Positions 1 through 64,000 of a DNA stretch of 64,000 nucleotides are shown here, one piece after another. The stretch is from Halococcus sediminicola (GTDB lineage: Archaea > Halobacteriota > Halobacteria > Halobacteriales > Halococcaceae). Numbering within the stretch: position 1 is the first letter of the stretch; the number at the start of each line of letters is the position of its first letter. The notes beneath the pieces were generated by a model, which did no database searches, was not told where the DNA came from, and saw only the letters and a list, made by a program, of their open reading frames with translations. The DNA lies in assembly GCF_000755245.1 (NCBI RefSeq), contig NZ_BBMP01000026.1, positions 124,001 to 188,000 on the forward strand, written 5' to 3'. The position numbers and the translations under genes were made by a program.

Positions 1-602
<602 letters not shown>

Positions 603-614
603 GGAGTCGCGCGC

Positions 615-854
615 TCAGGCCGCCCGCACTCGCAGCAGTTCCCGCACGACCCTCGTCCCGACCCGCACCAGCGTGTACGTCATAGTCACGAGCACGCCGA
701 CACCCACCGCAACCATCGGGTTGGTGACGGCCCACAAGAGCACGGGCACGAGCACCACCGCACCGTAGACGACCGCCACATCCCGCGGACCAACCTCTGC
801 GTTCAGCCACCGGTTCCGCTCGGTCCGTCCGTGTCGCGTCGTTCGTCCCCTCAT
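615..854 (-). CDS. Small two-helix membrane protein, haloarchaeal, function unknown
   Basis: A 79-residue protein with a basic, polar N-terminus (RGRTTRHGRTERNR), then two hydrophobic segments at about residues 26-44 and 46-66, ending in a basic tail. I do not recognise a family. The ATG at 854 is preferred over an in-frame GTG 21 nt further upstream because an A/T-rich element at 881-890 sits about 31 nt before it, the usual spacing for a leaderless haloarchaeal transcript. It lies tail-to-tail with the AAA ATPase gene (12 bp apart). The basic N-terminus suggests it faces the cytoplasm. Confidence 0.6.
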   Translation of the reverse strand: MRGRTTRHGRTERNRWLNAEVGPRDVAVVYGAVVLVPVLLWAVTNPMVAVGVGVLVTMTYTLVRVGTRVVRELLRVRAA

Positions 855-880
855 ACATGTGATGAGAAGGGCCACGCCAC

Positions 881-890
881 CAAAAATATA
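881..890 (-). promoter_or_regulatory. TATA-like promoter element for the small membrane protein gene
   Basis: On the minus strand this reads TATATTTTTG, centred about 31 nt upstream of the ATG at 854. It is the most A/T-rich stretch in the surroundings. Confidence 0.45.
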
Positions 891-952
891 ATCTGAAATA
901 CATTTTTGTAACGAGCCTTACTGAATTCGATTTCAGTAGCGACCCACGGCGT

Positions 953-1834
953 TCAGGTCTCGCTGCGGCGGGTCTCGACCAGCGACAGGTCGCCGTCGAG
1001 GGTCGCGTGGAAGCGTTCGTCGTCGAGGTCGATGGCGAGTTCGAGTTCCCACGGGTCGGTCGATTGGACAGTCGTGTGGTCGTCGCTCACACACCAGTCG
1101 AGTTTCCAATAGGGCGTCACGCCGAGGTCGATGCCGTGGTCGCGGTGGAAGGCGACGACGGGCGAGCGGTCGAGCAGGCTCAGACCGACCGCCGAACAGA
1201 GGCTGTGGTTGCACTGCTCGCAGACGTGGTCGGCGCGAAGCCCGACCCCGAGACAGCACTCACCCTCCTGCGATATCGTCGTTTGCATCCGCCCGCTGCA
1301 CTCGGGACACACTCCATCTTTGGCGAGACAGTGGAGGTGGCGCACGCGCTGGTCGAACGCGTCGAGGACCTCCTCGTTCGTGCGGTCGTTGAGTCCGCCC
1401 GGCGGGAAGGAGTATTCGCCGTGGGCGCGCCCACAGTCGGGACAGTCGAGTGCGAGCATCTCCTCGTCGTAACTCGCCACGAGCGCTTCGCCACACCGGG
1501 TGCAGCCGTCGTCGGTCGTGAACGGTTCGAGCCGTGGGTGTTCGGTGAACGACCCCGCGAGCACCGCGCGGACGACCTTCGCGCCGGCGGTGCGGAGTTC
1601 GTAGCCAGCCTCCGCTTTTCGGACGTACTGGTCGGTGAGCTTTCCGAGGTGATAGTTGAACTGTGCGCTGTCGCGCATTCCTACCATCTCGTTGAGTGCC
1701 GAGAAACGGACGGGTTCCTCATCGGCCCGCCAGAGCGCTTCGAGAATACTCAGTCGGGTTTCGTTCCCGATGAGCGCGAACGCATCCGCCGGCGCGACGC
1801 ACTCGACGCACTCCTGGATGTCCGGTTTGCTCAT
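953..1834 (-). CDS. Winged-helix transcriptional regulator with zinc-binding Cys clusters
   Basis: A 293-residue protein. Residues about 17-95 form an ArsR-like winged helix: 'ALIGNETRLSILEALW' followed by a recognition region (SAQFNYHLGKLTDQYV). The remainder carries several CxxC pairs (CTRC near 111, CPDC near 131, CPEC and CEQC further on), which look like one or two structural zinc sites. This architecture is common among haloarchaeal regulators whose ligands are unknown. It stands alone, with a TATA-like element 26 nt upstream of the ATG. The open frame continues upstream of 1834, but that extension lies antisense to the next gene and lacks family similarity, so this ATG was chosen. Confidence 0.8.
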   Translation of the reverse strand: MSKPDIQECVECVAPADAFALIGNETRLSILEALWRADEEPVRFSALNEMVGMRDSAQFNYHLGKLTDQYVRKAEAGYELRTAGAKVVRAVLAGSFTEHPRLEPFTTDDGCTRCGEALVASYDEEMLALDCPDCGRAHGEYSFPPGGLNDRTNEEVLDAFDQRVRHLHCLAKDGVCPECSGRMQTTISQEGECCLGVGLRADHVCEQCNHSLCSAVGLSLLDRSPVVAFHRDHGIDLGVTPYWKLDWCVSDDHTTVQSTDPWELELAIDLDDERFHATLDGDLSLVETRRSET

Positions 1835-1856
1835 GGGTGATCTACCACGACCGGGG

Positions 1857-1863
1857 AAATAAG
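1857..1863 (-). promoter_or_regulatory. TATA-like element for the winged-helix regulator
   Basis: The minus strand reads CTTATTT, centred 26 nt before the ATG at 1834, which fits a leaderless transcript. Confidence 0.4.
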
Positions 1864-1902
1864 TGTTCTTTCGGTGAACCGAGCACGGCTCGTCTGCCCG
1901 AG

Positions 1903-3309
1903 TCACCGGCGTTTCAAGCCGTCCCGAACGCCCCCGACCATCCGTGCGAGCCGCCGACGGATGCGCTGGCGCTGATAGACGCCCTCGCCGACGGCCCAGA
2001 CGAACGTGAGGAGCAGGCTCACGACGAGGATCGAGAAGGCCCACGTCGGCAGCCACGTCGGTTTGAGCCACGGCGCGACGTGTTGCCAGCGCGTGGCGAG
2101 GTCGGTGATCCCGGTCGGCAACGGCGTCGCCGCGACGACGCTCCCCACCGCGTTCGGGACCGTCGGAAACCCCTCCTCGGGGTGACTTCCGCCGTGGAGC
2201 GTCGCGTTCCCGGTGGCGTTCTGCTCGCGGATGGTCGGCCCGCCGGGTTCGTCGCCGTGGGCCACTCGCTCCGCGTCGTAAGTCGCCCACGGTGCGTGCA
2301 TCTCCCAGACGATTTCGCCCGCCGGCGTGACCTCGATCACTCGATGATTCATCGAATCCACGACGAGGGTGTTGCCGTTGGGCAGGCGGTCGGCGTCGCG
2401 TGGCCAGTTCATCCCTCCAGAGAGCGTCCACGTGCGCTCCCAACTCCCGTTGCCGGGCGGGCCGCCCGTCCGTGCGTACTCGACGATGCGGTCGTTTTCC
2501 GAATCCGCTACCAGTACTGTGGGCGTGCCGTTCGCGCCGTCGAGGTAGGTTGGGTTGTGCTGTTCGAACAGAGTGGAGTGGTCGTCGTCGCGCCCGAGGC
2601 GCATCTCGATGGCCTTCGTCGAGCGATTCACGACGATGACCTGGTCCATGTTGCGCACCGAGACGAGGAACTCGCCGTCACGAATCTCGTCGACGTCGTT
2701 GACGTGCGTCCAGTCTTTGGTCTCGATACCGTCGGCCGCATCGGCCGGATAGTGGTCTTTGAACTCCCACTCCCACGTCACCTCGTCGGTCGTCCGATCG
2801 TAGACGAACACGCTGTCGTTGCTCGGTTGGCCCGTGTCGTAGTTGATGCCCGCGACGAGCAGTTCGTCGCCGTTGATCAAGTCGACGTCGTGGATGTCCG
2901 GACTGTCGAACCGTTCGGTCCAGACCCGCTCACGGCTCTCGGGGTCGAACTCGTAGACGACGGTCGTCCCTCCGACGGGGTTGACGACGAGCAGGTTGCC
3001 GTTCGCCAACGGGTCGACGTCGTAAAACCAGTTCGTGCGGTTTTCCGGTCCGTCGTGGGTCCAGTTCACCGAGCCGTCCTCGGCGACCGAGACGAGCCGT
3101 GCGGGACGGCTCGGCAGCGACACGCCGCGGGCGTGCCAGCCCTGACTGGAAATGACCGTCTCGCTGTCGGGTGTGGTGCTCGTGACGCCACGTTTGAGCG
3201 TCGGCTCTTCGTAGGAGAGCGTCAACACGCCGCTAGTGAGGAGCAACGAGAGCACGACGGCTCCCAGCACCCCGCGGACGAGCCAGCGACGCGACGGCAG
3301 GCCGACCAT
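1903..3309 (-). CDS. Membrane-anchored beta-propeller protein of the arylsulfotransferase (ASST) family
   Basis: A 468-residue protein with a hydrophobic segment at each end: an N-terminal anchor after a short basic stretch (RRWLVRGVLGAVVLSLLL), and a C-terminal one (FSILVVSLLLTFVWAV) before a highly basic tail. Between them lie repeated propeller strands with the ASST/NHL-like pattern 'LPNGNTLVVDSMNHRVIEV' and several N-x-S/T sequons, consistent with an exported, glycosylated domain. Bacterial ASST enzymes transfer sulfate between phenols, but haloarchaeal members have no proven activity. The ATG at 3309 is preferred to a GTG at 3324 because the anchor follows it directly. It could equally be a structural or sensory propeller. 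Confidence 0.7.
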   Translation of the reverse strand: MVGLPSRRWLVRGVLGAVVLSLLLTSGVLTLSYEEPTLKRGVTSTTPDSETVISSQGWHARGVSLPSRPARLVSVAEDGSVNWTHDGPENRTNWFYDVDPLANGNLLVVNPVGGTTVVYEFDPESRERVWTERFDSPDIHDVDLINGDELLVAGINYDTGQPSNDSVFVYDRTTDEVTWEWEFKDHYPADAADGIETKDWTHVNDVDEIRDGEFLVSVRNMDQVIVVNRSTKAIEMRLGRDDDHSTLFEQHNPTYLDGANGTPTVLVADSENDRIVEYARTGGPPGNGSWERTWTLSGGMNWPRDADRLPNGNTLVVDSMNHRVIEVTPAGEIVWEMHAPWATYDAERVAHGDEPGGPTIREQNATGNATLHGGSHPEEGFPTVPNAVGSVVAATPLPTGITDLATRWQHVAPWLKPTWLPTWAFSILVVSLLLTFVWAVGEGVYQRQRIRRRLARMVGGVRDGLKRR

Positions 3310-3399
3310 GAGCGATACAGTCACGAGCCTCGCATAGCCGTTACGGAAATCGGGACGCGATACGCCTCGTGGACCCGCCCTGCCGCGCCCTCATGGAAA

Positions 3400-6237
3400 T
3401 CAGCCCCAAAACGACTGTGTGCGGGCGTACTGGCGTTCTTGGGAGAGGATGTCTCGATAGAAGTCGTCCTCGTTCTCGCGGAGTTTAGCGATGATGCGCG
3501 CGGCGTTGTGCGGGCCGACGCCGCGGGCGGCGAGCGCGATGACCGCCTGCTTCCCGTGGCTCTGGACGAGCGTCGCGGCCTGATACGCCCGCCGGGTCTG
3601 CTTCTCCTGCTCGTCGTCCTTCTCGTTGGCTTTGATCGCCTCGACGACCTCCTCGGCCCACGGGTTGAGCGCCGCGATGCGCGTCGAGCCACAGAGCGGA
3701 CACTCGGGCTGGTCGGGGATTCGTCGCACTTCCTGTGTGCGCTCCCACTCCCGACAGTGCAGACAGAACAGTCGCATTCTATCCCCCCGAATCCGTTCTC
3801 TCACCGTGTCGATGACGCTCGCGTCGGCGTTCTCGGGCGCGAGCAGTTCCTTGCCCGACGAGCGTCCGTCGATGCCCACCGGCGTGTGCCCATTGTGAGT
3901 GACGAGTTCGATATCGCCGGATTCGATTCCCGAGAGCACCATACCAGCATCTTCGACCGCGAGGTCCTCGTGGAACACCTCACGAACTGCCTCGTCGTAT
4001 ATCGGGGTGTCCTGAAGCGCCGCGAGCAGCCGTCCGCGCCCGAATCGCTCGTTGCCCTGCCACGATTTGAGTGCGCCGAACGTCGCCGCGACCTGCGCGA
4101 GCTTGAACTTCAGCGCGTCCGAGTTCTTCAGACTGAGTTCGATGATGCCCGCGACGTGCTCCGGTGCTGTCTCTTCCAGAATCTCCACGACGTCGCTTCC
4201 GCGCATCCCACGCGGCACGTCGAGTTCGATGCGATAGGGGTCGATCTCCATCCCGACCGACGAACCCGTCTGCTGGCCGAGCAGCGCCGACAGGACTCTC
4301 CCCAGGGTCTCGTTGGTCGTGTGACCGAAACACGCATTCACCACCACCGATCGAGGTTCGGATTCGACGACCATCCGGTTCTCGGTCGGCATCGGACTTT
4401 CCGATTCGACCTGTTTTTCGAGCGGGTCGAGCGCCTCGCTCGCGGTGTACTCGTCGGTCGGATAGCGCTCCGTGAGGTCGGCTGCGACCGCTGTCCGCGA
4501 CGCGCCGCTCTCGAACGATTCACCGACTTTTCCACGAATCGTGCCGACCTCGCCCGCGACGGCTTGGGGCACCGGAATCTCCTGGCCGGTCCACGACGGT
4601 ACTTCGCCAGCGGGGTCCTCGATCGGACTGACCTTCACCTCGCTCTCCTCGTCGTTGACCTCCGCGATGCGCCACATCTCGCCGCGCTGGATGAAGGTCT
4701 CACCCGGGCCGGCGAAGTTGACGACGAACCGTTCGTCGAGCGTACCAATCGTTCGTCCAGAGGCCACATCGGAGACAGTATAGGTCTCCTCGTCGGGGAT
4801 CATCGAGAGGTTGGCGTAGAAATACTGCCACGACCCGCCCGACTTCTCGAGTCTGTCCTGTTCCTCGTCGAGCCAGAGGATCCGGTTGCCCGACAGTTCG
4901 CGGACGATCTCGCGGAACGCCTCCTCGCCGAGATCGCGGAACGGGTAGGCGCGCGTGACGATCTCGTAGGCTCGGCGCGCACCGATCTCGCCGAAATCCA
5001 TGACGAACCCGACGATCTGGTTGGCGACCGTGTCCAGGCTGCCGTGGTGGATTTCGGCCGGTTCGACCAGTCCCTCGTGGGCGCGCCGGCAGATGGCGAG
5101 CGCTTCGAGCGTGTCGTCGGGTCGGGTGGTCAGCACGGTACCCGACGAGAGCCGGTCCGAGCGATGGCCCGCCCGGCCCACCCGCTGGAGGAGGCGCGCG
5201 ACCTCGCGCGGGCTCTGGTACTGGATCACGTGATCGACGCGGCCCACGTCGATGCCGAGTTCCATCGAGGAGGTACAGAGCAATCCATCCAACTCGCCGG
5301 CTTTGAATCCGTCTTCGACCTCGATGCGGGCCTCCTTCGAGAGCGAACCGTGATGCACTCCAATTGGCAAATCGAGCGCGTTGCAGCGCGAGCCGAGCGC
5401 TTCGGCCGTCTGGCGCGTGTTCACGAAGATGAGGGTGGATTCGTTGTCGGCAACGAGATCGCGGATCGCCCGGACATGGCTCGCGAGGTCGGGATCGCTC
5501 GCGAGCTCCGCCGCCAGAGTCTCGTCCTCGTCGGTGATTCGCGGTTTTCGCACTTGCACGTCGAGCCGGCTGCCGACGTCGACTTCGATGAGTGCACAGC
5601 CTCGGTCGCCGGTGAGGAACTTCCCCACTTCGCCGGGGTCGCCGACCGTCGCCGAGAGGCCGATGCGCTGGAACTCCCCCGCGAGTTCGCGGAGGCGTTC
5701 GAGTCCGATCGTCAACTGCGCGCCGCGTTTCGACGCCGCGAGTTCGTGCACCTCGTCGACCACGACGTGCGAGACATCCGACAGTGCTTTGCGGAGTTTT
5801 TCACCTGTGAGCATCGCCTGGAGCGTCTCGGGCGTCGTCACGAGCACGTCCGGCGGGTCGTTCGCCTGCTTTCCGCGCTGATACTGGGTGGTGTCGCCGT
5901 GGCGCACGTCGATATCGAGTTCCAACTGTTCGCCCCACCACTCCAGTCGGTCGCGCATGTCGCGGTTGAGCGCCCTGAGTGGGGTGATGTAGAGCGCTGA
6001 AATCCCGAATCGCTCCTCGCCCGCGAGCGTGTCGAATACCGGGAGCATTGCGGTCTCGGTCTTTCCCGTTCCCGTGGGGGCGATCACGAGTCCGTCATCG
6101 CCGGCCGCGAGCGGCGGAATCGCCTTGCGCTGTGGCTCGGTCGGCGTCGTGAATCCACGTTCGGAGAGCGCCGCCCTGACTCGCTCGCCGAGATGCGTGA
6201 AGGCCGCCAAATCGGCGGCGGCCTCGCTGTCTGCCAT
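3400..6237 (-). CDS. lhr: Lhr-type superfamily 2 DNA/RNA helicase
   Basis: A 945-residue helicase. The N-terminal third has the two RecA-like domains: Walker A APTGTGKT (53-60), DEVH box (161-164), SAT (195-197) and motif VI QRVGRAGH (351-358). The central part contains winged-helix and Lhr-specific domains. Near residues 823-850 a CxxC...CxxC pair (FCLHC...CPLCG) suggests a zinc-binding element. Lhr enzymes are 3'-5' translocases linked to DNA repair; archaeal forms unwind branched DNA and hybrids. The gene follows the rpa operon on the same strand with a 39 bp gap, and a TATA-like CTTAATC (minus strand, 6262-6268) may give it its own promoter. The neighbourhood supports a role in single-strand DNA metabolism. 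Confidence 0.9.
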   Translation of the reverse strand: MADSEAAADLAAFTHLGERVRAALSERGFTTPTEPQRKAIPPLAAGDDGLVIAPTGTGKTETAMLPVFDTLAGEERFGISALYITPLRALNRDMRDRLEWWGEQLELDIDVRHGDTTQYQRGKQANDPPDVLVTTPETLQAMLTGEKLRKALSDVSHVVVDEVHELAASKRGAQLTIGLERLRELAGEFQRIGLSATVGDPGEVGKFLTGDRGCALIEVDVGSRLDVQVRKPRITDEDETLAAELASDPDLASHVRAIRDLVADNESTLIFVNTRQTAEALGSRCNALDLPIGVHHGSLSKEARIEVEDGFKAGELDGLLCTSSMELGIDVGRVDHVIQYQSPREVARLLQRVGRAGHRSDRLSSGTVLTTRPDDTLEALAICRRAHEGLVEPAEIHHGSLDTVANQIVGFVMDFGEIGARRAYEIVTRAYPFRDLGEEAFREIVRELSGNRILWLDEEQDRLEKSGGSWQYFYANLSMIPDEETYTVSDVASGRTIGTLDERFVVNFAGPGETFIQRGEMWRIAEVNDEESEVKVSPIEDPAGEVPSWTGQEIPVPQAVAGEVGTIRGKVGESFESGASRTAVAADLTERYPTDEYTASEALDPLEKQVESESPMPTENRMVVESEPRSVVVNACFGHTTNETLGRVLSALLGQQTGSSVGMEIDPYRIELDVPRGMRGSDVVEILEETAPEHVAGIIELSLKNSDALKFKLAQVAATFGALKSWQGNERFGRGRLLAALQDTPIYDEAVREVFHEDLAVEDAGMVLSGIESGDIELVTHNGHTPVGIDGRSSGKELLAPENADASVIDTVRERIRGDRMRLFCLHCREWERTQEVRRIPDQPECPLCGSTRIAALNPWAEEVVEAIKANEKDDEQEKQTRRAYQAATLVQSHGKQAVIALAARGVGPHNAARIIAKLRENEDDFYRDILSQERQYARTQSFWG

Positions 6238-6276
6238 TGGATCTCATTCGAGCGCGAGCCGATTAAGAACTCCGGG

Positions 6277-7032
6277 TCAGACCCGCTGATACGCGCCCAG
6301 CCGCGTCCCATCGAGCAGATACGCCTCGCCATCGGCGAGTCCGTCGGGCAGAAACGGCGAGAGGAACTCCTGTCCCTCGACGTTCACCCATGTACCACCC
6401 GAAAGCCGGTTGAACGCCGGGAAGACGACGAGCTCGCCGTCGATATCCAGTTCCTCACCGTAATGCTCGACGAACGGCTCCGACGCGAGCGACCCGCGGA
6501 GCCACGCGCGCTCGGCCCGACTCCCGCCCACCTCGTCTTCGAGCCGCACGGTCGGATGCTCGTGGCCGACACAGACCACCTCGGCTTCGAGGACTCGCCT
6601 GCTCGGCCACGTGTGGCCGTGGGCGAAGCCCACCTCTCCCACTCGAATACCGCCCGTCGGCGTCACCGCTATTTCGTCGTCCAGTTCGATTGTCAGTGAC
6701 TCGATATCGCCGTCGTGGTTGCCCTTGACGAGGGTGACGGGTACGCGCTCGGTGACTGATTCCAACAGCGATTCGAGTTCGTCGCGTTCGTCGCCCCGCG
6801 AATCGCCGATTGCGTGGGCGAGATCGCCGAGGAAGACCACGCGCTCGACATCCGTCCTCTCGACCAGCGTGAGCAGATGCTCGCGGCGTTCGGCGGCCTG
6901 ACTCGGCAGCGAGACGCCCTCCCAGCGGAGCGCGGCTTCGAGTCCAGCATGGTAATCGGCGACACAGAGGACGCGCTCGCTACACTCGACGACGGCCGCC
7001 GGTTCGTCCGGCACCGGCTCGACCCGTGTCAT
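6277..7032 (-). CDS. rpe: Calcineurin-like metallophosphoesterase of the rpa operon
   Basis: A 251-residue metallophosphoesterase with the expected metal-binding blocks in order: CVADYHAGLE (D-x-H), FLGDLAHA (GD), VKGNHDGD (GNHD), GFAHGHT (GH) and VGHEHP (GHEH). The ATG at 7032 overlaps the stop codon of the upstream gene by one base, so the two are translationally coupled; an upstream in-frame alternative would run into that gene. In Haloferax the rpa1 operon is rpa1-rpap1-rpe, and the order here is the same, which is the basis for the name. The substrate is unknown; a cyclic nucleotide or nucleic acid end is plausible. Confidence 0.85.
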   Translation of the reverse strand: MTRVEPVPDEPAAVVECSERVLCVADYHAGLEAALRWEGVSLPSQAAERREHLLTLVERTDVERVVFLGDLAHAIGDSRGDERDELESLLESVTERVPVTLVKGNHDGDIESLTIELDDEIAVTPTGGIRVGEVGFAHGHTWPSRRVLEAEVVCVGHEHPTVRLEDEVGGSRAERAWLRGSLASEPFVEHYGEELDIDGELVVFPAFNRLSGGTWVNVEGQEFLSPFLPDGLADGEAYLLDGTRLGAYQRV

Positions 7033-8594
7033 CAGATGGGCTTGAGTGTGTCGTCGTCGGGTTCGTAACACTCGCCGCTCATTAGCGCCGACTGGATTCC
7101 GTCGGTCGCTTGCTCGCGCGTGAGATCGTGCTCCTCGACGACGTGCCCGACGACCGCCTCACGGGCCACGCCGTCGCCGTCGTCGAGTGCCGCCATCGCC
7201 GCGACGACCGCCTCCTCGGGGTCGGTGGTTGCGGCTTCGCCCGCCGCGTCGTCCGCCGCTGACTCGGTGTCCTCGTCGAATTCGTCGTCGGTGTCCTCCG
7301 TGGCCGCCGTCGGTTCGGCGTCGTCGGTCGCCTCTGTCCCGACGGTTTCGCCGGCGTCCGTCGTCCCGGCGTCACTCGCGGTCGATTCGGTTTCGTCATC
7401 TGGGTCGGTTGCGTCGTCCGGCACGGGCGTCTCGATGTCGGCTTCGCCCGGTCCATCGACCTCGCTCGCGCTCTCGAAGTCGGTGCCAAACTCCTCCTCG
7501 ATGCGCTCGCGCTCGTCGGCGTCGAGTTCGAACTCCTCGGGGTCGTCGAGGTCCGCCTCGGCGGCTTCCTCGTCGCCCTCCGCGGCGCCCTCCTCATTGG
7601 GTTCGGCAGATTCGTCAAACGAATCCTCGACGGATTCGCCAGCTTCGGCGTCCGACTGCGACGGTTCCACCGCCGTTTCCGTGGGTTCCGAGTCGCCGGT
7701 TTCGAGTGTGGAATCGGTCTTGTCACTCGGTTCGGCTTGAGTATCGACCGGTGAATCATCCGTCGGTTCGGTCTCGACAACTGACTCGCCGTCACCCGAA
7801 ACCACTGCTCGGCCCGTCTCGACAGCCGTTTCGGTTTCCGATTCTTCGGTCGCGTCCGCCGACTGGGGTTCGTCACCTGCTCTCTCGTCGACCGGTTCGG
7901 CCGGCCCCGTCGAGCCCTTGTCGGGTGCGACGTCGAGCGCACGGACCTCCTCGCGTTCGCCGGCGACCACCCGCGCCGCGTCGAGCGCCATCCCCTCGAT
8001 GGCGTCGAGATACGCCGGCGTCGTGCCGTAGTGCTCCAGCGCGCGCGGTATCCCGGCGGCGAGCCCCGCCTCGACGCCCTCCGCTTCGAGCGCCTCACCG
8101 AGTACGTCGCCGCGCTCGTCGCGGGCGAGCGCGTCTCGCATCGTCCGCACCCGTTCGAGGGTCAGTTTCGCGGTCTCAACGGCGAAGCGGTCGCGCGTGG
8201 CGGCATCGACCTCGCTGAGGTTCTCGGGACGAATCGAGGTGAACACCCGATTCGAGTCGTCGGGCTGGAACGTGCGCGCCTTACCCGTGACGGCGACGAA
8301 CGCGGGCGTCCCGATGCGTTCGAGCGCCGAGAGCGCCTCGGGCTGGTACTGGCCGGCGTAGACGACGAACGCGCCCGTCGGATCGACCACCCGTGCGCGC
8401 AACTGTTCTTCATTTACTGATTCGATTTCGGTGAGCACGCCCACCGCGAAGAGACGGTTGAGCCGCGCGCCGGTCGGCGTCACGACGTAGTTCGGTGCGC
8501 GCTCCTCGTCGCTTTCGGCGTACGAGAGGCTCGCGTCGTCGAACTCGGCGGCGAACACGCGATAAGCCGTCTCGCGGTTCGGACGTGTGCTCAT
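7032..8594 (-). CDS. rpap1: RPA-associated protein (RPAP1-like) with long acidic linker
   Basis: A 520-residue protein in three parts. Residues about 1-120 form an OB-fold-like domain (RLFAVGVLTEIESV...VYAGQYQPEA), followed by a helical stretch to about 225. Residues about 230-455 are a low-complexity linker almost entirely of D, E, S, T, A and P. The last 60 residues look like a small winged helix (AREAVVGHVVEEHDLTREQ). It overlaps rpa by 4 nt (ATGA) and the phosphoesterase by one base. RPA-associated proteins in haloarchaea are co-transcribed with and bind their partner RPA. The linker is far richer in acidic residues than a folded domain and probably tethers the terminal domains. Confidence 0.85.
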   Translation of the reverse strand: MSTRPNRETAYRVFAAEFDDASLSYAESDEERAPNYVVTPTGARLNRLFAVGVLTEIESVNEEQLRARVVDPTGAFVVYAGQYQPEALSALERIGTPAFVAVTGKARTFQPDDSNRVFTSIRPENLSEVDAATRDRFAVETAKLTLERVRTMRDALARDERGDVLGEALEAEGVEAGLAAGIPRALEHYGTTPAYLDAIEGMALDAARVVAGEREEVRALDVAPDKGSTGPAEPVDERAGDEPQSADATEESETETAVETGRAVVSGDGESVVETEPTDDSPVDTQAEPSDKTDSTLETGDSEPTETAVEPSQSDAEAGESVEDSFDESAEPNEEGAAEGDEEAAEADLDDPEEFELDADERERIEEEFGTDFESASEVDGPGEADIETPVPDDATDPDDETESTASDAGTTDAGETVGTEATDDAEPTAATEDTDDEFDEDTESAADDAAGEAATTDPEEAVVAAMAALDDGDGVAREAVVGHVVEEHDLTREQATDGIQSALMSGECYEPDDDTLKPI

Positions 8595-9883
8595 TCGGCC
8601 ACCTCGGTCTCGCCCGCTTCATCCGCTTCGGTGAGCAGCGTTCGTGCGCGCTCGGCGGGATCGTCGGCACACGCCGCGAACTCGGTCGCTTCGAGGTTCG
8701 CGCCGTAGTCGTCGACCGAGAGCGTCCCCCGCACCCGGAACTCGTGGCCGACGAGTTCCTCGTGGATGGACTCGGCTACCACTTCCTGGTCCATCGCGTC
8801 GCGGGCGGCCTCGCGTGCGTCTTCGACGTCGCCGCCGTAGATCTCTTCGGTGAGGTCGGCGTCGAGAACGGCGGTGAGCGACGCCGTGCCGTCGTCCACG
8901 ATGGCCTTCACCCGCAGATCGTCCTCGCCGTCGACGTCGCCGTGGGCACGACACTGGCCCTTCTGGATGACGCGCCCGCAGTCGGGACAGCGTTGGATGA
9001 GTCCCGAGCCGTCCCGCACCGCGAGCAGGTTCCCGGTGAGTTCGACGTCGAACAGCCCACCAGTCGAAACCGCCTCGCGGACGCTCATCCGTGGTGCGCT
9101 CTCGCCGCCTTCGACCTCCCTGTCGAGCGGTTCGATGGTCGAGAACTCGGCGACGTTCACCGACGGCACGCCCCGAAACTCGCGGACGTAGGCGTTCTCG
9201 ATACGTATCGAACCTCCCTCCTCGATTTCGTCGTGTGGGTTCCAGTCGGTGAAGGGCAGTCTGCCAGTCTCGTCGGCGAACACCCCGCTCAGGATCGCCG
9301 TTTCGCCGTCGCGCCCGTCGATGACCTTCTCCTCGACCTCGGCGACGCGCACCTCGACGGTGCGCCCGCGGTCGCCCGGCGCGAGCTCGGACAGCGAGCG
9401 CTCGCCGCCGATGTCGTGGGGAATAGTCATGGACTCGTCGGCGAACTCGATGGTCGTCTCCGAGCCGAGGTTGAGTTCGGGGTCGCCGTCCCACTCGCGG
9501 ACGCCAGCGCCGAGCGCCTCGACCGTGTCGCCCGGCGCGAGGTCGAAGTCCTCCCACGCGGTGTAGGAGATCGTGCCCGACTCGTCGCCGAGTTCGCCCT
9601 CGAAGATCACGAGGTCGTCGCCCTGATAGCGGATCGAGCGCTTGCCGACGGTGAGCACTCGCCCCCGGACCGTCACCGCCGAGTCGCTCGTTGAAACGTC
9701 CGCGAGGTCCTTCGCCGTGGGTTCCCCGGTGGCAGTGCTGTCGCCGTACTTCCGGCGGAGGCTGCTCTTGGCTTCCTCTACCGGCACGCTGTACTCGACC
9801 AAGTTCTCTAGGTCCGCTTTGACCTCCTCTTTGTCGACGCCGAGGTCGGAGGCGAGAGCCTCGGCATGGTCGTCGAGTGTCAT
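8591..9883 (-). CDS. rpa1: Replication protein A (single-stranded DNA-binding), three OB folds plus zinc finger
   Basis: A 430-residue RPA. OB-like domains can be seen at about residues 70-148 (VTVRGRVLTVGKRSIRYQG...), 175-252 (VEVRVAEVEEKVIDGRDG...) and 280-402. The last is split by a zinc motif at 299-314 (C-P-D-C...C-R-A-H). The protein coats single-stranded DNA in replication and repair. The ATG at 9883 directly follows an in-frame GTG at 9886; the ATG fits better with the TATA-like element at 9906-9915 (28 nt away). It is the first gene of the rpa1-rpap1-rpe operon, all three overlapping by 1-4 nt. Confidence 0.93.
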   Translation of the reverse strand: MTLDDHAEALASDLGVDKEEVKADLENLVEYSVPVEEAKSSLRRKYGDSTATGEPTAKDLADVSTSDSAVTVRGRVLTVGKRSIRYQGDDLVIFEGELGDESGTISYTAWEDFDLAPGDTVEALGAGVREWDGDPELNLGSETTIEFADESMTIPHDIGGERSLSELAPGDRGRTVEVRVAEVEEKVIDGRDGETAILSGVFADETGRLPFTDWNPHDEIEEGGSIRIENAYVREFRGVPSVNVAEFSTIEPLDREVEGGESAPRMSVREAVSTGGLFDVELTGNLLAVRDGSGLIQRCPDCGRVIQKGQCRAHGDVDGEDDLRVKAIVDDGTASLTAVLDADLTEEIYGGDVEDAREAARDAMDQEVVAESIHEELVGHEFRVRGTLSVDDYGANLEATEFAACADDPAERARTLLTEADEAGETEVAE

Positions 9884-9905
9884 CACCCGTACTTGAAGCG
9901 GAACG

Positions 9906-9915
9906 AACTAAAAGG
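9906..9915 (-). promoter_or_regulatory. TATA-like promoter element of the rpa operon
   Basis: The minus strand reads CCTTTTAGTT, centred 28 nt upstream of the rpa ATG, which suggests a leaderless operon mRNA. Confidence 0.5.
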
Positions 9916-9928
9916 GTTCGCGCCCCTG

Positions 9929-11353
9929 TCAGGCGTTTTCGGTCGCGTTCGTCGTCTCCGGCGTCTCCTCAGTGCCGGATGCTCCGTCGATGCGGTAGGT
10001 GTAGATGCCGGTGAAGAGGTCGCTCGTCAGGGCGATCTCGCGCTCTTCGTTGTAATCGGCGCTGTAGGCCATCGGCGGGTCGCCGAACACCTGTAACTGC
10101 TCGTTCGGATTTTCGACCGCCGGCGCGTTCGTCTCGTGCGTGTCGATCGGATGCAGGTCCGTCGGGTCGGTGACGTCGTAGAGAACTGTGCCCTCGTGCC
10201 AGTCACCGCTCACGACCAGCGTGGCGTCCGGGAGGGGTACGATGTCGAACTGGTGGCCGGTCCAGTCGAAGCGCTCGGTCTGGTCGCTCTCGCCCTCGCC
10301 GCCCGAACTCATGCGCTTCGCGTTCGGTGAGTGCGTGAACCCGATCGGGACGGGATTTTCGGGCGAACCGTCGCGCCAGCCGATGTCGAAGACGTGTTTG
10401 CCGCCCGGAGTCCCGTACGAGCGCTCGTCACCGACGACCACGAGGTCGCGGCGCGGGTCGGGGAGGGCATAATGGCAGTTCCCGAACGCCTCCTCGCCGA
10501 CATCGTGGTCCGAATACGAGGGCTGGTCGGCGTAGTCGAACCGGCCGACTTCCGCGGTGTTCAGCGGGTCGCTCGCGTCGAGCAGCACGTAGCCGTCGGT
10601 CATGTCGCCCATGTATGCACAGTGGAGCAGGTCGCGTTTGGCGTCGTAGACCACGTCGTGTGCCAAACCCGGCGGGCCGGCGGTGCCGTGCTGTCGTGGC
10701 GAGCGCAGTTTCGAAACGTCCCAGATGTCGATGCCGCCGGTATCCGGATCGTCGCTGTAGTTCACGGTGTAGACCACGGATGCGTTCGAGCGGACGAACA
10801 GGTTGTGTGTCCCCCCGGAGTTGAGTTCGCCGATGATTCGTGGTGATTCGGGCGTTCCCTCGGCGAACCCGTAGTCGACGATCTGGACACCGGAGTCGCC
10901 GGCTGGATGGTTGCTCCGGCAGTACAGCCCCTTCTTCGGGCCGAACTTGACGTCAAGACACGTCACGCCGTCGTCGGCCGGAAAGTGATGAACGAGTTCG
11001 GGGGAGTTTGGGTCGCGTAGGTCCACGAGATAGCTGCCGGTGCCCGAAAATCGGGTACCGATGGCGGCGTAACGCCCGTCGGAGCGGATGACGCCCTCCG
11101 AGAAGCCACCCGCCGACGAGGAGAGCTGTGACTGACTCAGGTTTTCGAGTCGCCACGTCGATGGCGTCGGCGTCGCGGTCGGCGTTTCGGCCTGCGTCGT
11201 TCGGGTCGGCGCGGCGGTGGCCGTCGACGTTTCGTTCGCTCCGCCCGCCGTCTCGCCCCCATCCTCCATCCTGAGCGCGCCGTAGGCCACGCCGGAGCCG
11301 ACACCCACAACCCCGAGTGCCTTGAGCACCGCCCGTCGAGTCGTCCCTGGCAT
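9929..11353 (-). CDS. Exported LVIVD-repeat beta-propeller protein (Tat signal)
   Basis: A 474-residue protein. The N-terminus has a twin-arginine signal (TRRAVLKALGVVGVGSG) followed by a Thr/Ala/Pro-rich linker to about residue 65. The rest consists of repeated propeller blades with LVIVD-like strands (YLVDLRDPNSPELVHHF, GVQIVDYGF, VLLDASDP, TVLYDVTDPTDLHPI). His/Asp-rich spots (HNLF, HDVVYD, NCHYALPD) may hold a ligand or metal. LVIVD proteins are extracellular and poorly characterised; no enzyme activity is inferred. The ATG at 11353 puts the RR motif at residues 6-7. It is divergent from arfC across a 138 bp region. Confidence 0.75.
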   Translation of the reverse strand: MPGTTRRAVLKALGVVGVGSGVAYGALRMEDGGETAGGANETSTATAAPTRTTQAETPTATPTPSTWRLENLSQSQLSSSAGGFSEGVIRSDGRYAAIGTRFSGTGSYLVDLRDPNSPELVHHFPADDGVTCLDVKFGPKKGLYCRSNHPAGDSGVQIVDYGFAEGTPESPRIIGELNSGGTHNLFVRSNASVVYTVNYSDDPDTGGIDIWDVSKLRSPRQHGTAGPPGLAHDVVYDAKRDLLHCAYMGDMTDGYVLLDASDPLNTAEVGRFDYADQPSYSDHDVGEEAFGNCHYALPDPRRDLVVVGDERSYGTPGGKHVFDIGWRDGSPENPVPIGFTHSPNAKRMSSGGEGESDQTERFDWTGHQFDIVPLPDATLVVSGDWHEGTVLYDVTDPTDLHPIDTHETNAPAVENPNEQLQVFGDPPMAYSADYNEEREIALTSDLFTGIYTYRIDGASGTEETPETTNATENA

Positions 11354-11491
11354 TACTGTCCCGTTCGACTCGACACCGCGCGCGTACTTATTTCTCACCG
11401 TTTGTCAACTTTCACTTCACCCGGCAATTATCGTCGGGACACACCACCGCCGCACCGAAAGCGGCTTTCGCAGCCTCCGACTACCGCCAAT

Positions 11492-12154
11492 ATGGACGTC
11501 GTGGTCAACGCGGCGATGAGCGCCGACGGCAAACTCTCCTCGCGCCGGCGCGAGCAGGTGGTCATCAGCGGTCCGGAGGACTTCGCGCGCCTCGATGCGC
11601 TCCGGGCGTCCTGCGACGCGGTGTGTGTGGGGAGCGGGACGGTACTCGCCGACGACCCACATCTCACCGTCGAGGACCCGGACCTGCGCGCCGAGCGCCG
11701 CGCGGAGGGGAAACCACCCCATCCCGCACGGGTGGTCGTCGACACGCGTGCCCGTACGCCGCCCGACAGCCGGGTGCTGGACGATGTGGCCGCAAGCTAC
11801 GTGTTGGTCGGCAACGCAGCGCCAGACGACAGGCATGCGGCGCTCCGTGAGACCGGTGCAACCCTCGTTACGGCCGGCGACGAGCGAGTCGATATTGAAA
11901 AAGGGTTCGCCGCGCTCGAAGACGAGGGCATCGAGCGGCTGCTCGTCGAAGGCGGTGGCGAGATACTGTTTTCGGTATTCGAGGCAGGGCTCGTCGACGA
12001 ACTATCGGTATTCATCGGTTCGATTCTCATCGGCGGCCGCGACGCGCCGACGCTCGCCGACGGCGCGGGCTTCGTCGAGGAGTTTCCCGAACTCGCCCTT
12101 GAAGCCGTCGAGCGCGTCGACGACGGCGTGCTCTGTCGTTATACCGTCGAGTGA
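11492..12154 (+). CDS. arfC: 2,5-diamino-6-ribosylamino-4(3H)-pyrimidinone 5'-phosphate reductase (riboflavin/F420 biosynthesis)
   Basis: A 220-residue RibD-C-type reductase. Typical motifs are the N-terminal VVVNAAMSADGKLSS, the nucleotide-binding DAVCVGSGTVLADDPHLTV, and the C-terminal LLVEGGGEILFSV and SILIGGRDAPTL. In archaea this NADPH-dependent enzyme reduces the ribosyl side chain before deamination, on the pathway to riboflavin and the deazaflavin of F420. The ATG is the first that gives the family's start; a longer frame upstream has no similarity. No other riboflavin gene is adjacent, but F420 genes (cofE, mer) occur 26 kb away. Confidence 0.9.
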   Translation: MDVVVNAAMSADGKLSSRRREQVVISGPEDFARLDALRASCDAVCVGSGTVLADDPHLTVEDPDLRAERRAEGKPPHPARVVVDTRARTPPDSRVLDDVAASYVLVGNAAPDDRHAALRETGATLVTAGDERVDIEKGFAALEDEGIERLLVEGGGEILFSVFEAGLVDELSVFIGSILIGGRDAPTLADGAGFVEEFPELALEAVERVDDGVLCRYTVE

Positions 12155-12166
12155 ACAGGGAGGCGA

Positions 12167-13213
12167 TCAGTCGTCCGATTCGGCGAGCGGTGCCGTCCGC
12201 TCGTCGTCCGCGTGGGTTTCGAGGTACGTATCGGCGTCGAGAGCGGCCTTGCTGCCCATCCCGCCCGCCGTGACGGCCTGCTGGTAGTGATAATCCACGA
12301 CGTCGCCCGCGCCGAACAGTCCGGGAACTCCCGTCTCGGTCTGGCCGCCGCCCGCGCCGCCCTCGGTGGCGAGATAACCGGCGTCGTCCATCCCGACGCC
12401 CGTCTCGCGCAGGTAGTCGGTGTTCGGCGTGTGGCCGATGGCGAGAAAGACGGCCCCGACGTCGAAATCGAACTGCTCGGTGTCGGCGTCGTCGAGTCGC
12501 TCGCTCGGGTGGCCCTCGGGGTGGGTTGCGAGCGATACGTCATCGACACCCTCCTCGGGCGAGCCGTGGATTTCGAGGAGTTCGGTGTTTCTCATGACTT
12601 CGATGTCGCCGGCTGCGACGTGCTCTTCGAGGCGGTCGATCCAGTAGTCCTCGGCACGGAACTCCTCGCGGCGGTGAACGAGGTGTACAGTCGAAGCGAA
12701 CTTCGTGAGGAAGGTTGCCTCCTCCATCGCGGCATCGCCGCCGCCGACGACCAGCATCTCCTCGTCGCGGAAGAATGCTCCATCGCACGTGGCACACGTC
12801 GAGACGCCGTAGCCCATCAGTTCGTCCTCGCCCGGCACACCCAGAGTACGGGCGCTCGCGCCGCTGGCGACGATGACGGCGTCGGCGGTGTAGCGCTTCC
12901 CGCTCGCAAGGGCGAGTTCGAACGGACGGTCGGAATCGTCGACGGACTCGACGACGCCGTGTTCGATCTCGGCTCCGAACCGTTTCGCCTGCTCTTTCAT
13001 GTTGTTGATGAGTTCCGTCCCGCCGATTCCCTCGGGAAAACCCGGATAGTTGGCGACGTCGGTGGTGAGCGTGAGCTGGCCGCCCGGTTCGTCGCCCTCC
13101 AGTACCAGCGGGTCGTTGTTCGCGCGCGCGGCGTAGATGGCCGCCGTCAGCCCCGCGATGCCCGACCCCGTGATGACGAGCCGGCGATGAACCGGCTCCG
13201 CGCTCTCGGTCAT
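12167..13213 (-). CDS. trxB: Thioredoxin reductase (FAD/NAD(P)-dependent)
   Basis: A 348-residue flavoprotein. It has the FAD-binding GSGIAGLTAAIYAAR (16-30; the usual Pro of GSGPAG is Ile), redox-active CATC at 140-143, an NADPH-binding GGGDAAMEEA (157-166), the HRRxxFR signature for the 2'-phosphate of NADPH at 180-186, and a C-terminal GLFGAGDV. It transfers electrons from NADPH to thioredoxin. A TATA-like TAGTTATTC (minus strand, 13234-13242) lies 25 nt before the ATG. It is divergent from a DUF357 gene, leaving a shared 79 bp promoter region. Confidence 0.93.
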   Translation of the reverse strand: MTESAEPVHRRLVITGSGIAGLTAAIYAARANNDPLVLEGDEPGGQLTLTTDVANYPGFPEGIGGTELINNMKEQAKRFGAEIEHGVVESVDDSDRPFELALASGKRYTADAVIVASGASARTLGVPGEDELMGYGVSTCATCDGAFFRDEEMLVVGGGDAAMEEATFLTKFASTVHLVHRREEFRAEDYWIDRLEEHVAAGDIEVMRNTELLEIHGSPEEGVDDVSLATHPEGHPSERLDDADTEQFDFDVGAVFLAIGHTPNTDYLRETGVGMDDAGYLATEGGAGGGQTETGVPGLFGAGDVVDYHYQQAVTAGGMGSKAALDADTYLETHADDERTAPLAESDD

Positions 13214-13233
13214 ACCCGTGGTTGACGCTTCCC

Positions 13234-13269
13234 GAATAACTACCTTGTGCTGTCGCAGGGGGATTTATG
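13234..13269. promoter_or_regulatory. Back-to-back TATA-like elements between trxB and the DUF357 gene
   Basis: 13234-13242 reads TAGTTATTC on the minus strand, 25 nt from the trxB ATG. 13263-13269 reads ATTTATG on the plus strand, 27 nt from the ATG at 13293. The two core promoters are separated by only about 20 bp, so one bound factor could influence both. Confidence 0.5.
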
Positions 13270-13292
13270 GCTCGGCCCCCGTCCGTCGGGCC

Positions 13293-13577
13293 ATGCCCGC
13301 AGACCTCGCGGAGAAAACAGATAGATACGAACGCCTACTTGCCGAGGCGCTCGACGCGGCGACCATCACAGTACCGCCCGACACGCCGCTGGCCGACGCC
13401 GCCGCAGACTACGAGGAGATGGCCCGCTCGTATCTGGAGGACGGCAGACACTTTCGTGCCGGTGACGATCCGGTGAACGCGCTCGCGGCCTTTTCGTATG
13501 GCCATGCGTGGCTCGACGCCGGCGCACGCATGGGTTTGTTCGCGGTGCCCGACGAAGGTGATCTCTTCACGGTCTGA
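13293..13577 (+). CDS. DUF357 family protein
   Basis: A 94-residue, mostly helical acidic protein matching the archaeal DUF357 pattern: an N-terminal amphipathic helix (AEKTDRYERLLAEAL) and a C-terminal pair (YLEDGRHFRAGDDPVNALAAFSYGHAWLDAGARMG). The family is conserved in Euryarchaeota and has no defined function. The ATG at 13293 fits the TATA-like element 27 nt upstream. The next gene starts 48 nt downstream on the same strand and may be co-transcribed. Confidence 0.8.
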   Translation: MPADLAEKTDRYERLLAEALDAATITVPPDTPLADAAADYEEMARSYLEDGRHFRAGDDPVNALAAFSYGHAWLDAGARMGLFAVPDEGDLFTV

Positions 13578-13625
13578 GTGTGTGGTCGGTGCGCTTACAA
13601 GGGGCGGGTGTGTCAGTTGTCTCCG

Positions 13626-13901
13626 ATGGAGGCCGTTCTGTGGTACGTGCTGACCGGCACCCGCGGCGGCACGAACCGCGTTCGTATCCTCCGGGCGCTC
13701 GACGAACGGCCACGGAACGCGAACCGCCTCGCCGAGGAGTTGGATCTCGATTACAAGACCGTCCGCCATCACCTCGACGTACTGGAGGAGAACAACGTCC
13801 TCGAAAACAGCGGCGACGACTACGGTGCGGTGTATCTACCGACCGAGCAGGCGCGCCATCACTGGGGGACGATAGAGCAGATCATCGAACAGGTGAACTG
13901 A
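13626..13901 (+). CDS. Small winged-helix DNA-binding protein (ArsR-like)
   Basis: A 91-residue single-domain winged helix: 'NRVRILRALDERPRNANRLAEEL' (helices 1-2), 'LDYKTVRHHLDVLEENNVLEN' (recognition helix and wing), then a tail (HHWGTIEQIIEQ) suitable for dimerisation. It lacks extra ligand domains or Cys clusters. It is followed 55 nt later by a small three-helix membrane protein. A regulator beside a membrane protein of matched size is a recurring haloarchaeal arrangement, so the membrane protein may be its target or partner; that is inference. Confidence 0.8.
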   Translation: MEAVLWYVLTGTRGGTNRVRILRALDERPRNANRLAEELDLDYKTVRHHLDVLEENNVLENSGDDYGAVYLPTEQARHHWGTIEQIIEQVN

Positions 13902-13922
13902 GTATGGTCCGATTTGGGAAAG

Positions 13923-13930
13923 AGTATATG
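13923..13930 (+). promoter_or_regulatory. TATA-like element between the winged-helix gene and its membrane neighbour
   Basis: AGTATATG centred about 30 nt upstream of the ATG at 13957. A GGTGGAGG stretch (13947-13954) also precedes the ATG very closely. The membrane protein gene can therefore be transcribed separately. Confidence 0.45.
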
Positions 13931-13956
13931 CACGCGAGTGGGGAAGGTGGAGGTAG

Positions 13957-14268
13957 ATGGCCGTTCTGATAGACGCGATGCGCGTGTTCAGCGCGCTGAA
14001 CGTGGCCCTCCTCCTCGGACTCGGCTACGTCTGGGGGCGGAACTTCCTCCAGTTCCGCTCGAAGCACACGCTCGGGCTACTGGTCTTCGCCGTCCTGCTG
14101 CTCGCGGAGAACGCACTGGCGATATACTTCTTCGTCTTCCACCAGACGCTCACTCTCTGGGTGACGAACCCCGAACTCGTTCCACCCATCGCTCAGGAAG
14201 CGATGCTCGCACTCCGGATCTTCGAGTTCGGCGGCATCGCCTTCCTCACGTGGGTCACGTGGGACTGA
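13957..14268 (+). CDS. Three-helix membrane protein next to a winged-helix regulator
   Basis: A 103-residue membrane protein with hydrophobic segments at about 10-28, 38-62 and 80-100. Charged residues between the first two (WGRNFLQFRSKHT) mark a loop. Family not recognised with certainty. It begins 55 nt after the small winged-helix gene on the same strand, so the two are likely functionally linked. Confidence 0.65.
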   Translation: MAVLIDAMRVFSALNVALLLGLGYVWGRNFLQFRSKHTLGLLVFAVLLLAENALAIYFFVFHQTLTLWVTNPELVPPIAQEAMLALRIFEFGGIAFLTWVTWD

Positions 14269-14614
14269 GCGAAGCGAGGCGAAGGACGAGGAACGAACGA
14301 AGCGAGCGACGCGGGACTGATCCGAGTAGAGTGAACGGGGGTTGCAGGAACGAGCAAGCAGACCGCTTCAGTCGGTCGACCACGAACGGTTATGGTGGGC
14401 TGGAGGGATGCTTCCACCCGGAAAAACACCTCGATAAGCGGTGGTTTAACCCCCTCCACACAGACGGCCGGCAGAGGGCGTGTGAGGGCTGATTTCGACG
14501 GACTGTAATCGGTAGTTTTAAGTAGTTTACGGGCTAACGTTCGGTCAGATACCGAGTTCTGGGAGCCGTTGCGAACAATCCCCAGTAGCCGACCGCATCC
14601 GAACCATTCCACCA
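14269..14614. other. 346 bp intergenic region upstream of tfb with potential RNA structure
   Basis: The first ~60 bp are a purine-rich low-complexity run (GAAGCGAGGCGAAGGACGAG and similar). From 14401 there is a potential fold: TGGAGGG (14401-14407) pairs with CCCTCCA (14452-14458), enclosing CACC (14427-14430) with GGTG (14440-14443). Then CACAC (14458-14462) can pair with GTGTG (14479-14483). No convincing protein gene: a short frame at 14391-14507 has no recognisable features. TTTTAAG at 14516-14522 is the best tfb TATA candidate. I see no tRNA signature. Confidence 0.35.
14516..14522 (+). promoter_or_regulatory. TATA-like element of tfb
   Basis: TTTTAAG lies about 95 nt before the tfb ATG, predicting a 5' leader of roughly 65-70 nt, unlike most genes in this window, whose TATA spacing suggests no leader. 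Confidence 0.4.
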
Positions 14615-15592
14615 ATGAGCGATTCAACAACCCGCGTCAACGAGCGCGAACGAGCCGAAGAGACCGAGGTCGAAGAGGAGGCCGACGAGGACGAACTCGT
14701 CTGCCCCGAGTGTGGTGGCCGGCTGGCCGCCGACACCGAACACGGCGAGACCGTCTGTACGGACTGTGGTCTCGTCGTCGAGACCGACGAGATCGACCGC
14801 GGGCCGGAGTGGCGGGCGTTCGATAGTGCCGAACGCGACCAGAAGTCGAGAGTCGGTGCGCCCACGACGAACATGATGCACGACAAGGGCCTCTCGACGA
14901 ACATCGGCTGGCAGAACAAGGACGCCTACGGCAACGCCCTCTCCAGTCGACAGCGCCAGAAGATGCAGCGCCTGCGCACCTGGAACGAGCGCTTCCGTAC
15001 CCGTGACTCGAAGGAGCGCAACCTGAAGCAGGCCCTCGGCGAGATCGACCGCATGGCGAGCGCCTTGGGACTCCCCGACAGCGTGCGCGAGACCGCGTCG
15101 GTCATCTACCGCCGCGCGCTCGACGAGGACCTCCTGCCCGGACGCTCCATCGAGGGCGTCTCGACCTCGGCGCTGTACGCGGCGGCTCGACAGGCCGGCA
15201 CGCCACGAAGTCTCGACGAGATCGCCACCGTCTCCAGAGTCGGCAAGATGGAACTCACCCGGACCTACCGCTACGTGGTCCGCGAACTCGGCCTCGAGAT
15301 CCAGCCGGCCGACCCCGCGAGCTACGTGCCCCGCTTCGCCTCCGACCTCGAACTCTCGGAGGAGGCCGAGCGGCGTGCCCGACAGCTCCTCGAAACCGCA
15401 AAGGACGAGGGCATCATCAGCGGGAAGAGTCCTGTGGGACTGGCCGCCGCAGCGGTCTACGCCGCCGCCCTGCTCACCAACGAGAAGGTCACGCAGGGCG
15501 CGGTATCGGAGGTCGCGGACATCTCCGAGGTCACCATCCGCAATCGCTACAAGGAACTGCTCGAGGCCGAAGGCGACGTGATGGCCGCCTGA
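14615..15592 (+). CDS. tfb: Transcription initiation factor TFB
   Basis: A 325-residue TFB. After a very acidic extension (residues 1-28) comes the N-terminal zinc ribbon (C30, C33, C48, C51), the B-reader/linker region (DRGPEWRAFD and RVGAPTTNMMHDKGL), and two cyclin-like repeats at about 120-215 and 220-318 (the second ending EVADISEVTIRNRYKELLE). It recruits RNA polymerase to TBP-TATA complexes. Haloarchaea encode several TFBs; which paralogue this is cannot be told here. It is followed by a T-run terminator. The full length and intact zinc ribbon indicate a functional factor. Confidence 0.95.
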   Translation: MSDSTTRVNERERAEETEVEEEADEDELVCPECGGRLAADTEHGETVCTDCGLVVETDEIDRGPEWRAFDSAERDQKSRVGAPTTNMMHDKGLSTNIGWQNKDAYGNALSSRQRQKMQRLRTWNERFRTRDSKERNLKQALGEIDRMASALGLPDSVRETASVIYRRALDEDLLPGRSIEGVSTSALYAAARQAGTPRSLDEIATVSRVGKMELTRTYRYVVRELGLEIQPADPASYVPRFASDLELSEEAERRARQLLETAKDEGIISGKSPVGLAAAAVYAAALLTNEKVTQGAVSEVADISEVTIRNRYKELLEAEGDVMAA

Positions 15593-15599
15593 CGCGAAC

Positions 15600-15605
15600 T
15601 TTTTT
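15600..15605 (+). terminator. T-run terminator after tfb
   Basis: Six consecutive T residues begin 8 nt after the tfb stop codon without a preceding strong hairpin, the usual form of intrinsic termination in archaea. Confidence 0.5.
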
Positions 15606-15631
15606 GTACTCGTCACGTGTTGAACGATGAC

Positions 15632-15811
15632 ATGGACGAAGCAGCCGTCCAACTGTTGTGTCCGGAGTGTGCGAAACATTGGCGTGAGACGCCACGGGAG
15701 CTTCCCGACGGCGGGTCGACGTTTCACTGTCCGAACTGCCACGCGAGCTATCGCATCAGCGAGTTCATGCGAACCGACCGCGACCTCAGTGCGTTCAAGC
15801 AACTCCAGTAG
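15632..15811 (+). CDS. Small zinc-finger protein
   Basis: A 59-residue protein with two Cys pairs (LLCPECAKHW and FHCPNCHASY) 26 residues apart, forming a probable single zinc ribbon, followed by a polar tail (FMRTDRDLSAFKQLQ). Family not assigned with certainty. Haloarchaeal genomes encode many such single zinc-ribbon proteins, some needed for motility or biofilm. It begins 40 nt after tfb but beyond the T-run, so it probably has its own transcript. The ATG at 15632 is chosen because the family-like sequence starts there. Confidence 0.65.
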   Translation: MDEAAVQLLCPECAKHWRETPRELPDGGSTFHCPNCHASYRISEFMRTDRDLSAFKQLQ

Positions 15812-15945
15812 CGCGGTACCGAACCGTCGATGATCGTTCGTGATAATCCGTGTCGAGCGTGGCTGCACGGCCCGATCTCAACTGGTGTATGTTAACGCGA
15901 ATCAGGATACTACTAATACACTCCAGTCATTAGGGGCAAGTGCCC

Positions 15946-16182
15946 ATGAAAAAGCAGGAGCTTATCCACCTCCACGGCCTGCTTGCAGAGGTACGCAAAC
16001 ATCACGAAGCGCGGACAGGGACGTCCGCCGAGTACGAATCGTACGAGTCACTCGGCGTCCGTCCGACTTCGATCCATCAGTCAAAAACCGACCACAAGGC
16101 TGCCGTTTTCGCGCTCGCCGACGGTATTACGTCCGATATGCGACGCACGGAGACCGAGACGGTTCCGGCGGCCGCCGACTGA
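15946..16182 (+). CDS. UPF0058 family protein
   Basis: A 78-residue protein beginning MKKQELIHLHGLLAEV, the hallmark N-terminus of UPF0058, followed by a helical region with 'SLGVRPTSIHQSKTDHKAAVFALA'. The family is small, archaeal and uncharacterised; its compact helical make-up and conserved basic/His residues suggest nucleic acid or protein binding. The ATG at 15946 is preferred to a GTG two codons earlier because it matches the conserved start. A TATA-like ACTAATAC (15911-15918) lies about 31 nt upstream. Confidence 0.8.
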   Translation: MKKQELIHLHGLLAEVRKHHEARTGTSAEYESYESLGVRPTSIHQSKTDHKAAVFALADGITSDMRRTETETVPAAAD

Positions 16183-16249
16183 GACGAGCGAACGGACACA
16201 CCGTCATCACCGCGTTTTTCGACCATCACTCCGATAGCGCCGCGACCGT

Positions 16250-16696
16250 TCACTCCTCGAGCAGTTCGTCGAACTCCGGCAGGAGGTCGTCCTCATCCGT
16301 TTCAGTATCAGCTGTCTCGTTGTCCTCCTCGTTCTCGTCGCCTTCGTCGTCGGTTTCGAGCACTTCGATTTCGAGGACGTCGAGCGGGATGTTTTCGAGT
16401 CGCTGGCCGATTTCCTTCCGTGCGATGCGGGAGGCGTGCTCTTCGCGCTCGACGCTGAAGACCGTCATTTCGAGTTCGAGCGCGACGAGTGCCTCGTCGG
16501 CGACGATGAACGCCGGCTCCAACTCCTCGCCCTCGGGCGACGTGCGCGACCCCATCTCGATCTCGACGTAGCTGAGGTCGGGGTTGAGCATCCCGCCGGT
16601 CTTCGAGATGGCGATGCGCACGGCCTCGTCGGCCGTCTCCACGTCGTATACGGGCACGGCAGCCTCGACGACGACTCGACAGTCCATGACACTCAT
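16250..16696 (-). CDS. DUF555/UPF0212 family protein
   Basis: A 148-residue protein: residues 4-115 match the archaeal DUF555 pattern (CRVVVEAAVPVYDVETADEA, IAISKTGGMLNPDLSYVEIE, PAFIVADEALVALELEM, EEHASRIARKEIG). The last ~35 residues are an almost purely acidic tail (D/E/T), a haloarchaeal addition. Function unknown. A second ATG three codons later (16687) is an equally possible start. It ends 68 bp from the UPF0058 gene, tail-to-tail. Confidence 0.8.
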   Translation of the reverse strand: MSVMDCRVVVEAAVPVYDVETADEAVRIAISKTGGMLNPDLSYVEIEMGSRTSPEGEELEPAFIVADEALVALELEMTVFSVEREEHASRIARKEIGQRLENIPLDVLEIEVLETDDEGDENEEDNETADTETDEDDLLPEFDELLEE

Positions 16697-16772
16697 TCAT
16701 CGGCTGTCAGTATCAACGTTGGGTCCGTCCGAGTCGAAAGGGCCAACCATCGCCCTCCCGTCGCTTTCACCG

Positions 16773-17681
16773 ATGAAGACCGGCAGCATCGACGTCGATG
16801 CGTTGGCGGGCGGGTTCGACCTGCAGGCGACCCTCGAAAGCGGGCAGACCTACTCGTGGCACCGTGCCGACGGGCGGATGTACGAACAGTCCTCCGTCGC
16901 CGGTGGCTCGGCGTGGTACGTCACGGTCCTGCCGCCCGCATTCACCGGCGAGCGCGAGGTGATACGCACACGGCAAACGGATGGCCGACTCGACTGGGAG
17001 GCGACGACCGACGCGACCGACCTCCTCACGCACCTGCTCAGACTCGACGACGATCTCGACGCCATCCGCGAGTCGGTGCCGGACGAGGTGCTCATCGAGC
17101 GCGCGTTCGACTCCTACGACGGCTTGCGATTGGTCCGTGATCCACCCTTCGTATCGCTCGTCTCATTCATCTGCTCGGCGCAGATGCGCGTCGCCCGCAT
17201 CCACGGGATGCAGCGCACGCTCGCTCGCGAGTTCGGGTCGACCGTGGAGTTCGACGGCGAAACCTATCACGCCTTCCCGACGCCCGCACAGTTGGCCGCA
17301 GCCGCCGAGGCACAGTTGCGCGAGTGCTCGCTCGGCTATCGCGCTCCCTACGTCGAGCGCACGGCCGAACTCGTCGCGAGCGGCGACGCCCATCCGGAAT
17401 CGGCGCGCGGGCGGGATTTCGAGGACGCCCGCGAGTATCTCAAGCAGTTCGTGGGTGTCGGCGACAAGGTCGCCGACTGTGTACTGCTGTTCGCGCTCGA
17501 TTATCTCGAAGCCGTCCCGCTCGATACGTGGCTTCGACGGGCGATCGCCGAGCACTACCCTGACTGTGATCGTGGTTCCTATCTCGAAACCTCACGGGCC
17601 ATCCGCGAGCGCTTCGGCGGTGAGTACGCGGGCTACGTCCAGACGTACGTCTTTCACCACCTGCGGGGCGGAGTCGAGTAG
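16773..17681 (+). CDS. ogg: 8-oxoguanine DNA glycosylase (OGG-type, HhH-GPD superfamily)
   Basis: A 302-residue base-excision repair glycosylase. The N-terminal domain has the OGG signature 'FDLQATLESGQTYSWHR'. The catalytic domain contains 'FVGVGDKVADCVLLFALD', with the helix-hairpin-helix and Schiff-base lysine, followed by the conserved aspartate in 'AVPLDTWLRRA'. It removes 8-oxoguanine opposite C and nicks the strand. The family is sometimes annotated DNA-3-methyladenine glycosylase; the N-terminal match and lysine favour OGG. The ATG at 16773 is where similarity begins. It is divergent from the DUF555 gene. Confidence 0.88.
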   Translation: MKTGSIDVDALAGGFDLQATLESGQTYSWHRADGRMYEQSSVAGGSAWYVTVLPPAFTGEREVIRTRQTDGRLDWEATTDATDLLTHLLRLDDDLDAIRESVPDEVLIERAFDSYDGLRLVRDPPFVSLVSFICSAQMRVARIHGMQRTLAREFGSTVEFDGETYHAFPTPAQLAAAAEAQLRECSLGYRAPYVERTAELVASGDAHPESARGRDFEDAREYLKQFVGVGDKVADCVLLFALDYLEAVPLDTWLRRAIAEHYPDCDRGSYLETSRAIRERFGGEYAGYVQTYVFHHLRGGVE

Positions 17682-17704
17682 CCGGCGAGAGCGTCCACAC
17701 GGCC

Positions 17705-17723
17705 CGACCGTTTTTGTCGGTCG
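17705..17723 (+). terminator. Hairpin with T-rich loop between ogg and acyP
   Basis: CGACCG (17705-17710) and CGGTCG (17718-17723) form a perfect 6-bp stem around the loop TTTTTGT. It could terminate ogg transcripts. Its T-run also lies about 27 nt before the acyP ATG, so a promoter role is possible. Confidence 0.35.
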
Positions 17724-17739
17724 CACGAAAAAGCCAGCC

Positions 17740-18015
17740 ATGAGCGACACTCGTGCACACGTGTTCGTCTCCGGCCGCGTCCAGGGCGTCAGCTACCGCG
17801 CGAGCACTCGTGATGCCGCCCGCGATGCCGGCCTCGATGGCTGGGTGAAGAATCTCGACGATGGCCGCGTCGAGGCGGTCTTCGAGGGTAGTGAGGCGAG
17901 CGTCGAGCGCCTGGTCGAGTGGTGTCACGAGGGAAGCCCCGCCGCCGACGTCGATGGCGTCGACGCCGAGTACGGCGACCCCGAAGGGGTGAGCGGGTTC
18001 GAGGTTCGCCGGTAG
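17740..18015 (+). CDS. acyP: Acylphosphatase
   Basis: A 91-residue acylphosphatase with both active-site motifs: FVSGRVQGVSYR, whose terminal Arg binds the phosphate, and GWVKNLDDGRVEAVFEG, with the catalytic Asn. It hydrolyses acyl phosphates such as 1,3-bisphosphoglycerate or carbamoyl phosphate. Length is typical. It sits between ogg and the hydrate-repair gene on the same strand, about 58 nt after ogg; no clear operon logic is visible. Confidence 0.93.
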   Translation: MSDTRAHVFVSGRVQGVSYRASTRDAARDAGLDGWVKNLDDGRVEAVFEGSEASVERLVEWCHEGSPAADVDGVDAEYGDPEGVSGFEVRR

Positions 18016-18022
18016 TCCGGGC

Positions 18023-18031
18023 GCTTAATTC
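18023..18031 (+). promoter_or_regulatory. TATA-like element of the NAD(P)HX repair gene
   Basis: GCTTAATTC centred 26 nt upstream of the ATG at 18053. Confidence 0.5.
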
Positions 18032-18052
18032 GTCGGCGGTCGATGAACCCCT

Positions 18053-19477
18053 ATGATAGATGCGGACCGGATGGCCGCCGTCGACGAGAACGCCGCGGCG
18101 CTCGGTGTGTCGCGAAAACAGTTGATGGAGTCGAGCGGCAACGCCGTCGCCGGCGCGGTCCGGGACCTCGCGGAACCGGGTGCGTCCGTCACCATCGTCG
18201 CCGGGCGGGGGAACAACGGCGGTGACGCACTCGTTGCCGCCCGATTTCTCGATAGTTATGACTTGTGCGTGCTCCTCCTCGGTCGCGCCGAAACCATCAC
18301 GACCGACATCGCCCGTGAGAACTGGGCAGCGCTCGAAGAAGGCGCGTACGACGTCGAGGAGGTGCGCGACTCGCGGGACCTCGACCTCGGTGACCCGGAC
18401 GTGGTCGTGGATGCGATGCTCGGCACGGGCATCACGGGCGACCTCCGCGAACCCGAGGCCACGGCCGCGCGCGCGATGAACGACTCCGAGGCGATCGTCC
18501 TCTCCGTCGACGTTCCATCGGGTGTGGACGCCGACACCGGTGAGGGGAGTTCGGAAGCGGTCGAGGCCGACCACGTCGTCACCTTCCACGACACGAAGCC
18601 GGGTCTCGACGCGCTCGATTCGGACGTACAGGTTGCGGATATCGGGATTCCGTGGGCCGCCGAGCGCTTCGTCGGGCCGGGCGACCTTGCCGTCGAGCGC
18701 GATGCCCATAGCCAAAAGGGTGATTCCGGGCGCGTACTCGTCGTCGGCGGTGGTCCCTACACCGGTGCACCGGCGCTCGCCGCGCAGGCCTCGCTGCGCG
18801 CAGGCGCTGACCTCGCGTTCGTCTCGGTCCCGGAACGGGTGTTCGAGCCGATCGCGGGCTACGCGGAGGACCTCATCGTCCAGCCCTACGAGTCGAAACG
18901 ACTCACTCCCGAGCAGGTCGATGGGCTGGTCGCAACGGCCACCGACCACGACGATATCGTGGTGCTCGGGCCGGGTCTCGGCAGCGCCGACGAAACCCAT
19001 GAAGCGGTCGAGCAGTTTCTGGAAGACTTCGACGGCCGGGCAGTCGTCGATGCCGACGCGCTCGCGGCAGTCCCGGAGGTCGAAACGGATGCGACGCTGG
19101 TCTGTACGCCGAACCGAAAGGAACTCGCGGCGATGGGTGGTCCCGACGTGCGGCGCCTGCGCGAGCACACCGAGGAGATCGAGGCGTTCGCCGCCGAACT
19201 GGGGCACGTCGTGCTGGCAAAGGCCAAGGACGACGTCATCACCGACGGCGAGCGGACGCGCGTCTCCCGTACCGGGACGCCCGGCATGACCGTCGGCGGG
19301 ACCGGCGACGTGCTTGCAGGAATCACGGCCGCGCTGCTGGCCGCACGCGAGCCGTTCGATGCCGCCTGCGTCGCACCCTACGTCAATGGTCGGGCGGCCG
19401 AACGCCTCCCCGATAGCGGACTGCTCGCCTCCGAACTGCTCGATAGCATCCCGCAGGCGATGCAGGGGGACCAATGA
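18053..19477 (+). CDS. Bifunctional NAD(P)H-hydrate epimerase / ADP-dependent dehydratase
   Basis: A 474-residue two-domain enzyme. The N-terminal half is the epimerase, with AGRGNNGGDALVAARFL as its phosphate-binding site and VSVDVPSGVDADTGEG. The C-terminal half is the ribokinase-like dehydratase, with GGGPYTGAPALAA, VVLGPGLGS, DADALAAV and TPGMTVGGTGDVLAG. Together they repair hydrated NADH and NADPH. The fusion is common in archaea. It overlaps moaC by 4 nt (ATGA), implying translational coupling between cofactor repair and molybdopterin synthesis, with no known metabolic link. Confidence 0.93.
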   Translation: MIDADRMAAVDENAAALGVSRKQLMESSGNAVAGAVRDLAEPGASVTIVAGRGNNGGDALVAARFLDSYDLCVLLLGRAETITTDIARENWAALEEGAYDVEEVRDSRDLDLGDPDVVVDAMLGTGITGDLREPEATAARAMNDSEAIVLSVDVPSGVDADTGEGSSEAVEADHVVTFHDTKPGLDALDSDVQVADIGIPWAAERFVGPGDLAVERDAHSQKGDSGRVLVVGGGPYTGAPALAAQASLRAGADLAFVSVPERVFEPIAGYAEDLIVQPYESKRLTPEQVDGLVATATDHDDIVVLGPGLGSADETHEAVEQFLEDFDGRAVVDADALAAVPEVETDATLVCTPNRKELAAMGGPDVRRLREHTEEIEAFAAELGHVVLAKAKDDVITDGERTRVSRTGTPGMTVGGTGDVLAGITAALLAAREPFDAACVAPYVNGRAAERLPDSGLLASELLDSIPQAMQGDQ

Positions 19478-19965
19478 GCGACGAACCGGACGCCGACGAT
19501 CTGACTCACACCACCTCCGAGGGTGATGCACAGATAGTCGACGTCGGCGCGAAACCCGACAGCGTGCGCCGGGCGGCCGCCCGCGGGACGATTTGCCTGC
19601 GGGAGTCGACGGTCGCGGCTATCGAGGAAGACGAAATCGGGAAGGGCGATGTCCTCACGACCGCCCGCCTCGGTGCGATTCGTGCCGTCAAACACACGTG
19701 GGAGACGATTCCACTCTGTCACCAGATCCCGATTTCGAACGTCGAGACGGAGTTCGATCTCGGGGATGATCGCGTGACGCTCACCGTGGCGGTCGAGACC
19801 ACCGGCAAGACGGGCTGCGAGATGGAGGCGCTGCAGGGCGTGACGACGGGGCTGAACACGGTCTGGGACATGACGAAAGCCGCCGAAAAGGACGGCGATG
19901 GCCAGTACCCGAATACCGAAATCGAGAGTGTTCGGGTACTCGAAAAAGAAAAGCGCGAGCTATGA
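19474..19965 (+). CDS. moaC: Cyclic pyranopterin monophosphate synthase (molybdenum cofactor biosynthesis)
   Basis: A 163-residue MoaC. Conserved stretches are ARLGAIRAVKHTWETIPLCHQIP and TTGKTGCEMEALQGV, with the C-terminal active-site region DMTKAAEKDG. It completes conversion of GTP to cyclic pyranopterin monophosphate after MoaA. The start codon overlaps the previous gene's stop. Its own stop codon directly abuts the stop codon of hflX from the other strand, with no intergenic space. Confidence 0.93.
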   Translation: MSDEPDADDLTHTTSEGDAQIVDVGAKPDSVRRAAARGTICLRESTVAAIEEDEIGKGDVLTTARLGAIRAVKHTWETIPLCHQIPISNVETEFDLGDDRVTLTVAVETTGKTGCEMEALQGVTTGLNTVWDMTKAAEKDGDGQYPNTEIESVRVLEKEKREL

Positions 19966-21258
19966 CTCGACCGGTTGAGCGAGGTTCGCGGCCCGATTGC
20001 GGGACTGCTCGACGACCGCCGGCCGTGCCGCGAACGTCACGATGACCTGCTCGCCGTCGTCGGGATAGGTGACGTCCTCGACGCGGGCGTGGTCGTGAAC
20101 CCACGACACGAGGCTCATCGTCTCGTCGCCCATCGGCAATACGAGCCGTTCCTTTTCGTAATCGGGGAGTTCGTCCTCGATGCGCGCCAGCAACGCATCG
20201 ATGTCGTCGCCCTCGGCGGCGCTCACGGCGACGGGGTTCGGCGCGAGCGCCGACAGTGCCTCGTGCTTTTCGGCCAGCTCGTCGCTCTCGACGCGGTCGG
20301 TTTTGTTCAAAACGGTGACGATGGGTGCTTCGTTGCGCTCGTAGAGCGTGTCGTGGGCGGTGACGAGCTTCTCGCGCATCGCTTCGACCGACTCGCTCGC
20401 GTCCACGACTAGCAAAACGAGGTCGGCGCGATAGACCGAATCGAGCGTCGACTTGAACGATTCGACCAGCCAGTGCGGGAGATCCGCAATGAATCCTACG
20501 GTGTCGGTCACGAGCACTGGCCTCTCCATCGCCGCCCGGCGCGTGGTCGTGCCGAGGGTGGTGAACAGCCGATTCTCGGATTCGGCGGTCGCGTCGAGGT
20601 CCGGATGGAGACCCTCGTTCTCGTCGACGTCGACGTCGGTCGCGAGCTGGCGCAACAGGGTGGATTTCCCGGCGTTGGTGTAGCCGGCCAGCGCCACGAG
20701 GTCGAAACCGGATTCGCGGCGCTGCTCGCGGCGGTGCTGTTCGGTTTCCTCGATCGTTTCGAGTTCGTCACGGATCGCGCTGATCTGGGCTTTGATGTCC
20801 TGTTCGCGCGATTCGTCGTACTCGCCGAGCCCCATGAAGCCGGGCCGCTCCTCGCGTTTTGCGAGGCTCGTCTTCGCCTCCGCGCGCGGGAGTTCGTACC
20901 TGAGTTCGGCGAGTTCGACCTGTAGCTGGGCCTTCTTCGTCTCGGCGCGCTGGCCGAAGATTTCGAGGATCAGTCGGAACCGGTCCAGCACCATCGCGTC
21001 GTCCGGCAGGCGCTGGCCGAGGTTGTAGGTCTGGTACGGGCCGAGCCGGTTGTCGAAGATCACTGCTTCGGCTCCTCGGTCGCGGACGAGCGCGGCGAGT
21101 TCGTCAGCCTTCCCCTCGCCGAGGTGGAGCGCGGCGTCCTCGGTTCTGGTCTGGGTGAGCGTGCCGACGACCTCGTGGCCGGCCGCCCGAGCGAGGTCCG
21201 CTATCTCCCCCGTGTCGGCGCTGCCCGCATCGACTCGCTTTGCGATGATGACCTTCAT
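19960..21258 (-). CDS. hflX: Ribosome-associated GTPase HflX
   Basis: A 432-residue GTPase. Residues about 1-185 form the HflX N-terminal nucleotide-binding and coiled-coil domain (RGAEAVIFDNRLGPYQTYNL, AELRYELPRAEA). The GTPase domain has G1 AGYTNAGKSTLL, G3 DTVGFI and G4 NKTD. HflX acts on stalled or stressed ribosomes. The ATG at 21258 gives the family's N-terminus (MKVIIAKR); the open frame extends further without similarity. Its final codons are shared with the moaC end region, so both transcripts must terminate inside the opposing gene. Confidence 0.93.
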   Translation of the reverse strand: MKVIIAKRVDAGSADTGEIADLARAAGHEVVGTLTQTRTEDAALHLGEGKADELAALVRDRGAEAVIFDNRLGPYQTYNLGQRLPDDAMVLDRFRLILEIFGQRAETKKAQLQVELAELRYELPRAEAKTSLAKREERPGFMGLGEYDESREQDIKAQISAIRDELETIEETEQHRREQRRESGFDLVALAGYTNAGKSTLLRQLATDVDVDENEGLHPDLDATAESENRLFTTLGTTTRRAAMERPVLVTDTVGFIADLPHWLVESFKSTLDSVYRADLVLLVVDASESVEAMREKLVTAHDTLYERNEAPIVTVLNKTDRVESDELAEKHEALSALAPNPVAVSAAEGDDIDALLARIEDELPDYEKERLVLPMGDETMSLVSWVHDHARVEDVTYPDDGEQVIVTFAARPAVVEQSRNRAANLAQPVES

Positions 21259-21352
21259 GTGAGTCTCGACACCCGAGCGTCGATTGACTCGGACTACGCG
21301 GCCGGGCGTCTTCAATCCCCGGCCCGACGGCGAGGACGTGCGAACGACCCTC

Positions 21353-22270
21353 TCAGGTCCGCTCCTCGGGCGGAACGAACGGTCCCACTGAGACCGTGTA
21401 GCGCGCGATCGTGGCGAGCCTGAGCATGTAGCTGAGGAGGAGCGCGAGCGGCAACAACACGATCGCGATGGCGGCGCTGACGACGACCGGTAGCAACGGC
21501 TGGGCGACCGTCACGCTCGGGACGGACGTGTAGACGGTCGTGGTGTAGAAGGTAACGAGCAGGATGGGGATCCCGAGGGCGGCCAGCCGCCGCGAAAGCC
21601 CTGCGAGGTCCTGCTGGATGGCGATCGTCTTGAAGAACTGTCGGGCGACCGCGACCGCCTCCAGCAGCTCCGCCACTGTGTCGAGCTCCTCGGTCGACCG
21701 GTCGTCGTGCGCCCGCCGGATGGCCTCCGTCTCGGTCAACCGCTCGGCGTAGGCCGGTCCGAGAAGCGTCGAGACGATTGCCATCGTGTCCTCGGTGCCC
21801 GCGACCCCTTCGAGTCGCTCGGCGTAGGCGTGCATCGCCGAGCGGTACTCCTCGATCCCGTCGGTCGTCCCGTCGTGCTCCGCCGCGAACGCTGCCACCC
21901 GCTCGTCGAGCGTCTCGCCGATGGTCGCCAGGAACTCCGCCGGGTCGTTCGGGCTCGTGGCCCGATCCGTGAGCTCCGCGACCGACCGCCGGAACTCGCG
22001 CGTGCCGTCGAGGCGATCGGTGAGCCCCTCGACCGTGCCGAATACCCGCGAGAGCACGAGCTGGTTCACGGTGAGCGTGATCGTGATGAGCGAGAACATT
22101 CCGGAGACGACGCCACTACCGAACATCGACGAGACCGCGCTCGCCGGCTGGAACGTGACGAGCCCGATCCGTGTCGCTCCGAACGTGACCAGGAAGGCCA
22201 CGGCGGCGAGCAAAACGGAAACGAGTAGTCGACTACCGTCGATGAGAACCCACTTCGAGAGTTTGTTCAT
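21353..22270 (-). CDS. Four-helix membrane protein, uncharacterised
   Basis: A 305-residue protein with two hydrophobic segments near the N-terminus (about 12-35 and 50-75) and two near the C-terminus (about 225-250 and 258-285). Between them lies a ~140-residue hydrophilic helical domain (SVAELTDRATSPNDPAEF..., DTVAELLEAVAVARQFF). The arrangement resembles bestrophin-like or DUF-type archaeal membrane proteins with a cytoplasmic insert, but I do not assign a family. It begins 15 nt after a lipoprotein gene, so the two probably form an operon. Confidence 0.6.
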   Translation of the reverse strand: MNKLSKWVLIDGSRLLVSVLLAAVAFLVTFGATRIGLVTFQPASAVSSMFGSGVVSGMFSLITITLTVNQLVLSRVFGTVEGLTDRLDGTREFRRSVAELTDRATSPNDPAEFLATIGETLDERVAAFAAEHDGTTDGIEEYRSAMHAYAERLEGVAGTEDTMAIVSTLLGPAYAERLTETEAIRRAHDDRSTEELDTVAELLEAVAVARQFFKTIAIQQDLAGLSRRLAALGIPILLVTFYTTTVYTSVPSVTVAQPLLPVVVSAAIAIVLLPLALLLSYMLRLATIARYTVSVGPFVPPEERT

Positions 22271-22285
22271 GATGATCGTCTCCAG

Positions 22286-22681
22286 TCAGCGCAGTGAATC
22301 GCCCGTGACCGTCGCGTTGCGCGTCTCGACCACGGTACCGTTGACGGTGTTGGCGGCCACGACGGTCGCGGACCCGTCGGGCGGCAGGAGGATGGTGGCA
22401 CTCGACTGACCGCTGTCGAGCGTGGTCCGGTGGAACGTCTCGCCGTTCGGCGCGATGACTACGATTCGATCGACACCCTCGTCGGTCGTCGCGTTCGACG
22501 CGAGGCGCAGTTTCGCGGTCACCTGTCCGACGGCCACCGCCCCATCCGTGGCTGCACCCTCGAACACCGTCGATTCCGTCGTGTTCAGTTCGACGGCCGG
22601 ACCGGTCGCGAGACAGCCGCTGGTCACGAGCAGCGTGCCGAAGGCGACGGCGGCGAGCAGCCGCACTCGTGATCCGCCCAT
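22286..22681 (-). CDS. Small predicted lipoprotein
   Basis: A 131-residue exported protein. The N-terminus (RVRLLAAVAFGTLLVTSGCLATG) has a basic start, hydrophobic core and lipobox TSGC. The mature part is beta-rich, with several N-x-S/T sequons (VELNTTES, ASNATTDE, VNGTVVE, RNATVTG) suggesting glycosylation. Function unknown. The ATG at 22681 is preferred because it begins immediately before the signal peptide. Its neighbour downstream is a four-helix membrane protein on the same strand. Confidence 0.6.
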   Translation of the reverse strand: MGGSRVRLLAAVAFGTLLVTSGCLATGPAVELNTTESTVFEGAATDGAVAVGQVTAKLRLASNATTDEGVDRIVVIAPNGETFHRTTLDSGQSSATILLPPDGSATVVAANTVNGTVVETRNATVTGDSLR

Positions 22682-22796
22682 CACTCGACGTTTCGGCCGC
22701 AGGTCGGTGGTTCGACACCGCTCGTCGCTGCCGGGTCGTTCGTCATGCACCTCCCTCACGCGGCGTCGATAAGAACGTGCTGCCTTCGGCCCCGAC

Positions 22797-23522
22797 TCAC
22801 CGGGTGCGGATGTCCTCTTCGTCGCGGACTTTCTTGGTCTCGCCCTCGCCTTCGGACTGTTCGCTGACGAGTTCGTAGAAGTCGTTCTGCAGACCGGCCG
22901 GGAACTCGACGACGCCGATCCACGAGCCGTCGTTCTGCCACTCCTCGCTGACGAGATCGCCGAACTGGCGGATCTGTGCCTGTGCGCTGCCGGCGTGATC
23001 GGCGGGGATCTGAGCGGCCATCGTCACTTCCTCGAAGCGAATGGGGATCACCGGTCTGAGTGCGTCGAGCGCGTCGTCGATCTGGCTCTCGACGGGATCC
23101 ATCGCGTCGATGCGGAAGTCGGTCTCCTCCAGTGCGGACTCGATGCGGTCCGGTGGATGGGGCGCGCCATCCATCTGGGGGTTGACGGCGTTGCGCGCGA
23201 TGGTGTTGATGAGCTGTTTGCGCTTTTGGGCCTGCATCTCGCGGCGCTGCTCGGCGGTGATCTGGATCTCGCCTTCGCGGATGACTTCGGGGATGATTTC
23301 GAGTGGGTCGGTCGTGCCGAACACCTCCTCGACGTCGGCTTCGGCCGGGCGATCCCCACGAGAGGCGTCCTCGAAGACGTCTTCGGCGGCGATCACGTCT
23401 TCGAGGTCGCCCTCGAACTCGCCGCGATTGATGGCCAGCGCCGCGTCGGGATCGACGAGCACCTCGAAGCGCGCCCCGTGGGATTCGAGACGTGCCGTCA
23501 CCGCCTCGTCGAGCGATATCAT
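22797..23522 (-). CDS. sdo1: Ribosome maturation protein SBDS (Sdo1)
   Basis: A 241-residue SBDS-family protein. Domain I (residues 1-90) includes VTARLESHGARFEVLVDPDAAL; domain II contains the helical AEQRREMQAQKRKQLINTIARNAVNP; domain III (from about 160) is the ferredoxin-like end. The family removes anti-association factor aIF6 from the 50S subunit together with an EF-2-like GTPase. It follows psmA by 66 nt, a gene order seen widely in Euryarchaeota. A short acidic tail is present. Length is typical. Confidence 0.93.
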   Translation of the reverse strand: MISLDEAVTARLESHGARFEVLVDPDAALAINRGEFEGDLEDVIAAEDVFEDASRGDRPAEADVEEVFGTTDPLEIIPEVIREGEIQITAEQRREMQAQKRKQLINTIARNAVNPQMDGAPHPPDRIESALEETDFRIDAMDPVESQIDDALDALRPVIPIRFEEVTMAAQIPADHAGSAQAQIRQFGDLVSEEWQNDGSWIGVVEFPAGLQNDFYELVSEQSEGEGETKKVRDEEDIRTR

Positions 23523-23588
23523 GTCCTCTTCTGGGGGTCGGAGCTACAAGTCGTTTCTCATCGGGGAAAAATCGTGCGAGCGGGGCGC

Positions 23589-24347
23589 TTACTCGTCGCC
23601 TTCGTCCGTGTCGTCGGCCTCGAAGAGGTCGTACTCGTCGAGATACGCGTCGAGTTCTTCGTCCGAGAGCTCTTCGAAGCGCTCGCTCTCGACGTCGATG
23701 GTGGCGACGCCGATGCCTTCGGGCGTGAGACCACCCTCGACCGACTCGGCGAGCGTTTCGAGGGCGAGACCGATGCCACCCTGGAGGTCCATCGAATCCT
23801 GATAGTGCTCTTCGAGGTAGTCGATCATCTCGCTGCGACCCGAGCCGATGGCGAGCGCCTGCCACTCCGAGGACGTCCCCGACGGATCGGTCTCGAACAG
23901 GCGGGGTTCGCCGTTCTCGATGCCGCCGATGATGAGCGCCACCCCGAAGGGGCGTGCGCCGCCGACCTGCGTGTACTGCTGGATGTGGTCGGTGACGGTT
24001 TTCGTGATGGTCTCGACACCGATCGGCTCGCCGTAGCGGAGCTGTTCGACTTGGGCCTGTCGGCGCGCGAAGTCGATGAGCTGGCGGGCGTCGGCGACGT
24101 GACCAGCAGAAGCGATGCCGATGTGGTCGTCGGCTTTGTGCATCTTCTCGACGCTCTCGCGCTCCATCAGCGGCGAGCGGAAGCGCTTGTCGACGGCGAA
24201 GACGACGCCGTCGTCGGTTTTGACGCCGATGCTCGCGGTGCCGCGCTTGACGGCCTCGCGGGCGTACTCGACCTGGTAGAGCCGCCCGTCCGGCGAGAAG
24301 ATCGTTATCCCGCGGTCGTAGGCCTGCTGTTGGGCTTGTCCCTGCAT
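23589..24347 (-). CDS. psmA: 20S proteasome alpha subunit
   Basis: A 252-residue alpha-type subunit. The N-terminal helix and gate region read QAQQQAYDRGITIFSPDGRLYQVEYA, followed by KRGTASIGVKTDDGVVFAVDK and the conserved ASAGHVADARQLIDFAR. Alpha subunits lack the catalytic threonine and form the gated outer rings that receive substrates from PAN/CDC48 ATPases. The last ~20 residues are acidic (EADDTDEGDE), typical of haloarchaeal forms. It starts 4 nt after the Pop5 gene, so the two are co-transcribed. A CDC48-type ATPase lies at the window's left edge. Confidence 0.95.
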   Translation of the reverse strand: MQGQAQQQAYDRGITIFSPDGRLYQVEYAREAVKRGTASIGVKTDDGVVFAVDKRFRSPLMERESVEKMHKADDHIGIASAGHVADARQLIDFARRQAQVEQLRYGEPIGVETITKTVTDHIQQYTQVGGARPFGVALIIGGIENGEPRLFETDPSGTSSEWQALAIGSGRSEMIDYLEEHYQDSMDLQGGIGLALETLAESVEGGLTPEGIGVATIDVESERFEELSDEELDAYLDEYDLFEADDTDEGDE

Positions 24348-24351
24348 AGTT

Positions 24352-24828
24352 TTAGATATCGAGTGCTGCCGCCCCCACGAACCCACTCTCTGAGTCGATC
24401 TCGACTCGGTCGCCCCGCACGGCCGCGGGCCGTCGTGCGTCCGCGAACGCGACGTTTCTCTCGACGGATTCTCGGGTCGCGCGACCTTTATACCTTTCTT
24501 CACACGCACGTATCGTCCCGCTCACACCCAGCACCCGGACGCCGACCGGTGCGTTCCCAACGGCGTCGATACAGGCGAGCGCCGCCCGCGCCCGCTCGAC
24601 CTCGCCGTGCCGCACTCGGACGATGGCCATCCCACCGCCGTCGTCCAGTTCGAAGTCGATGATTCTGAGATCGGCGTCGGCGCTGCCGGGGTCGCCCAGC
24701 AGATTTTGGGCGGCGTACCAGCACTCGCGCTGGAAGTCGCGTTTTCCAAAACCCGCATCGGGCCACGACTCGATTTCGACCGCGAGATACCGCCGGCGCG
24801 GGCGGAGGTGTTTCGGCAGGTGTTTCAT
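24352..24828 (-). CDS. rnp2: RNase P protein component Pop5/Rpp14 (Rnp2)
   Basis: A 158-residue Pop5 homologue. The N-terminal KHLPKHLRPRRRYLAVEIES and 'FQRECWYAAQNLLGD' are typical, as is the RNP-like 'GGMAIVRVRHGEVERARAALA' strand-helix. Pop5 pairs with Rpp30 to stabilise the catalytic RNase P RNA in tRNA 5' maturation. It overlaps the upstream methyltransferase by 4 nt and is 4 nt from psmA. The last 45 residues extend beyond the usual Pop5 core, probably a haloarchaeal tail. Confidence 0.88.
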   Translation of the reverse strand: MKHLPKHLRPRRRYLAVEIESWPDAGFGKRDFQRECWYAAQNLLGDPGSADADLRIIDFELDDGGGMAIVRVRHGEVERARAALACIDAVGNAPVGVRVLGVSGTIRACEERYKGRATRESVERNVAFADARRPAAVRGDRVEIDSESGFVGAAALDI

Positions 24829-25457
24829 TCCCGCTCGTCCGCCACAGATCCATCGGCACGCTCCGCGACCAACACGCCGACCTGTTCGTGGACGCGCTCG
24901 ACCGAGGTCAGCGAGAATCCCGCATCGGTCAGCGCGTCGGCGAGCGTGCCGACGGTAGCGGGGTCGTCGACTGCGGGCGAATAGAACGGCTCGTCGGGGT
25001 TCGGTTCGCCGAAGAACATCACGTCGCCCAGCACGAGCTTTCGTGGTTCGAGGGTCGCGATGGCTTCGATGGCCGCGCGCTTTTCCTCGTCGCTCAGGTG
25101 GTGCATGGCGAAGTTCGAGACCACGATATCGATCGAATCGTCGACCGCCGGCTCGCGAAAACTCCCCTCGCCGAAGGCGACGTTCTCGATGCCCGCTTCC
25201 TCGGCTTTCGTCCGGGCTTCGTCCATCATCCCGTCCGAGATGTCTCGGCCGACGACACGCTTTGCCTCGGGGGCGAGCGCAAGCGCGATGGCCCCAGTCC
25301 CCGTACCGAGGTCGAGCACGGTGTCGTCGGGGTCGGGTGCGGCGTGCTCGACGACCAGCGACGCACACGCCCGATATTCGGGGCTGTCCTGGCTCTCGTC
25401 GTAGCTTTCGGACTGGTCGTCGAAGCGCGCGGCGTGTTCCTCAATCGTCTTCTTCAT
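24825..25457 (-). CDS. Class I SAM-dependent methyltransferase embedded between RNase P genes
   Basis: A 210-residue Rossmann methyltransferase. The SAM-binding motif I is DTVLDLGTGTGAIALALAP, followed by motif II 'VVGRDISDGMMDEARTKA' and motif IV 'IDIVVSNFAMHHL'. Substrate unknown; the fold is shared by small-molecule and RNA methyltransferases. Its position is striking: it overlaps the end of rnp3 by 17 nt and the start of rnp2 by 4 nt, so it is co-translated with two RNase P subunits. That context suggests, but does not prove, an RNA substrate. Confidence 0.85.
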   Translation of the reverse strand: MKKTIEEHAARFDDQSESYDESQDSPEYRACASLVVEHAAPDPDDTVLDLGTGTGAIALALAPEAKRVVGRDISDGMMDEARTKAEEAGIENVAFGEGSFREPAVDDSIDIVVSNFAMHHLSDEEKRAAIEAIATLEPRKLVLGDVMFFGEPNPDEPFYSPAVDDPATVGTLADALTDAGFSLTSVERVHEQVGVLVAERADGSVADERE

Positions 25458-26148
25458 GTCTTCCCCTGTGGACGCCCGGCTCAATGAACGACTCGCTTAG
25501 GCGCTCACGATTCCGCACGGCGAGACGGCCCCACTCGGCGAGACCCGCCGCGATCGCCTCGCGGTCGAAGCCGATGACTTCGCCGAGCGCGAGCAGTTCG
25601 CGCGGCGCGCGCAACTGGAGATGGTTTTCGGGGCTGGCGCTGACCACGTAGGGCGCGTCGTAGTAGGTGACGATCTCGCGGAGTTTCCGGAGGTCCGAAA
25701 GCGCCTGCACGCGCCGCCCGCCACTCAGTCGAAGCGCACGCCCGAAATCGAACTCGAAGCGCACGCCGTTTCGCGTCGCCGCGCGTGCGAGCACATGGTT
25801 GACGTCGCCGTCGGCCATCGGGGATGCGAGAACGTCGACGCGCGGCTCCTCGCAGGCGAAGCGGTTCAGCGAATCCGACCCTTCGACCACGACCAGCGTG
25901 TGTTCCTCGCGGCGCTCTTTGACCTGCGCGCTCGCCGCCGACGGGTTCTGACCGCCGATTTCGACCGCATCCACCACGTCAACGTCGTATTCGTTGGCGA
26001 CCTCGCTCCTGTCGGGTCCGTCGGCGAACGCGGCGGGCGCGTTGCGGACGACGACGCCCGAGAAATCACACTCCGCCGCCGTCAGCGCGAACCGTGCGGC
26101 GGTGCTCTCCCCGTCGGGATACGCACGGACGGCCTCGTAGGCGTCCAT
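25441..26148 (-). CDS. rnp3: RNase P protein component Rpp30 (Rnp3)
   Basis: A 235-residue Rpp30 homologue with a TIM-barrel-like (PHP-type) fold. Typical stretches are VDVVDAVEIGG, EEPRVDVLASP, 'GVRFEFDFGRAL' and 'REIVTYYDAPYVVSASPENHLQLRAPRELLALGEVIG'. It partners Pop5 in RNase P. The ATG at 26148 is 1 nt from the preceding gene's end. The stop overlaps the methyltransferase start by 17 nt. Second gene of the operon that ends with SBDS. Confidence 0.9.
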   Translation of the reverse strand: MDAYEAVRAYPDGESTAARFALTAAECDFSGVVVRNAPAAFADGPDRSEVANEYDVDVVDAVEIGGQNPSAASAQVKERREEHTLVVVEGSDSLNRFACEEPRVDVLASPMADGDVNHVLARAATRNGVRFEFDFGRALRLSGGRRVQALSDLRKLREIVTYYDAPYVVSASPENHLQLRAPRELLALGEVIGFDREAIAAGLAEWGRLAVRNRERLSESFIEPGVHRGRHEEDD

Positions 26149-26149
26149 C

Positions 26150-26575
26150 TTACGCCCGCGATTCGAGCGCGTCGGCGGCGTTCTCGACGGCCGCCTCCTT
26201 CTTCGCGGGATAGGCTTCGACCTTCGCGCGGAGTTCGAGACCGTCTCCCTGTTCGACCCGACCGCTGAATGCCGCCTGCTTGTCGAGGCGGAGGAACAAC
26301 GAACAGTTCTCGTCGACGCGCTCTTCGAGTTCCGCCCTGATACCGCCGAGGTCGATGTCCGCAAGCCGGTCGAGGACGTAACGAACGTCGTCGGCGTTTT
26401 CGACCCGTGCCGAGAGCACCACGATGCGGTCGCCGTGATGACCCTCGCTTGCGACGCGCTCGATGGCGACCTCCTCGGGCAGGAAGTGATCTAATGCACT
26501 CTCGACGCGCGCCTCGTCTTCGGTCCCGTAACAGAAGGTTCGCAGGTCGACGTAGTGGAAGGGAACGCCGCTCAT
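26150..26575 (-). CDS. RNA-binding protein (PF01877-type) heading the RNase P operon
   Basis: A 141-residue protein of the archaeal RNA-binding family often found beside exosome and RNase P genes: N-terminal PFHYVDLRTFCYGTEDEARVESALDHFLPE, central GDRIVVLSARVENADDVRYVLDRL, and 'CSLFLRLDKQAAFSG'. It forms a compact mixed alpha-beta fold. Function unproven, but the link to RNA processing is consistent across archaea. First gene of the operon with rnp3, methyltransferase, rnp2, psmA and SBDS. Confidence 0.8.
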   Translation of the reverse strand: MSGVPFHYVDLRTFCYGTEDEARVESALDHFLPEEVAIERVASEGHHGDRIVVLSARVENADDVRYVLDRLADIDLGGIRAELEERVDENCSLFLRLDKQAAFSGRVEQGDGLELRAKVEAYPAKKEAAVENAADALESRA

Positions 26576-26606
26576 GCGCTCGGTACGCGCTCTGACGACA
26601 AACGCC

Positions 26607-26789
26607 TTACTCCTCGCTCGCTTCGAGCGAGTCCTCGGGGACGCCCGACTCCTGGCCCTCGGCGAAGTTCACGGTGTAGGTCGCGTCGCCGAACATTGTC
26701 TCCATCACCTGCGTCACGGTGCCGGTTTCGCCGTCGTACTCGCTGTGTTCGTCGTGCAGCACGACCTCGTCGTCCTCCTCGAAGCTCAT
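26607..26789 (-). CDS. Small KOW/SH3-like beta-barrel protein
   Basis: A 60-residue, highly acidic protein: 'EEDDEVVLHDEHSEYDGETGTVTQV' suggests a small SH3/KOW-like barrel, followed by a short strand (YTVNFAEGQESGVPEDSL). It is conserved in haloarchaea as far as I can judge, without known function; a nucleic acid or ribosome role is possible. TATA-like GTTTTTATC (26811-26819, minus strand) lies 26 nt upstream, so it has its own promoter. It is 31 nt from the RNA-binding protein gene. Confidence 0.65.
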   Translation of the reverse strand: MSFEEDDEVVLHDEHSEYDGETGTVTQVMETMFGDATYTVNFAEGQESGVPEDSLEASEE

Positions 26790-26810
26790 GGACGCGCTAC
26801 CGGACGGGCG

Positions 26811-26819
26811 GATAAAAAC
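26811..26819 (-). promoter_or_regulatory. TATA-like element of the small KOW/SH3-like gene
   Basis: Minus strand reads GTTTTTATC, centred 26 nt before the ATG at 26789. Confidence 0.45.
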
Positions 26820-26843
26820 GGCGTGTTTCGCCGCGCTCGTGTC

Positions 26844-27386
26844 TCAGGTCTCCTTGCTCACGCTCATCGTGTCCGTCGAGACGAACAGGACCTCCGTCCG
26901 TCGGGAGACGAGCCCGAACACGAGTCCGAGCAGGACCCCGTAGGCCCAGTGGGCCAACAGCGTCAGGAGTAGATAAAGCACGAGTGCCAGCCCGGACTGG
27001 CCGGCGTAGAAGGCGACGAGAAAGCCCGTCCACATGATCGTGGCGAAGCCGAACCCGCTCTGGACCATCGTCCGACCCGGAAGGTAGTCGTTGAGCACGG
27101 CAAAGAGCAGCGGCCACGTCGTCATGCCGCCGCCGGCGAAGATGACGTAGCCGAGCAGTGCGCTCTCGGGGCGTCCGAGACCGAGATGGGCGAGTTCGGC
27201 GAACGAGGCGCTGTCGATGACGCCGAGAGCCACCCCGGCCCAGAGTATCGGTGCCATCGCGAGCAAACCGACGCCGCCGGCTATCGCGCCGATGACGCCG
27301 CCCTTGACCACGGCGGCGGCGTCGTTTTCGGCTTCGTTCGGGGATTCGCCCGCGATGGCCGCGACCACCGAATCGACACGTGACAC
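26844..27386 (-). CDS. Four-helix membrane protein of the DUF6789 type
   Basis: A 180-residue membrane protein with Gly-rich hydrophobic segments at about 28-52, 75-100, 112-130 and 135-160. It opens with a soluble stretch (SRVDSVVAAIAGESPNE). The pattern matches haloarchaeal DUF6789-like proteins, function unknown. The start is a GTG at 27386, chosen because a TATA-like TAAGTTTTTA lies 29 nt upstream, matching a leaderless transcript. It is downstream of, and same strand as, the TIM-barrel-like gene but has its own promoter. Confidence 0.65.
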   Translation of the reverse strand: MSRVDSVVAAIAGESPNEAENDAAAVVKGGVIGAIAGGVGLLAMAPILWAGVALGVIDSASFAELAHLGLGRPESALLGYVIFAGGGMTTWPLLFAVLNDYLPGRTMVQSGFGFATIMWTGFLVAFYAGQSGLALVLYLLLTLLAHWAYGVLLGLVFGLVSRRTEVLFVSTDTMSVSKET

Positions 27387-27410
27387 GCCTACAGAGTGGC
27401 GACCCGGGGG

Positions 27411-27420
27411 TAAAAACTTA
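27411..27420 (-). promoter_or_regulatory. TATA-like element supporting a GTG start
   Basis: Minus strand reads TAAGTTTTTA, centred about 29 nt before the GTG at 27386. Confidence 0.45.
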
Positions 27421-27434
27421 CCGCGCGTGTCGGC

Positions 27435-28256
27435 TTAGCCGTACGACTGCCCCTCGTTTCGCTCGGCGTTCATCCGCCGAATCGCCCCGCAGGCCGTGCT
27501 CGCGTCGTACCCGAACAGGACGTCCTTGGCGTAGGCGTCGGCCACCTCGGCGGCGTGAATCAGGTCGTCGATGTCGATGTCGGGCGCGTAGAGTTCGATC
27601 GAAAACGGCGTACTGAGCGCGTCGAGAAACCCGTTGGCGATGATCTCGATCCAGTAGGTCGTCGAGTAGGCCATGTCGTAGAGCGGGACGACGAACTCGT
27701 CGACGTGTTCGGCGAGGTCGTCGAACGCGATGCCCGACCGCTCGACGAGGTGGCCGGGATACGGGTCGGGATGGACCGTGAGATACAGCCGGCCCGGCAC
27801 GCGCTCTGCGGCATCGGCGACGAATTCGGTTATCACGTGTCTGCGCCACGCGAAGCGGTCGTCGAAGTCACTTTCCGCGAACTGGCTCATACAGCGCTCG
27901 CAGAAACAGTATTCCGGGCGGGGAAAACCAACGTCGTCGAGGCGAATATCCCCACTGACTGCGGCGGCGTCGGCGATGGTTTCGAGCAGTCCCTCACGGT
28001 AGCCCGGATGGGTGGGACAGACGTACGCCCAGTCGAAGTATCGGCGCTCGCGGGTCGCCCGCTCGCCAGCCTCGTTGACGGGGACGACGTCGGGATTGGC
28101 GTCGGCGATGGCGTTGTCGGCGTGACAGGAAATCATGCTCACCGCGTCCTCGACGGGTTCGTTCGTCCGGCCGCTCACGGATTTAACCTCGAAGAACGCG
28201 CGGTCGAACTCCGGCCAGTCGAGTTCTCTCTCGTTGCGCGTGACGACCCCGAACAT
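27435..28256 (-). CDS. Uncharacterised TIM-barrel-like protein with CxxC motif (glycoside-hydrolase-like)
   Basis: A 273-residue cytoplasmic protein. 'PTHPGYREGLLETIADAA', 'IRLDDVGFPRPEYCFCERCMSQFAES' and 'GRLYLTVHPDPYPGHL' resemble the putative glycoside hydrolase TIM-barrel families, in which an Asp precedes a C-x-C-x2-C site that may bind zinc. No signal peptide. No catalytic pair can be assigned with confidence. It lies alone between two membrane protein genes. A role in sugar metabolism is possible but unproven. Confidence 0.55.
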   Translation of the reverse strand: MFGVVTRNERELDWPEFDRAFFEVKSVSGRTNEPVEDAVSMISCHADNAIADANPDVVPVNEAGERATRERRYFDWAYVCPTHPGYREGLLETIADAAAVSGDIRLDDVGFPRPEYCFCERCMSQFAESDFDDRFAWRRHVITEFVADAAERVPGRLYLTVHPDPYPGHLVERSGIAFDDLAEHVDEFVVPLYDMAYSTTYWIEIIANGFLDALSTPFSIELYAPDIDIDDLIHAAEVADAYAKDVLFGYDASTACGAIRRMNAERNEGQSYG

Positions 28257-28313
28257 ACCCGACGTGGGACGTGCGCGCGGGTAAGCGGTTCGTTCCGTTC
28301 ACTCTCGATCAGT

Positions 28314-28520
28314 TCACTTCCAGCCGGCGGCGGCGAAGACGATGCCGAGGACGAGACCCGTGACGAGTAATCCGCCGCCACCGATGGCGTAGAGTTCGGT
28401 GGTCGTCCACTGGAAGCGGCTGCCGTAGCGCACGATGCCCGCCGAGACCAACAGCGTGAGTCCCGAACCGACGAGCGTGGTCACGAAATCGAAGCCGAAG
28501 CGTGCGCCGGGGTCTGCCAT
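28314..28520 (-). CDS. Small two-helix membrane protein
   Basis: A 68-residue protein with hydrophobic segments at about 12-30 and 42-65, separated by a short polar loop (RYGSRFQWTTTE). No family recognised. It is divergent from the alpha/beta hydrolase gene and ends 57 bp downstream of the TIM-barrel gene's start. Expression is plausible but not certain. Confidence 0.5.
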   Translation of the reverse strand: MADPGARFGFDFVTTLVGSGLTLLVSAGIVRYGSRFQWTTTELYAIGGGGLLVTGLVLGIVFAAAGWK

Positions 28521-28660
28521 GTCCCGTACGGTCGCGTCGCGGCCTTCGGGGTTCGGCCGGCGGTTGCAAGCATCGCCACCGACTCCGGCCGTCGACGGTC
28601 GTCACCGTCGCCGAATCTCGGTGTCGTGTTTATGGTCTACTGGCCCGAACCTCCAGCGTT

Positions 28661-29458
28661 ATGCCGACCGTCGAGTGCAACGGGGCGACCCTCTACTACG
28701 AGGACTACGGAGCGGGCCAGGCGATCGTCTTTCTCCACGGGGCGGCGGCGGGGCTGCGGTACTTCGAGCCGCAGTTGATGGGTCTCTCCGAACAGTATCG
28801 GACGCTTGCAGTCGATTTCAGGGGTCACGGGCGATCCGAGAAGACCGAACTCGGCCATACCCTGCCACAGTACGCCCGCGATCTGCGTACGTTTCTCGAA
28901 CGACTCGATATCGACGACGCCATCGTCGTCGGCTGGTCGATGGGTGCGATCGCCTCGTGGGAGTACGTCGACCAGTTCGGCACGGACCAGATACGCGCGC
29001 TGGTCGACGTCGATATGGAGCCGTCGCCGGCGAAACGGGAAGGTTACGAACACGGGAGTTACGACGTGGACGGACTGAGAGAAGCGCTCGTGGGGGTCCA
29101 GACCAGACCCCTCGACCTCATCGACCGGTCGATAGCGGCGCTGCTCAAGGAGCCGCCCTCTCGGGAACTGAGAAACCTGCTGTTCGACGAGGAATCGCGG
29201 TGTCCGCCGCCGATACGGGGCGCGATGCTCCTCGAACTGCTGCGTGACTATCGGGACGTGCTCCCCGAGATCGACGTTCCGATGCTCGTGTGTGCCGGCG
29301 CGGACGAGAAGTGGCGAACCGTCGCGTCCGTCGAGTACGTGACGGAACTCGTTTCGGACGCCGAGTTCGAACTGTTCGCCGAAAGCGGCCACTGTCCCAC
29401 CGTCGAGGAACCCGAGCGGTTCAATCGGGTACTCGGTGAGTTCGTCGAATCGCTGTAA
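28661..29458 (+). CDS. Alpha/beta hydrolase
   Basis: A 265-residue alpha/beta hydrolase. The oxyanion-hole region is VFLHGAAAG; the nucleophile elbow is VVGWSMGAIAS; the acid is likely Asp in 'CAGADEKW'; the catalytic His lies in 'AESGHCPTVEEPERF'. The family includes esterases, haloperoxidases and C-C hydrolases, so the substrate is open. The ATG at 28661 is where family similarity begins. It stands alone. Confidence 0.85.
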   Translation: MPTVECNGATLYYEDYGAGQAIVFLHGAAAGLRYFEPQLMGLSEQYRTLAVDFRGHGRSEKTELGHTLPQYARDLRTFLERLDIDDAIVVGWSMGAIASWEYVDQFGTDQIRALVDVDMEPSPAKREGYEHGSYDVDGLREALVGVQTRPLDLIDRSIAALLKEPPSRELRNLLFDEESRCPPPIRGAMLLELLRDYRDVLPEIDVPMLVCAGADEKWRTVASVEYVTELVSDAEFELFAESGHCPTVEEPERFNRVLGEFVESL

Positions 29459-29493
29459 ATCCCGGCGAACCCTCCCTCGTTCGGCCGAGAGCG

Positions 29494-29982
29494 TCAGACG
29501 CTGATGTGATCGGTGAGGTTTCGCCGAACGATGGTCTCGCAGTACGCACAGCGAACGCCGTCGTCGAGGACGGTGAACCGGGAGGCAACGGGTTCGCCCT
29601 CGGTGGTGATGCAGTTGCGATTGGGACACGAGAGGACGCCCTCGACGGTTTCGGGCCGCTCGACGCGGTTCTTCTCGACGACGTCGTACTCACGGATGAT
29701 GTTGATGGAGGCCGCGGGCGCGATAAGCGAGATGACGTCGACTTCCTCCTGACTCAACTCGCGGCCCTCGATCTTCACCACGTCCTTGTACCCGAGTCTG
29801 TCGGAGGGAACGTTCATCCCGACGCTCACGACGTCCTCGGTGTGGCTGTCGATACCGAGGATGGCGAGCACGTCGGGCGCGTGCCCGCCGGCGATGTGGT
29901 CGATGACGGTGCCGTCCCGGATCTTGCTGATGCGGAGTTCGTGGTCCGGGTGGTCGTCGCCACCATCATCGCGGTCGCTCAT
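29494..29982 (-). CDS. pyrI: Aspartate carbamoyltransferase regulatory subunit
   Basis: A 162-residue PyrI. The N-terminal allosteric domain reads '[20 protein letters not shown]'; the C-terminal zinc domain has CPNRNC...CAYC, the four-Cys site that contacts PyrB. PyrI lets CTP and ATP control the committed step of pyrimidine synthesis. It overlaps pyrB by 4 nt (ATGA) in the usual archaeal order pyrB-pyrI. The first 14 residues are a short acidic extension. Confidence 0.95.
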
Positions 29983-30896
29983 CGTCCACCCTCCCCGAGG
30001 AGCAAGTCGAGCAGCGCCATCCGCACCGGAACGCCGTTGTGGGCCTGCTCGAAGTAGTTCGCGTACTGGGTCGCGTCGACGTCGGGCGCGATCTCGTCCA
30101 CGCGGGGCAGCGGGTGCATCACCACACACTCGTCCCGTGCCGCTTCGAGCGTGGCGGCGTCGATGCGGTACTCGCCGGCGACTTGGCGGTATTCGTTCTC
30201 GTCGGGGAAGCGCTCGCGCTGGATGCGGGTGACGTAGAGCACGTCGAGTTCGGGAAGTACGGCATCGAGGTCGGTGTGTTCTTTGACCTGTGCGCCGGAC
30301 TCGTGGAGGTCGTAGCGAACACTGCGCGGGAGACTCAGACTCTCGGGACTCACGAAGTGCTGGCGGGCGTCGAACTTCGTGAGCGCGTAGGCCAGCGAGT
30401 GCACGGTCCTCCCGTATTTCAGATCGCCCATGATGCCCACAGTGAGGTCCGTGAGACCATTGGCCGCCTCGCGCATCGTGTAAAGGTCGAGCAGCGTCTG
30501 GGTGGGATGCTGGCCGGCCCCGTCGCCGGCGTTGATGAGGGGGACGTCGACGAACTCGCTGGCCATCCGGGCCGCGCCTTCACTGGGATGGCGCAACACG
30601 AGCGCGTCGGCGTAGCCCTCGATCACCCGTACGGTGTCGGCGAGGCTCTCGCCCTTGGTCGCGCTGGAGGCCTCGACCGGCCCCATGTCGAGTGCCTCCC
30701 CGCCCAAGCGCTTGATGGCGGTCTCGAAGCTCATGTGCGTGCGCGTGCTCGGTTCGAAAAAGCAGAGCGCGAGCAGGTCGTCGGCATGGCGCTCACGACC
30801 GGGTGGGTCGCGCTTTATCTCCGTCGCACGGTCGAGGACCGTCTCGATGTCCGCTCGCGAGAGGTCCTTGGCGCTGATGACGTGGTCATGGTCCAT
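29979..30896 (-). CDS. pyrB: Aspartate carbamoyltransferase catalytic subunit
   Basis: A 305-residue PyrB. The carbamoyl phosphate site '[13 protein letters not shown]' and the aspartate-side '[14 protein letters not shown]' are intact, as is '[11 protein letters not shown]'. It joins carbamoyl phosphate and aspartate in pyrimidine biosynthesis. The ATG at 30896 matches the family's beginning ([15 protein letters not shown]). It heads the pyrBI operon. A weak TATA-like GGATTCAAGG (30921-30930, minus strand) lies about 29 nt upstream. Confidence 0.96.
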
Positions 30897-30956
30897 CGCC
30901 TGTAGCCGGGCACCGACCTCCCTTGAATCCCCCGACCCGCACCGACGTGCCGACAA

Positions 30957-30964
30957 GGTTTATC
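30957..30964 (+). promoter_or_regulatory. TATA-like element of the RecA-like gene
   Basis: GGTTTATC centred 28 nt upstream of the ATG at 30989. Confidence 0.45.
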
Positions 30965-30988
30965 CACCGCCCATGAGAGGATGATCCA

Positions 30989-31615
30989 ATGTCCGAGCGA
31001 CTGCGGACCGGCATCGACGTCCTCGACCAGCGACTCGGCGGTGGCGTCCCGCCGGGGACCATCGCTGCGCTTTCGGCCCCGCCGGCGAGTCAGGCCGAAC
31101 TCCTGCTCGCCGAGTTCGTAGCTCCCCGCGAGACGCTGTATCTCACGCTCGACAGACCGAAATCGGCGGTTGCGGACGGTCTCCGCCGGACGGCGGTCGA
31201 GACTGGCGACCCGGTCGTTCGGGCCGTCGCCGACGAGGACCGCATCGACCACGCCATCGAACTGCTCGACGGCCTCCCCGAGCGCTCGACGGTTGTCGTC
31301 GACCCGCACTCGGCCATCGAGCGCGAAGGTCGCACGGGATTTCTTGCGTTCATGACTCGCCTGCGCCAGCGCGTCGCCGACACGGACAGCCTCGCGGTGT
31401 TGCACTGTCTCGACGGACGGGACGTGTCGTCGTTGCGCGACAGCACCGAGCACGTGGCGGATGTGATATTCGATCTCACGACCGACATCGGGAGCGCGAC
31501 GGTCGAAAACCGGCTGGCGGTCCCCAAGTTCCGTGGCGGCCGCGCACTCACCGACACCCTGAAACTCAGGCTCACCGACGGTGTCGCGGTCGATACCAGT
31601 CGCGACATCGCGTAG
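30989..31615 (+). CDS. RecA/KaiC-superfamily protein lacking the Walker A lysine
   Basis: A 208-residue protein whose N-terminus (LRTGIDVLDQRLGGGVPPGTI) is that of RadA/KaiC-type ATPases. Where the family has a Walker A loop ending GKS/GKT, this protein has SAPPASQAELLL: the lysine and following Ser/Thr are gone. A Walker-B-like strand (STVVVDPHSAIE) and later core strands remain. It therefore probably does not hydrolyse ATP in the normal way. Family: haloarchaeal RAD55/KaiC-like. It may serve as a non-catalytic partner of a RecA-family enzyme. It is followed by a small membrane protein with its own promoter. Confidence 0.7.
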   Translation: MSERLRTGIDVLDQRLGGGVPPGTIAALSAPPASQAELLLAEFVAPRETLYLTLDRPKSAVADGLRRTAVETGDPVVRAVADEDRIDHAIELLDGLPERSTVVVDPHSAIEREGRTGFLAFMTRLRQRVADTDSLAVLHCLDGRDVSSLRDSTEHVADVIFDLTTDIGSATVENRLAVPKFRGGRALTDTLKLRLTDGVAVDTSRDIA

Positions 31616-31642
31616 TAAGGCGGCGGGTCTATCCGGCGGTGC

Positions 31643-31649
31643 GTTTATC
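31643..31649 (+). promoter_or_regulatory. TATA-like element of the small membrane protein gene at 31675
   Basis: GTTTATC centred 29 nt upstream of the ATG at 31675. Confidence 0.45.
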
Positions 31650-31674
31650 CGAAGACCGGTCGACACCACGCACA

Positions 31675-32025
31675 ATGGCTACCGAAGAGTGGGAGTTCAG
31701 CCTTCGACGTCTCGCCGTGCAGGTGACGCTCGTCGGGCTGGTCGTCATGGTGGCGCTCAGCGATTTCGGCAACCCCGTATTCGCCGTCGTCGGCTTTCTC
31801 AGCGGTCTTCTGCTCGTACTGGCGGCGGTCGATGCGGTCCGCGAACACCCGCTCTATCCGATCGCGTTCGGGGTCGTCATCGTACTCGCGGGCGTCGCCG
31901 GCATCCTCATCAACGGTCTCGGCTTTTTCGTCGCCGTACTGCTCCTCGGCGGACTCGCCTATCTCGCCGAGTGGGGCTACCGGCAGTACGAATCCGATGG
32001 GTCGATCGGCACGCCGCTCGACTGA
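31675..32025 (+). CDS. Small membrane protein with four predicted helices
   Basis: A 116-residue protein with hydrophobic segments at about 10-28, 31-50, 57-74 and 76-97, and a polar C-terminus (GYRQYESDGSIGTPLD). Family not recognised. Its stop codon is immediately followed by the complement of the slyD stop codon, with no base between. Confidence 0.6.
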   Translation: MATEEWEFSLRRLAVQVTLVGLVVMVALSDFGNPVFAVVGFLSGLLLVLAAVDAVREHPLYPIAFGVVIVLAGVAGILINGLGFFVAVLLLGGLAYLAEWGYRQYESDGSIGTPLD

Positions 32026-32985
32026 TTACTCGTCTGCGTCCTCGTCGAGTTCGTCGGTGATCTCGTCCATATCGACGTCGGCGTCCTCCAACTCCTCCTC
32101 GATTGCTTCGAGGTCGGCCTCCTCACCGCCACCCATGCCGCCCATCATGCCACCCATGCCGCCCATCATTCCTCCAGAACCGTCGATTACCTCCTCGACG
32201 ACCACGCGGTCGAGGTCGAGGCGGTCGATGAGATCTCCCAAAATCTGCTGTTTGCCCATCATCCACTGCTGGTCGAACTGGAGCTGGGGTGATTGCTCGA
32301 TGTAGAGCGTCTCCTTCTCGACGATCTCGGTCTCGAACTCGGGTTCTGCCTCCTCGTCGTCTTCGTCCTCGTCGGGTTCGACCATCCGCTCTTCTTCGAC
32401 GTCGTCCGTCTCGATACGCATGTCGAAGTCGGCGTCGAAGTACATGCCGAGCATGCCTTCGGCCTGTTCGAGGCGGTCGTCGACCGTGTCGAGCACCTCG
32501 TAGTCGTACTCGACGTCCTCGCCGGCGAGCGGGTGGTTGAAATCGACGCGTGCGCGCCCGCCGATGATCGTTTCGACGTGGCCGTGCTGGCCGTCGATGT
32601 CGACGTGGCCGCCGGGGTAGCGGTCGTCCTCGGGGATGCGGTCTGCGCTCACGGTTTTGACCTCGCCCTCGTCGTACTCGCCGAACGCTTCCTCGGCGGG
32701 CACCGTGACGGTCCCCGAGTCGCCCTCCTCGCCGCCGGTGAAGTCCGCCTCGACGGCGTCGAAGAGGTGGCCGGCACCGACCGCGATGACGCGCGGTTCG
32801 AAGCTCTGTTGCTGGTCGGCGACGCCCTCCTCTTCGGCGACCTCCTCGTCGGTCGTATCGACGAGCTGGTCGTTCTCGACCGTGCGGGCGGTGTAGGCGA
32901 GCCGGACGAAATCGCCCTCCTGGATTCCGCCTGCGGCTTCCTCGCTCGTCTCCGATTCGGCCTGTTCGCTTGCTTCGTCGCTCAT
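32026..32985 (-). CDS. slyD: FKBP-type peptidyl-prolyl isomerase, SlyD-like, with C-terminal domain
   Basis: A 319-residue protein. An N-terminal acidic leader is followed by a SlyD-type FKBP domain split by an insert-in-flap: GDFVRLAYTARTVENDQLVDTT, 'EPRVIAVGAGHLFDAVEADFTGGEEG', and after the insert 'RARVDFNHPLAGEDVEYDYEV'. A C-terminal domain ends with a Gly-Met repeat (GGMMGGMGGMMGG) and an acidic tail. The family speeds proline isomerisation and chaperones. The start is the second ATG; the first lies two codons upstream. TATA-like GTTCTTAAAC (33008-33017, minus strand) sits 27 nt upstream. Confidence 0.88.
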   Translation of the reverse strand: MSDEASEQAESETSEEAAGGIQEGDFVRLAYTARTVENDQLVDTTDEEVAEEEGVADQQQSFEPRVIAVGAGHLFDAVEADFTGGEEGDSGTVTVPAEEAFGEYDEGEVKTVSADRIPEDDRYPGGHVDIDGQHGHVETIIGGRARVDFNHPLAGEDVEYDYEVLDTVDDRLEQAEGMLGMYFDADFDMRIETDDVEEERMVEPDEDEDDEEAEPEFETEIVEKETLYIEQSPQLQFDQQWMMGKQQILGDLIDRLDLDRVVVEEVIDGSGGMMGGMGGMMGGMGGGEEADLEAIEEELEDADVDMDEITDELDEDADE

Positions 32986-33007
32986 ACCCACTCAACTCCC
33001 GTTCGAC

Positions 33008-33017
33008 GTTTAAGAAC
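33008..33017 (-). promoter_or_regulatory. TATA-like element of slyD
   Basis: Minus strand reads GTTCTTAAAC, centred 27 nt before the ATG at 32985; this spacing favours 32985 over the ATG two codons upstream. Confidence 0.5.
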
Positions 33018-33053
33018 GTTGCTTCGCGTCTGGCCCTCTCGCGAAGCGGTCGG

Positions 33054-34388
33054 TCACGGAAGACCGCGAGCGCTGCCGCAGCGCGATTCGTGGTGAGATC
33101 GGTCGGTCTTCGCGAGCCAGTCGCGCTCGGTCTCGCTCAGCCGGTAGTGACACGACTCGGGAACGCGACGCTCCCAGTAGAGGTCGCGCACGGGCGAGAT
33201 TCCGTGGCGGGGCGGCTCGCCGGGTCGCGACACGTCGACCGACTCGGAGACAGCTCTGAGTGTTCCGGCGGCTCCGCCGTCGGCACTGGCGGCGTTCCCA
33301 ACGGGGTTGGCCACGAACCCGCCGACCCATATCGCGTTGACCAGCACGATGGCAGCGAACGCCGCCGCGAGCCAGCGCCGATGAACCGGTTGCGCCCGCG
33401 CGACGGCCAGCGCGACCCCGAACGCGAGGAAGGTGACGAGCAAATAGAGATCGGGCGCGCTGTCGAGGTCGAACAGTATCTGGAACGCACCCCACGCCGC
33501 GCCGGCGTACACCCACCAGTGGCGGCGGAACTCTCCCCGGCCGGCAGCCAGCCCGGAGAGTCCCACGGCGAGCGGCACGAGCGCGTAGGCGAGATAGAGA
33601 ACGAGTTTGCCGAGACGTTCGGTAATCGGTTGCGCACCCTGCGTTGTGAGCGGCACGTACACCACCTCGACGAGCATCGAGGCGAGCGCGTCCGACAGCG
33701 CGATGGGGACCACCGCCACGGCCGTGACCAGCGCCATCCCGAGCGCAGTGCGGGCGAGCGCGCGCCGGTCACGGTGCTCGACGGCGATGCCGAGGGTGAG
33801 GATGGCGAATATCGCCCCGTACTGCCAGTAGCCCGCGCTCGCGGCGGCGGCCGTCCCAGCGAGCAGCGGTCGTCTTTCGAGTGCGAGCACGAGTGCCCCC
33901 AGTCCGAAGAGCAGGGTGAGATACTTGGGTCGGAAGCCGTTCGCCGAGAGGCGGTAGAAGGCAGGCATTGCCAGCAGGGTGCAGCCGGCCAGCAGTGCCG
34001 CCAATCCGTCGCCGGTGAGCCGATGGGCGAGCAATCCAACCAGAAGGCTACAGCCGACGGCGGCCCCGGCGACGAGCGCGACGCTCAACAGATGGAGGGA
34101 AAGTGGGTCGCCATCGGTGAGCGCGGCGAGCACGGCCGTGGTTTCGATGGCCAGCGGGGGCTTGATATCCCAGATGTCGGCGTAGGGTATCGAACCTTGT
34201 GTGACGTACCAGCCGGCGTGCTGGAAGAAGGCGGCGTCGATGTTGGTCGTTGGGGGCGTGGTCGCAAGCGCTCGACGTACTGAAAGTCCCTGGACGAGCA
34301 GCGCCAGTCCTCCGAGGACGAGCGGCCAGCGCCGGTCGAGGAACGATGCCTCTCGCACGACTCTTTCGGGGGTGCTCGTGTGCTTCAA
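33054..34388 (-). CDS. Multi-spanning glycosyltransferase-like membrane protein (GT39/DolP-mannose type)
   Basis: A protein of up to 444 residues with about ten hydrophobic segments. The early loop 'NIDAAFFQHAGWYVTQGSIPYADIWDIKPPLA' contains the conserved Asp and 'DIKPP' pattern of lipid-linked-sugar mannosyltransferases (GT39-like), which use dolichyl-phosphate sugars on the outer membrane face. The C-terminal ~80 residues are soluble and polar. The reading frame's first candidate start is a TTG at 34388; a GTG at 34358 is an alternative, so the start is uncertain. It could take part in glycosylation, although the agl genes are 20 kb away. Confidence 0.65.
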   Translation of the reverse strand: MKHTSTPERVVREASFLDRRWPLVLGGLALLVQGLSVRRALATTPPTTNIDAAFFQHAGWYVTQGSIPYADIWDIKPPLAIETTAVLAALTDGDPLSLHLLSVALVAGAAVGCSLLVGLLAHRLTGDGLAALLAGCTLLAMPAFYRLSANGFRPKYLTLLFGLGALVLALERRPLLAGTAAAASAGYWQYGAIFAILTLGIAVEHRDRRALARTALGMALVTAVAVVPIALSDALASMLVEVVYVPLTTQGAQPITERLGKLVLYLAYALVPLAVGLSGLAAGRGEFRRHWWVYAGAAWGAFQILFDLDSAPDLYLLVTFLAFGVALAVARAQPVHRRWLAAAFAAIVLVNAIWVGGFVANPVGNAASADGGAAGTLRAVSESVDVSRPGEPPRHGISPVRDLYWERRVPESCHYRLSETERDWLAKTDRSHHESRCGSARGLP

Positions 34389-34422
34389 GGTAGCGAAGTC
34401 GTCGGCGCTCGTGCAGGGGAAC

Positions 34423-34430
34423 GTTTAGTA
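34423..34430 (+). promoter_or_regulatory. TATA-like element of the amphi-Trp gene
   Basis: GTTTAGTA centred 26 nt upstream of the ATG at 34453. Confidence 0.45.
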
Positions 34431-34452
34431 GCCGGAGCGCCCTGTAGCAGGT

Positions 34453-34695
34453 ATGGCAGACACCACCGAGGCAAGTCAGAGCCTCTCGCGCGAGGAAGCC
34501 GCCGACGAACTGGAGGCACTTGCGAACGAACTGCGTGGGAGTGAGGACATCACCGTCGCCGTCGGCAACAAGTCGGTCGCGCTCACGCCGCGCGACACCG
34601 TCGACTACGATATCGAGGTGAGCGAACGCGAGCCGATGCTCGGCGACAAGCGCGAGTCCGTCAGCATCGATCTCCACTGGAAGGCTGAAGAGTAG
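34453..34695 (+). CDS. Amphi-Trp domain protein
   Basis: An 80-residue protein matching the amphi-Trp domain: SREEAADELEALANELRGSE, a strand region (ITVAVGNKSVALTP), and the closing acidic strand with the conserved Trp (SIDLHWKAEE). The domain is short, widespread in haloarchaea, and of unknown function. It sits 29 nt upstream of a CYTH-domain gene on the same strand, which may be co-transcribed. Confidence 0.75.
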   Translation: MADTTEASQSLSREEAADELEALANELRGSEDITVAVGNKSVALTPRDTVDYDIEVSEREPMLGDKRESVSIDLHWKAEE

Positions 34696-34724
34696 CTTTT
34701 CCGGCTTCGGTTCGAGACGTCACT

Positions 34725-35261
34725 GTGTACGAGGTCGAATGCAAGGTCGCCGCCCGCCACGAACCCGTCCGCGAACGACTCGCGGCGCTCGACGCCGACC
34801 CCATCGATACCGTCGAGCAGGCGGATACCTACTACGACGCCCCCCATCGGAGTTTCCCCGAGACCGACGAGGCGCTCAGAGTCCGTCGGGAGGGCGAAAC
34901 GACGCGACTCACCTACAAGGGACCGCTCGTGGATGCCCATTCGAAGACCCGCGCCGAGCACGAGACGGCGGTCGAGGACGGCGAGACGATGGCGAGACTT
35001 CTCGATGCGCTCGGGTTCACGCCCGCGGCGACCGTCGAGAAGGAGCGCGAGAAGTTCCGCTGTCGGGGGTACACCGTCGCCCTCGATACAGTTTCGGGTC
35101 TCGGCGAGTTCGTCGAGGTCGAGGACGGGGCGGCGAGCGAGGGCGACATCGAGCGCGTCCGCGATGGCGCGCGCGACCTGCTCGCGGCGCTCGACTGTGA
35201 CCCCGACGAACAGATCCGGCGGTCGTATCTCGGAATGCTGTTGGCAACCGCCGACGAATAA
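34725..35261 (+). CDS. CYTH-domain protein (class IV adenylate cyclase / thiamine-triphosphatase-like)
   Basis: A 178-residue CYTH protein. It begins YEVECKV, the ExExK signature that binds triphosphate and metal, followed by TYYDAPHRSF, ALRVRREGETTRLTYKGP and 'ALDTVSGLGEFVEVE'. The tunnel fold acts on triphosphorylated substrates: adenylate cyclase, thiamine triphosphatase and tripolyphosphatase are all known activities. Often annotated CyaB in archaea, with little proof of cAMP synthesis. The start is GTG at 34725, supported by a weak TATA-like element 28 nt upstream. Confidence 0.85.
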   Translation: MYEVECKVAARHEPVRERLAALDADPIDTVEQADTYYDAPHRSFPETDEALRVRREGETTRLTYKGPLVDAHSKTRAEHETAVEDGETMARLLDALGFTPAATVEKEREKFRCRGYTVALDTVSGLGEFVEVEDGAASEGDIERVRDGARDLLAALDCDPDEQIRRSYLGMLLATADE

Positions 35262-35298
35262 CTACTGGTTATCTCCCGGGACGGGAAGGTTTCCGCAA

Positions 35299-35305
35299 GT
35301 TATAG
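35299..35305 (+). promoter_or_regulatory. TATA-like element of the SAM synthetase gene
   Basis: GTTATAG centred 28 nt upstream of the ATG at 35330. Confidence 0.5.
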
Positions 35306-35329
35306 GCCGTGCGACGGCGAACCCACTTC

Positions 35330-36529
35330 ATGACCGAACGAAACGTTCGCGTGGCGGCGCTCGACCGGCCGGCCGCCGAGGACGAGCCGGTCGAAATCGT
35401 CGAACGAAAGGGCATCGGCCATCCCGATTCGCTGTGTGACGGCATCGCCGAGAGCGTCTCGCGCGCGCTCGCGGCGGCGTATCTCGACCGCGTCGGTCGA
35501 GTGTTACACTACAACACCGACGAGACGCAACTGGTCGCCGGCAGCGCCAAACCCGCCTTCGGCGGCGGCGAGGTACTCGAACCCATCTACGTGCTCATCG
35601 TCGGGCGCGCGACCAGCGAGTACGAGGGCACCACCATTCCCACCGAACCCATCGCGCTCCGGGCGGCCCGCCAGTATCTCGAAGCGCACGTGCCCGAACT
35701 CGAAATCGGGACTGACATCGTCGTCGACGTGAAACTCGGCGAGGGCAGCGGCGACCTCCGGGACGTCTTCGGCGAGGGCGGCGTGGCGATGGCAAACGAC
35801 ACGAGCTATGGCGTGGGTCATGCACCGCTCTCCGAAACCGAGCAGATCGTCCTGAACGCCGAGCGGCGACTCACGGGTGAGTACGCCACCGACCATCCCG
35901 AACTCGGGCCGGACGTGAAGGTGATGGGCAAGCGCGAGGGCGACGACATCGAGATCACTGTCGCGGCGGCGATGATCGACTCCTACATCGTGGACGCCGA
36001 CGCCTATGCCGAAGCGGTCGAGGAGGTCCGCGAGTACGTCGCGGACGTCGCCGACGAGTACACCGACCGGGCGGTCTCCATCCACGTGAACACCGCCGAC
36101 GATTACGACGCGGGTTCGATATACCTCACTACCACAGGGACGAGCGCCGAACAGGGCGACGACGGTTCGGTGGGACGGGGCAACCGTGCGAACGGACTCA
36201 TCACGCCGAATCGCTCGATGAGCATGGAGGCGACCTCGGGGAAGAATCCCGTGAATCACATCGGCAAGATCTACAACCTCCTGAGCACCGAGATCGCCGA
36301 GCGCGTCGTGAGCGAGGTGGCGGGCATCCGCGACCTCCGGGTACGACTCCTGAGCCAGATCGGCCGGCCCGTCGACCAGCCCCACGTCGCCGACATCCAC
36401 GTCAGCACCGAGGCGGGCGTCGCCGTCGGCGACGTCGAGGAGGAGATCCGAACCATCGTCGACCGCGAACTCGCCGACGTCACCGGCCTGACCGACCGCG
36501 TCATCGAGGGCGACGTCTCGACGTTCTGA
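35330..36529 (+). CDS. mat: S-adenosylmethionine synthetase (archaeal type)
   Basis: A 399-residue archaeal-type MAT, unlike bacterial MetK in sequence. Signatures include [21 protein letters not shown], '[21 protein letters not shown]', '[14 protein letters not shown]' and the C-terminal '[16 protein letters not shown]'. It makes SAM from ATP and methionine. The ATG at 35330 fits the TATA element 28 nt upstream and skips a short unrelated extension. It stands alone and is tail-to-tail with the NUDIX-IF2B gene. Confidence 0.95.
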
Positions 36530-36550
36530 TCGATTGGAGCGGGACCGTCG

Positions 36551-37777
36551 TCACCACGACGCAAGCGCGTCCAATCGCGCGGCGCGCTCTTCGACCGCCG
36601 CCGCGTCGAGCGGGCCGTCCTCGGTGACGACTGTGATCAACTCCGCCGGCGTGCGGTCGAACGTCGGATTCACCACGTCGATGGCGGCGTCGCCGTCGTA
36701 GACGTCCCTGGGATCGCCGTCCTCGAAGCGCGCGTCGCCGGTGGTGATTTTGTCGTTCGCGGCGACGGCGTACACGGATACGTCCTCCCGAGCGGCGGCG
36801 ATGGCGATACCCCGTGTCCCGACCTTGTTCACGACGCTGCCGTCGGCCAGTATCGTATCGGCTCCGACGAGCACGCTATCGACCGTGTGCTCGGCGAGGA
36901 CGTGGGCGACGGCCGCGTCGGTCACGAGCGTCACCCGGCACTCTTTGGCGAGCGTTTCGGCGACACCGACGCCCTCGCGTGCGGGCCGCGACTCGGTGAC
37001 GATAACTCGCTCGATGTCGGCCTGTCGAAGCGCGTCCAGCACCGTGCCGGACCGCGAGAGGGTCAGGACGGTCCCGTCGAGCAGCGTGGCAGCCTCGTGG
37101 GCTGCGTTCGCGTCCGCATCGAACGCGCGCTCGATACCCGCCCGGGCCGACTCCTCGACCGCTTCCGGGGTTCGACCTACCCCGTCCATCGCCCGATCGA
37201 CGCGGTTTTCGACGACGACCATGCTCGGCCGCGCTTCCCGGAGGTCGTGCGCGAGCGCCGCGAGGTCGTTCCACCGGTCCGTTTCGTCGCCCGCTTCCGT
37301 CGCGAGCACGCCGGCGCGGTCCCGGAGCACCTCCAGTGCGCGCACCGACAGGTATGCCGAGCCGTGGTCGCCGTCCTCCCGTACGGTCTCGACCGTCGGC
37401 GCAACGCGCTCGTAGGCGTTCCAGAGGCCGGGCACCGTCTCACGGTGGTGGATTTCGGTCGGCGGGAGCCACTCGAATGTGTCGGTCCCGCCGATCTCGT
37501 CCATCCGTGAGTCATAGTCGAACAGATACGGATGGATTCGCCGACGTGTTTTTCGATCCGCCTCGACGACGAACGGCTCGCCCCGCCGGACGAACGAAAC
37601 GGCGTCACCGTCCGTCCACCCTCGAACTGCTTCGTGTGCGGCTTCGTCGGGGTCCCCATCCGCGTGGCTCACGAGTGCACTCCACCGATCGGCATCCGCG
37701 TCGGTTCCGTCGCCTCGCTCGGTGAGGAGTATCTCGCCACGATTTCGGAGGAAACAGGTGATGTGGGGCTTGTCCAT
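36551..37777 (-). CDS. Fusion of a degenerate NUDIX domain and an IF2B-family isomerase-like domain
   Basis: A 408-residue two-domain protein. Residues about 1-115 resemble a NUDIX hydrolase by fold (HITCFLRNRGEILLTER), but the expected Nudix box is replaced by GDPDEAAHEAVRGWTDGDA, lacking the REx2EE metal site. From about 120 the sequence matches the IF2B-alpha/MtnA/ribose-1,5-bisphosphate isomerase family, with 'VIVTESRPAREG', 'SVLVGADTILADGSVVNKVGTRGIA' and 'VYAVAANDKI'. The NUDIX part is probably a sensor. The C-terminal part may bind sugar phosphate or nucleotide. A 12-bp palindrome lies just upstream of its ATG. Confidence 0.75.
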   Translation of the reverse strand: MDKPHITCFLRNRGEILLTERGDGTDADADRWSALVSHADGDPDEAAHEAVRGWTDGDAVSFVRRGEPFVVEADRKTRRRIHPYLFDYDSRMDEIGGTDTFEWLPPTEIHHRETVPGLWNAYERVAPTVETVREDGDHGSAYLSVRALEVLRDRAGVLATEAGDETDRWNDLAALAHDLREARPSMVVVENRVDRAMDGVGRTPEAVEESARAGIERAFDADANAAHEAATLLDGTVLTLSRSGTVLDALRQADIERVIVTESRPAREGVGVAETLAKECRVTLVTDAAVAHVLAEHTVDSVLVGADTILADGSVVNKVGTRGIAIAAAREDVSVYAVAANDKITTGDARFEDGDPRDVYDGDAAIDVVNPTFDRTPAELITVVTEDGPLDAAAVEERAARLDALASW

Positions 37778-37782
37778 ACCGG

Positions 37783-37794
37783 GAGTAGCTACTC
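37783..37794. promoter_or_regulatory. 12-bp palindrome upstream of the NUDIX-IF2B gene
   Basis: GAGTAGCTACTC is perfectly symmetric and lies 6-17 nt upstream of the ATG at 37777, between the expected TATA position and the start. This is the right place for a repressor operator. Confidence 0.35.
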
Positions 37795-37902
37795 GTGGTG
37801 CTTCAAGATGGTGCGGAAGGGTGAGACGATGAGATACGTGTGTCGCCGGCGAGTGCTGGCGCGACCCGAAGTACCGAAGTGGCCACCCGGCGATTGCCGT
37901 GT

Positions 37903-38655
37903 ATGAACGTCTCACCCGTCACGGATCTCCCCGAGATCGGTGCCGACGACGACCTCGCGGCACTCGTCGCCGAGCAGGTCGACGTCGACGTCGACGTGGT
38001 CTGCGTGGCGAGCACCGTCGTCTCGAAAGCCGAAGGCCGGGCGCGCGATCTCGCCGACTTCCCGGCCGGCCCGCGCGCACACGAGATCGCCGACCGGCTG
38101 GCCGAACTCTCCGGCGACGAGAAAGACCCCCGGTTCGCACAGGCCGTCTTGGAGGAGAGCACCGAGCTCCTGATGGACGAGCCGTTCCTCCTGACCGAGA
38201 CGCGCTTCGGACACGTCTCGGTGAACGCCGGTATCGACCGCTCGAACGTTCCCGACAACGACATCCTCCTGCTCCCGAAGCACCCGAGCGAGAGTGCACG
38301 CCGGCTCAACGAGCAACTCGACGTTCCGGTGATCGTCACCGACACCTGTGGGCGACCGTTCCGACACGGCCAGCGCGGCGTGGCCATCGGCTGGGCCGGC
38401 CTGCCCGCCAGCCGCGACTGGCGCGGCGAACACGACCGCGACGACCGCGAACTCGGCGTCACAGTAGAGTCCGTGGTAGACGAACTCGCGGCGGCGGCGA
38501 ACCTCGTGCTCGGCGAGGGTGCGGGCGGGAACCCCGTCGCCGTCGTGGATGGATTCGACATGGACGAGTTCGCCGGGAGCGACAACCTGTTTCGCGCCGT
38601 CGACGGTGATTTCGTCCGACAGGCGCTTCGGGAGTGGTCGTATGCAGGGAATTGA
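37903..38655 (+). CDS. cofE: Coenzyme F420-0:L-glutamate ligase
   Basis: A 250-residue CofE. Characteristic regions are VDVVCVASTVVSKAEGRARDL, 'NAGIDRSNVPDNDILLLPKHPSESARRL', 'VTDTCGRPFRHGQRGVAIGWAG' and the C-terminal 'NLFRAVDGDFVRQALREW'. It adds glutamates to F420-0 using GTP. The ATG at 37903 gives the family's start. It overlaps mer by 14 nt, so the F420 biosynthetic enzyme and an F420-dependent reductase are translationally linked. Confidence 0.93.
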   Translation: MNVSPVTDLPEIGADDDLAALVAEQVDVDVDVVCVASTVVSKAEGRARDLADFPAGPRAHEIADRLAELSGDEKDPRFAQAVLEESTELLMDEPFLLTETRFGHVSVNAGIDRSNVPDNDILLLPKHPSESARRLNEQLDVPVIVTDTCGRPFRHGQRGVAIGWAGLPASRDWRGEHDRDDRELGVTVESVVDELAAAANLVLGEGAGGNPVAVVDGFDMDEFAGSDNLFRAVDGDFVRQALREWSYAGN

Positions 38656-39622
38656 ACTCACGCCCGAGCGGCCCACGGAGCGCACCGTCGAACTCGGCGA
38701 ACGGGCCGCAGGGGCGGGTTTCGATACGATCTTCGCGAGCCATCACTACAACAATCGCGACCCCTTCGCCGCCCTGACGTTGCTCGCAGAGCGCACCGAC
38801 GACATCCGACTCGGCCCGGGCGTGACCAACCCCTACGAGACCCACCCCGTGACGCTCGCCTCGCGGGTGGCGACGCTCGACGAACTCTCTGACGGGCGGG
38901 CGGTCTTCGGCGTCGGTCCGGGCGACCCCTCGACGCTCGAAAACCTCGGTCTCAGCGAGCGGCGCGGGCTTCGCTCGGTGCTCGAATCGTTCGACATCGC
39001 TAGAGAACTCTGGGCCGGCGAGCGCGTCGATCACGATGGAACCTTCAGCGCACGCGACGCCGGTCTGAACTACGATGTCGGGGAAATCCCGGTCTACGTC
39101 GGCGGCGAGGGACCCCATATGTGTCGGATGGCCGCCAAACACGCCGACGGACTGCTCTTTAATGGATCCCATCCCGACGACATCGCGTGGGCCGCCGATC
39201 AGGTCGAGCAGGGTCTCGACGAGCGACCCGACGAGTATGGTGAGTTCGACTTCACGGCGTACGCGAGCGTGAGCATCGCCGAGGACGGCGACGCCGCACG
39301 CGAGGCCGCCCGCCCGCCGGTGGCGTTCATCGCGGCGGGTGCGCCCGAACCAGTCCTGGAGCGCCACGGACTCGACGGCGAACGCGCCGAGGCAATCGGC
39401 GAGGCGATCTCGGCCGGCGAGTTCGAGACGGCCGTCGACCGTGTGAGCGAGGCGATGATCACTGCGTTCTGTATGGCCGGCACGCCCGATACCGTCGAGT
39501 CACGACTGTCGGCGGTGCTCGAACACGCCGACAGCATCGTCGTCGGTTCGCCGCTCGGTCCCGACGTGGAGAGCGCTATCGACCTTGCTGGGGCGGTGTG
39601 CGACCGAAATTATCGGGAATGA
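38642..39622 (+). CDS. mer: F420-dependent methylene-tetrahydromethanopterin reductase-like (Mer)
   Basis: A 326-residue luciferase-like F420 enzyme. Mer hallmarks are visible: 'SHHYNNRDPFAALTLLAERT', 'LGPGVTNPYETHPVTLASRVATLDEL', 'FGVGPGDPSTLENLGL' and 'VYVGGEGPHMCRMAAKHADGLLFNGS'. In methanogens Mer reduces methylene-H4MPT; in haloarchaea, which use folates, the homologue is thought to act as a methylene-tetrahydrofolate reductase. It overlaps cofE by 14 nt. Its last 47 bases overlap the end of a membrane protein gene on the other strand. Confidence 0.88.
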   Translation: MQGIELTPERPTERTVELGERAAGAGFDTIFASHHYNNRDPFAALTLLAERTDDIRLGPGVTNPYETHPVTLASRVATLDELSDGRAVFGVGPGDPSTLENLGLSERRGLRSVLESFDIARELWAGERVDHDGTFSARDAGLNYDVGEIPVYVGGEGPHMCRMAAKHADGLLFNGSHPDDIAWAADQVEQGLDERPDEYGEFDFTAYASVSIAEDGDAAREAARPPVAFIAAGAPEPVLERHGLDGERAEAIGEAISAGEFETAVDRVSEAMITAFCMAGTPDTVESRLSAVLEHADSIVVGSPLGPDVESAIDLAGAVCDRNYRE

Positions 39623-39797
39623 GTCCCGAGAGCAGTCCACCGATCGCGAGATAGGCGAACAGCCCGAACGCGACGAGCCAGACGAGCGTGCTTGACAGTA
39701 TCAACAGTGCCGAAACCGGGTCGCCGAGGGCGACCTCGGTCACGATGTTCGTCAACTCGACGAGATTGCCGAACAGTTCGACGACGATGTTTGCCAT
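39576..39797 (-). CDS. Small membrane protein overlapping the 3' end of mer
   Basis: A 73-residue protein with hydrophobic segments at about 5-22 (weak) and 28-58, then a polar tail (IPDNFGRTPPQQGR). No family recognised. Its stop lies 47 nt inside mer, antisense. The strong hydrophobic pattern argues for a real gene rather than a shadow, but support is limited. Confidence 0.5.
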   Translation of the reverse strand: MANIVVELFGNLVELTNIVTEVALGDPVSALLILSSTLVWLVAFGLFAYLAIGGLLSGLIPDNFGRTPPQQGR

Positions 39798-39827
39798 ATC
39801 CCGTCTTGCTGGCGTGGGTACTTGTGC

Positions 39828-40220
39828 CTACTGTCCCGCTTCCTTCCAGATGATCCCCTCGAAGCGCGCGTTCATCACTCGACCGTTCGGACGGCGACAG
39901 ACGACCGCACAGGCGACGTCGTACCTGTCGTCTCGCTCGTCGACGTTCTCGGTCGTCACTTCGCAGGTGATGGGCTGGCCGGTGTAGACGGGCTCGAGGA
40001 ACTCGAACTCCATCGAGCGTGCGAGCACGCCGAGATCGCCGCCGATCTTCGTGGGTAGCGTCGCCGTAAGCAAGCCCTGCACGACGAGTCGCCCCTCCGC
40101 GTCGGGCTCCGAATGAATGGCCTGCTGGTCGCCCGAGACCTCACCGAATCGCTCGACATCCGCGTGGGTGAACGTGCGCTCGAACGTGTGCACGTCGCCT
40201 TCTTCGGGTTTCGATGACAT
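39828..40220 (-). CDS. MaoC-like hotdog dehydratase
   Basis: A 130-residue hotdog-fold protein. 'FTHADVERFGEVSGDQQAIHSEPD' is the MaoC/(R)-specific enoyl-CoA hydratase active-site region: Asp and His are present (catalytic D...H pattern), followed by GRLVVQGLLTATLPTKIGGD. The family hydrates enoyl-CoA or acts as an acyl dehydratase. It is divergent from a crotonase-type enoyl-CoA hydratase gene (90 bp apart), which supports a role in acyl-CoA metabolism. Confidence 0.82.
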   Translation of the reverse strand: MSSKPEEGDVHTFERTFTHADVERFGEVSGDQQAIHSEPDAEGRLVVQGLLTATLPTKIGGDLGVLARSMEFEFLEPVYTGQPITCEVTTENVDERDDRYDVACAVVCRRPNGRVMNARFEGIIWKEAGQ

Positions 40221-40310
40221 AGCTACCCATATCGGTGCGGGCAGGTTAAATCCCGGCGACCGGGCGACGAGAAGCGAACGACTATGCTCCCGGTCCTCGT
40301 TGTCCGGCGC

Positions 40311-41078
40311 ATGACGTGGGAGACCATCGACCTCGACATCGAGGACGGCGTGGCGACCATCACCGTCGACCGGCCCGACAGACTGAACGCGATGAACGTC
40401 GAAACCCTCGAAGCGCTCGCCGAAGCGCTCGACGAGGCCCGCGACGCCCGCGCACTCGTGCTCACGGGGGCCGGCGACGACGCGTTCGTCGCTGGTGCGG
40501 ACATCGGTTACATGGCCGAACTCTCGGTCGCCGAAGCACAGGCCTACGCCGAACTCGGCCATCGCGTCGCCGACACCATCGAGACGTTCCCCTGTCCCGT
40601 GATCGCCGCCGTCAACGGCTACGCCTTCGGCGGCGGCTGCGAACTCGCGCTCGCGGCCGACCTACGGGTCGCCGCCGAGAGCGCCGTGCTCGGCCAGACC
40701 GAGATCGACCTCGGCATCGTCCCCGGTTGGGGCGGCACCCAGCGTCTTTCGCAACTGGTCGGCGACGAGCGCGCCCGCCGACTGGTCTTCTTCGGCGAGC
40801 GCGTGGGGGCGACCGAAGCCCACGAGATCGGACTGGTCGGCGAGGTGGTCGCCGACGACGATCTCGACGCACACGTCGCCGAGATGGCCGCCGACCTCGC
40901 GGCGAAGCCCAAGCACGCCCTCGAAGCCGCTAAAGAGTCGCTGAATCAGGTCCACGAATCGCACCTCTCGGCGGGGCTGACCTACGAGCGCCGCCTCTGG
41001 AGCGGTCTCTTCGGGACGCACGACCAGCGCGAAGGCATGACGGCGTTCGTCGAAAACCGCGACCCCGACTTCGAGTAA
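40311..41078 (+). CDS. Enoyl-CoA hydratase/isomerase (crotonase family), plus-strand copy
   Basis: A 255-residue crotonase. The oxyanion-hole strand is 'FVAGADIGYMAE'; the second is 'NGYAFGGGCELALAADLRVAAES'; the acid residues lie in 'GQTEIDLGIVPGWGGTQRLSQLVG' (Glu and Gly as in enoyl-CoA hydratase). It likely hydrates trans-2-enoyl-CoA. The ATG at 40311 is preferred over one nine codons upstream, where similarity is absent. It differs from the second crotonase at 41737, which has a less standard active site. Confidence 0.9.
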   Translation: MTWETIDLDIEDGVATITVDRPDRLNAMNVETLEALAEALDEARDARALVLTGAGDDAFVAGADIGYMAELSVAEAQAYAELGHRVADTIETFPCPVIAAVNGYAFGGGCELALAADLRVAAESAVLGQTEIDLGIVPGWGGTQRLSQLVGDERARRLVFFGERVGATEAHEIGLVGEVVADDDLDAHVAEMAADLAAKPKHALEAAKESLNQVHESHLSAGLTYERRLWSGLFGTHDQREGMTAFVENRDPDFE

Positions 41079-41110
41079 GCTTCGGCGAACCGACGGCGGT
41101 CGACCCCGGC

Positions 41111-41119
41111 GTTTAAATC
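41111..41119 (+). promoter_or_regulatory. TATA-like element of tfs
   Basis: GTTTAAATC centred 29 nt upstream of the tfs ATG at 41144, a near-ideal haloarchaeal TATA at leaderless distance. Confidence 0.6.
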
Positions 41120-41143
41120 CGACCGCGCGTGTACCTATCGAGT

Positions 41144-41464
41144 ATGGAGTTCTGCGACGAGTGCGGCTCAATGATGAAGACCGACGGCGACGAGTGGGTC
41201 TGCAGCAACTGTGGCTTCACCAAACCGCGCGACGACGCCGCAGAAGCAGCGATGACGACGACAGAGGGCCAAGAAGAGACCGAAGTCATCGACGTCAGCG
41301 ACGCCGAGGACCGGGGCCTCCCCACGACCGAAGTCCACTGCCCCGAGTGCGGCAACGACGAGGCCTACTGGTACATGCAACAGATCCGCTCGGCCGACGA
41401 ATCGGAGACCCGGTTCTTCGTCTGTACGGAGTGTGAACACCGCTGGCGCGAGGACGATCACTAA
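41144..41464 (+). CDS. tfs: Transcription factor S (TFIIS/RPB9-like cleavage factor)
   Basis: A 106-residue TFS. An N-terminal zinc ribbon (FCDECGSMM...WVCSNCGF) is followed by a linker and the C-terminal TFIIS-type ribbon, with CPECGNDEAYWYMQQIRSADE, containing the two acidic catalytic residues that reach the polymerase site, and FVCTECEHRWRED. It stimulates RNA cleavage in backtracked polymerase. All eight Cys are present. It ends with a T-run terminator. Confidence 0.95.
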   Translation: MEFCDECGSMMKTDGDEWVCSNCGFTKPRDDAAEAAMTTTEGQEETEVIDVSDAEDRGLPTTEVHCPECGNDEAYWYMQQIRSADESETRFFVCTECEHRWREDDH

Positions 41465-41472
41465 ACACCCAC

Positions 41473-41478
41473 TTTTTT
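41473..41478 (+). terminator. T-run terminator after tfs
   Basis: Six consecutive T residues start 9 nt after the tfs stop codon. Confidence 0.5.
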
Positions 41479-41736
41479 ACAGAGGGTCCTCCCGCGCGCT
41501 CGCTCCGCTCGCGCTCGGTCGAACCCTCTCCAAAAACCTGGACTAAAAACACCCGCTCGCGCGGACATCAACCACCCACCAACCGCACAACACCGCCGAA
41601 GCCCTCACCGCGCGCTCCCTGCGGTCGCTACTCGCTCACTCCGTTCGCTCGCGCGGTTCGCCCTTCATCCGCCAAGGCCCACACCGCAACCGCCGCGACC
41701 GCACCGCAACCGCCGGCCGCAGCCGGCGACCGCCGG
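41479..41736. repeat. Low-complexity GC-rich intergenic stretch between convergent genes
   Basis: Contains short imperfect repeats such as CGCTCGCTCCGCTCGCGCTC, GCTCACTCCGTTCGCTCGCG and repeated ACCGCAACCGCC units, ending with a CCGGC-rich inverted stretch. It holds no convincing gene and separates the tfs and enoyl-CoA hydratase ends. Such degenerate simple repeats are common between convergent genes in high-GC haloarchaea. Confidence 0.4.
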
Positions 41737-42534
41737 CTACTGTCCCTCGAAATCAGGCTTCTCGCCGGCCATGAACGACTCGGCACCCTCGCGGTGGTCG
41801 TCGCTCTCGAAGACGGCGGCCTGCGCGGCGGCCTCGTTCTCCATCGCCTGGTCGAGCGAACTCTCGAAGCCCTGCCGAACGAGCCGCTTCGAGGTCCGCA
41901 GCGCCACGGTCGGCCCGGTGGCGATCGTCTCGACGAACTCGTCGGCGCGCTCGTCGAACTCCTCGTCGGGATAGACGTGGTTGAACAGCCCCAGTCGCTC
42001 GGCGCGCTCGGCCTCGACGAGTTCCCCAGTAAGAACGAGTTCTTGGGCCGTGTTCTCGCCGACGATTCGTGGGAGAAGATAGGAAGTCCCCGAATCGACC
42101 GCCAGCCCGACTTGCCGGAAGCCGAAACTAATTTTCGACTCCGTGCTCGCTAGCTGCACGTCACACGCGATGGCGAGGTTCGCGCCCGCGCCGAAGGCGA
42201 TCCCGTCGATTTTCGCCACGGTAGGGAGCGAAAACTCCGCGACGCGCTTCACTGCGCGGCTGGTCTCCTGACTGATGTGGCGCACCGATTCGTCGAGCGT
42301 CACGCCGCCCGCCAGCCGCTCGGACATCGCGTTGACGTCCCCACCCGCCGAGAACGCCCCGCCAGCGCCCGTGACGACCAGACAGCGCGCGTCGCTGCCC
42401 TCCAACTCCGCGAGCGCGTCGATGATGCCCGCCGAGATGTCCTCGGTGAGCGCGTTGCGTACCGATGGACGATTCAATGTCAACGTCGCCACGCCGTCCT
42501 CGATGTCGACCAGCACGGCATCCTCGTCGCTCAT
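41737..42534 (-). CDS. Enoyl-CoA hydratase/isomerase (crotonase family), minus-strand copy
   Basis: A 265-residue crotonase with 'GAGGAFSAGGDVNAMSERLAGG' and 'DGIAFGAGANLAIACDVQLASTESKISFGFRQVGL'. The second region carries FGFRQVGL in place of the acid-containing GQPEI/LG of classical hydratases, so an isomerase, thioesterase or ring-cleaving reaction is equally possible. It overlaps the acyl-CoA ligase by 4 nt and probably acts on the CoA ester that ligase makes. Confidence 0.87.
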   Translation of the reverse strand: MSDEDAVLVDIEDGVATLTLNRPSVRNALTEDISAGIIDALAELEGSDARCLVVTGAGGAFSAGGDVNAMSERLAGGVTLDESVRHISQETSRAVKRVAEFSLPTVAKIDGIAFGAGANLAIACDVQLASTESKISFGFRQVGLAVDSGTSYLLPRIVGENTAQELVLTGELVEAERAERLGLFNHVYPDEEFDERADEFVETIATGPTVALRTSKRLVRQGFESSLDQAMENEAAAQAAVFESDDHREGAESFMAGEKPDFEGQ

Positions 42535-44108
42535 TGGGCCACCTCCTCGCTCTCCTCGCGTCCACGGAGTTCGAACTTCTGGACCTTCCCGGTCGTCGTC
42601 CGCGGTAGCTCCTCCACGAACTCGACTTCACGGGGGTGTTTGTACTCCGCGAGGCGTTCGAGACAGAACTCCCGAATATCGTCTTCGGTCACATCCGCGT
42701 CGGGCGTCGGCACCACGAACGCTTTGACGGTCTCGCCGCGGCGCTCGTCGGGAATCCCGACGACTGCGGCATCCGCCACGTCGGGATGTTCGAACAGTAG
42801 CTCCTCGACCTCGCGCGGATAGACGTTGTAGCCGCCCGTCACGATCATGTGCTTCTCCCTGTCGACGATGTAGAAGAAGTCCTCCTCGTCCCAGTAGCCG
42901 ATGTCGCCCGTGTGGAACCACCGCCGTCCGTCCTGCTCGGTGAACACTTCTTCGTTCGCCTCCGGCCGGTCGTGATAGCCCTTCATGACGTTCGGCCCGG
43001 CGATCACGAGTTCACCAGTGATGGCATCGAGGTCGGTCTCGCTCTCGTCGACCGGTCCTTCTTCGACCCGTTCGACCGGCTCGAACTCCTCGTCGACGAT
43101 CATCGCATCGACCCCGTCGAGCGTGCGCCCGATTGACCCCACACGGCGGGCTTCGGGGCTGTTGAAGTGGGTCACGGGCGCGGTCTCGGTCAGCCCATAG
43201 CCTTCGTAGAGTTCGAGACCGAACTGGTCCTCGAACCGGCGCAGGACCTCGACCGGGAGGCTACTGCCACCGGAGTTGACGAACCGGAGCGACGAGAGGT
43301 CGAACTCGTCGGCGTTCGGCTGGTTCACGAGGTCGTTGTACATCGCCGGCACGCCCTGCATGACGGTCAAATCCTCCGATTCGATGAGCGAGACGGCCTC
43401 TTGGGCATCCCACGCGGGCAGTGGGTAGTAGGCTGCACCCGAGAACAGCGCGGTGTTCATCGTGACGGTCATCCCGTAGATATGAAAGAGCGGTAGCACG
43501 CCCAGCGAGCGGTCCTCGACGCCCGTCCCGCCGGGCAGGAGGTCGGCGGCCGTGCGCGCGTTCGAGGCGAGGTTCTGGTGAGTCAGCAACACGCCCTTCG
43601 GCTGGCCCGTCGTTCCCGACGTGTAGGGCTGGCAGGCCACGTCGTCGTCCGCCCGCTCGATGATATCGGGCGCGCCGTCGGCGAGGAACGCCTCGAAGGC
43701 GGTTGCACCCTCGGCATCGCCGCCGATGCTCACGACCGTCTCGACGGCCGTCTCCTCGCGGACCGACTCGACCACCGGGACGAGGTCCGCGAGGGTGACG
43801 ACCAGTTCGGCCCCGCTATCGCCGAGGAGGTGGCCGATCTCGCGCGATTTGTACTGTGGGTTCATCGGGACGACCACCGCGCCGGCCCGGAGCGCCCCGT
43901 GGAAGGCGACGACGAACTGCGGGAGGTTCGGGAGATAGATACCCACCCGGTCGCCCGGTTCGATGCCCACACTGTCGAGGCCGGCCGCGAACGCTCCAGT
44001 CTGTTGCCAGAATTCCTCGTAGCTCAGTTCCGTTTCGTCGTACCGGATCGCCGTCGCGTCGGGGTGGGCATCGACCGTCGACAACACGTCTGTCACGAGA
44101 TTCGTCAT
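42531..44108 (-). CDS. Acyl-CoA/AMP-dependent ligase
   Basis: A 525-residue adenylate-forming ligase. P-loop YTSGTTGQPKGV, acceptor-binding 'YEGYGLTETAPVTHFNS', hinge 'GDIGYWDEEDFFYIVDREKHMIVTGGYNVYPREVEELL' (split by motifs A7-A8), and the catalytic Lys in 'PRTTTGKVQKFEL'. It activates a carboxylic acid to a CoA thioester. Substrate class (medium/long-chain or aromatic) cannot be read here. It overlaps the hydratase gene and has its own TATA-like CCTTTAACCC 33 nt upstream of the ATG at 44108. Confidence 0.9.
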   Translation of the reverse strand: MTNLVTDVLSTVDAHPDATAIRYDETELSYEEFWQQTGAFAAGLDSVGIEPGDRVGIYLPNLPQFVVAFHGALRAGAVVVPMNPQYKSREIGHLLGDSGAELVVTLADLVPVVESVREETAVETVVSIGGDAEGATAFEAFLADGAPDIIERADDDVACQPYTSGTTGQPKGVLLTHQNLASNARTAADLLPGGTGVEDRSLGVLPLFHIYGMTVTMNTALFSGAAYYPLPAWDAQEAVSLIESEDLTVMQGVPAMYNDLVNQPNADEFDLSSLRFVNSGGSSLPVEVLRRFEDQFGLELYEGYGLTETAPVTHFNSPEARRVGSIGRTLDGVDAMIVDEEFEPVERVEEGPVDESETDLDAITGELVIAGPNVMKGYHDRPEANEEVFTEQDGRRWFHTGDIGYWDEEDFFYIVDREKHMIVTGGYNVYPREVEELLFEHPDVADAAVVGIPDERRGETVKAFVVPTPDADVTEDDIREFCLERLAEYKHPREVEFVEELPRTTTGKVQKFELRGREESEEVAQ

Positions 44109-44135
44109 GGATTCTCGTGTGAGGACGCGCGCCAC

Positions 44136-44145
44136 GGGTTAAAGG
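44136..44145 (-). promoter_or_regulatory. TATA-like element of the acyl-CoA ligase gene
   Basis: Minus strand reads CCTTTAACCC, centred about 33 nt before the ATG at 44108. Confidence 0.4.
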
Positions 44146-44152
44146 ATTGCCC

Positions 44153-44173
44153 CTCACCGAACCAATACTTCGG
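44153..44173 (-). terminator. Small inverted repeat after the ABC importer operon
   Basis: ACCGAA (44153-44158) can pair with TTCGGT (44166-44171), with an alternative stem GAACC (44156-44160) and GGTTC (44169-44173). It lies about 40 nt downstream of the livF stop codon, in the right place to end the importer transcript; it could instead be a regulator site for the ligase gene. Confidence 0.3.
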
Positions 44174-44210
44174 TTCTTGGCCGTTTCAGTTACCAGCGGT
44201 AATCCAGAAC

Positions 44211-44963
44211 TCAGCCGCCGAGATAGACGTCGTGGATATACTCGTCGTCGCGGAGGCTTTCCGGACTCCCTTCGCGGACGAGTTCACCGTTTTCGAGCAG
44301 CGCGATGCGGTCTGCGTGGTCCATCGCGAAGGTGACGTTCTGCTCGCAGAGCAACACGGTGACACCGGCCTCGCGGATGCGGTCGAGACCGTCGCTGATG
44401 TCCTCCAGAATCACCGGCGCAAGCCCCAGTGTGGGTTCGTCGAGGATCAACAACTCGGGCGAACTCATCAGCGCGCGCCCGATGGCGAGCATCTGTTGTT
44501 CGCCGCCGCTCATCGTTCGGGCGTGCTGGTCTTCGCGCTCTTCGAGGGCCGGAAAGAGGTCGTAGACGAACTCGCGGCGCTCGTCGGCGTTCCCACGTCG
44601 AAACGCCCCGAGTCCGAGGTTGTCCGCGACACTCATGTGCCCGAAGAGATCGCGCTCTTCGGTACAGTGGATGAGTCCGTCGCTCACGAGGTCGCTCGTC
44701 GAGCGCGTGCTCACTTCCGTTCCCTGATACTGAACGCTGCCTTCGTAGTCGTGAAAGCCCGTGACGGTCTCGGCGAGTGTCGTTTTGCCCGCGCCGTTGG
44801 GTCCGATGACCGAGACGATCTCGCCGCTCCCCACTCGGAGGTCGACGCCGCGGAGCGCGGTCACTTTGCCGTACGACACCCGGAGGTCCTCGATGGCGAG
44901 CGCCGCATCGCCTCCGCCGCCGGCCACAGTTTCCTCGCTATCGCTCGCCGTCTCGGTGCTCAT
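44211..44963 (-). CDS. livF: ABC transporter ATP-binding protein (LivF type)
   Basis: A 250-residue ATPase. Walker A is IGPNGAGKTTL; signature MSGGEQQMLAIGRAL; Walker B LLILDEPTLGL; then 'LCEQNVTFAMDHADRI', with the LivF-specific switch region. The first ~20 residues are an acidic Gly/Glu-rich leader. It works with LivG to power a branched-chain-amino-acid or related importer. It overlaps livG by 4 nt. Confidence 0.93.
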   Translation of the reverse strand: MSTETASDSEETVAGGGGDAALAIEDLRVSYGKVTALRGVDLRVGSGEIVSVIGPNGAGKTTLAETVTGFHDYEGSVQYQGTEVSTRSTSDLVSDGLIHCTEERDLFGHMSVADNLGLGAFRRGNADERREFVYDLFPALEEREDQHARTMSGGEQQMLAIGRALMSSPELLILDEPTLGLAPVILEDISDGLDRIREAGVTVLLCEQNVTFAMDHADRIALLENGELVREGSPESLRDDEYIHDVYLGG

Positions 44964-45766
44964 GCGCTCCCCCCGAGATAGGCCTCCTGAACATCCGTGT
45001 TGTTTCGGATCTCCTCGGGGGTTCCCGCGGCGAGTTTCGACCCGAACCGGATGACGATGGCCCGGTCGATGAGCGAGAGCAACCCGCGCATGTTGTGGTC
45101 GACCACGACGAGGGTCAGCCCCTCGTCACGGAGTTCGCCGAGGAGGTCGGAAACGGTCTCGACCTCGCCGCTCGACAGCCCGGCGAACGGCTCGTCGATC
45201 AGGAGGAGATCGGGATCGGTCGCGAGCGCCCGCGCGAGCTCGAGTCGGAGCAAGCCGGCGTGTGGCAGTTCGCTCGGCGTCAGATTCACTCTGTCCCCTA
45301 ACCCGACGCGCTTGCAGATCTCTCGTGCCTGCTCGTGGGTCCCGCCGCGCAGTCCCGACAGCGAGAACAGTTTGTCGGGCGTGAGCGCGAGCGCGACGTT
45401 GTCGAGCACCGATCGGTCTTCGAGCGGGCGAAACGACTGGAAGGTGCGCGCCAGCCCGCGTTTGACCATCACGTGAGCCGCGTCGCCGGTGATGTTTTCC
45501 CCGTCGTACCAGACCGTTCCCTCCGTCGGGGGATAGGTCCCCGTGACGCAGTTGAAGGTGGTGGACTTCCCTGCACCGTTCGGTCCGATGAACCCGAGGA
45601 TTTCGCCCTCCTCGACGGCAAACGAGAGGTCGTCGACCGCGGTCAGTCCTCCGAAACGTTTCGTGACGTTCTGGAGGACGAGCAGGCCATCGTCCGGCTC
45701 ATAGCTGTCGCTTTCTCCTTGTGCTACCGCCTCGTTCCCGCCAGTCGTGCCTGTGTCAGTGCTCAT
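44960..45766 (-). CDS. livG: ABC transporter ATP-binding protein (LivG type)
   Basis: A 268-residue ATPase. Walker A GPNGAGKSTT and Walker B LLLIDEPFAGL are intact. The signature region reads 'TPSELPHAGLLRLELARALATDP': where LivG normally has a Gly-Gln motif, this protein has HAGLL, an altered signature loop. The LivG partner 'VVDHNMRGLLSLIDRAIVI' is present. It overlaps both neighbours by 4 nt. The altered signature may reduce one of the two ATP sites in the LivFG dimer. Confidence 0.9.
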   Translation of the reverse strand: MSTDTGTTGGNEAVAQGESDSYEPDDGLLVLQNVTKRFGGLTAVDDLSFAVEEGEILGFIGPNGAGKSTTFNCVTGTYPPTEGTVWYDGENITGDAAHVMVKRGLARTFQSFRPLEDRSVLDNVALALTPDKLFSLSGLRGGTHEQAREICKRVGLGDRVNLTPSELPHAGLLRLELARALATDPDLLLIDEPFAGLSSGEVETVSDLLGELRDEGLTLVVVDHNMRGLLSLIDRAIVIRFGSKLAAGTPEEIRNNTDVQEAYLGGSA

Positions 45767-46944
45767 CTCTCGTCACCTCGGATTCGCTCTTCGAGATCGT
45801 CGAGCGCGCACCGGTATCGTTCCGTGGCCTGTTCGATCGGGTTCGTGAGTCCCTCCGATTCCTGGCCGCCGTCGGTCGCTACTGGGTTGCCACGTGCACG
45901 ACCGAGCAGCCGTCGACCGGTGCGTATCGCCCACGGGAACACCCCCTGTGGGAGGACGTAGATGAGGGTCATCGTCAGCAGCGCGAAGATCAGCAAGCTC
46001 GCCTCGTTGAGGCCCACGTTCACGAGCGGGATGGTGAACTCCTGCTGGTTCAGCAGGTCGTTGACGAAGTAGAAGAAGACGCCGCCGAGCCCCGCGCCGA
46101 CGATGGTGCCCATGCCGCCGAGGATCGCTGCTATCAATACCTCGATGCTCACGATGAGCGCGAGCAGTTGGCTCGGGCGCGGACTGCCGACGGGCGTGTG
46201 GACGAACATCGCACCCGCAAGCCCGCCGATGGCCGCGCTCAGCACGAACGCGAACACCTTGAACTTCGCCACGTTCAGACCCGCGGCCGCAACGGCGTCT
46301 TCGTCCTCCCGGATTGCCGTCAGCACCGAGCCGACGTCCGAGCGCGTGATGGCGAACAGGAGGAGCAAAATGGCGAGAAAGAGTCCGAGCGCGATGTAGT
46401 AGTTCGCCGTGACGACGAGGGCGAACTCGTCGGCGGTGACGAGCGCCGCCGGCGAACTCAGTCCCAACTCGCCGCCGAAGATATCGCCGTAGATGATGAA
46501 CACCTGCAGGAGGATGAGCGGCGCGACGAGCGTTATCAGCGAGAGGTACGGTCCTCGTATTCGGAGCGCCGGCACGCCGACGAGCACGCCGGTGAGCGCC
46601 GCGAGCAACACACCAGCAGGAATCGAAAGCGACGGCGACAGCCCGAACCCGAGATTCAAGAGGGTGGAAGTGTAGCCGCCGACGGCGAAGAAGAGGGCGT
46701 GGCCGAAGCTGATCTCGCCCGTGTAGCCCGACACCGCGTCCCAGCTCATCGCGAACATCCCGAAGTAGAAGGCCCCGATGAGCACCAACAGCTGCGTCGT
46801 CGAGATGCCGACGAACGGCAACACCGCGAGGGCCACGACGCCGAGCACGCCGAGCAGGTAGCGCGGCGCGAGCACCGACCCGGCGAGCGAACGGCCGGTG
46901 TCCGTGCCTTCGACGGTTTCTGGGGAGAGGTTTTCGTCCGCCAT
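45763..46944 (-). CDS. livM: ABC transporter permease (LivM type)
   Basis: A 393-residue permease with about nine hydrophobic segments. The permease/EAA-like signature 'ATAIREDEDAVAAAGLNVAKFKVFAFVLSAAIGGLAGAMFVH' (split here by my reading into loop and helix) is typical of LivM. N-terminal ~35 residues are soluble and acidic. The C-terminus is a soluble acidic tail. It directly abuts livH, with adjoining stop and start codons, and overlaps livG by 4 nt. Confidence 0.9.
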   Translation of the reverse strand: MADENLSPETVEGTDTGRSLAGSVLAPRYLLGVLGVVALAVLPFVGISTTQLLVLIGAFYFGMFAMSWDAVSGYTGEISFGHALFFAVGGYTSTLLNLGFGLSPSLSIPAGVLLAALTGVLVGVPALRIRGPYLSLITLVAPLILLQVFIIYGDIFGGELGLSSPAALVTADEFALVVTANYYIALGLFLAILLLLFAITRSDVGSVLTAIREDEDAVAAAGLNVAKFKVFAFVLSAAIGGLAGAMFVHTPVGSPRPSQLLALIVSIEVLIAAILGGMGTIVGAGLGGVFFYFVNDLLNQQEFTIPLVNVGLNEASLLIFALLTMTLIYVLPQGVFPWAIRTGRRLLGRARGNPVATDGGQESEGLTNPIEQATERYRCALDDLEERIRGDER

Positions 46945-47805
46945 CTACGCCTCCGCGAGCTCCCGGCCGAACAGTCCTTCTGGACGCACGAGCAACACGA
47001 CCACGAGAACCACGAGGCCGGCCAAGCCGCTCAGTCGGGGATCGATGGCCGAAGTGGTGATCACCTCCAGAAAACCGATGACGTACGCCGCGACGAGACT
47101 GCCCCGGATGGAGCCGAGACCGCCGAGTACGACGATCGAAAAGGAGAGGATGAGCGGTTCACGGCCCATCGCCCAGTTGGCGGTCTGGTACGATCCCAAG
47201 AACAGTCCGGCGATGCCCGCGAGCACGCCGGCGATGGCCCACGTGTAGAGGTTGATGCGGCTGCTTTCGATGCCGACCAGCGCCGCGCCACGCGGACTCA
47301 TGCTGGTTGCGAGGATCGCCTTTCCGGTATTGGTGTAGTTGATGAAGACGAACAGCCCGCCGATGAGTACCCACGAGACGACGAACACCACGAGCAGGTT
47401 GTTCTGGACTGCACTGCCCAAAATCTCGGTGTTGCCCGCCACGAGCGCCGGAATCGCTCTCGGTTGGCTCCCCTCGACGATGCGAAGGACCTCCTCGACG
47501 ACGATCGAAGCCAACAGTGTGAGGATCATCACGATGATGATGTCGTCGCGCCGTTCGGCGAACCCCTTGTAGAGAAGGACGCTGAACAGCGCCGGTATCG
47601 CCATCGCCGCGAGCACGCCCGCGGGGATACCGAAGCCGGCGCTGGTAACGTAGTAGGCCGCGAACGCTCCCACGGTGATGATGGCCCCGTGGGCGAGGTT
47701 GATGGTGCCGCCGACGCCGAAGATCATCGTGAACCCGATGGCGACGAGCGCGTAGAGCGAACTGATGACCGTCCCGTTGATGAGGATGGTGACGACGTCG
47801 ACCAT
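46945..47805 (-). CDS. livH: ABC transporter permease (LivH type)
   Basis: A 286-residue permease with about eight hydrophobic segments. 'FGVGGTINLAHGAIITVGAFAA' is the LivH signature near the N-terminus; 'SPRGAALVGIESSRINLYTWAIAGVLAGIAG' is the ATPase-contact loop. With LivM it forms the channel. It starts 3 nt after the substrate-binding gene and abuts livM. Confidence 0.92.
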   Translation of the reverse strand: MVDVVTILINGTVISSLYALVAIGFTMIFGVGGTINLAHGAIITVGAFAAYYVTSAGFGIPAGVLAAMAIPALFSVLLYKGFAERRDDIIIVMILTLLASIVVEEVLRIVEGSQPRAIPALVAGNTEILGSAVQNNLLVVFVVSWVLIGGLFVFINYTNTGKAILATSMSPRGAALVGIESSRINLYTWAIAGVLAGIAGLFLGSYQTANWAMGREPLILSFSIVVLGGLGSIRGSLVAAYVIGFLEVITTSAIDPRLSGLAGLVVLVVVLLVRPEGLFGRELAEA

Positions 47806-47808
47806 CGA

Positions 47809-49257
47809 TTAGATCCACGCGGGCTGTTGGTATTTCGACGTCTTGAACTGCTTTGGCCAGATGACCTCCTGTGCGCCGCCGCCGTTGCCATCCTTTTGCC
47901 ACTGAAGGAAGACCGGATACATGGCGTCCTCGCCGTAGATCGGGTCGTGGGGGTACTTCTTGTCCTTGCCGTAGAACTTGAGCGTGCCGGTCGTCCCGGT
48001 AAAGGACGACTGCTCAAGTGCCGAGACCAACTCGTCGGCGTCTTTCGTTCCCGTCTGCTCGATCATCGCCGCGTAGAGTTTGACGGCGTCGTAGGCGTGA
48101 TAGCCGGTATAGACGGGATAGCTATCGAACTCCTTGTTGTAGGCCTTGACGAACGGCTGGGTCTTCTTCGTGACCTCGCTCTGTGGCGTCGCGGAGGTCT
48201 GGGTCACGCCGTAGAGACAGGCCCCGTTGACCGACTCGTAGTAGGAGGGCAGCTGCATCGGGACGTGGATGCCCGCGAAGCCGAACGGACGCTGCTGTTT
48301 GGCCCATTGAACGATGGCCTCCGTTCCCGTGTGCGCCATCGCGGTGAACACGCCGTCGGCGTCCGAACTCCCCACGTCGTCGTACAGCGGCCCGAAGTTC
48401 GTCGTCCCGCTGGCGTAGCGCTGGCTGCCGGCCACGTCGACGCCGATGCCGCCGAGGCGCTCTTCGAACACCTTCGAAATCGGCTCGGTCCACTTGTAGT
48501 CCTCGACCATCGAGAACGTCGACCCCCAGCCCATCGTCTCGAAGTTGGCCTTGCCGAAATCGAGGAGATTTCGCCCGAGATCGAAGTCGTTGAGCGGGCC
48601 GGCGCGGAAGTGATACTTGTACTTGTCGTAGTTCTCCGCGATCATCCGCGAGATCTCCGTGGAGGCCGCGCCGGCGGTGATGTGTACCGTCTTCTGCTGG
48701 GCCATGTCCTCGACGATGTTGAGGAGAACCTCGCTCGTGAAGATCCCCGTCGTGACGTCGGCGTTCTTGTTCAGGACGAGTTCGCGGTAGCGCTGCTGGC
48801 CGGTCGAGGGGTCGCCCTCGGTGTTCCCGACCTCCAGTTTGACCTCCGCGCCGCCGATGCCGCCGTTCGCGTTGAGTTGCTTGACCGCGAGTTTCGCGCC
48901 GTTGACGATGGAACCACCAATGGGGTCGTTCTCGGGATTCGGGGCTAGCGCGCCGATGGTGACGGGACCCTCGATGTTTGCATTTCCGCCACCGCCGCCG
49001 GAGCCGTTGCCACCCCCGCCACCGCCGCTACCGTTGCCGCCACCGCCGCCGCTTCCGCCACCACCGGAACCGTTGTCGCCACCACCTCCGCCACCGAGGC
49101 TGAGACAGCCGGCGACCGTGGTCGCGAGCGCCGCACCGCCGGTCGCCCGCAGGAACCGCCGCCGATTCGCGCCAGTGTTTCTTCCAGTATTCGATTTCCG
49201 TGACGAACCGTTTCCATCGGTCGAATTCGACCGCTGTTCATTACCATCGGTAGCCAT
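47809..49257 (-). CDS. Solute-binding lipoprotein of the Liv-type ABC importer
   Basis: A 482-residue extracellular binding protein. A Tat signal (NRRRFLRATGGAALATTVAGC) with a lipobox cysteine at 51 is followed by an extraordinary Gly-rich linker of about 45 residues (nearly all G, with a few N, S and D). The remainder is a Leu/Ile/Val-binding-type periplasmic fold, 'VTIGALAPNPENDPIGGSIVNGAKLAVKQLNA' beginning near residue 95. Ligand unknown; Liv-type proteins bind branched-chain amino acids, amides, or aromatics. It is the first gene of the five-gene importer operon. Confidence 0.9.
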   Translation of the reverse strand: MATDGNEQRSNSTDGNGSSRKSNTGRNTGANRRRFLRATGGAALATTVAGCLSLGGGGGGDNGSGGGGSGGGGGNGSGGGGGGNGSGGGGGNANIEGPVTIGALAPNPENDPIGGSIVNGAKLAVKQLNANGGIGGAEVKLEVGNTEGDPSTGQQRYRELVLNKNADVTTGIFTSEVLLNIVEDMAQQKTVHITAGAASTEISRMIAENYDKYKYHFRAGPLNDFDLGRNLLDFGKANFETMGWGSTFSMVEDYKWTEPISKVFEERLGGIGVDVAGSQRYASGTTNFGPLYDDVGSSDADGVFTAMAHTGTEAIVQWAKQQRPFGFAGIHVPMQLPSYYESVNGACLYGVTQTSATPQSEVTKKTQPFVKAYNKEFDSYPVYTGYHAYDAVKLYAAMIEQTGTKDADELVSALEQSSFTGTTGTLKFYGKDKKYPHDPIYGEDAMYPVFLQWQKDGNGGGAQEVIWPKQFKTSKYQQPAWI

Positions 49258-49279
49258 TGTCGTGAACGGTAGTTGGACA

Positions 49280-49304
49280 CACACTACATAAACGTGGTGG
49301 TGTG
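49280..49304 (-). promoter_or_regulatory. Core promoter and near-perfect inverted repeat upstream of the ABC importer operon
   Basis: CACACTAC (49280-49287) and GTGGTGTG (49297-49304) are complementary at 7 of 8 positions. Between them the minus strand holds a TATA-like GTTTAT (49288-49293), about 31 nt from the ATG at 49257. The repeat would flank and overlap the TATA box, a good place for a repressor. Confidence 0.45.
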
Positions 49305-49423
49305 ATTCCTGACAGGTATCTCCCCGCCGGGGTCCACAGCGCTCCGTGGCGTGATCTCGACGAGCGGCGCGACGCGGCACGCACGAAACGACACTCGACG
49401 ACCGGTGTAGCCGGCAAACCCAT

Positions 49424-49431
49424 GATTTAGG
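49424..49431 (+). promoter_or_regulatory. TATA-like element of the photolyase gene
   Basis: GATTTAGG centred 28 nt upstream of the ATG at 49455. Confidence 0.45.
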
Positions 49432-49454
49432 GTCCGAGCGCACGTGAATCGGGT

Positions 49455-50853
49455 ATGCGAATCCACTGGCATCGCCGCGACCTCCGGGCGGCCGACAACC
49501 GCGCGCTCGCGGCGGCCGTCGAGGACGACTCCGTGATACCGGCCTTCGTCTTCGACCCCGACGTGCTCCAGTATGCAAGCCCGCCCAGGGTGGCGTTCCT
49601 GCTCGATGCGCTCGATTCCCTGCGAGGGTGCTACCGCGAGCGCGGCGGCGACCTCGTCGTCGTCGAGGGTGACCCGGCCGAGGAACTCCCACGGATCGCC
49701 GACGAACATGGTGTCGACGCAGTGTTCTGGAATCACGACTACACGGGTCTCGCTCAGGAACGTGACCAGCGAGTGCGCGAAGCACTCGACGACGCCGGCA
49801 TCGCCCGTGAGGAGTTTCACGATGCCGTCCACCACGAACCAGGCACTATCACGACCAACGATGGCGACCCGTACTCGGTGTTTTCCTACTTCGGCGACAA
49901 ATGGCTCGACCGCGAGAAGGCCGAGCCGTATCCCGTCCCCGACGGCGACGCACTCGCCGCCATCGAGGGCGAGACGATGCCGACCATCGGGGAACTGGGG
50001 TTCGATGACCCGACCGCCGACATCCCAAAAGCGGGTATCGAGGCAGCCCGCGAACGTCTCGAAGCGTTCTGTGGGGAGCGAATCTTCGAGTACGACGAGG
50101 GTCGTGAGTATCCCGCGCGTGCGGGCACCTCGCGGCTCTCACAGGATCTCAACTATGGAATCATCGGCGAGCGTGAAGGTCACAGAGCGGGTCGGCGCGG
50201 CGCTCGAAGATGCCGACGGCGAGGAGCGCGAAGCGGTCGAGGCCTATCGCCGAGAGCTGGCCTTTAGCGAGTTCTTCACCCACGTCCTGTTCTACAACCC
50301 CGAAGTCGTGACTGAAAACCACAAGGACTACGAGAACGCCATCGACTGGCGCGAGGATAACGAGGAGTTGCAGGCGTGGAAGGAAGGGCGGACTGGGTAT
50401 CCCATCGTCGATGCGGGGATGCGCCAACTCCGCGAGGAGGCCACCATGCACAACCGGGTTCGGATGGCCGTCGCCTCGTTTCTCACGAAGGACCTCATGT
50501 GCGACTGGCGCGCAGGCTACGCCCACTTCCGCGAACGGCTCGTCGACCACGACACCGCAAACGACAGCGGCAACTGGCAGTGGGCGGCCTCCACAGGGAC
50601 CGATGCCCAGCCGTACTTTCGCGTGTTCAACCCGATGACGCAGGGTGAAAAATACGATCCCGACGCCGAGTACATCAAACAATACGTCCCCGAACTCGAA
50701 GACGCCGACCCCGAGACGATTCACTCATGGAACAAACTGGGCGCGGACGAACGCGAGTCGGCCGCGCCCGACTATCCGGCCCCGATCTGCGACCACGGCG
50801 AACGCCGCGAGCAGGCGATCGCGATGTTCGAGCGCGCCCGCGGCGAGGACTGA
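49455..50853 (+). pseudogene. phr: Deoxyribodipyrimidine photolyase, frameshifted
   Basis: The gene is in two frames. The N-terminal half (from 49455, residues 1-241) has the photolyase antenna domain 'IHWHRRDLRAADNRALAAAVE' and 'GTSRLSQDLNYGIIGERE'. The C-terminal half continues one frame over from 50179 (VTERVGAALEDADGEERE..., then the FAD-binding NWQWAASTGTDAQPYFRVFNP). One extra G at 50178-50179 joins them; removing it gives 465 residues, the normal length. All other codons are intact, so this is a recent mutation or a sequencing error. If real, the cell lacks this photorepair enzyme unless another copy exists. An ATG at 50155 could start a C-terminal fragment. Confidence 0.88.
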
Positions 50854-50906
50854 AGCCTACCCCGCTCGAACCGCGATTCGTGAGGTGTGCTATCACCCGT
50901 TCCTCA

Positions 50907-50944
50907 ACCTTTAACAGACATCCGGGCGTTGTGTGTGGTGGAGG
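50907..50944 (+). promoter_or_regulatory. TATA-like element and strong Shine-Dalgarno of sod
   Basis: ACCTTTAAC (50907-50915) followed by GGAGG (50940-50944), 8 nt before the ATG at 50953. Unlike most genes here this one has an ideally spaced ribosome binding site, so it is leadered. Confidence 0.5.
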
Positions 50945-50952
50945 ACAGACCA

Positions 50953-51564
50953 ATGCCCGAACATTCCAACGCGGAGCTACCACCGCTTCCGTACGACTAC
51001 GACGCCCTCGAACCGCACATCTCCGAACAGGTGCTCAACTGGCATCACGACACCCACCATCAGGGCTACGTGAACGGTCTCAATAGCGCCGAGGAGACCC
51101 TCGCAGAGAACCGCTCGTCGGGCGATTACTCCTCGACGGGTGGGGCACTCGGCGACGTGACTCACAACGGCAGTGGGCACTATCTCCACACGATGTTCTG
51201 GGAGAACATGGACCCGAACGGCGGCGGCGAACCCTCCGGGGAGCTCGCCGACCGCATCGAGGAGGACTTCGGCTCCTACGAGGGCTGGAAGGGCGAGTTC
51301 GAGGCCGCTGCCTCGGCCGCGAGCGGCTGGGCACTCCTCATCTACGACCCGGTCGCAAAGCAACTGCGCAACGTGGCCGTCGACAACCACGACGAGGGCG
51401 CGCTCTGGGGTGCTCATCCCGTGCTCGCACTCGACGTCTGGGAACACTCGTACTACTACGACTACGGTCCCGACCGCGGCAGCTTCATCGACGCCTTCTT
51501 CGAGGTCGTCGACTGGGACGCTGCGGAGGAGAACTACCAGCAGACCACCTCGAACCACGAGTAA
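50953..51564 (+). CDS. sod: Superoxide dismutase (Mn/Fe type)
   Basis: A 203-residue Mn/Fe SOD. Metal ligands lie in 'LNWHHDTHHQGYVNGLN' (first His), 'HNGSGHYLHTMFWENM' (second His), and 'LALDVWEHSYYYDYG' (Asp and last His). It converts superoxide to oxygen and peroxide. Its neighbour is a photolyase gene, a stress-response pairing also seen in Halobacterium. The start is set by the GGAGG 8 nt upstream. Confidence 0.95.
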   Translation: MPEHSNAELPPLPYDYDALEPHISEQVLNWHHDTHHQGYVNGLNSAEETLAENRSSGDYSSTGGALGDVTHNGSGHYLHTMFWENMDPNGGGEPSGELADRIEEDFGSYEGWKGEFEAAASAASGWALLIYDPVAKQLRNVAVDNHDEGALWGAHPVLALDVWEHSYYYDYGPDRGSFIDAFFEVVDWDAAEENYQQTTSNHE

Positions 51565-51667
51565 CCCCTCAGTTCACGATTTTTGACGCCGACCTGGTAG
51601 TGGCAACTCCCGTTCGACAGCGGCGCGTTCGGCAAAACGTTATCAGAAGCCTCGATGAACTGCGGTC

Positions 51668-52720
51668 ATGCCTGATTTCATCACTCCACCGCCCGTCGAG
51701 CGCGGTGATCGGGTTGCGGTCGTCGCGCCGGCATCGAACGTGCCTGCATCCGCCCGGTTCGTCTACGACCTCGGTCTCGAACGGATGCGCGACACGTTCG
51801 ACCTCGAACCAGTCGAATACCCGACCGCGACCGCCGACCCGGAGTGGCTCGCGGACAACCCCGAAGCGCGCGCCGAGGACGTGATGGATGCCTTCCGCGA
51901 CCCGGACATTTCGGCTGTAATCGCCAACATCGGCGGCCACGACCAGATCAGGATTCTGCCGTATCTCGACGGCGACGTACTCCGCGAACACCCGACGCGG
52001 TTCTACGGCTACTCCGACAACACGAATCTTGCACTGTTCCTCTGGAATCAGGGGATCGTCTCCTATTACGGCGGTTCGACGCTGCTCGAATACGCGATGG
52101 ACGGCGAGATGTTCGACTATACTGAAGAATACCTCCGCCGCGCGCTCTTCGAGGAGTCCATCGGCGAGTGGACCGAAGCCGACGTGTTCACCGACGAGGC
52201 CGGTGACTGGGAAAATCCCGAGTCAGTCGAAACGACGCGCGAGATCGAGCAGTCCGACGGTCGAACTTGGTGTGGTGGTGACGGGACCGTTTCGGGGCGG
52301 ATCTGGGGTGGCTGCTGCGCGATCCTCGTCGAGCAGTTCCTCGCCGACCGCTACGTGCCCGAGCCCAACGCGCTGGACGGCACCGTTCTCGCATTAGAGA
52401 CGAGCGAGCTGATCCCAGACCCGGCTGTCGTCGGTGCGAACCTCCGGGCACTCGGCGAGCGTGGGGTCCTCGAACGGTTCGACGGTGTTCTCGTCGGGCG
52501 CGCCGCCGCGCGCTCGCACGTCGAGGACAATCCATCGGACTGGCGCACGGAATATCGAGAGCGTCAGCGCGACGCGATCGCGGGCGTTCTCGAGACGTAC
52601 AACCCGGGTGCGCCCGTCGTCTTCGATTGCGAGTTCGGACATACGTATCCGACCTGTCCCGTTCCGATCGGTGGCGAAGTCGAAATAACGCCCGCGACCG
52701 AATCGATCCGGTTTCTCTGA
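51668..52720 (+). CDS. S66 family peptidase (LD-carboxypeptidase/MccF-like)
   Basis: A 350-residue S66 serine peptidase. Conserved blocks are 'RGDRVAVVAPAS', 'GYSDNTNLALFLWNQGI' with the nucleophilic Ser, 'ALETSELIPDP' with the Glu, and 'CEFGHTYPTCPVPIG' with the catalytic His. Bacterial relatives cleave LD-bonds in murein or inactivate microcin C; haloarchaea have no murein, so a role against toxic peptidyl-nucleotides or in amino acid ester hydrolysis is more likely. It stands alone. Confidence 0.87.
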   Translation: MPDFITPPPVERGDRVAVVAPASNVPASARFVYDLGLERMRDTFDLEPVEYPTATADPEWLADNPEARAEDVMDAFRDPDISAVIANIGGHDQIRILPYLDGDVLREHPTRFYGYSDNTNLALFLWNQGIVSYYGGSTLLEYAMDGEMFDYTEEYLRRALFEESIGEWTEADVFTDEAGDWENPESVETTREIEQSDGRTWCGGDGTVSGRIWGGCCAILVEQFLADRYVPEPNALDGTVLALETSELIPDPAVVGANLRALGERGVLERFDGVLVGRAAARSHVEDNPSDWRTEYRERQRDAIAGVLETYNPGAPVVFDCEFGHTYPTCPVPIGGEVEITPATESIRFL

Positions 52721-52744
52721 GGGCCGAACGCGCCCGTCGGTTCG

Positions 52745-53713
52745 CTAAAAGAACGCGCCGGCGACCAGCAGCGGAAAGACGAGCGTCGCCTCGGCCTGGA
52801 TCTGGGTGTAGTTGCGCTCGTCGGCCTTGATCTTCCCCCACGAGACGGCCTCGGTCGGCGGCGCGCCCGATAGCGAGCCGTCACCCTCCATGCCCGTCGA
52901 GATGTAGATCGCGTAGTCCGCCCCGCCACGGAAGAGGTTCGTCATGATCGCGTGGTGTTTCGGTACGCCGTCGCCCACGGCAATGAGACCGGTCGTGTCG
53001 GCGTCCATCCCGCCCTCGATGAGCGTCTCGTAGTCGTCGAGCAGCGCGATGTCCACCTCCGGGTCGTAGCTCTGGCGGTAGTAGTAGAGGAAGTTGCCCA
53101 CCTCGGCGTCGGTGAGCGCCGGACAGTACACGGGAACGTCGTTGTCGCTGGCCTGTTTCAGGACCGAGTTCTCGTCGTCGAGGGTCGCTCCGAGTTCGCG
53201 GGCGAACGCGGTCGGTGTCCGGGTCTTCTCCTCGGCGAAGAAGTCGTCGAAGAAGTCGTAGAGGTACTCTTCGAGCCACACGTATCTGTCCGAGGGGACG
53301 AAGATGTTGCCGAGCCGGTTGATCCCCTCCTCGCGCAGCGCCGCCTCGTCGGCGTTCCAGGACCCCATCTTGAACGGCTTCTGGGTCTTGATGACGTCCT
53401 CGGTCAGTGCGCCCGAGGTGGTGATGAGTACATCGATGTAGCCTTCACGGACGAGCGCCGCGACGACCTCGCGAAGTCCCGAGGAGACGATGTTCGAGGT
53501 GCAGGTGAGGTAGGTCGTCGCGTCGGCCTCCTGCATCCGTTCGGCGATGTCGATGGCCTCGGCGAGCGCCGTCGCCTGAAAGCCCGTCGTCGCGTAGCTC
53601 GCGAGCAGCTCCCGGAAATCGACTCCATCGCGGAACTCGTAGCCGTGCACGTCGGGCGTGTCGAGCGTCTCGTCGCTTCCGGGCACGACGTGCTCGTGGG
53701 AATCCTCGTCCAT
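52745..53713 (-). CDS. dys: Deoxyhypusine synthase
   Basis: A 322-residue DHS. NAD-binding stretches include 'YLTCTSNIVSSGLREVVAALVREG' and 'VLITTSGALTEDVIKT'. The catalytic lysine lies in 'SGAPPTEAVSWGKIKADE'. It transfers the aminobutyl group of spermidine or agmatine to aIF5A, which is essential in haloarchaea. The TATA-like GATTCAAACG (53735-53744, minus strand) is 27 nt upstream. Length typical. Confidence 0.95.
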   Translation of the reverse strand: MDEDSHEHVVPGSDETLDTPDVHGYEFRDGVDFRELLASYATTGFQATALAEAIDIAERMQEADATTYLTCTSNIVSSGLREVVAALVREGYIDVLITTSGALTEDVIKTQKPFKMGSWNADEAALREEGINRLGNIFVPSDRYVWLEEYLYDFFDDFFAEEKTRTPTAFARELGATLDDENSVLKQASDNDVPVYCPALTDAEVGNFLYYYRQSYDPEVDIALLDDYETLIEGGMDADTTGLIAVGDGVPKHHAIMTNLFRGGADYAIYISTGMEGDGSLSGAPPTEAVSWGKIKADERNYTQIQAEATLVFPLLVAGAFF

Positions 53714-53734
53714 GCCCGAACTAGCCCGAGGCGG

Positions 53735-53744
53735 CGTTTGAATC
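53735..53744 (-). promoter_or_regulatory. TATA-like element of dys
   Basis: Minus strand reads GATTCAAACG, centred 27 nt before the ATG at 53713. Confidence 0.4.
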
Positions 53745-53770
53745 GCTCGAAATCGACTCGCTCTCGATTC

Positions 53771-54796
53771 CTATTTCCTCACGATTTCGTCGAGAACCGC
53801 TCGATAGGTTTCGGCCACCCGCTCGTAGTCGAAGCGGGCGACGTATTCGCGGAACGAATCGTCACCCTCGCGCTCGCCGGCGTGCTCGATCGCGGCGGCG
53901 ATTTCCGGCGGGCGAGGCTCACAGAACTCGGCGTATTCTCCAAATCGTGCTTCGGCGCGGCCACGTGCCTGCACCACCGACAGCCCCGCTGCGGCGTATT
54001 CGAGGACCTTCAGCGTGTGGGGATCGTCGACCAGCGAGACGCCGACGTCGGCGGCGTGCAGATAGCCCGGGATCGACTCGTGGGCGACCGTGCCGAGGAA
54101 GACGACGTTCTCGCGTTCGCCAGCAGCGTGCTCGACCGCCGGCGCGAGCGACCCCGTGCCGAGCACGACCAGCGTCCACTCTTGGAGACGGTCCATCGCC
54201 GCGAGCAGCTCTTGGATATGGTAGATCGGTTCGAGACCACCGACGTAGATCGCCAGCCGCTCGTCGGCGTCGACACCCGCCTCGTGGAGTCGGTCGTTGG
54301 CGGCCGCAACGATTTCGGGATCGGGGGTCGCGAAGCGCTCGTAGCTCACCCCGAGACCCGTTTTCGTCGTTTCGCGGGCGTAGCGCGAGACCCGTTCGTG
54401 TTCTTCGTCGTAGACGTAGAGGGTGTGGTCAGCTAATCGAAAGGCGAGGTTCTCGGCGGCTCGTACCGCGATCGAAAGGGGTTGTGGATTGGTGTCGGCG
54501 AACTGCCGGATGGGGTCGATGTGATCGACGACGAACGGCGTTCCGAGGAGTTTCAGTAGCGAACCCGCGAACGCACCGGATCGAGTCGTGCCGAGAACCG
54601 CGTCGTACTCCTCATGCTTGCGCAGCGACTGGCACACCGTTCGTGGCGTCGTTCCCCGAAGCGTCACGTCGAACCCACTGGCTTCGAGTCGGTCGGCGAT
54701 CCGCCGGCGGCCGACACTGATGTTCGCGGGCTTGTCGGGCGTGAGCCAGAGCACACACGGATCGTCGCGCTCGTCGGGCTTTTCGTCCCCGATCAT
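53771..54796 (-). CDS. GT4-family glycosyltransferase
   Basis: A 341-residue glycosyltransferase. The C-terminal half has the GT-B pattern: 'IYVGGLEPIYHIQELLAAMDRL', 'LVVLGTGSLAP', 'PGYLHAADVGVSLVDDPHTLKVLEYAAAGLSVV'. The last region contains the usual GT4 loop with the EX7E-like acid pair (weak: only one Glu is clear). It overlaps the aglG-like gene's stop by 4 nt and probably adds one sugar in the lipid-linked glycan. Acceptor and sugar unknown. Confidence 0.82.
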   Translation of the reverse strand: MIGDEKPDERDDPCVLWLTPDKPANISVGRRRIADRLEASGFDVTLRGTTPRTVCQSLRKHEEYDAVLGTTRSGAFAGSLLKLLGTPFVVDHIDPIRQFADTNPQPLSIAVRAAENLAFRLADHTLYVYDEEHERVSRYARETTKTGLGVSYERFATPDPEIVAAANDRLHEAGVDADERLAIYVGGLEPIYHIQELLAAMDRLQEWTLVVLGTGSLAPAVEHAAGERENVVFLGTVAHESIPGYLHAADVGVSLVDDPHTLKVLEYAAAGLSVVQARGRAEARFGEYAEFCEPRPPEIAAAIEHAGEREGDDSFREYVARFDYERVAETYRAVLDEIVRK

Positions 54797-55740
54797 CGAT
54801 CGAACTCGTCGGGCGGACTGAGGACACCGTAACAGTAGCCGAGTCCGACCAAGAGTGTGAACGCGACGAGCGAGAGCAGTTGGAGTAGCTTTCCGCCGGT
54901 CGGTTCGCGGTACAGCTCTCGGAGTCGGTGAGGGAGGAAGTCGGTGAGCAGTCGGCCGAGAAAGGCGCTCTCCTCGCCGGTCGAGTCCGGGACGAGACCT
55001 TCCATCGCGCGCTTGGAGTAGCCCTGCCAGAACGCGCGGTCGGCGAGCCAGCGTGGTTTCGTCCGGTAATCGAAGACCTTGTGGGCGACCTCGGCGGCCG
55101 GCATGTAGTGGACGCCCTCGCCGTACTCTTCTTCGAGGCGGGCACAGAGTTCGGTCTCGCCGCCCTGTAAATTCTTGCTGCCTTTCCGCCCGCCGATGGC
55201 GGGGTCGAACCCGCCGAGGCTCGTGAAGACTTCACGGCGAAAGGAGAGGTTCGAGCCGAACGTGTTCCGGACTTCTCCCTTGCGCTGCTCGTCGCCATCG
55301 GGACCGAACCCGCGGTGGGTGACGCCGACGAGCCAGTAGAACTCCGCGGGCAGGAAGGAGGGCTTGCCGGCGACCCACTCGGGAACCATCCGCCCGCCGA
55401 CCGCGAGCGCGTCCTCGTCTTCGTAGGCCGCGACCAGCCGCTCGACCCACGCGGGGTGGGCGCGTGCGTCGTCGTCGAGGAAGGCCACGACGTCACCCGC
55501 GGCGAGTTCGACACCCGTGTTCCGGCTTTCGAGAAGGCCGCGGTTCTCGTCGTTCACGAAGAGTCGGACGTCGTCGTGGCTGCCGTAGGTCTCGCGGACG
55601 CGCTCTGCGAGGGCGGGCGAGCCATCGACGACGACCACGAGTTCCGTGGGATAGGTCTGGGCGAGCACGCTGTCGGCCGCGTCACGGAAGCGCTCGAACG
55701 ACGCCTCGTCGTAGGTGCAGAGCACGACTGAGACCCGCAT
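54793..55740 (-). CDS. aglG: GT2-family glycosyltransferase with C-terminal helix (AglG-like)
   Basis: A 315-residue GT-A enzyme. 'VSVVLCTYDEASFERFRDAADSVLAQTYPTELVVVVDGS' opens the fold (split across two strands); the metal-binding 'FLDDDARAHP' follows, then 'FGSNLSFRREVFTSLGGFDPAIGG'. A hydrophobic segment at about residues 285-305 anchors it. It resembles Haloferax AglG, which adds a hexuronic acid to dolichyl phosphate glycan. It is divergent from aglB across 105 bp, a strong functional link. The name is by similarity and position; the exact sugar is not shown. Confidence 0.8.
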   Translation of the reverse strand: MRVSVVLCTYDEASFERFRDAADSVLAQTYPTELVVVVDGSPALAERVRETYGSHDDVRLFVNDENRGLLESRNTGVELAAGDVVAFLDDDARAHPAWVERLVAAYEDEDALAVGGRMVPEWVAGKPSFLPAEFYWLVGVTHRGFGPDGDEQRKGEVRNTFGSNLSFRREVFTSLGGFDPAIGGRKGSKNLQGGETELCARLEEEYGEGVHYMPAAEVAHKVFDYRTKPRWLADRAFWQGYSKRAMEGLVPDSTGEESAFLGRLLTDFLPHRLRELYREPTGGKLLQLLSLVAFTLLVGLGYCYGVLSPPDEFDR

Positions 55741-55812
55741 ACCGCACTCTGTGGGCGGTCGGCGGATAGCTGTTTTCGTTCGCCGTCGCGCCCGCCGTCC
55801 GACGTTTCACAA

Positions 55813-55820
55813 GCCTTATG
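55813..55820 (+). promoter_or_regulatory. TATA-like element of aglB
   Basis: GCCTTATG centred 29 nt upstream of the ATG at 55846. Confidence 0.5.
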
Positions 55821-55845
55821 CGCGCTTTGTGACTGGATACGGCCA

Positions 55846-58800
55846 ATGAGTCAACGTAGGGAGCGACTCGCCGAACGGCTCCCGGATTTCGGGCCGCTCC
55901 TCGATCGCGTCGGGGCGCTGTACCACATCCCTCTGCTGCTCGCGCTCGTCGGCTTCATGTTCTGGATCCGCGTGCGCAACTGGCGGAACTTCCTCGTCGA
56001 CGGACAGGTCTACTTCAGCGGCAACGACGCGTGGTATCACCTCCGACAGGTCAGCTACACGGTGCGACACTGGCCGTCGACGATGCCGTTCGACCCGTGG
56101 ACGAGCTTTCCGACCGGAACGAGCGTCGGCCAGTTCGGGACGCTGTACGACCAGCTCGTCGCCACCGTCGCGCTGATCGTCGGCGGCGGCAGCCCCTCCG
56201 AACAGACGACGGCACTCACCCTGCTGTTCGCGCCGGCCGTACTGGGCACGCTCGTCGCCGTCCCAACCTACTTCCTCGGCAAGCGCTTCGGCGGCCGCTT
56301 CGGGGGTGTCGTCGGCGTCGCCATCCTCGCGCTCTCGCCGAGTACTTTCCTCGGGCGTTCGGTCGCGGGCTTTTCGGACCACCACACCGCCGAGGTGCTC
56401 TTCCAGGTGCTCGCGGTCGCGGCCATCGTCGTCGCGCTCGCGGTCGCCGAACGCGAGAAACCGGTCTACGAACAGTTCGTCGGGCGCGATTTCGACAACC
56501 TACGCCGCCCGATCGGTTGGGGGATCCTTGCTGGTATCGCCATCCTCCTCTACGTCTGGGCGTGGCCGCCCGGTCTCATGCTCGTCGGGATCTTCGGCGT
56601 GTTCCTGCTCGTCACCCTCCCCATCGAACACCTCCGCGGGGAGAGTCCCGAACACGTCGCCATCGTGAGCGCGATCGCGCTCGCGGTCGCCGGTCTCGGC
56701 TTTCTCGTCTCGTTTGACACGTTCGAAGTGAGCGTGACGAACTTCTCACTCCTGCACCCGGCGATGGCTTTCGCCGGCGCGTTCGGCTGTGTGTTCATGG
56801 CGTGGCTCGCCCGGCAACTCGAAGCGCGCGACCTCCCCAAACTCGCCTATCCGGGCGCGATCTTCGGTCTCTTCGCCCTCGGCGCGCTCGTGATGGCACT
56901 CGCCCTGCCCGACCTCTTTTCCTTTTTCGTCGGTCAGTTGGAGCGCGTCGTCGGGTTCGGATCGAGCGCGACCTCGCTGACTGTGGGCGAGGCGATTCCA
57001 CCGCGGAATCCGGGGCAGTTCCTCTTCGGTGCCTACGGGTTGGGGCTGGTGACGGCTCTCGCCGGCGCGGCGCTGCTGCTCGTCCGGCTCGCACTCGGGC
57101 GGAGCGAGGAGCGCGCTGGCGCGCTGTTCGTCCTCGTCTGGACCGCGTTCATGCTCGCCGCGACACTCACCCAGTCGCGGTTCAACTACTATCTCGTCGT
57201 CCCCATCGCCGTGCTGAACGCCTTCTTCGTCGGGCAGGTGCTGCGATACGTCGGCTCGACCGATGCGCGCTCCAGTCTCCGCAACCTCCGGGCGTATCAG
57301 GTGCTCACGGTGCTCGCGGTCGTCTTCCTCATCACCGCACCCCTGGCCGCCGGCGGGGGCGCGAGTGTGACCGCGGCCGGCAATTACGCCGACCAGAGTT
57401 CCAGCCCCGGTTCGACCGTCGTCGGCTGGGACGGCAGCCTCGAATGGATGGCGAACAACACGCCCGCCGAGGGGACCTACGGCGGTCACGACAACGCGAT
57501 GGAGTACTACGGCGAGTACGAGCGCACCGACGACTTCGACTATCCCGACGGAGCCTACGGCGTGCTCTCGTGGTGGGACTACGGCCACTGGATAACGGTG
57601 CTCGGCGAGCGAATCCCGACCGCGAACCCCTTCCAGCAGAACGCCGGGGAGGCGGCGAACTTCTTGCTCGCGCCGAACGCCTCGCGTGCGAACGAGATCG
57701 CACGCACCAAGGACGGCGAGGGCGTGCGCTACGTGATGATCGACTGGAAGATGGCCGACCCGGCGGGCGGGGCGCTCTTTAGCGCACCCTTCACGTGGTA
57801 CAACGACGGCCCGCTGTCGATCTACGAGGACGTGACGCCGATCGCCACCCAATCGAGCGGCCAACAGCGGCCCACCACCTCGTTTTTGGCCTACGAACAG
57901 CGCCACTACGAGACCATGCGCACGCGACTGTACACCTATCACGGCAGTGCGGCCGAACCGGGCCCCGTGGTGGTCGATTACGAGAGTCCACAACCGCTCG
58001 CGGACGGGACTCTCCAGAGCGCGTTCGCTCCATCGGGCAACGAGAGCGCCGTCAAGCGCTTCGAAAACGTGTCCGCCGCGCGCCAGTTCGTCGAGCAGGA
58101 CGGGACGGCCCAGCTCGGCGGCGTCGGCAGTTATCCCCAAGAGCGCGTGCCGGCGCTCGAACACTACCGGCTGGCACACGCCAGTCAGGCGAACGCCATC
58201 GGCGGGGCGAGCGGTCCGGGGCCGCTCTATCGGAGCGCGCTTCAACAACTCCGAACCACCGGACTGAACGCGACCGAACTGTTCGGGACGCCGACCAACT
58301 GGGTCAAGACGTTCGAGCGCGTCGATGGGGCGACCGTCGAGGGGCAGGGACCGCCGAACTCGACCGTGGAAGCCACCGTCGAGATGCGGATGCCGACCAC
58401 GAACGACACGACGTTCAACTACACCCAGCAGGCTACGACGAACGCGCAGGGCGAGTTCACGATGACGCTACCGTACTCGACGACCGGCTACGAGCAGTGG
58501 GGCACCGAGGATGGAGCGACGAACGTCTCGGTGCGGGCGACCGGCCCGTACACCTTCCGAACGCCGGTGACGGGAGCGGGTGACAACACCAGCCGGTGGA
58601 ACGCCACCACCGAGATTTCGGAGGGTGCGGTCATCGGCCGCACGAACGAGACTGTCTCGGTCGACCTCCAGCGCGAATCGGTCTCGATGCCGGCCACCGC
58701 GAGCGCGAACGGGGCGGGCGGGAACATGTCGGGCGACGCCCCCGCCGGCAACGCCACGGATGAGAACGCATCGGCGGTGAACGCGAGCACGCTGGCAACA

Positions 58801-58848
58801 CCCGAGATCGGTACGCCTGTCGCAGCACGCACACGGGTGAGCGGATGA
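55846..58848 (+). CDS. aglB: Dolichyl-phosphooligosaccharide-protein glycotransferase AglB
   Basis: A 1000-residue STT3-type oligosaccharyltransferase. About 12 hydrophobic segments occupy residues 25-510, with the first-loop acidic site NDAWYH. WWDYGHW at 576-582 is the catalytic signature in the external domain. The C-terminal ~400 residues are a soluble beta-rich domain with many N-x-S/T sequons. AglB moves the lipid-linked glycan to Asn of S-layer and other exported proteins. It is divergent from aglG and overlaps the DUF368 gene by 4 nt. TATA-like GCCTTATG sits 29 nt upstream. Confidence 0.95.
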   Translation: MSQRRERLAERLPDFGPLLDRVGALYHIPLLLALVGFMFWIRVRNWRNFLVDGQVYFSGNDAWYHLRQVSYTVRHWPSTMPFDPWTSFPTGTSVGQFGTLYDQLVATVALIVGGGSPSEQTTALTLLFAPAVLGTLVAVPTYFLGKRFGGRFGGVVGVAILALSPSTFLGRSVAGFSDHHTAEVLFQVLAVAAIVVALAVAEREKPVYEQFVGRDFDNLRRPIGWGILAGIAILLYVWAWPPGLMLVGIFGVFLLVTLPIEHLRGESPEHVAIVSAIALAVAGLGFLVSFDTFEVSVTNFSLLHPAMAFAGAFGCVFMAWLARQLEARDLPKLAYPGAIFGLFALGALVMALALPDLFSFFVGQLERVVGFGSSATSLTVGEAIPPRNPGQFLFGAYGLGLVTALAGAALLLVRLALGRSEERAGALFVLVWTAFMLAATLTQSRFNYYLVVPIAVLNAFFVGQVLRYVGSTDARSSLRNLRAYQVLTVLAVVFLITAPLAAGGGASVTAAGNYADQSSSPGSTVVGWDGSLEWMANNTPAEGTYGGHDNAMEYYGEYERTDDFDYPDGAYGVLSWWDYGHWITVLGERIPTANPFQQNAGEAANFLLAPNASRANEIARTKDGEGVRYVMIDWKMADPAGGALFSAPFTWYNDGPLSIYEDVTPIATQSSGQQRPTTSFLAYEQRHYETMRTRLYTYHGSAAEPGPVVVDYESPQPLADGTLQSAFAPSGNESAVKRFENVSAARQFVEQDGTAQLGGVGSYPQERVPALEHYRLAHASQANAIGGASGPGPLYRSALQQLRTTGLNATELFGTPTNWVKTFERVDGATVEGQGPPNSTVEATVEMRMPTTNDTTFNYTQQATTNAQGEFTMTLPYSTTGYEQWGTEDGATNVSVRATGPYTFRTPVTGAGDNTSRWNATTEISEGAVIGRTNETVSVDLQRESVSMPATASANGAGGNMSGDAPAGNATDENASAVNASTLATPEIGTPVAARTRVSG

Positions 58849-59786
58849 GCGCGGCACGCGAGTGGCTCTCGATCTACCTCAAGGGCGTGTTCATGGGCGC
58901 CGCGGACGCGGTGCCGGGCGTCTCTGGAGGCACTATCGCGCTCATCACGGGCATCTACGAGCGCTTGATTCGAGCTATCACGAGCCTCGACCCGCGGGCG
59001 CTGCGCCATCTCCCTCGCCTCCACCGACGGAGCGAGCGGGCCGCCTTCCGGGCCGCGCTCGTCGGGATGGACATCCCGTTCCTGCTCGCGCTCGGGATGG
59101 GAATTCTCACGGCGCTGGTCACCGTCGCGCGGGTCATGGACTACGCCTTCGAGACGTATCCGGGGCTGGTCGCCGCGCTGTTTTTCGGTCTCATCGCCGC
59201 CTCGGCGGTCGTCCTCGCCGAACACGTCGCGCTCGATACCCCCCGACGAATCGCCGTCGCCGTCTTCGGGTTCGTCTTCGCGTTCTTGCTTTCCGGACCC
59301 GAGGTCAGCGGCTCGATGCCGAACTCGCCGGTGTTCGTCTTCGTCGCCGGCTCCATCGCCATCGCGGGGATGATCCTGCCCGGTATCTCGGGGGCCTTCT
59401 TCCTCTACGTCCTCGGCCAGTACGAGTACCTGACGGGGACGTTGACGGAGTTCACGAACGCGCTCGCCGGACTGTTTGCCGGTGGGAGCCTTGCGGCGCT
59501 CGTCGAACCCGGCATCGTCGTCGTCGCGTTCGGTCTCGGCGCACTCATCGGACTCTTCTCGATCGCCTACGCCATCCGCTGGGCGCTTGCGAACTACCGC
59601 GACGCTACTCTCACCTTTCTCGTGAGTCTGATGGTCGGTGCGCTCAGGCTTCCCGCCACGGAGGTGCTACAGAACACGCCCGAGGCGACGCCGATGGCGG
59701 TCGGGAGCGTGGTGGCCGTCGCCGTCGCGGGCGGCGCGCTCGTCGTTCTCGTCGATCGGTTCACCGAGGACATCGAGTTCGCGTGA
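58845..59786 (+). CDS. DUF368 membrane protein (polyprenyl-phosphate translocase candidate)
   Basis: A 313-residue membrane protein with about eight hydrophobic segments. DUF368 hallmarks are visible: 'GVFMGAADAVPGVSGGTIALITGIYERLI' in the first loop and 'AGMILPGISGAFFLYVLGQYEYL' later, related motifs that suggest an internal repeat. Bacterial DUF368 proteins (PopT) return undecaprenyl phosphate across the membrane. The ATG overlaps the aglB stop (ATGA), so the two are translated together. I infer it recycles the dolichyl phosphate that AglB releases; not proven in archaea as far as I know. Confidence 0.85.
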   Translation: MSAAREWLSIYLKGVFMGAADAVPGVSGGTIALITGIYERLIRAITSLDPRALRHLPRLHRRSERAAFRAALVGMDIPFLLALGMGILTALVTVARVMDYAFETYPGLVAALFFGLIAASAVVLAEHVALDTPRRIAVAVFGFVFAFLLSGPEVSGSMPNSPVFVFVAGSIAIAGMILPGISGAFFLYVLGQYEYLTGTLTEFTNALAGLFAGGSLAALVEPGIVVVAFGLGALIGLFSIAYAIRWALANYRDATLTFLVSLMVGALRLPATEVLQNTPEATPMAVGSVVAVAVAGGALVVLVDRFTEDIEFA

Positions 59787-59858
59787 GTAGCGAGGGGGTA
59801 TAGCCCGCCGGCAGTTGCAGGCACAACCACGAGGATGCTGTCGTGTGTTTGAATCGAT

Positions 59859-59863
59859 GGAGG
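59859..59863 (+). promoter_or_regulatory. Shine-Dalgarno deciding the start at 59872
   Basis: GGAGG with an 8-nt spacer before ATG 59872. An ATG at 59857 would have no such site, so 59872 is the better start. A TATA-like GGTATAG (59797-59803) lies further upstream. Confidence 0.45.
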
Positions 59864-59871
59864 GGATCCAT

Positions 59872-60285
59872 ATGAGTCCATTACCCGAGGACGTACAGCC
59901 ACCGGCGGGGTGGGTCTGCAAACGGGTCCGGAGGGACGAACTCGTCTTCGCCCGCAGTACGGGTGGGTTGGAGGTCGAGGCGACGACCATCGACAGGACA
60001 CAGCCACTGCCGTTCGATCTGGTGCGTGGCTGGAAAGTGACCTGTCGCATGCGCGCCGGCGAGTCGGCGAGCGAGCACTCGGTCGGTCGGGTGACGACGC
60101 GCGCCGCAGCGGTCGAGGCGCTCCTGTCGTGTATGGAGCGCGCCAACCGACTCGCCGAACGGGCCGGTTCGCCCGCCGGTCTCACGCCCGCGGCGATCGC
60201 GACCGATATCGATCTCCGAGGCGAGATCCCGTCGCCATCGCCGTCGAACCACGATACGGACGGGCGGATGATGCTGCGCCACTGA
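59872..60285 (+). CDS. Conserved haloarchaeal protein of unknown function
   Basis: A 137-residue soluble protein: beta-rich first half (GWVCKRVRRDELVFARSTGGLEVEATTI, split into two strands), then 'VGRVTTRAAAVEALLSCMERANRLAERAG', helical. A short acidic tail follows. No family recognised. The start at 59872 is supported by a GGAGG 8 nt upstream. It sits between the DUF368 gene and gfcR on the same strand; no functional link is evident. Confidence 0.6.
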   Translation: MSPLPEDVQPPAGWVCKRVRRDELVFARSTGGLEVEATTIDRTQPLPFDLVRGWKVTCRMRAGESASEHSVGRVTTRAAAVEALLSCMERANRLAERAGSPAGLTPAAIATDIDLRGEIPSPSPSNHDTDGRMMLRH

Positions 60286-60307
60286 GCGCGAAACCGACGG
60301 ACAACAC

Positions 60308-60335
60308 CTATTACCGGCCGGGGGCAACCCCCGGC
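60308..60335 (+). promoter_or_regulatory. gfcR core promoter with perfect inverted repeat at the start codon
   Basis: TATA-like CCTATTA (60308-60314) is about 26 nt upstream of ATG 60337. GCCGGGGG (60317-60324) and CCCCCGGC (60328-60335) form a perfect 8-bp inverted repeat with a 3-nt spacer, ending one base before the start codon. It lies between TATA and transcription start, suitable for an autoregulatory operator. Confidence 0.55.
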
Positions 60336-60336
60336 G

Positions 60337-60966
60337 ATGAAGAACGTCGACGACCTCATCGAGAGCGCGAACGAGCTGGCTGGGCAGGGCCTCTCGAACG
60401 GCGAAATCGCCGACGAGCTGAACGTCTCGCGCGAGACGGCGAGCTGGCTGGTCGAGCGCGGCGAGGGGACCGCTACGACCGCCCGCGAACCGACCGACGC
60501 GCTCGACGACATCCATGTCGACTGGAGCGCGCTCGGCCGGGACAGCACCCGTCTCGCCGACGTGGGTCACGCGATGGCGGACCTCCTCGGCGGCGAGGAC
60601 GACATCGACCTCGTGGTCGGTATCGAGAAGGCCGGCACGCCGCTCGCGACCACCGTGGCGCTCGAACTCGGTGCGGACCTCGCCGCCTACGCGCCGCGCA
60701 AACACCAGTGGGAGGAAGGCGACATCGAGGACCTCAGTGGGAGTTTCTCGCGGAACTTCGCCGAGATTCGGGATCGAGACTGCTACGTGATCGACGACAC
60801 CATCACCAGCGGCACGACGATGACCGAGACCATCGACGCCATCACCGAACAGGGCGGCACGCCCGTCGGCTGTGGCGTGCTGGTGGACAAACAGGGCGTT
60901 GAGGAACTGGAGGGTGTGCCAGTCGAGTCGCTGCTGCAGGTCATCCGCGTGAGCCGCGAGGAATAG
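60337..60966 (+). CDS. gfcR: Transcriptional regulator GfcR (PRTase-like)
   Basis: A 209-residue protein in two parts. Residues 1-55 are a helix-turn-helix (NGEIADELNVSRETASWLVERG). The remainder is a phosphoribosyltransferase fold: PRPP-binding 'CYVIDDTITSGTTMTETIDAI' and 'VVGIEKAGTPLATTVALEL'. GfcR of Haloferax, formerly taken for an orotate phosphoribosyltransferase, activates genes for glucose, fructose and pyruvate metabolism. An intact PRPP loop suggests it senses a phosphosugar. It is followed 7 nt later by a membrane protein gene. A sugar kinase lies 0.7 kb downstream. Confidence 0.88.
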   Translation: MKNVDDLIESANELAGQGLSNGEIADELNVSRETASWLVERGEGTATTAREPTDALDDIHVDWSALGRDSTRLADVGHAMADLLGGEDDIDLVVGIEKAGTPLATTVALELGADLAAYAPRKHQWEEGDIEDLSGSFSRNFAEIRDRDCYVIDDTITSGTTMTETIDAITEQGGTPVGCGVLVDKQGVEELEGVPVESLLQVIRVSREE

Positions 60967-60973
60967 CCATCGG

Positions 60974-61447
60974 ATGAGCCGGCGCGGAACCGACGGGTCC
61001 ACCGAGCGGCGCAAGGCCGGGCCGAGAGCGACGGGGAAGGTCGGCGTCGAGCGCTGGATCGAGGACGTCTTCTATGGACTCGCCGAAATCGTCGTCTACG
61101 GGTTTCCGGCGTTGCTCTGGCTGCTTGGCGCGCCGTATAGCGCCGAAGTGAAGTTCGCCGCACTCGTCGCCATCGGAGCGCTCTCGCTCGCAGTCGGCAC
61201 CGTTCGCTGGGACGGATCGGTCGGCTGGCCGACGACGAGCTACCGGCTGGTGCCCGTCCGTATCGCCTATCACAGCCTCGCCATCCTCGCTGCGGCCGGC
61301 GGCGGGGCGGCGGTCGATCTGCTCGCCGATTCGGCGCTCGGCTCGCTCGTGGTCGCAGTGGGCGTGTCGGTCGCCGCCGTGTGGCTGTTCCCCCGCCTCG
61401 TCGAGGTGCTCGGGCGACTGCCGCCGTGGTGGCAGTGGAGCCGGTAG
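60974..61447 (+). CDS. Membrane protein downstream of gfcR
   Basis: A 157-residue membrane protein. The first ~27 residues are basic and polar, then three or four hydrophobic segments at about 32-52, 58-76, 95-115 and 120-140. Family not recognised. It starts 7 nt after gfcR and is almost certainly co-transcribed, giving GfcR a membrane-bound partner of unknown role. Confidence 0.65.
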   Translation: MSRRGTDGSTERRKAGPRATGKVGVERWIEDVFYGLAEIVVYGFPALLWLLGAPYSAEVKFAALVAIGALSLAVGTVRWDGSVGWPTTSYRLVPVRIAYHSLAILAAAGGGAAVDLLADSALGSLVVAVGVSVAAVWLFPRLVEVLGRLPPWWQWSR

Positions 61448-61460
61448 GCACGTCCTCGAT

Positions 61461-61482
61461 CTGTCGTGAACGTCCACGACAG
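61461..61482. promoter_or_regulatory. Perfect 8-bp inverted repeat after the gfcR operon
   Basis: CTGTCGTG (61461-61468) and CACGACAG (61475-61482) with a 6-nt spacer. It lies 14 nt after the membrane protein stop and 18 nt before a TATA-like element. It may be a terminator for the gfcR transcript or an operator for the next short frame. Confidence 0.4.
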
Positions 61483-61533
61483 ACATATCGGAAAAACACA
61501 ATATACAAGTGTGAGTAAATCCTTCGTACAGGT

Positions 61534-61641
61534 ATGGAATGGCAACACCGCCGCAACCGAACGAAAGCAGAGGAAAAGAAAGAGGAGCCACGCTCGGGAA
61601 CGAACTGGTGGTTCGTCGCCGGTGCGGTCCCCGGCGCATAG
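61534..61641 (+). CDS. Possible 35-residue small protein
   Basis: A 35-residue frame from an ATG at 61534: basic and charged in its first two thirds (WQHRRNRTKAEEKKEE), ending with a short aromatic hydrophobic stretch (WWFVAGAVPGA). No known family. A TATA-like AATATACA (61500-61507) lies 31 nt upstream, the spacing of leaderless genes in this window. It occupies the otherwise empty 236 bp between the gfcR operon and the pfkB-type gene. Coding status is a guess from composition and promoter only. Confidence 0.3.
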   Translation: MEWQHRRNRTKAEEKKEEPRSGTNWWFVAGAVPGA

Positions 61642-61683
61642 ACACGGACTCGTTTTTCGCCGCGTTTCGGTCCCGAGCGCCGC

Positions 61684-62628
61684 TCAGTTCGTGCGAAACT
61701 CCATTACTGCCTCGCGGTCGGGGAGCGCGGCAATCGCCCCGGACTCGGTGGTCGCCAGCGCGGCGACCGCGTTAGCGAACGCGAGGGTCTCGGAGAGCGG
61801 TTCGCCGTTCGCCAGCGCGTACAGCGCGCCCGCGAGGAAGGCGTCGCCCGCACCCGTGGTGTCGGTCGGCTCGACGGCGTAACCCGTGTGTTCGTGCTCG
61901 GCCGGTCCCCACGGGGCACGCCCGTCGGCGACGACACGCGCGCCGTCCGCGCCGCGGGTCGAGAGGACGGTGTGTGGCCCGGCATCGAGCAGCGTGTCGA
62001 GTGATTCGTCCCCAAAGCGCGTGCCGGCGAGGTCCTCGTCCGACACCTTACAGACGTCCGTGAGCGCGAGCGCGTCGTCGAGCACCCGCTCGTAGGTCGC
62101 CGTGTCCGACCAGAGTTCCGGCCGGCTGTTCGGGTCGAAGACGACGGTACAGTCGTGTTCGCGCGCACGCTCGGCGAAATCGAGCAGTCGTGAGCGGGCG
62201 GGGTCGCTTGCGAGCGCGACGCCGCCGAGGGTGACCCACGAGAGACCGTCGAGCGCGTCGTCGCCCACCACGCTGGGGTCGATGTGCTGGTCGGCGGTTG
62301 CGGTGCGGTAGAACGAAAAGCTTCGGTCGGCGCTCGCGTCGTGGGCGACGAACGCGAGCGTCGTTCGGTGGTCGGCGTCGCGGGTGAGAAACCGCTCGGG
62401 AACCCCTTCGGATGTGAGCGTGTCGGCGAGAAAGTCGCCGAAGGCGTCGGTCGAGAGGTTCGAGAGGAACCACGGCCGCTCGCCCAATCGGGCGAGCGCG
62501 ATGGCGACGTTCGCCGGCGCGCCGCCTGCCCGTCGGGAGAACCCCTCGACCGCCTGCAGCGGTCCCGGCCGGTCGGGCAGGAAATCGACGATCGCCTCGC
62601 CGGCGACGAGAACGTCGGGCGTTGGCAT
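61684..62628 (-). CDS. PfkB-family sugar kinase (fructokinase-like)
   Basis: A 314-residue ribokinase-fold enzyme. N-terminal 'DVLVAGEAIVDFLPDRPG' and 'RRAGGAPANVAIALARLG'; the C-terminal 'PTDTTGAGDAFLAGALYAL' has the anion hole and catalytic Asp. The family includes fructokinase, 2-keto-3-deoxygluconate kinase and others; N-terminal sequence favours fructokinase. Its neighbours, GfcR and an oxidoreductase, fit a sugar role. A TATA-like AGTAAAAAGG (62658-62666, minus strand) lies about 34 nt upstream. Confidence 0.85.
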   Translation of the reverse strand: MPTPDVLVAGEAIVDFLPDRPGPLQAVEGFSRRAGGAPANVAIALARLGERPWFLSNLSTDAFGDFLADTLTSEGVPERFLTRDADHRTTLAFVAHDASADRSFSFYRTATADQHIDPSVVGDDALDGLSWVTLGGVALASDPARSRLLDFAERAREHDCTVVFDPNSRPELWSDTATYERVLDDALALTDVCKVSDEDLAGTRFGDESLDTLLDAGPHTVLSTRGADGARVVADGRAPWGPAEHEHTGYAVEPTDTTGAGDAFLAGALYALANGEPLSETLAFANAVAALATTESGAIAALPDREAVMEFRTN

Positions 62629-62755
62629 ACGCTATCGTGTCATTGGGGATACTTCCACCTTTTTACTCCTCGGCTATTTTCCCTCCAGTCGGCTACCATT
62701 CGTCACAAAACCTAACCTCCCGCACGCCACCGCTATCCGGAATGTTCAATTCGTA

Positions 62756-63760
62756 TCAGTCGAGATCGACGTCGATCCACTCGCCGGCGCGCGCGGACTC
62801 GTAGGCGGCTTCGGTGACGGCGGTGACGCGCAGCGCGTCGTGGACGGTCGCGGGCGGCGCGCTGTCCTCCTCAATGGCCGTGAGGAACGCCTCGGCCTTG
62901 TTCACCTGCTCGTCGTGGTCGAGGTAGGGGACGTGTTCGGTGTTCTCGGTGTCGATATCGGTCACGCTGCGTGGTTCCCACTGCCGGCCGTCGAGCGAGA
63001 CCGCGCCCTCGTCGTTCCAGAGGTGAATGTGCTCGCGGACACAGGGCAGATCGCCCGAGACCGTGACGTTCGCCGTCGCGCCGTTCGCGAACTCTATCAA
63101 CACTGTGGCCTCGCTGTCGACGCGCCGTTCGTCGTCGACGAACTCCATGCGCGAGAAGACGGCCGTCGGCTCCAGTCCCGAGGTCCAGAGCAGCCCGTCG
63201 AGCAGGTGACTACCCGTATCGTAGAGCATCCCGCCGCCCGAGAGGTCGGGGTCGGTTCTCCACGTATCGGTGAACCGTGGGAGCCAGTTCTGCGTGATCT
63301 CGGCGGTCATCCACTCCGGTTTCGAGCCCTGAAATCGCTCGCGTGCGGAGATGAACGCCGGGTTGAGGTGGCGCTGGTAACCGACCATCAGCGTTCGAGA
63401 ACTTCCCTCGACGCGCTCGGCGATCTCCTTGGCGTGGTCCAAGTCCGTGGCCAGCGGCTTGTCACAGAACACGTGCAGGTCCGCCTCGAGACCCGCGAGG
63501 ATCTGCTCGTGATGGAGTGTGTGGGGCGTCCCGACGAGAATCGCGTCCAACTCCGTGCCCGCAATCATCTCCCGGTAGTCCTCGTACAGCGCGCCCTCGG
63601 AAACCCCGAATCGCTCGGCAGCGGTCTCCCGGCGGTCGGCGTCGATTTCGGTGATCGCCTCGACCGTCGATTTCGGGTGGTGGTGGAACTGGCCGCCGAC
63701 GGTCGTCCCGATGTAGCCGGTGCCGATGACGCCCACGCGGAGTGGCTGGTCCGTGTTCAT
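62756..63760 (-). CDS. Gfo/Idh/MocA-family NAD(P)-dependent oxidoreductase
   Basis: A 334-residue dehydrogenase. Nucleotide-binding 'VGVIGTGYIGTTVGGQF' at the N-terminus; 'VFCDKPLATDLDHAKEIA' with the catalytic-region Lys; 'GGGMLYDTGSHLLDGLLWTSG' in the C-terminal domain, with the His. It oxidises or reduces a sugar or inositol derivative. The ATG at 63760 is chosen by similarity; another lies 27 nt upstream (63787). It is the second of two such genes, the first of which is cut at the window edge. Confidence 0.87.
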   Translation of the reverse strand: MNTDQPLRVGVIGTGYIGTTVGGQFHHHPKSTVEAITEIDADRRETAAERFGVSEGALYEDYREMIAGTELDAILVGTPHTLHHEQILAGLEADLHVFCDKPLATDLDHAKEIAERVEGSSRTLMVGYQRHLNPAFISARERFQGSKPEWMTAEITQNWLPRFTDTWRTDPDLSGGGMLYDTGSHLLDGLLWTSGLEPTAVFSRMEFVDDERRVDSEATVLIEFANGATANVTVSGDLPCVREHIHLWNDEGAVSLDGRQWEPRSVTDIDTENTEHVPYLDHDEQVNKAEAFLTAIEEDSAPPATVHDALRVTAVTEAAYESARAGEWIDVDLD

Positions 63761-63907
63761 CGTCGGAACCAACGGCGAGTCGCGCATAAGGATGGCGTCA
63801 TGGCTTCATCGTGTGGGTCGAATGTCTTTGCGTACCGGGACGCATAGAATCGGGGACCGTGAAGCGGTCCCGTGATGTGCAGTGGTAACGGCCTCCGACC
63901 GACACTA

Positions 63908-64000
63908 TCACTCGACGGTGACCCACTCGCCGCGCTCGTCGCTTTGCTCGATGGCGTCGAGCACGCGCTGGACCCCGGTGGCAGTCTCGAAGGAGGGTTC
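63908..64000 (-). CDS. Gfo/Idh/MocA-family oxidoreductase, C-terminal end (cut by the right window edge)
   Basis: The last 30 residues of a minus-strand gene (FETATGVQRVLDAIEQSDERG and then EWVTVE) match the usual C-terminus of Gfo/Idh/MocA dehydrogenases. The start is outside the window. It precedes another family member by about 150 bp on the same strand, so a tandem pair is likely. Confidence 0.65.
   Translation of the reverse strand, partial: EPSFETATGVQRVLDAIEQSDERGEWVTVE

Follow-up and report, generated by a model that had tools for sequence, protein, structure and literature searches.

Haloarchaeal DUF368 genes that are linked to aglB probably encode PopT-type translocases that return dolichyl phosphate after the oligosaccharyltransferase AglB has used it. 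The family is already known; the archaeal role proposed for it and its linkage to aglB are new. Membership of the family and linkage of the genes are shown here, and in published work the H. volcanii protein partly substitutes for a bacterial undecaprenyl-phosphate translocase. The archaeal substrate would be dolichyl phosphate, transport would run inwards, and N-glycosylation would be served above other pathways that use the same carrier.

The aglB–DUF368 pair and its surroundings

The window, by which we mean the whole 64,000-nucleotide stretch of Halococcus sediminicola DNA analysed, contains aglB at positions 55846–58848 on the plus strand, which encodes a 1000-amino-acid oligosaccharyltransferase of the archaeosortase-associated type. 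Its product matches TIGR04154 (archaeo_STT3) above the cut-off (E = 1.1e-270), as well as PF02516, PF22627 and PF18079; the AglB core and L1 domains are present, and the catalytic WWDYG motif occurs in the translation as SWWDYGHW. The DUF368 gene (PF04018; 58845–59786, plus strand) encodes a 313-amino-acid member of the polyprenyl-phosphate translocase family (PopT/VCA0040) that is approximately 81% identical to the homologues of Halococcus thailandensis and H. morrhuae, the nearest among nine named relatives, which belong to Halococcus and other genera and include no Haloferax. The sequence-only reading had placed both open reading frames at these positions on the plus strand and had described an overlap of the aglB stop codon with the DUF368 start, and the ATGA at 58845–58848 is exactly that. 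At this junction (58836–58848, plus strand), read directly in the sequence, a GGTGA (58836–58840) precedes the DUF368 ATG with a 4-nt spacer.

Divergent from aglB lies aglG (54793–55740, minus strand), an NF041394 equivalog (461 bits, cut-off 440) predicted to encode glucosyl-dolichyl-phosphate glucuronosyltransferase, which overlaps by 4 nt a gene for a GT4-type glycosyltransferase (53771–54796, minus strand; PF13692, E = 8e-13). Inspection by eye of the open reading frames in the window found no further glycosylation gene beyond these four, and the 'compact N-glycosylation locus' described earlier therefore holds for aglB–DUF368 and the divergent aglG–GT4 pair, and for nothing more. Elsewhere in the window, a photolyase-like gene on the plus strand (49455–50853) is split over two frames (49455–50267 and 49573–50853), a pattern that a single-base frameshift around position 50200 would produce, either in a broken gene or through an assembly error. 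A gene at 51668–52720 (plus strand) encodes a peptidase of the S66 (LD-carboxypeptidase) family, with PF02016 and PF17676 both above cut-off, in an archaeon without peptidoglycan.

Family and structure of the DUF368 protein

The DUF368 protein matches PF04018 (COG2035), the current Pfam name of which is 'Undecaprenyl phosphate translocase-like', at a score of 222.6 bits (cut-off 26; E = 7.5e-66; profile positions 1–229 of 246). This is its sole Pfam match at E ≤ 0.001, and at that threshold no match to PF09335 (DedA/UptA) was found. The scores for two bacterial equivalog models fall below the 400-bit cut-offs (NF052564, 195.8 bits, E = 1e-57; NF052563, 81.6 bits), and by these profile comparisons the protein is classed as a member of the wider PF04018 family outside those bacterial orthologue groups. 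Each half of the protein carries one copy of a motif, VPGVSGG at residues 23–29 and LPGISG at residues 178–183, and a half-versus-half alignment identifies the two halves as homologous (98.1% probability, E = 7e-14). Residues P24-G25, S27-G28 and Y38 in the first half, and P179-G180, S182-G183 and Y193 in the second, are invariant in an alignment of 65 relatives.

An AlphaFold2 model of the protein is all-helical (pLDDT 93.5, pTM 0.87), with short helices following each PG(V/I)SG motif; together with the related halves, this fits the polytopic membrane protein expected of the family. No PDB entry was matched at E ≤ 1 by sequence or by profile, and a Foldseek search with the model returned nothing at E ≤ 0.001; all second-look alignments were below Z 8, and BacA appeared among the structure matches solely as an insignificant entry. 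As no solved relative was found, the structure gives no functional clue.

Linkage of DUF368 to aglB across Halobacteria

PF04018 was found in 289 of the 292 sampled Halobacteria genomes (76/77 genera). To assess linkage, we located both PF04018 and AglB in 80 genomes that cover all 77 genera. Of the 78 genomes that hold DUF368, 55 (representing 53/77 genera) have it downstream of aglB in the same orientation, and there was no case among the linked genomes of an upstream or opposite-strand neighbour. The sequence-only reading had proposed a survey of co-occurrence and would have been undermined by linkage at the level of chance; linkage in 53/77 genera is far beyond that level, with the proviso that the arrangement was probably inherited from one ancestor and the genera are thus not independent observations. 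Of the extra species that appear in both class-wide lists, 52/61 are linked, a rate that is biased because the lists favour high scores. One genus (g9) is mostly unlinked, though its representative was linked, and 24 genera are without the adjacency.

The gap between the two genes is at most 30 nt in 37 of the 55 linked genomes and 31–150 nt in a further 12, counts that may favour short gaps because the start codon nearest the aglB stop was taken. In the four linked genomes with the widest gaps, a UDP-glucose dehydrogenase gene (aglM-like) stands between aglB and DUF368. The window has the ATGA overlap from which translational coupling was proposed, and an operon-like arrangement is kept elsewhere, but the genes overlap in just 15/55 linked genomes (with the exact ATGA, −4, in 6/55), and we rejected coupling as a conserved feature.

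Most other genes of the window have a homologue within 20 kb in only 1–5 of the 54 other linked loci. An aglG homologue occurs within that distance in 31/54, and a homologue of the GT4-type glycosyltransferase in only 5/54. Because the linked set was picked for the pair, the fair reading is of a scrambled neighbourhood in which the pair persists in 53/77 genera. Judged as a possible member of the agl cluster, DUF368 has a linkage to aglB that is conserved beyond general synteny (55/78 versus mostly 1–5/54). Downstream, a GlpA-like FAD oxidoreductase (identified by eye) is present in 25 of the 55 linked loci (L050–L104), on average about 4.7 kb from DUF368, which makes it more frequent there than any gene that lies downstream in the window itself.

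Of the three Halobacteria genomes without DUF368, two (G187 and G206) are also without an AglB match. The third, G021 (locus L154), stands alone among the sampled Halobacteria genomes in having AglB while giving no match to DUF368. It carries two DedA genes and would offer a natural experiment on redundancy, provided that the DUF368 gap is real rather than the result of assembly loss.

Two clades of haloarchaeal DUF368

A maximum-likelihood tree of 85 haloarchaeal DUF368 copies resolves a clade of 25 copies (clade B; support 100/98) that are never linked to aglB; of the remaining 60 copies (clade A), 55 are linked. Among the 80 genomes, 54 hold clade A only, 19 clade B only, 5 both and 2 neither, and the clades avoid each other (Fisher P = 6.5e-12, with relatedness ignored). 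Thus, almost every lineage that lacks the linked gene retains a different DUF368, a pattern to be expected if one copy has replaced the other in a function that the cell needs. Clade B neighbourhoods are without the glycosylation genes of the window. The genome from which the window comes holds both clades, the window gene and a clade B copy at G000:C23:68563-69336 (L119:9366-10349, minus strand), near which no glycosylation gene was called. In one genus (g6), species have A, B or both, as judged by score.

When 12 other archaeal DUF368 sequences were added, the haloarchaeal copies formed one group (FastTree support 0.96); linked copies were among its deepest branches, and clade B was nested inside it. 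The backbone of this tree is weakly supported, so an ancestral aglB–DUF368 linkage is no more than likely on these sequences.

DUF368 in other archaea and the DedA family

Beyond Halobacteria, DUF368 was found in only 37 of approximately 240 sampled genomes of the phylum, and all 37 have STT3. There is no tight DUF368–STT3 link among these 37 genomes; the closest spacing, 12–15 kb, is seen in four genomes of one family. We rejected a module in that family, as the genes between look housekeeping (a thermosome gene and others) and a uracil phosphoribosyltransferase-like gene sits beside DUF368, a pattern that we read as regional synteny. Neighbours of DUF368 elsewhere in the phylum vary and include, by eye, uracil phosphoribosyltransferase-like and phosphoglycerate mutase-like genes. 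In the set of 14 controls, the genomes of M. jannaschii, S. acidocaldarius and M. acetivorans each encode STT3 and DedA but lack DUF368. AglB/STT3 therefore exists without DUF368 outside Halobacteria, and DUF368 is no general archaeal solution or requirement. The sequence-only reading had suggested DUF368 as the archaeal equivalent of PopT; the haloarchaeal linkage and published partial complementation (below) favour this, but not on an archaea-wide scale.

DedA/UptA resembles DUF368 in that a polyprenyl-phosphate translocase function has been proposed for it in bacteria and in being near-universal in Halobacteria (PF09335 in 79/80 genomes), which makes redundancy with DUF368 possible. It differs in belonging to a separate Pfam family and in its genomic setting: in the comparison with DedA that the earlier reading had also suggested, none of the 148 best matches listed adjoins aglB, and the nearest among the matches listed is 3.5 kb away. 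On this basis DedA was rejected as an aglB-linked translocase.

Published function and the Haloferax volcanii locus

In bacteria, DUF368 and DedA proteins bring undecaprenyl phosphate (C55-P) back to the inner leaflet, and in Pseudomonas DUF368 and one DedA protein replace each other, as judged by distribution and complementation (PMC12893004). The H. volcanii DUF368 protein HVO_RS12060 partly complements Vibrio cholerae lacking VCA0040, a C55-P translocase, a result that is partial and was obtained in a bacterium with another lipid; the authors suggest in a general way that dolichol phosphate is recycled likewise, and AglB is unmentioned (PMC9876793). The earlier statement that no archaeal proof was known is partly outdated by this complementation, but it stands for the substrate, the direction of transport and the dependence of N-glycosylation on the protein in any archaeon. 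Our literature search found no publication joining AglB and DUF368 and no haloarchaeal DUF368 mutant.

The window protein shares with PopT/VCA0040 the PF04018 family and the PG(V/I)SG motif, invariant in both halves, and its H. volcanii homologue can partly stand in for VCA0040. It differs in that its expected carrier is dolichyl rather than undecaprenyl, its cell is without peptidoglycan, its gene is linked to an oligosaccharyltransferase and its scores lie below the equivalog cut-offs.

In H. volcanii, aglB is HVO_RS12050 and aglG is HVO_RS12045 (PMC5131992, PMC7749143), and the published agl cluster (aglJ to aglM, HVO_1517–HVO_1531) has aglM, HVO_1531, as its last gene (PMC3871713). The gene order used here is taken from locus tags in publications, by which the tested DUF368 gene, HVO_RS12060, lies two locus tags after aglB. 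We take H. volcanii aglB to be HVO_1530, and from the tag spacing we infer that HVO_RS12060 is HVO_1532, the gene after aglM. The cluster is thus like the window in that aglG adjoins aglB and that DUF368 falls, by locus tags, just past the cluster end; unlike the window, in which DUF368 touches aglB directly, it ends at aglM, and DUF368 is not counted as a member.

Proposed role and alternatives

One published account describes archaeal N-glycans as built on dolichol monophosphate, with few exceptions (PMC4476749), and a review of the H. volcanii pathway gives dolichol phosphate as the carrier and contains no word starting 'recycl' (PMC3871713). In the cycle that we propose, AglB takes the glycan off dolichyl phosphate and attaches it to protein at the outer face, where bare dolichyl monophosphate is left; DUF368, an integral-membrane protein, would carry it back to the cytoplasmic leaflet, and AglJ-type glycosyltransferases would recharge it there. 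As haloarchaeal carriers are mostly monophosphates, the by-product of AglB would be a direct substrate of DUF368, with no pyrophosphatase step, and this would explain why aglB and DUF368 are placed together. We tentatively raise a more specific form, possible although doubtful, in which DUF368 fills the gap at the return step of the haloarchaeal N-glycosylation cycle and is also a dedicated AglB partner, made in step with the enzyme and taking up dolichyl phosphate near it, with clade B as a freed copy that replaced a lost linked gene.

The protein could also recycle dolichyl phosphate for every surface pathway, be it N-glycan assembly, the transfer of mannose by AglS or exopolysaccharide production, with no more than shared regulation or ancestry behind the adjacency to aglB. 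The 24 unlinked genera, the setting of clade B away from the window's glycosylation genes and its replacement of the linked clade in 19 genomes, with co-residence in only 5, all fit such a general recycler, and AglS, which uses Dol-P-mannose outside, would presumably also leave dolichyl phosphate there. The link to aglB, however, outlasts nearly every other neighbour and none is kept as often, which suggests that something keeps the link, and we regard general recycling as unlikely. Adjacency to aglB would be equally consistent with outward flipping of glycan-charged dolichyl phosphate, DUF368 being the unnamed flippase that feeds AglB; the review assigns AglR to Dol-P-mannose only and leaves the tetrasaccharide lipid without a named protein (PMC3871713). 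This seems highly improbable to us, because homologues in bacteria return the bare carrier and one of them can be partly replaced by the H. volcanii protein. Least credible of all is an adjacency inherited without function, with DUF368 doing something unrelated that involves another lipid or an ion: confinement of the link to Halobacteria and the varied DUF368 neighbours in other genomes of the phylum agree with it, whereas retention of the pair in 53 genera amid scrambled synteny and the published partial rescue of V. cholerae lacking a C55-P translocase speak against it.

The pathway descriptions consulted here do not cover how archaea return the dolichyl phosphate that AglB releases, and the linkage names one candidate gene for this step; the gene near aglB also proves to encode the one archaeal DUF368 protein with a published complementation test in a bacterium. 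If the role that we consider probable is correct, the lipid cycle of archaeal N-glycosylation would be complete, and a family that recycles carriers for the bacterial cell wall would also serve a cell without peptidoglycan.
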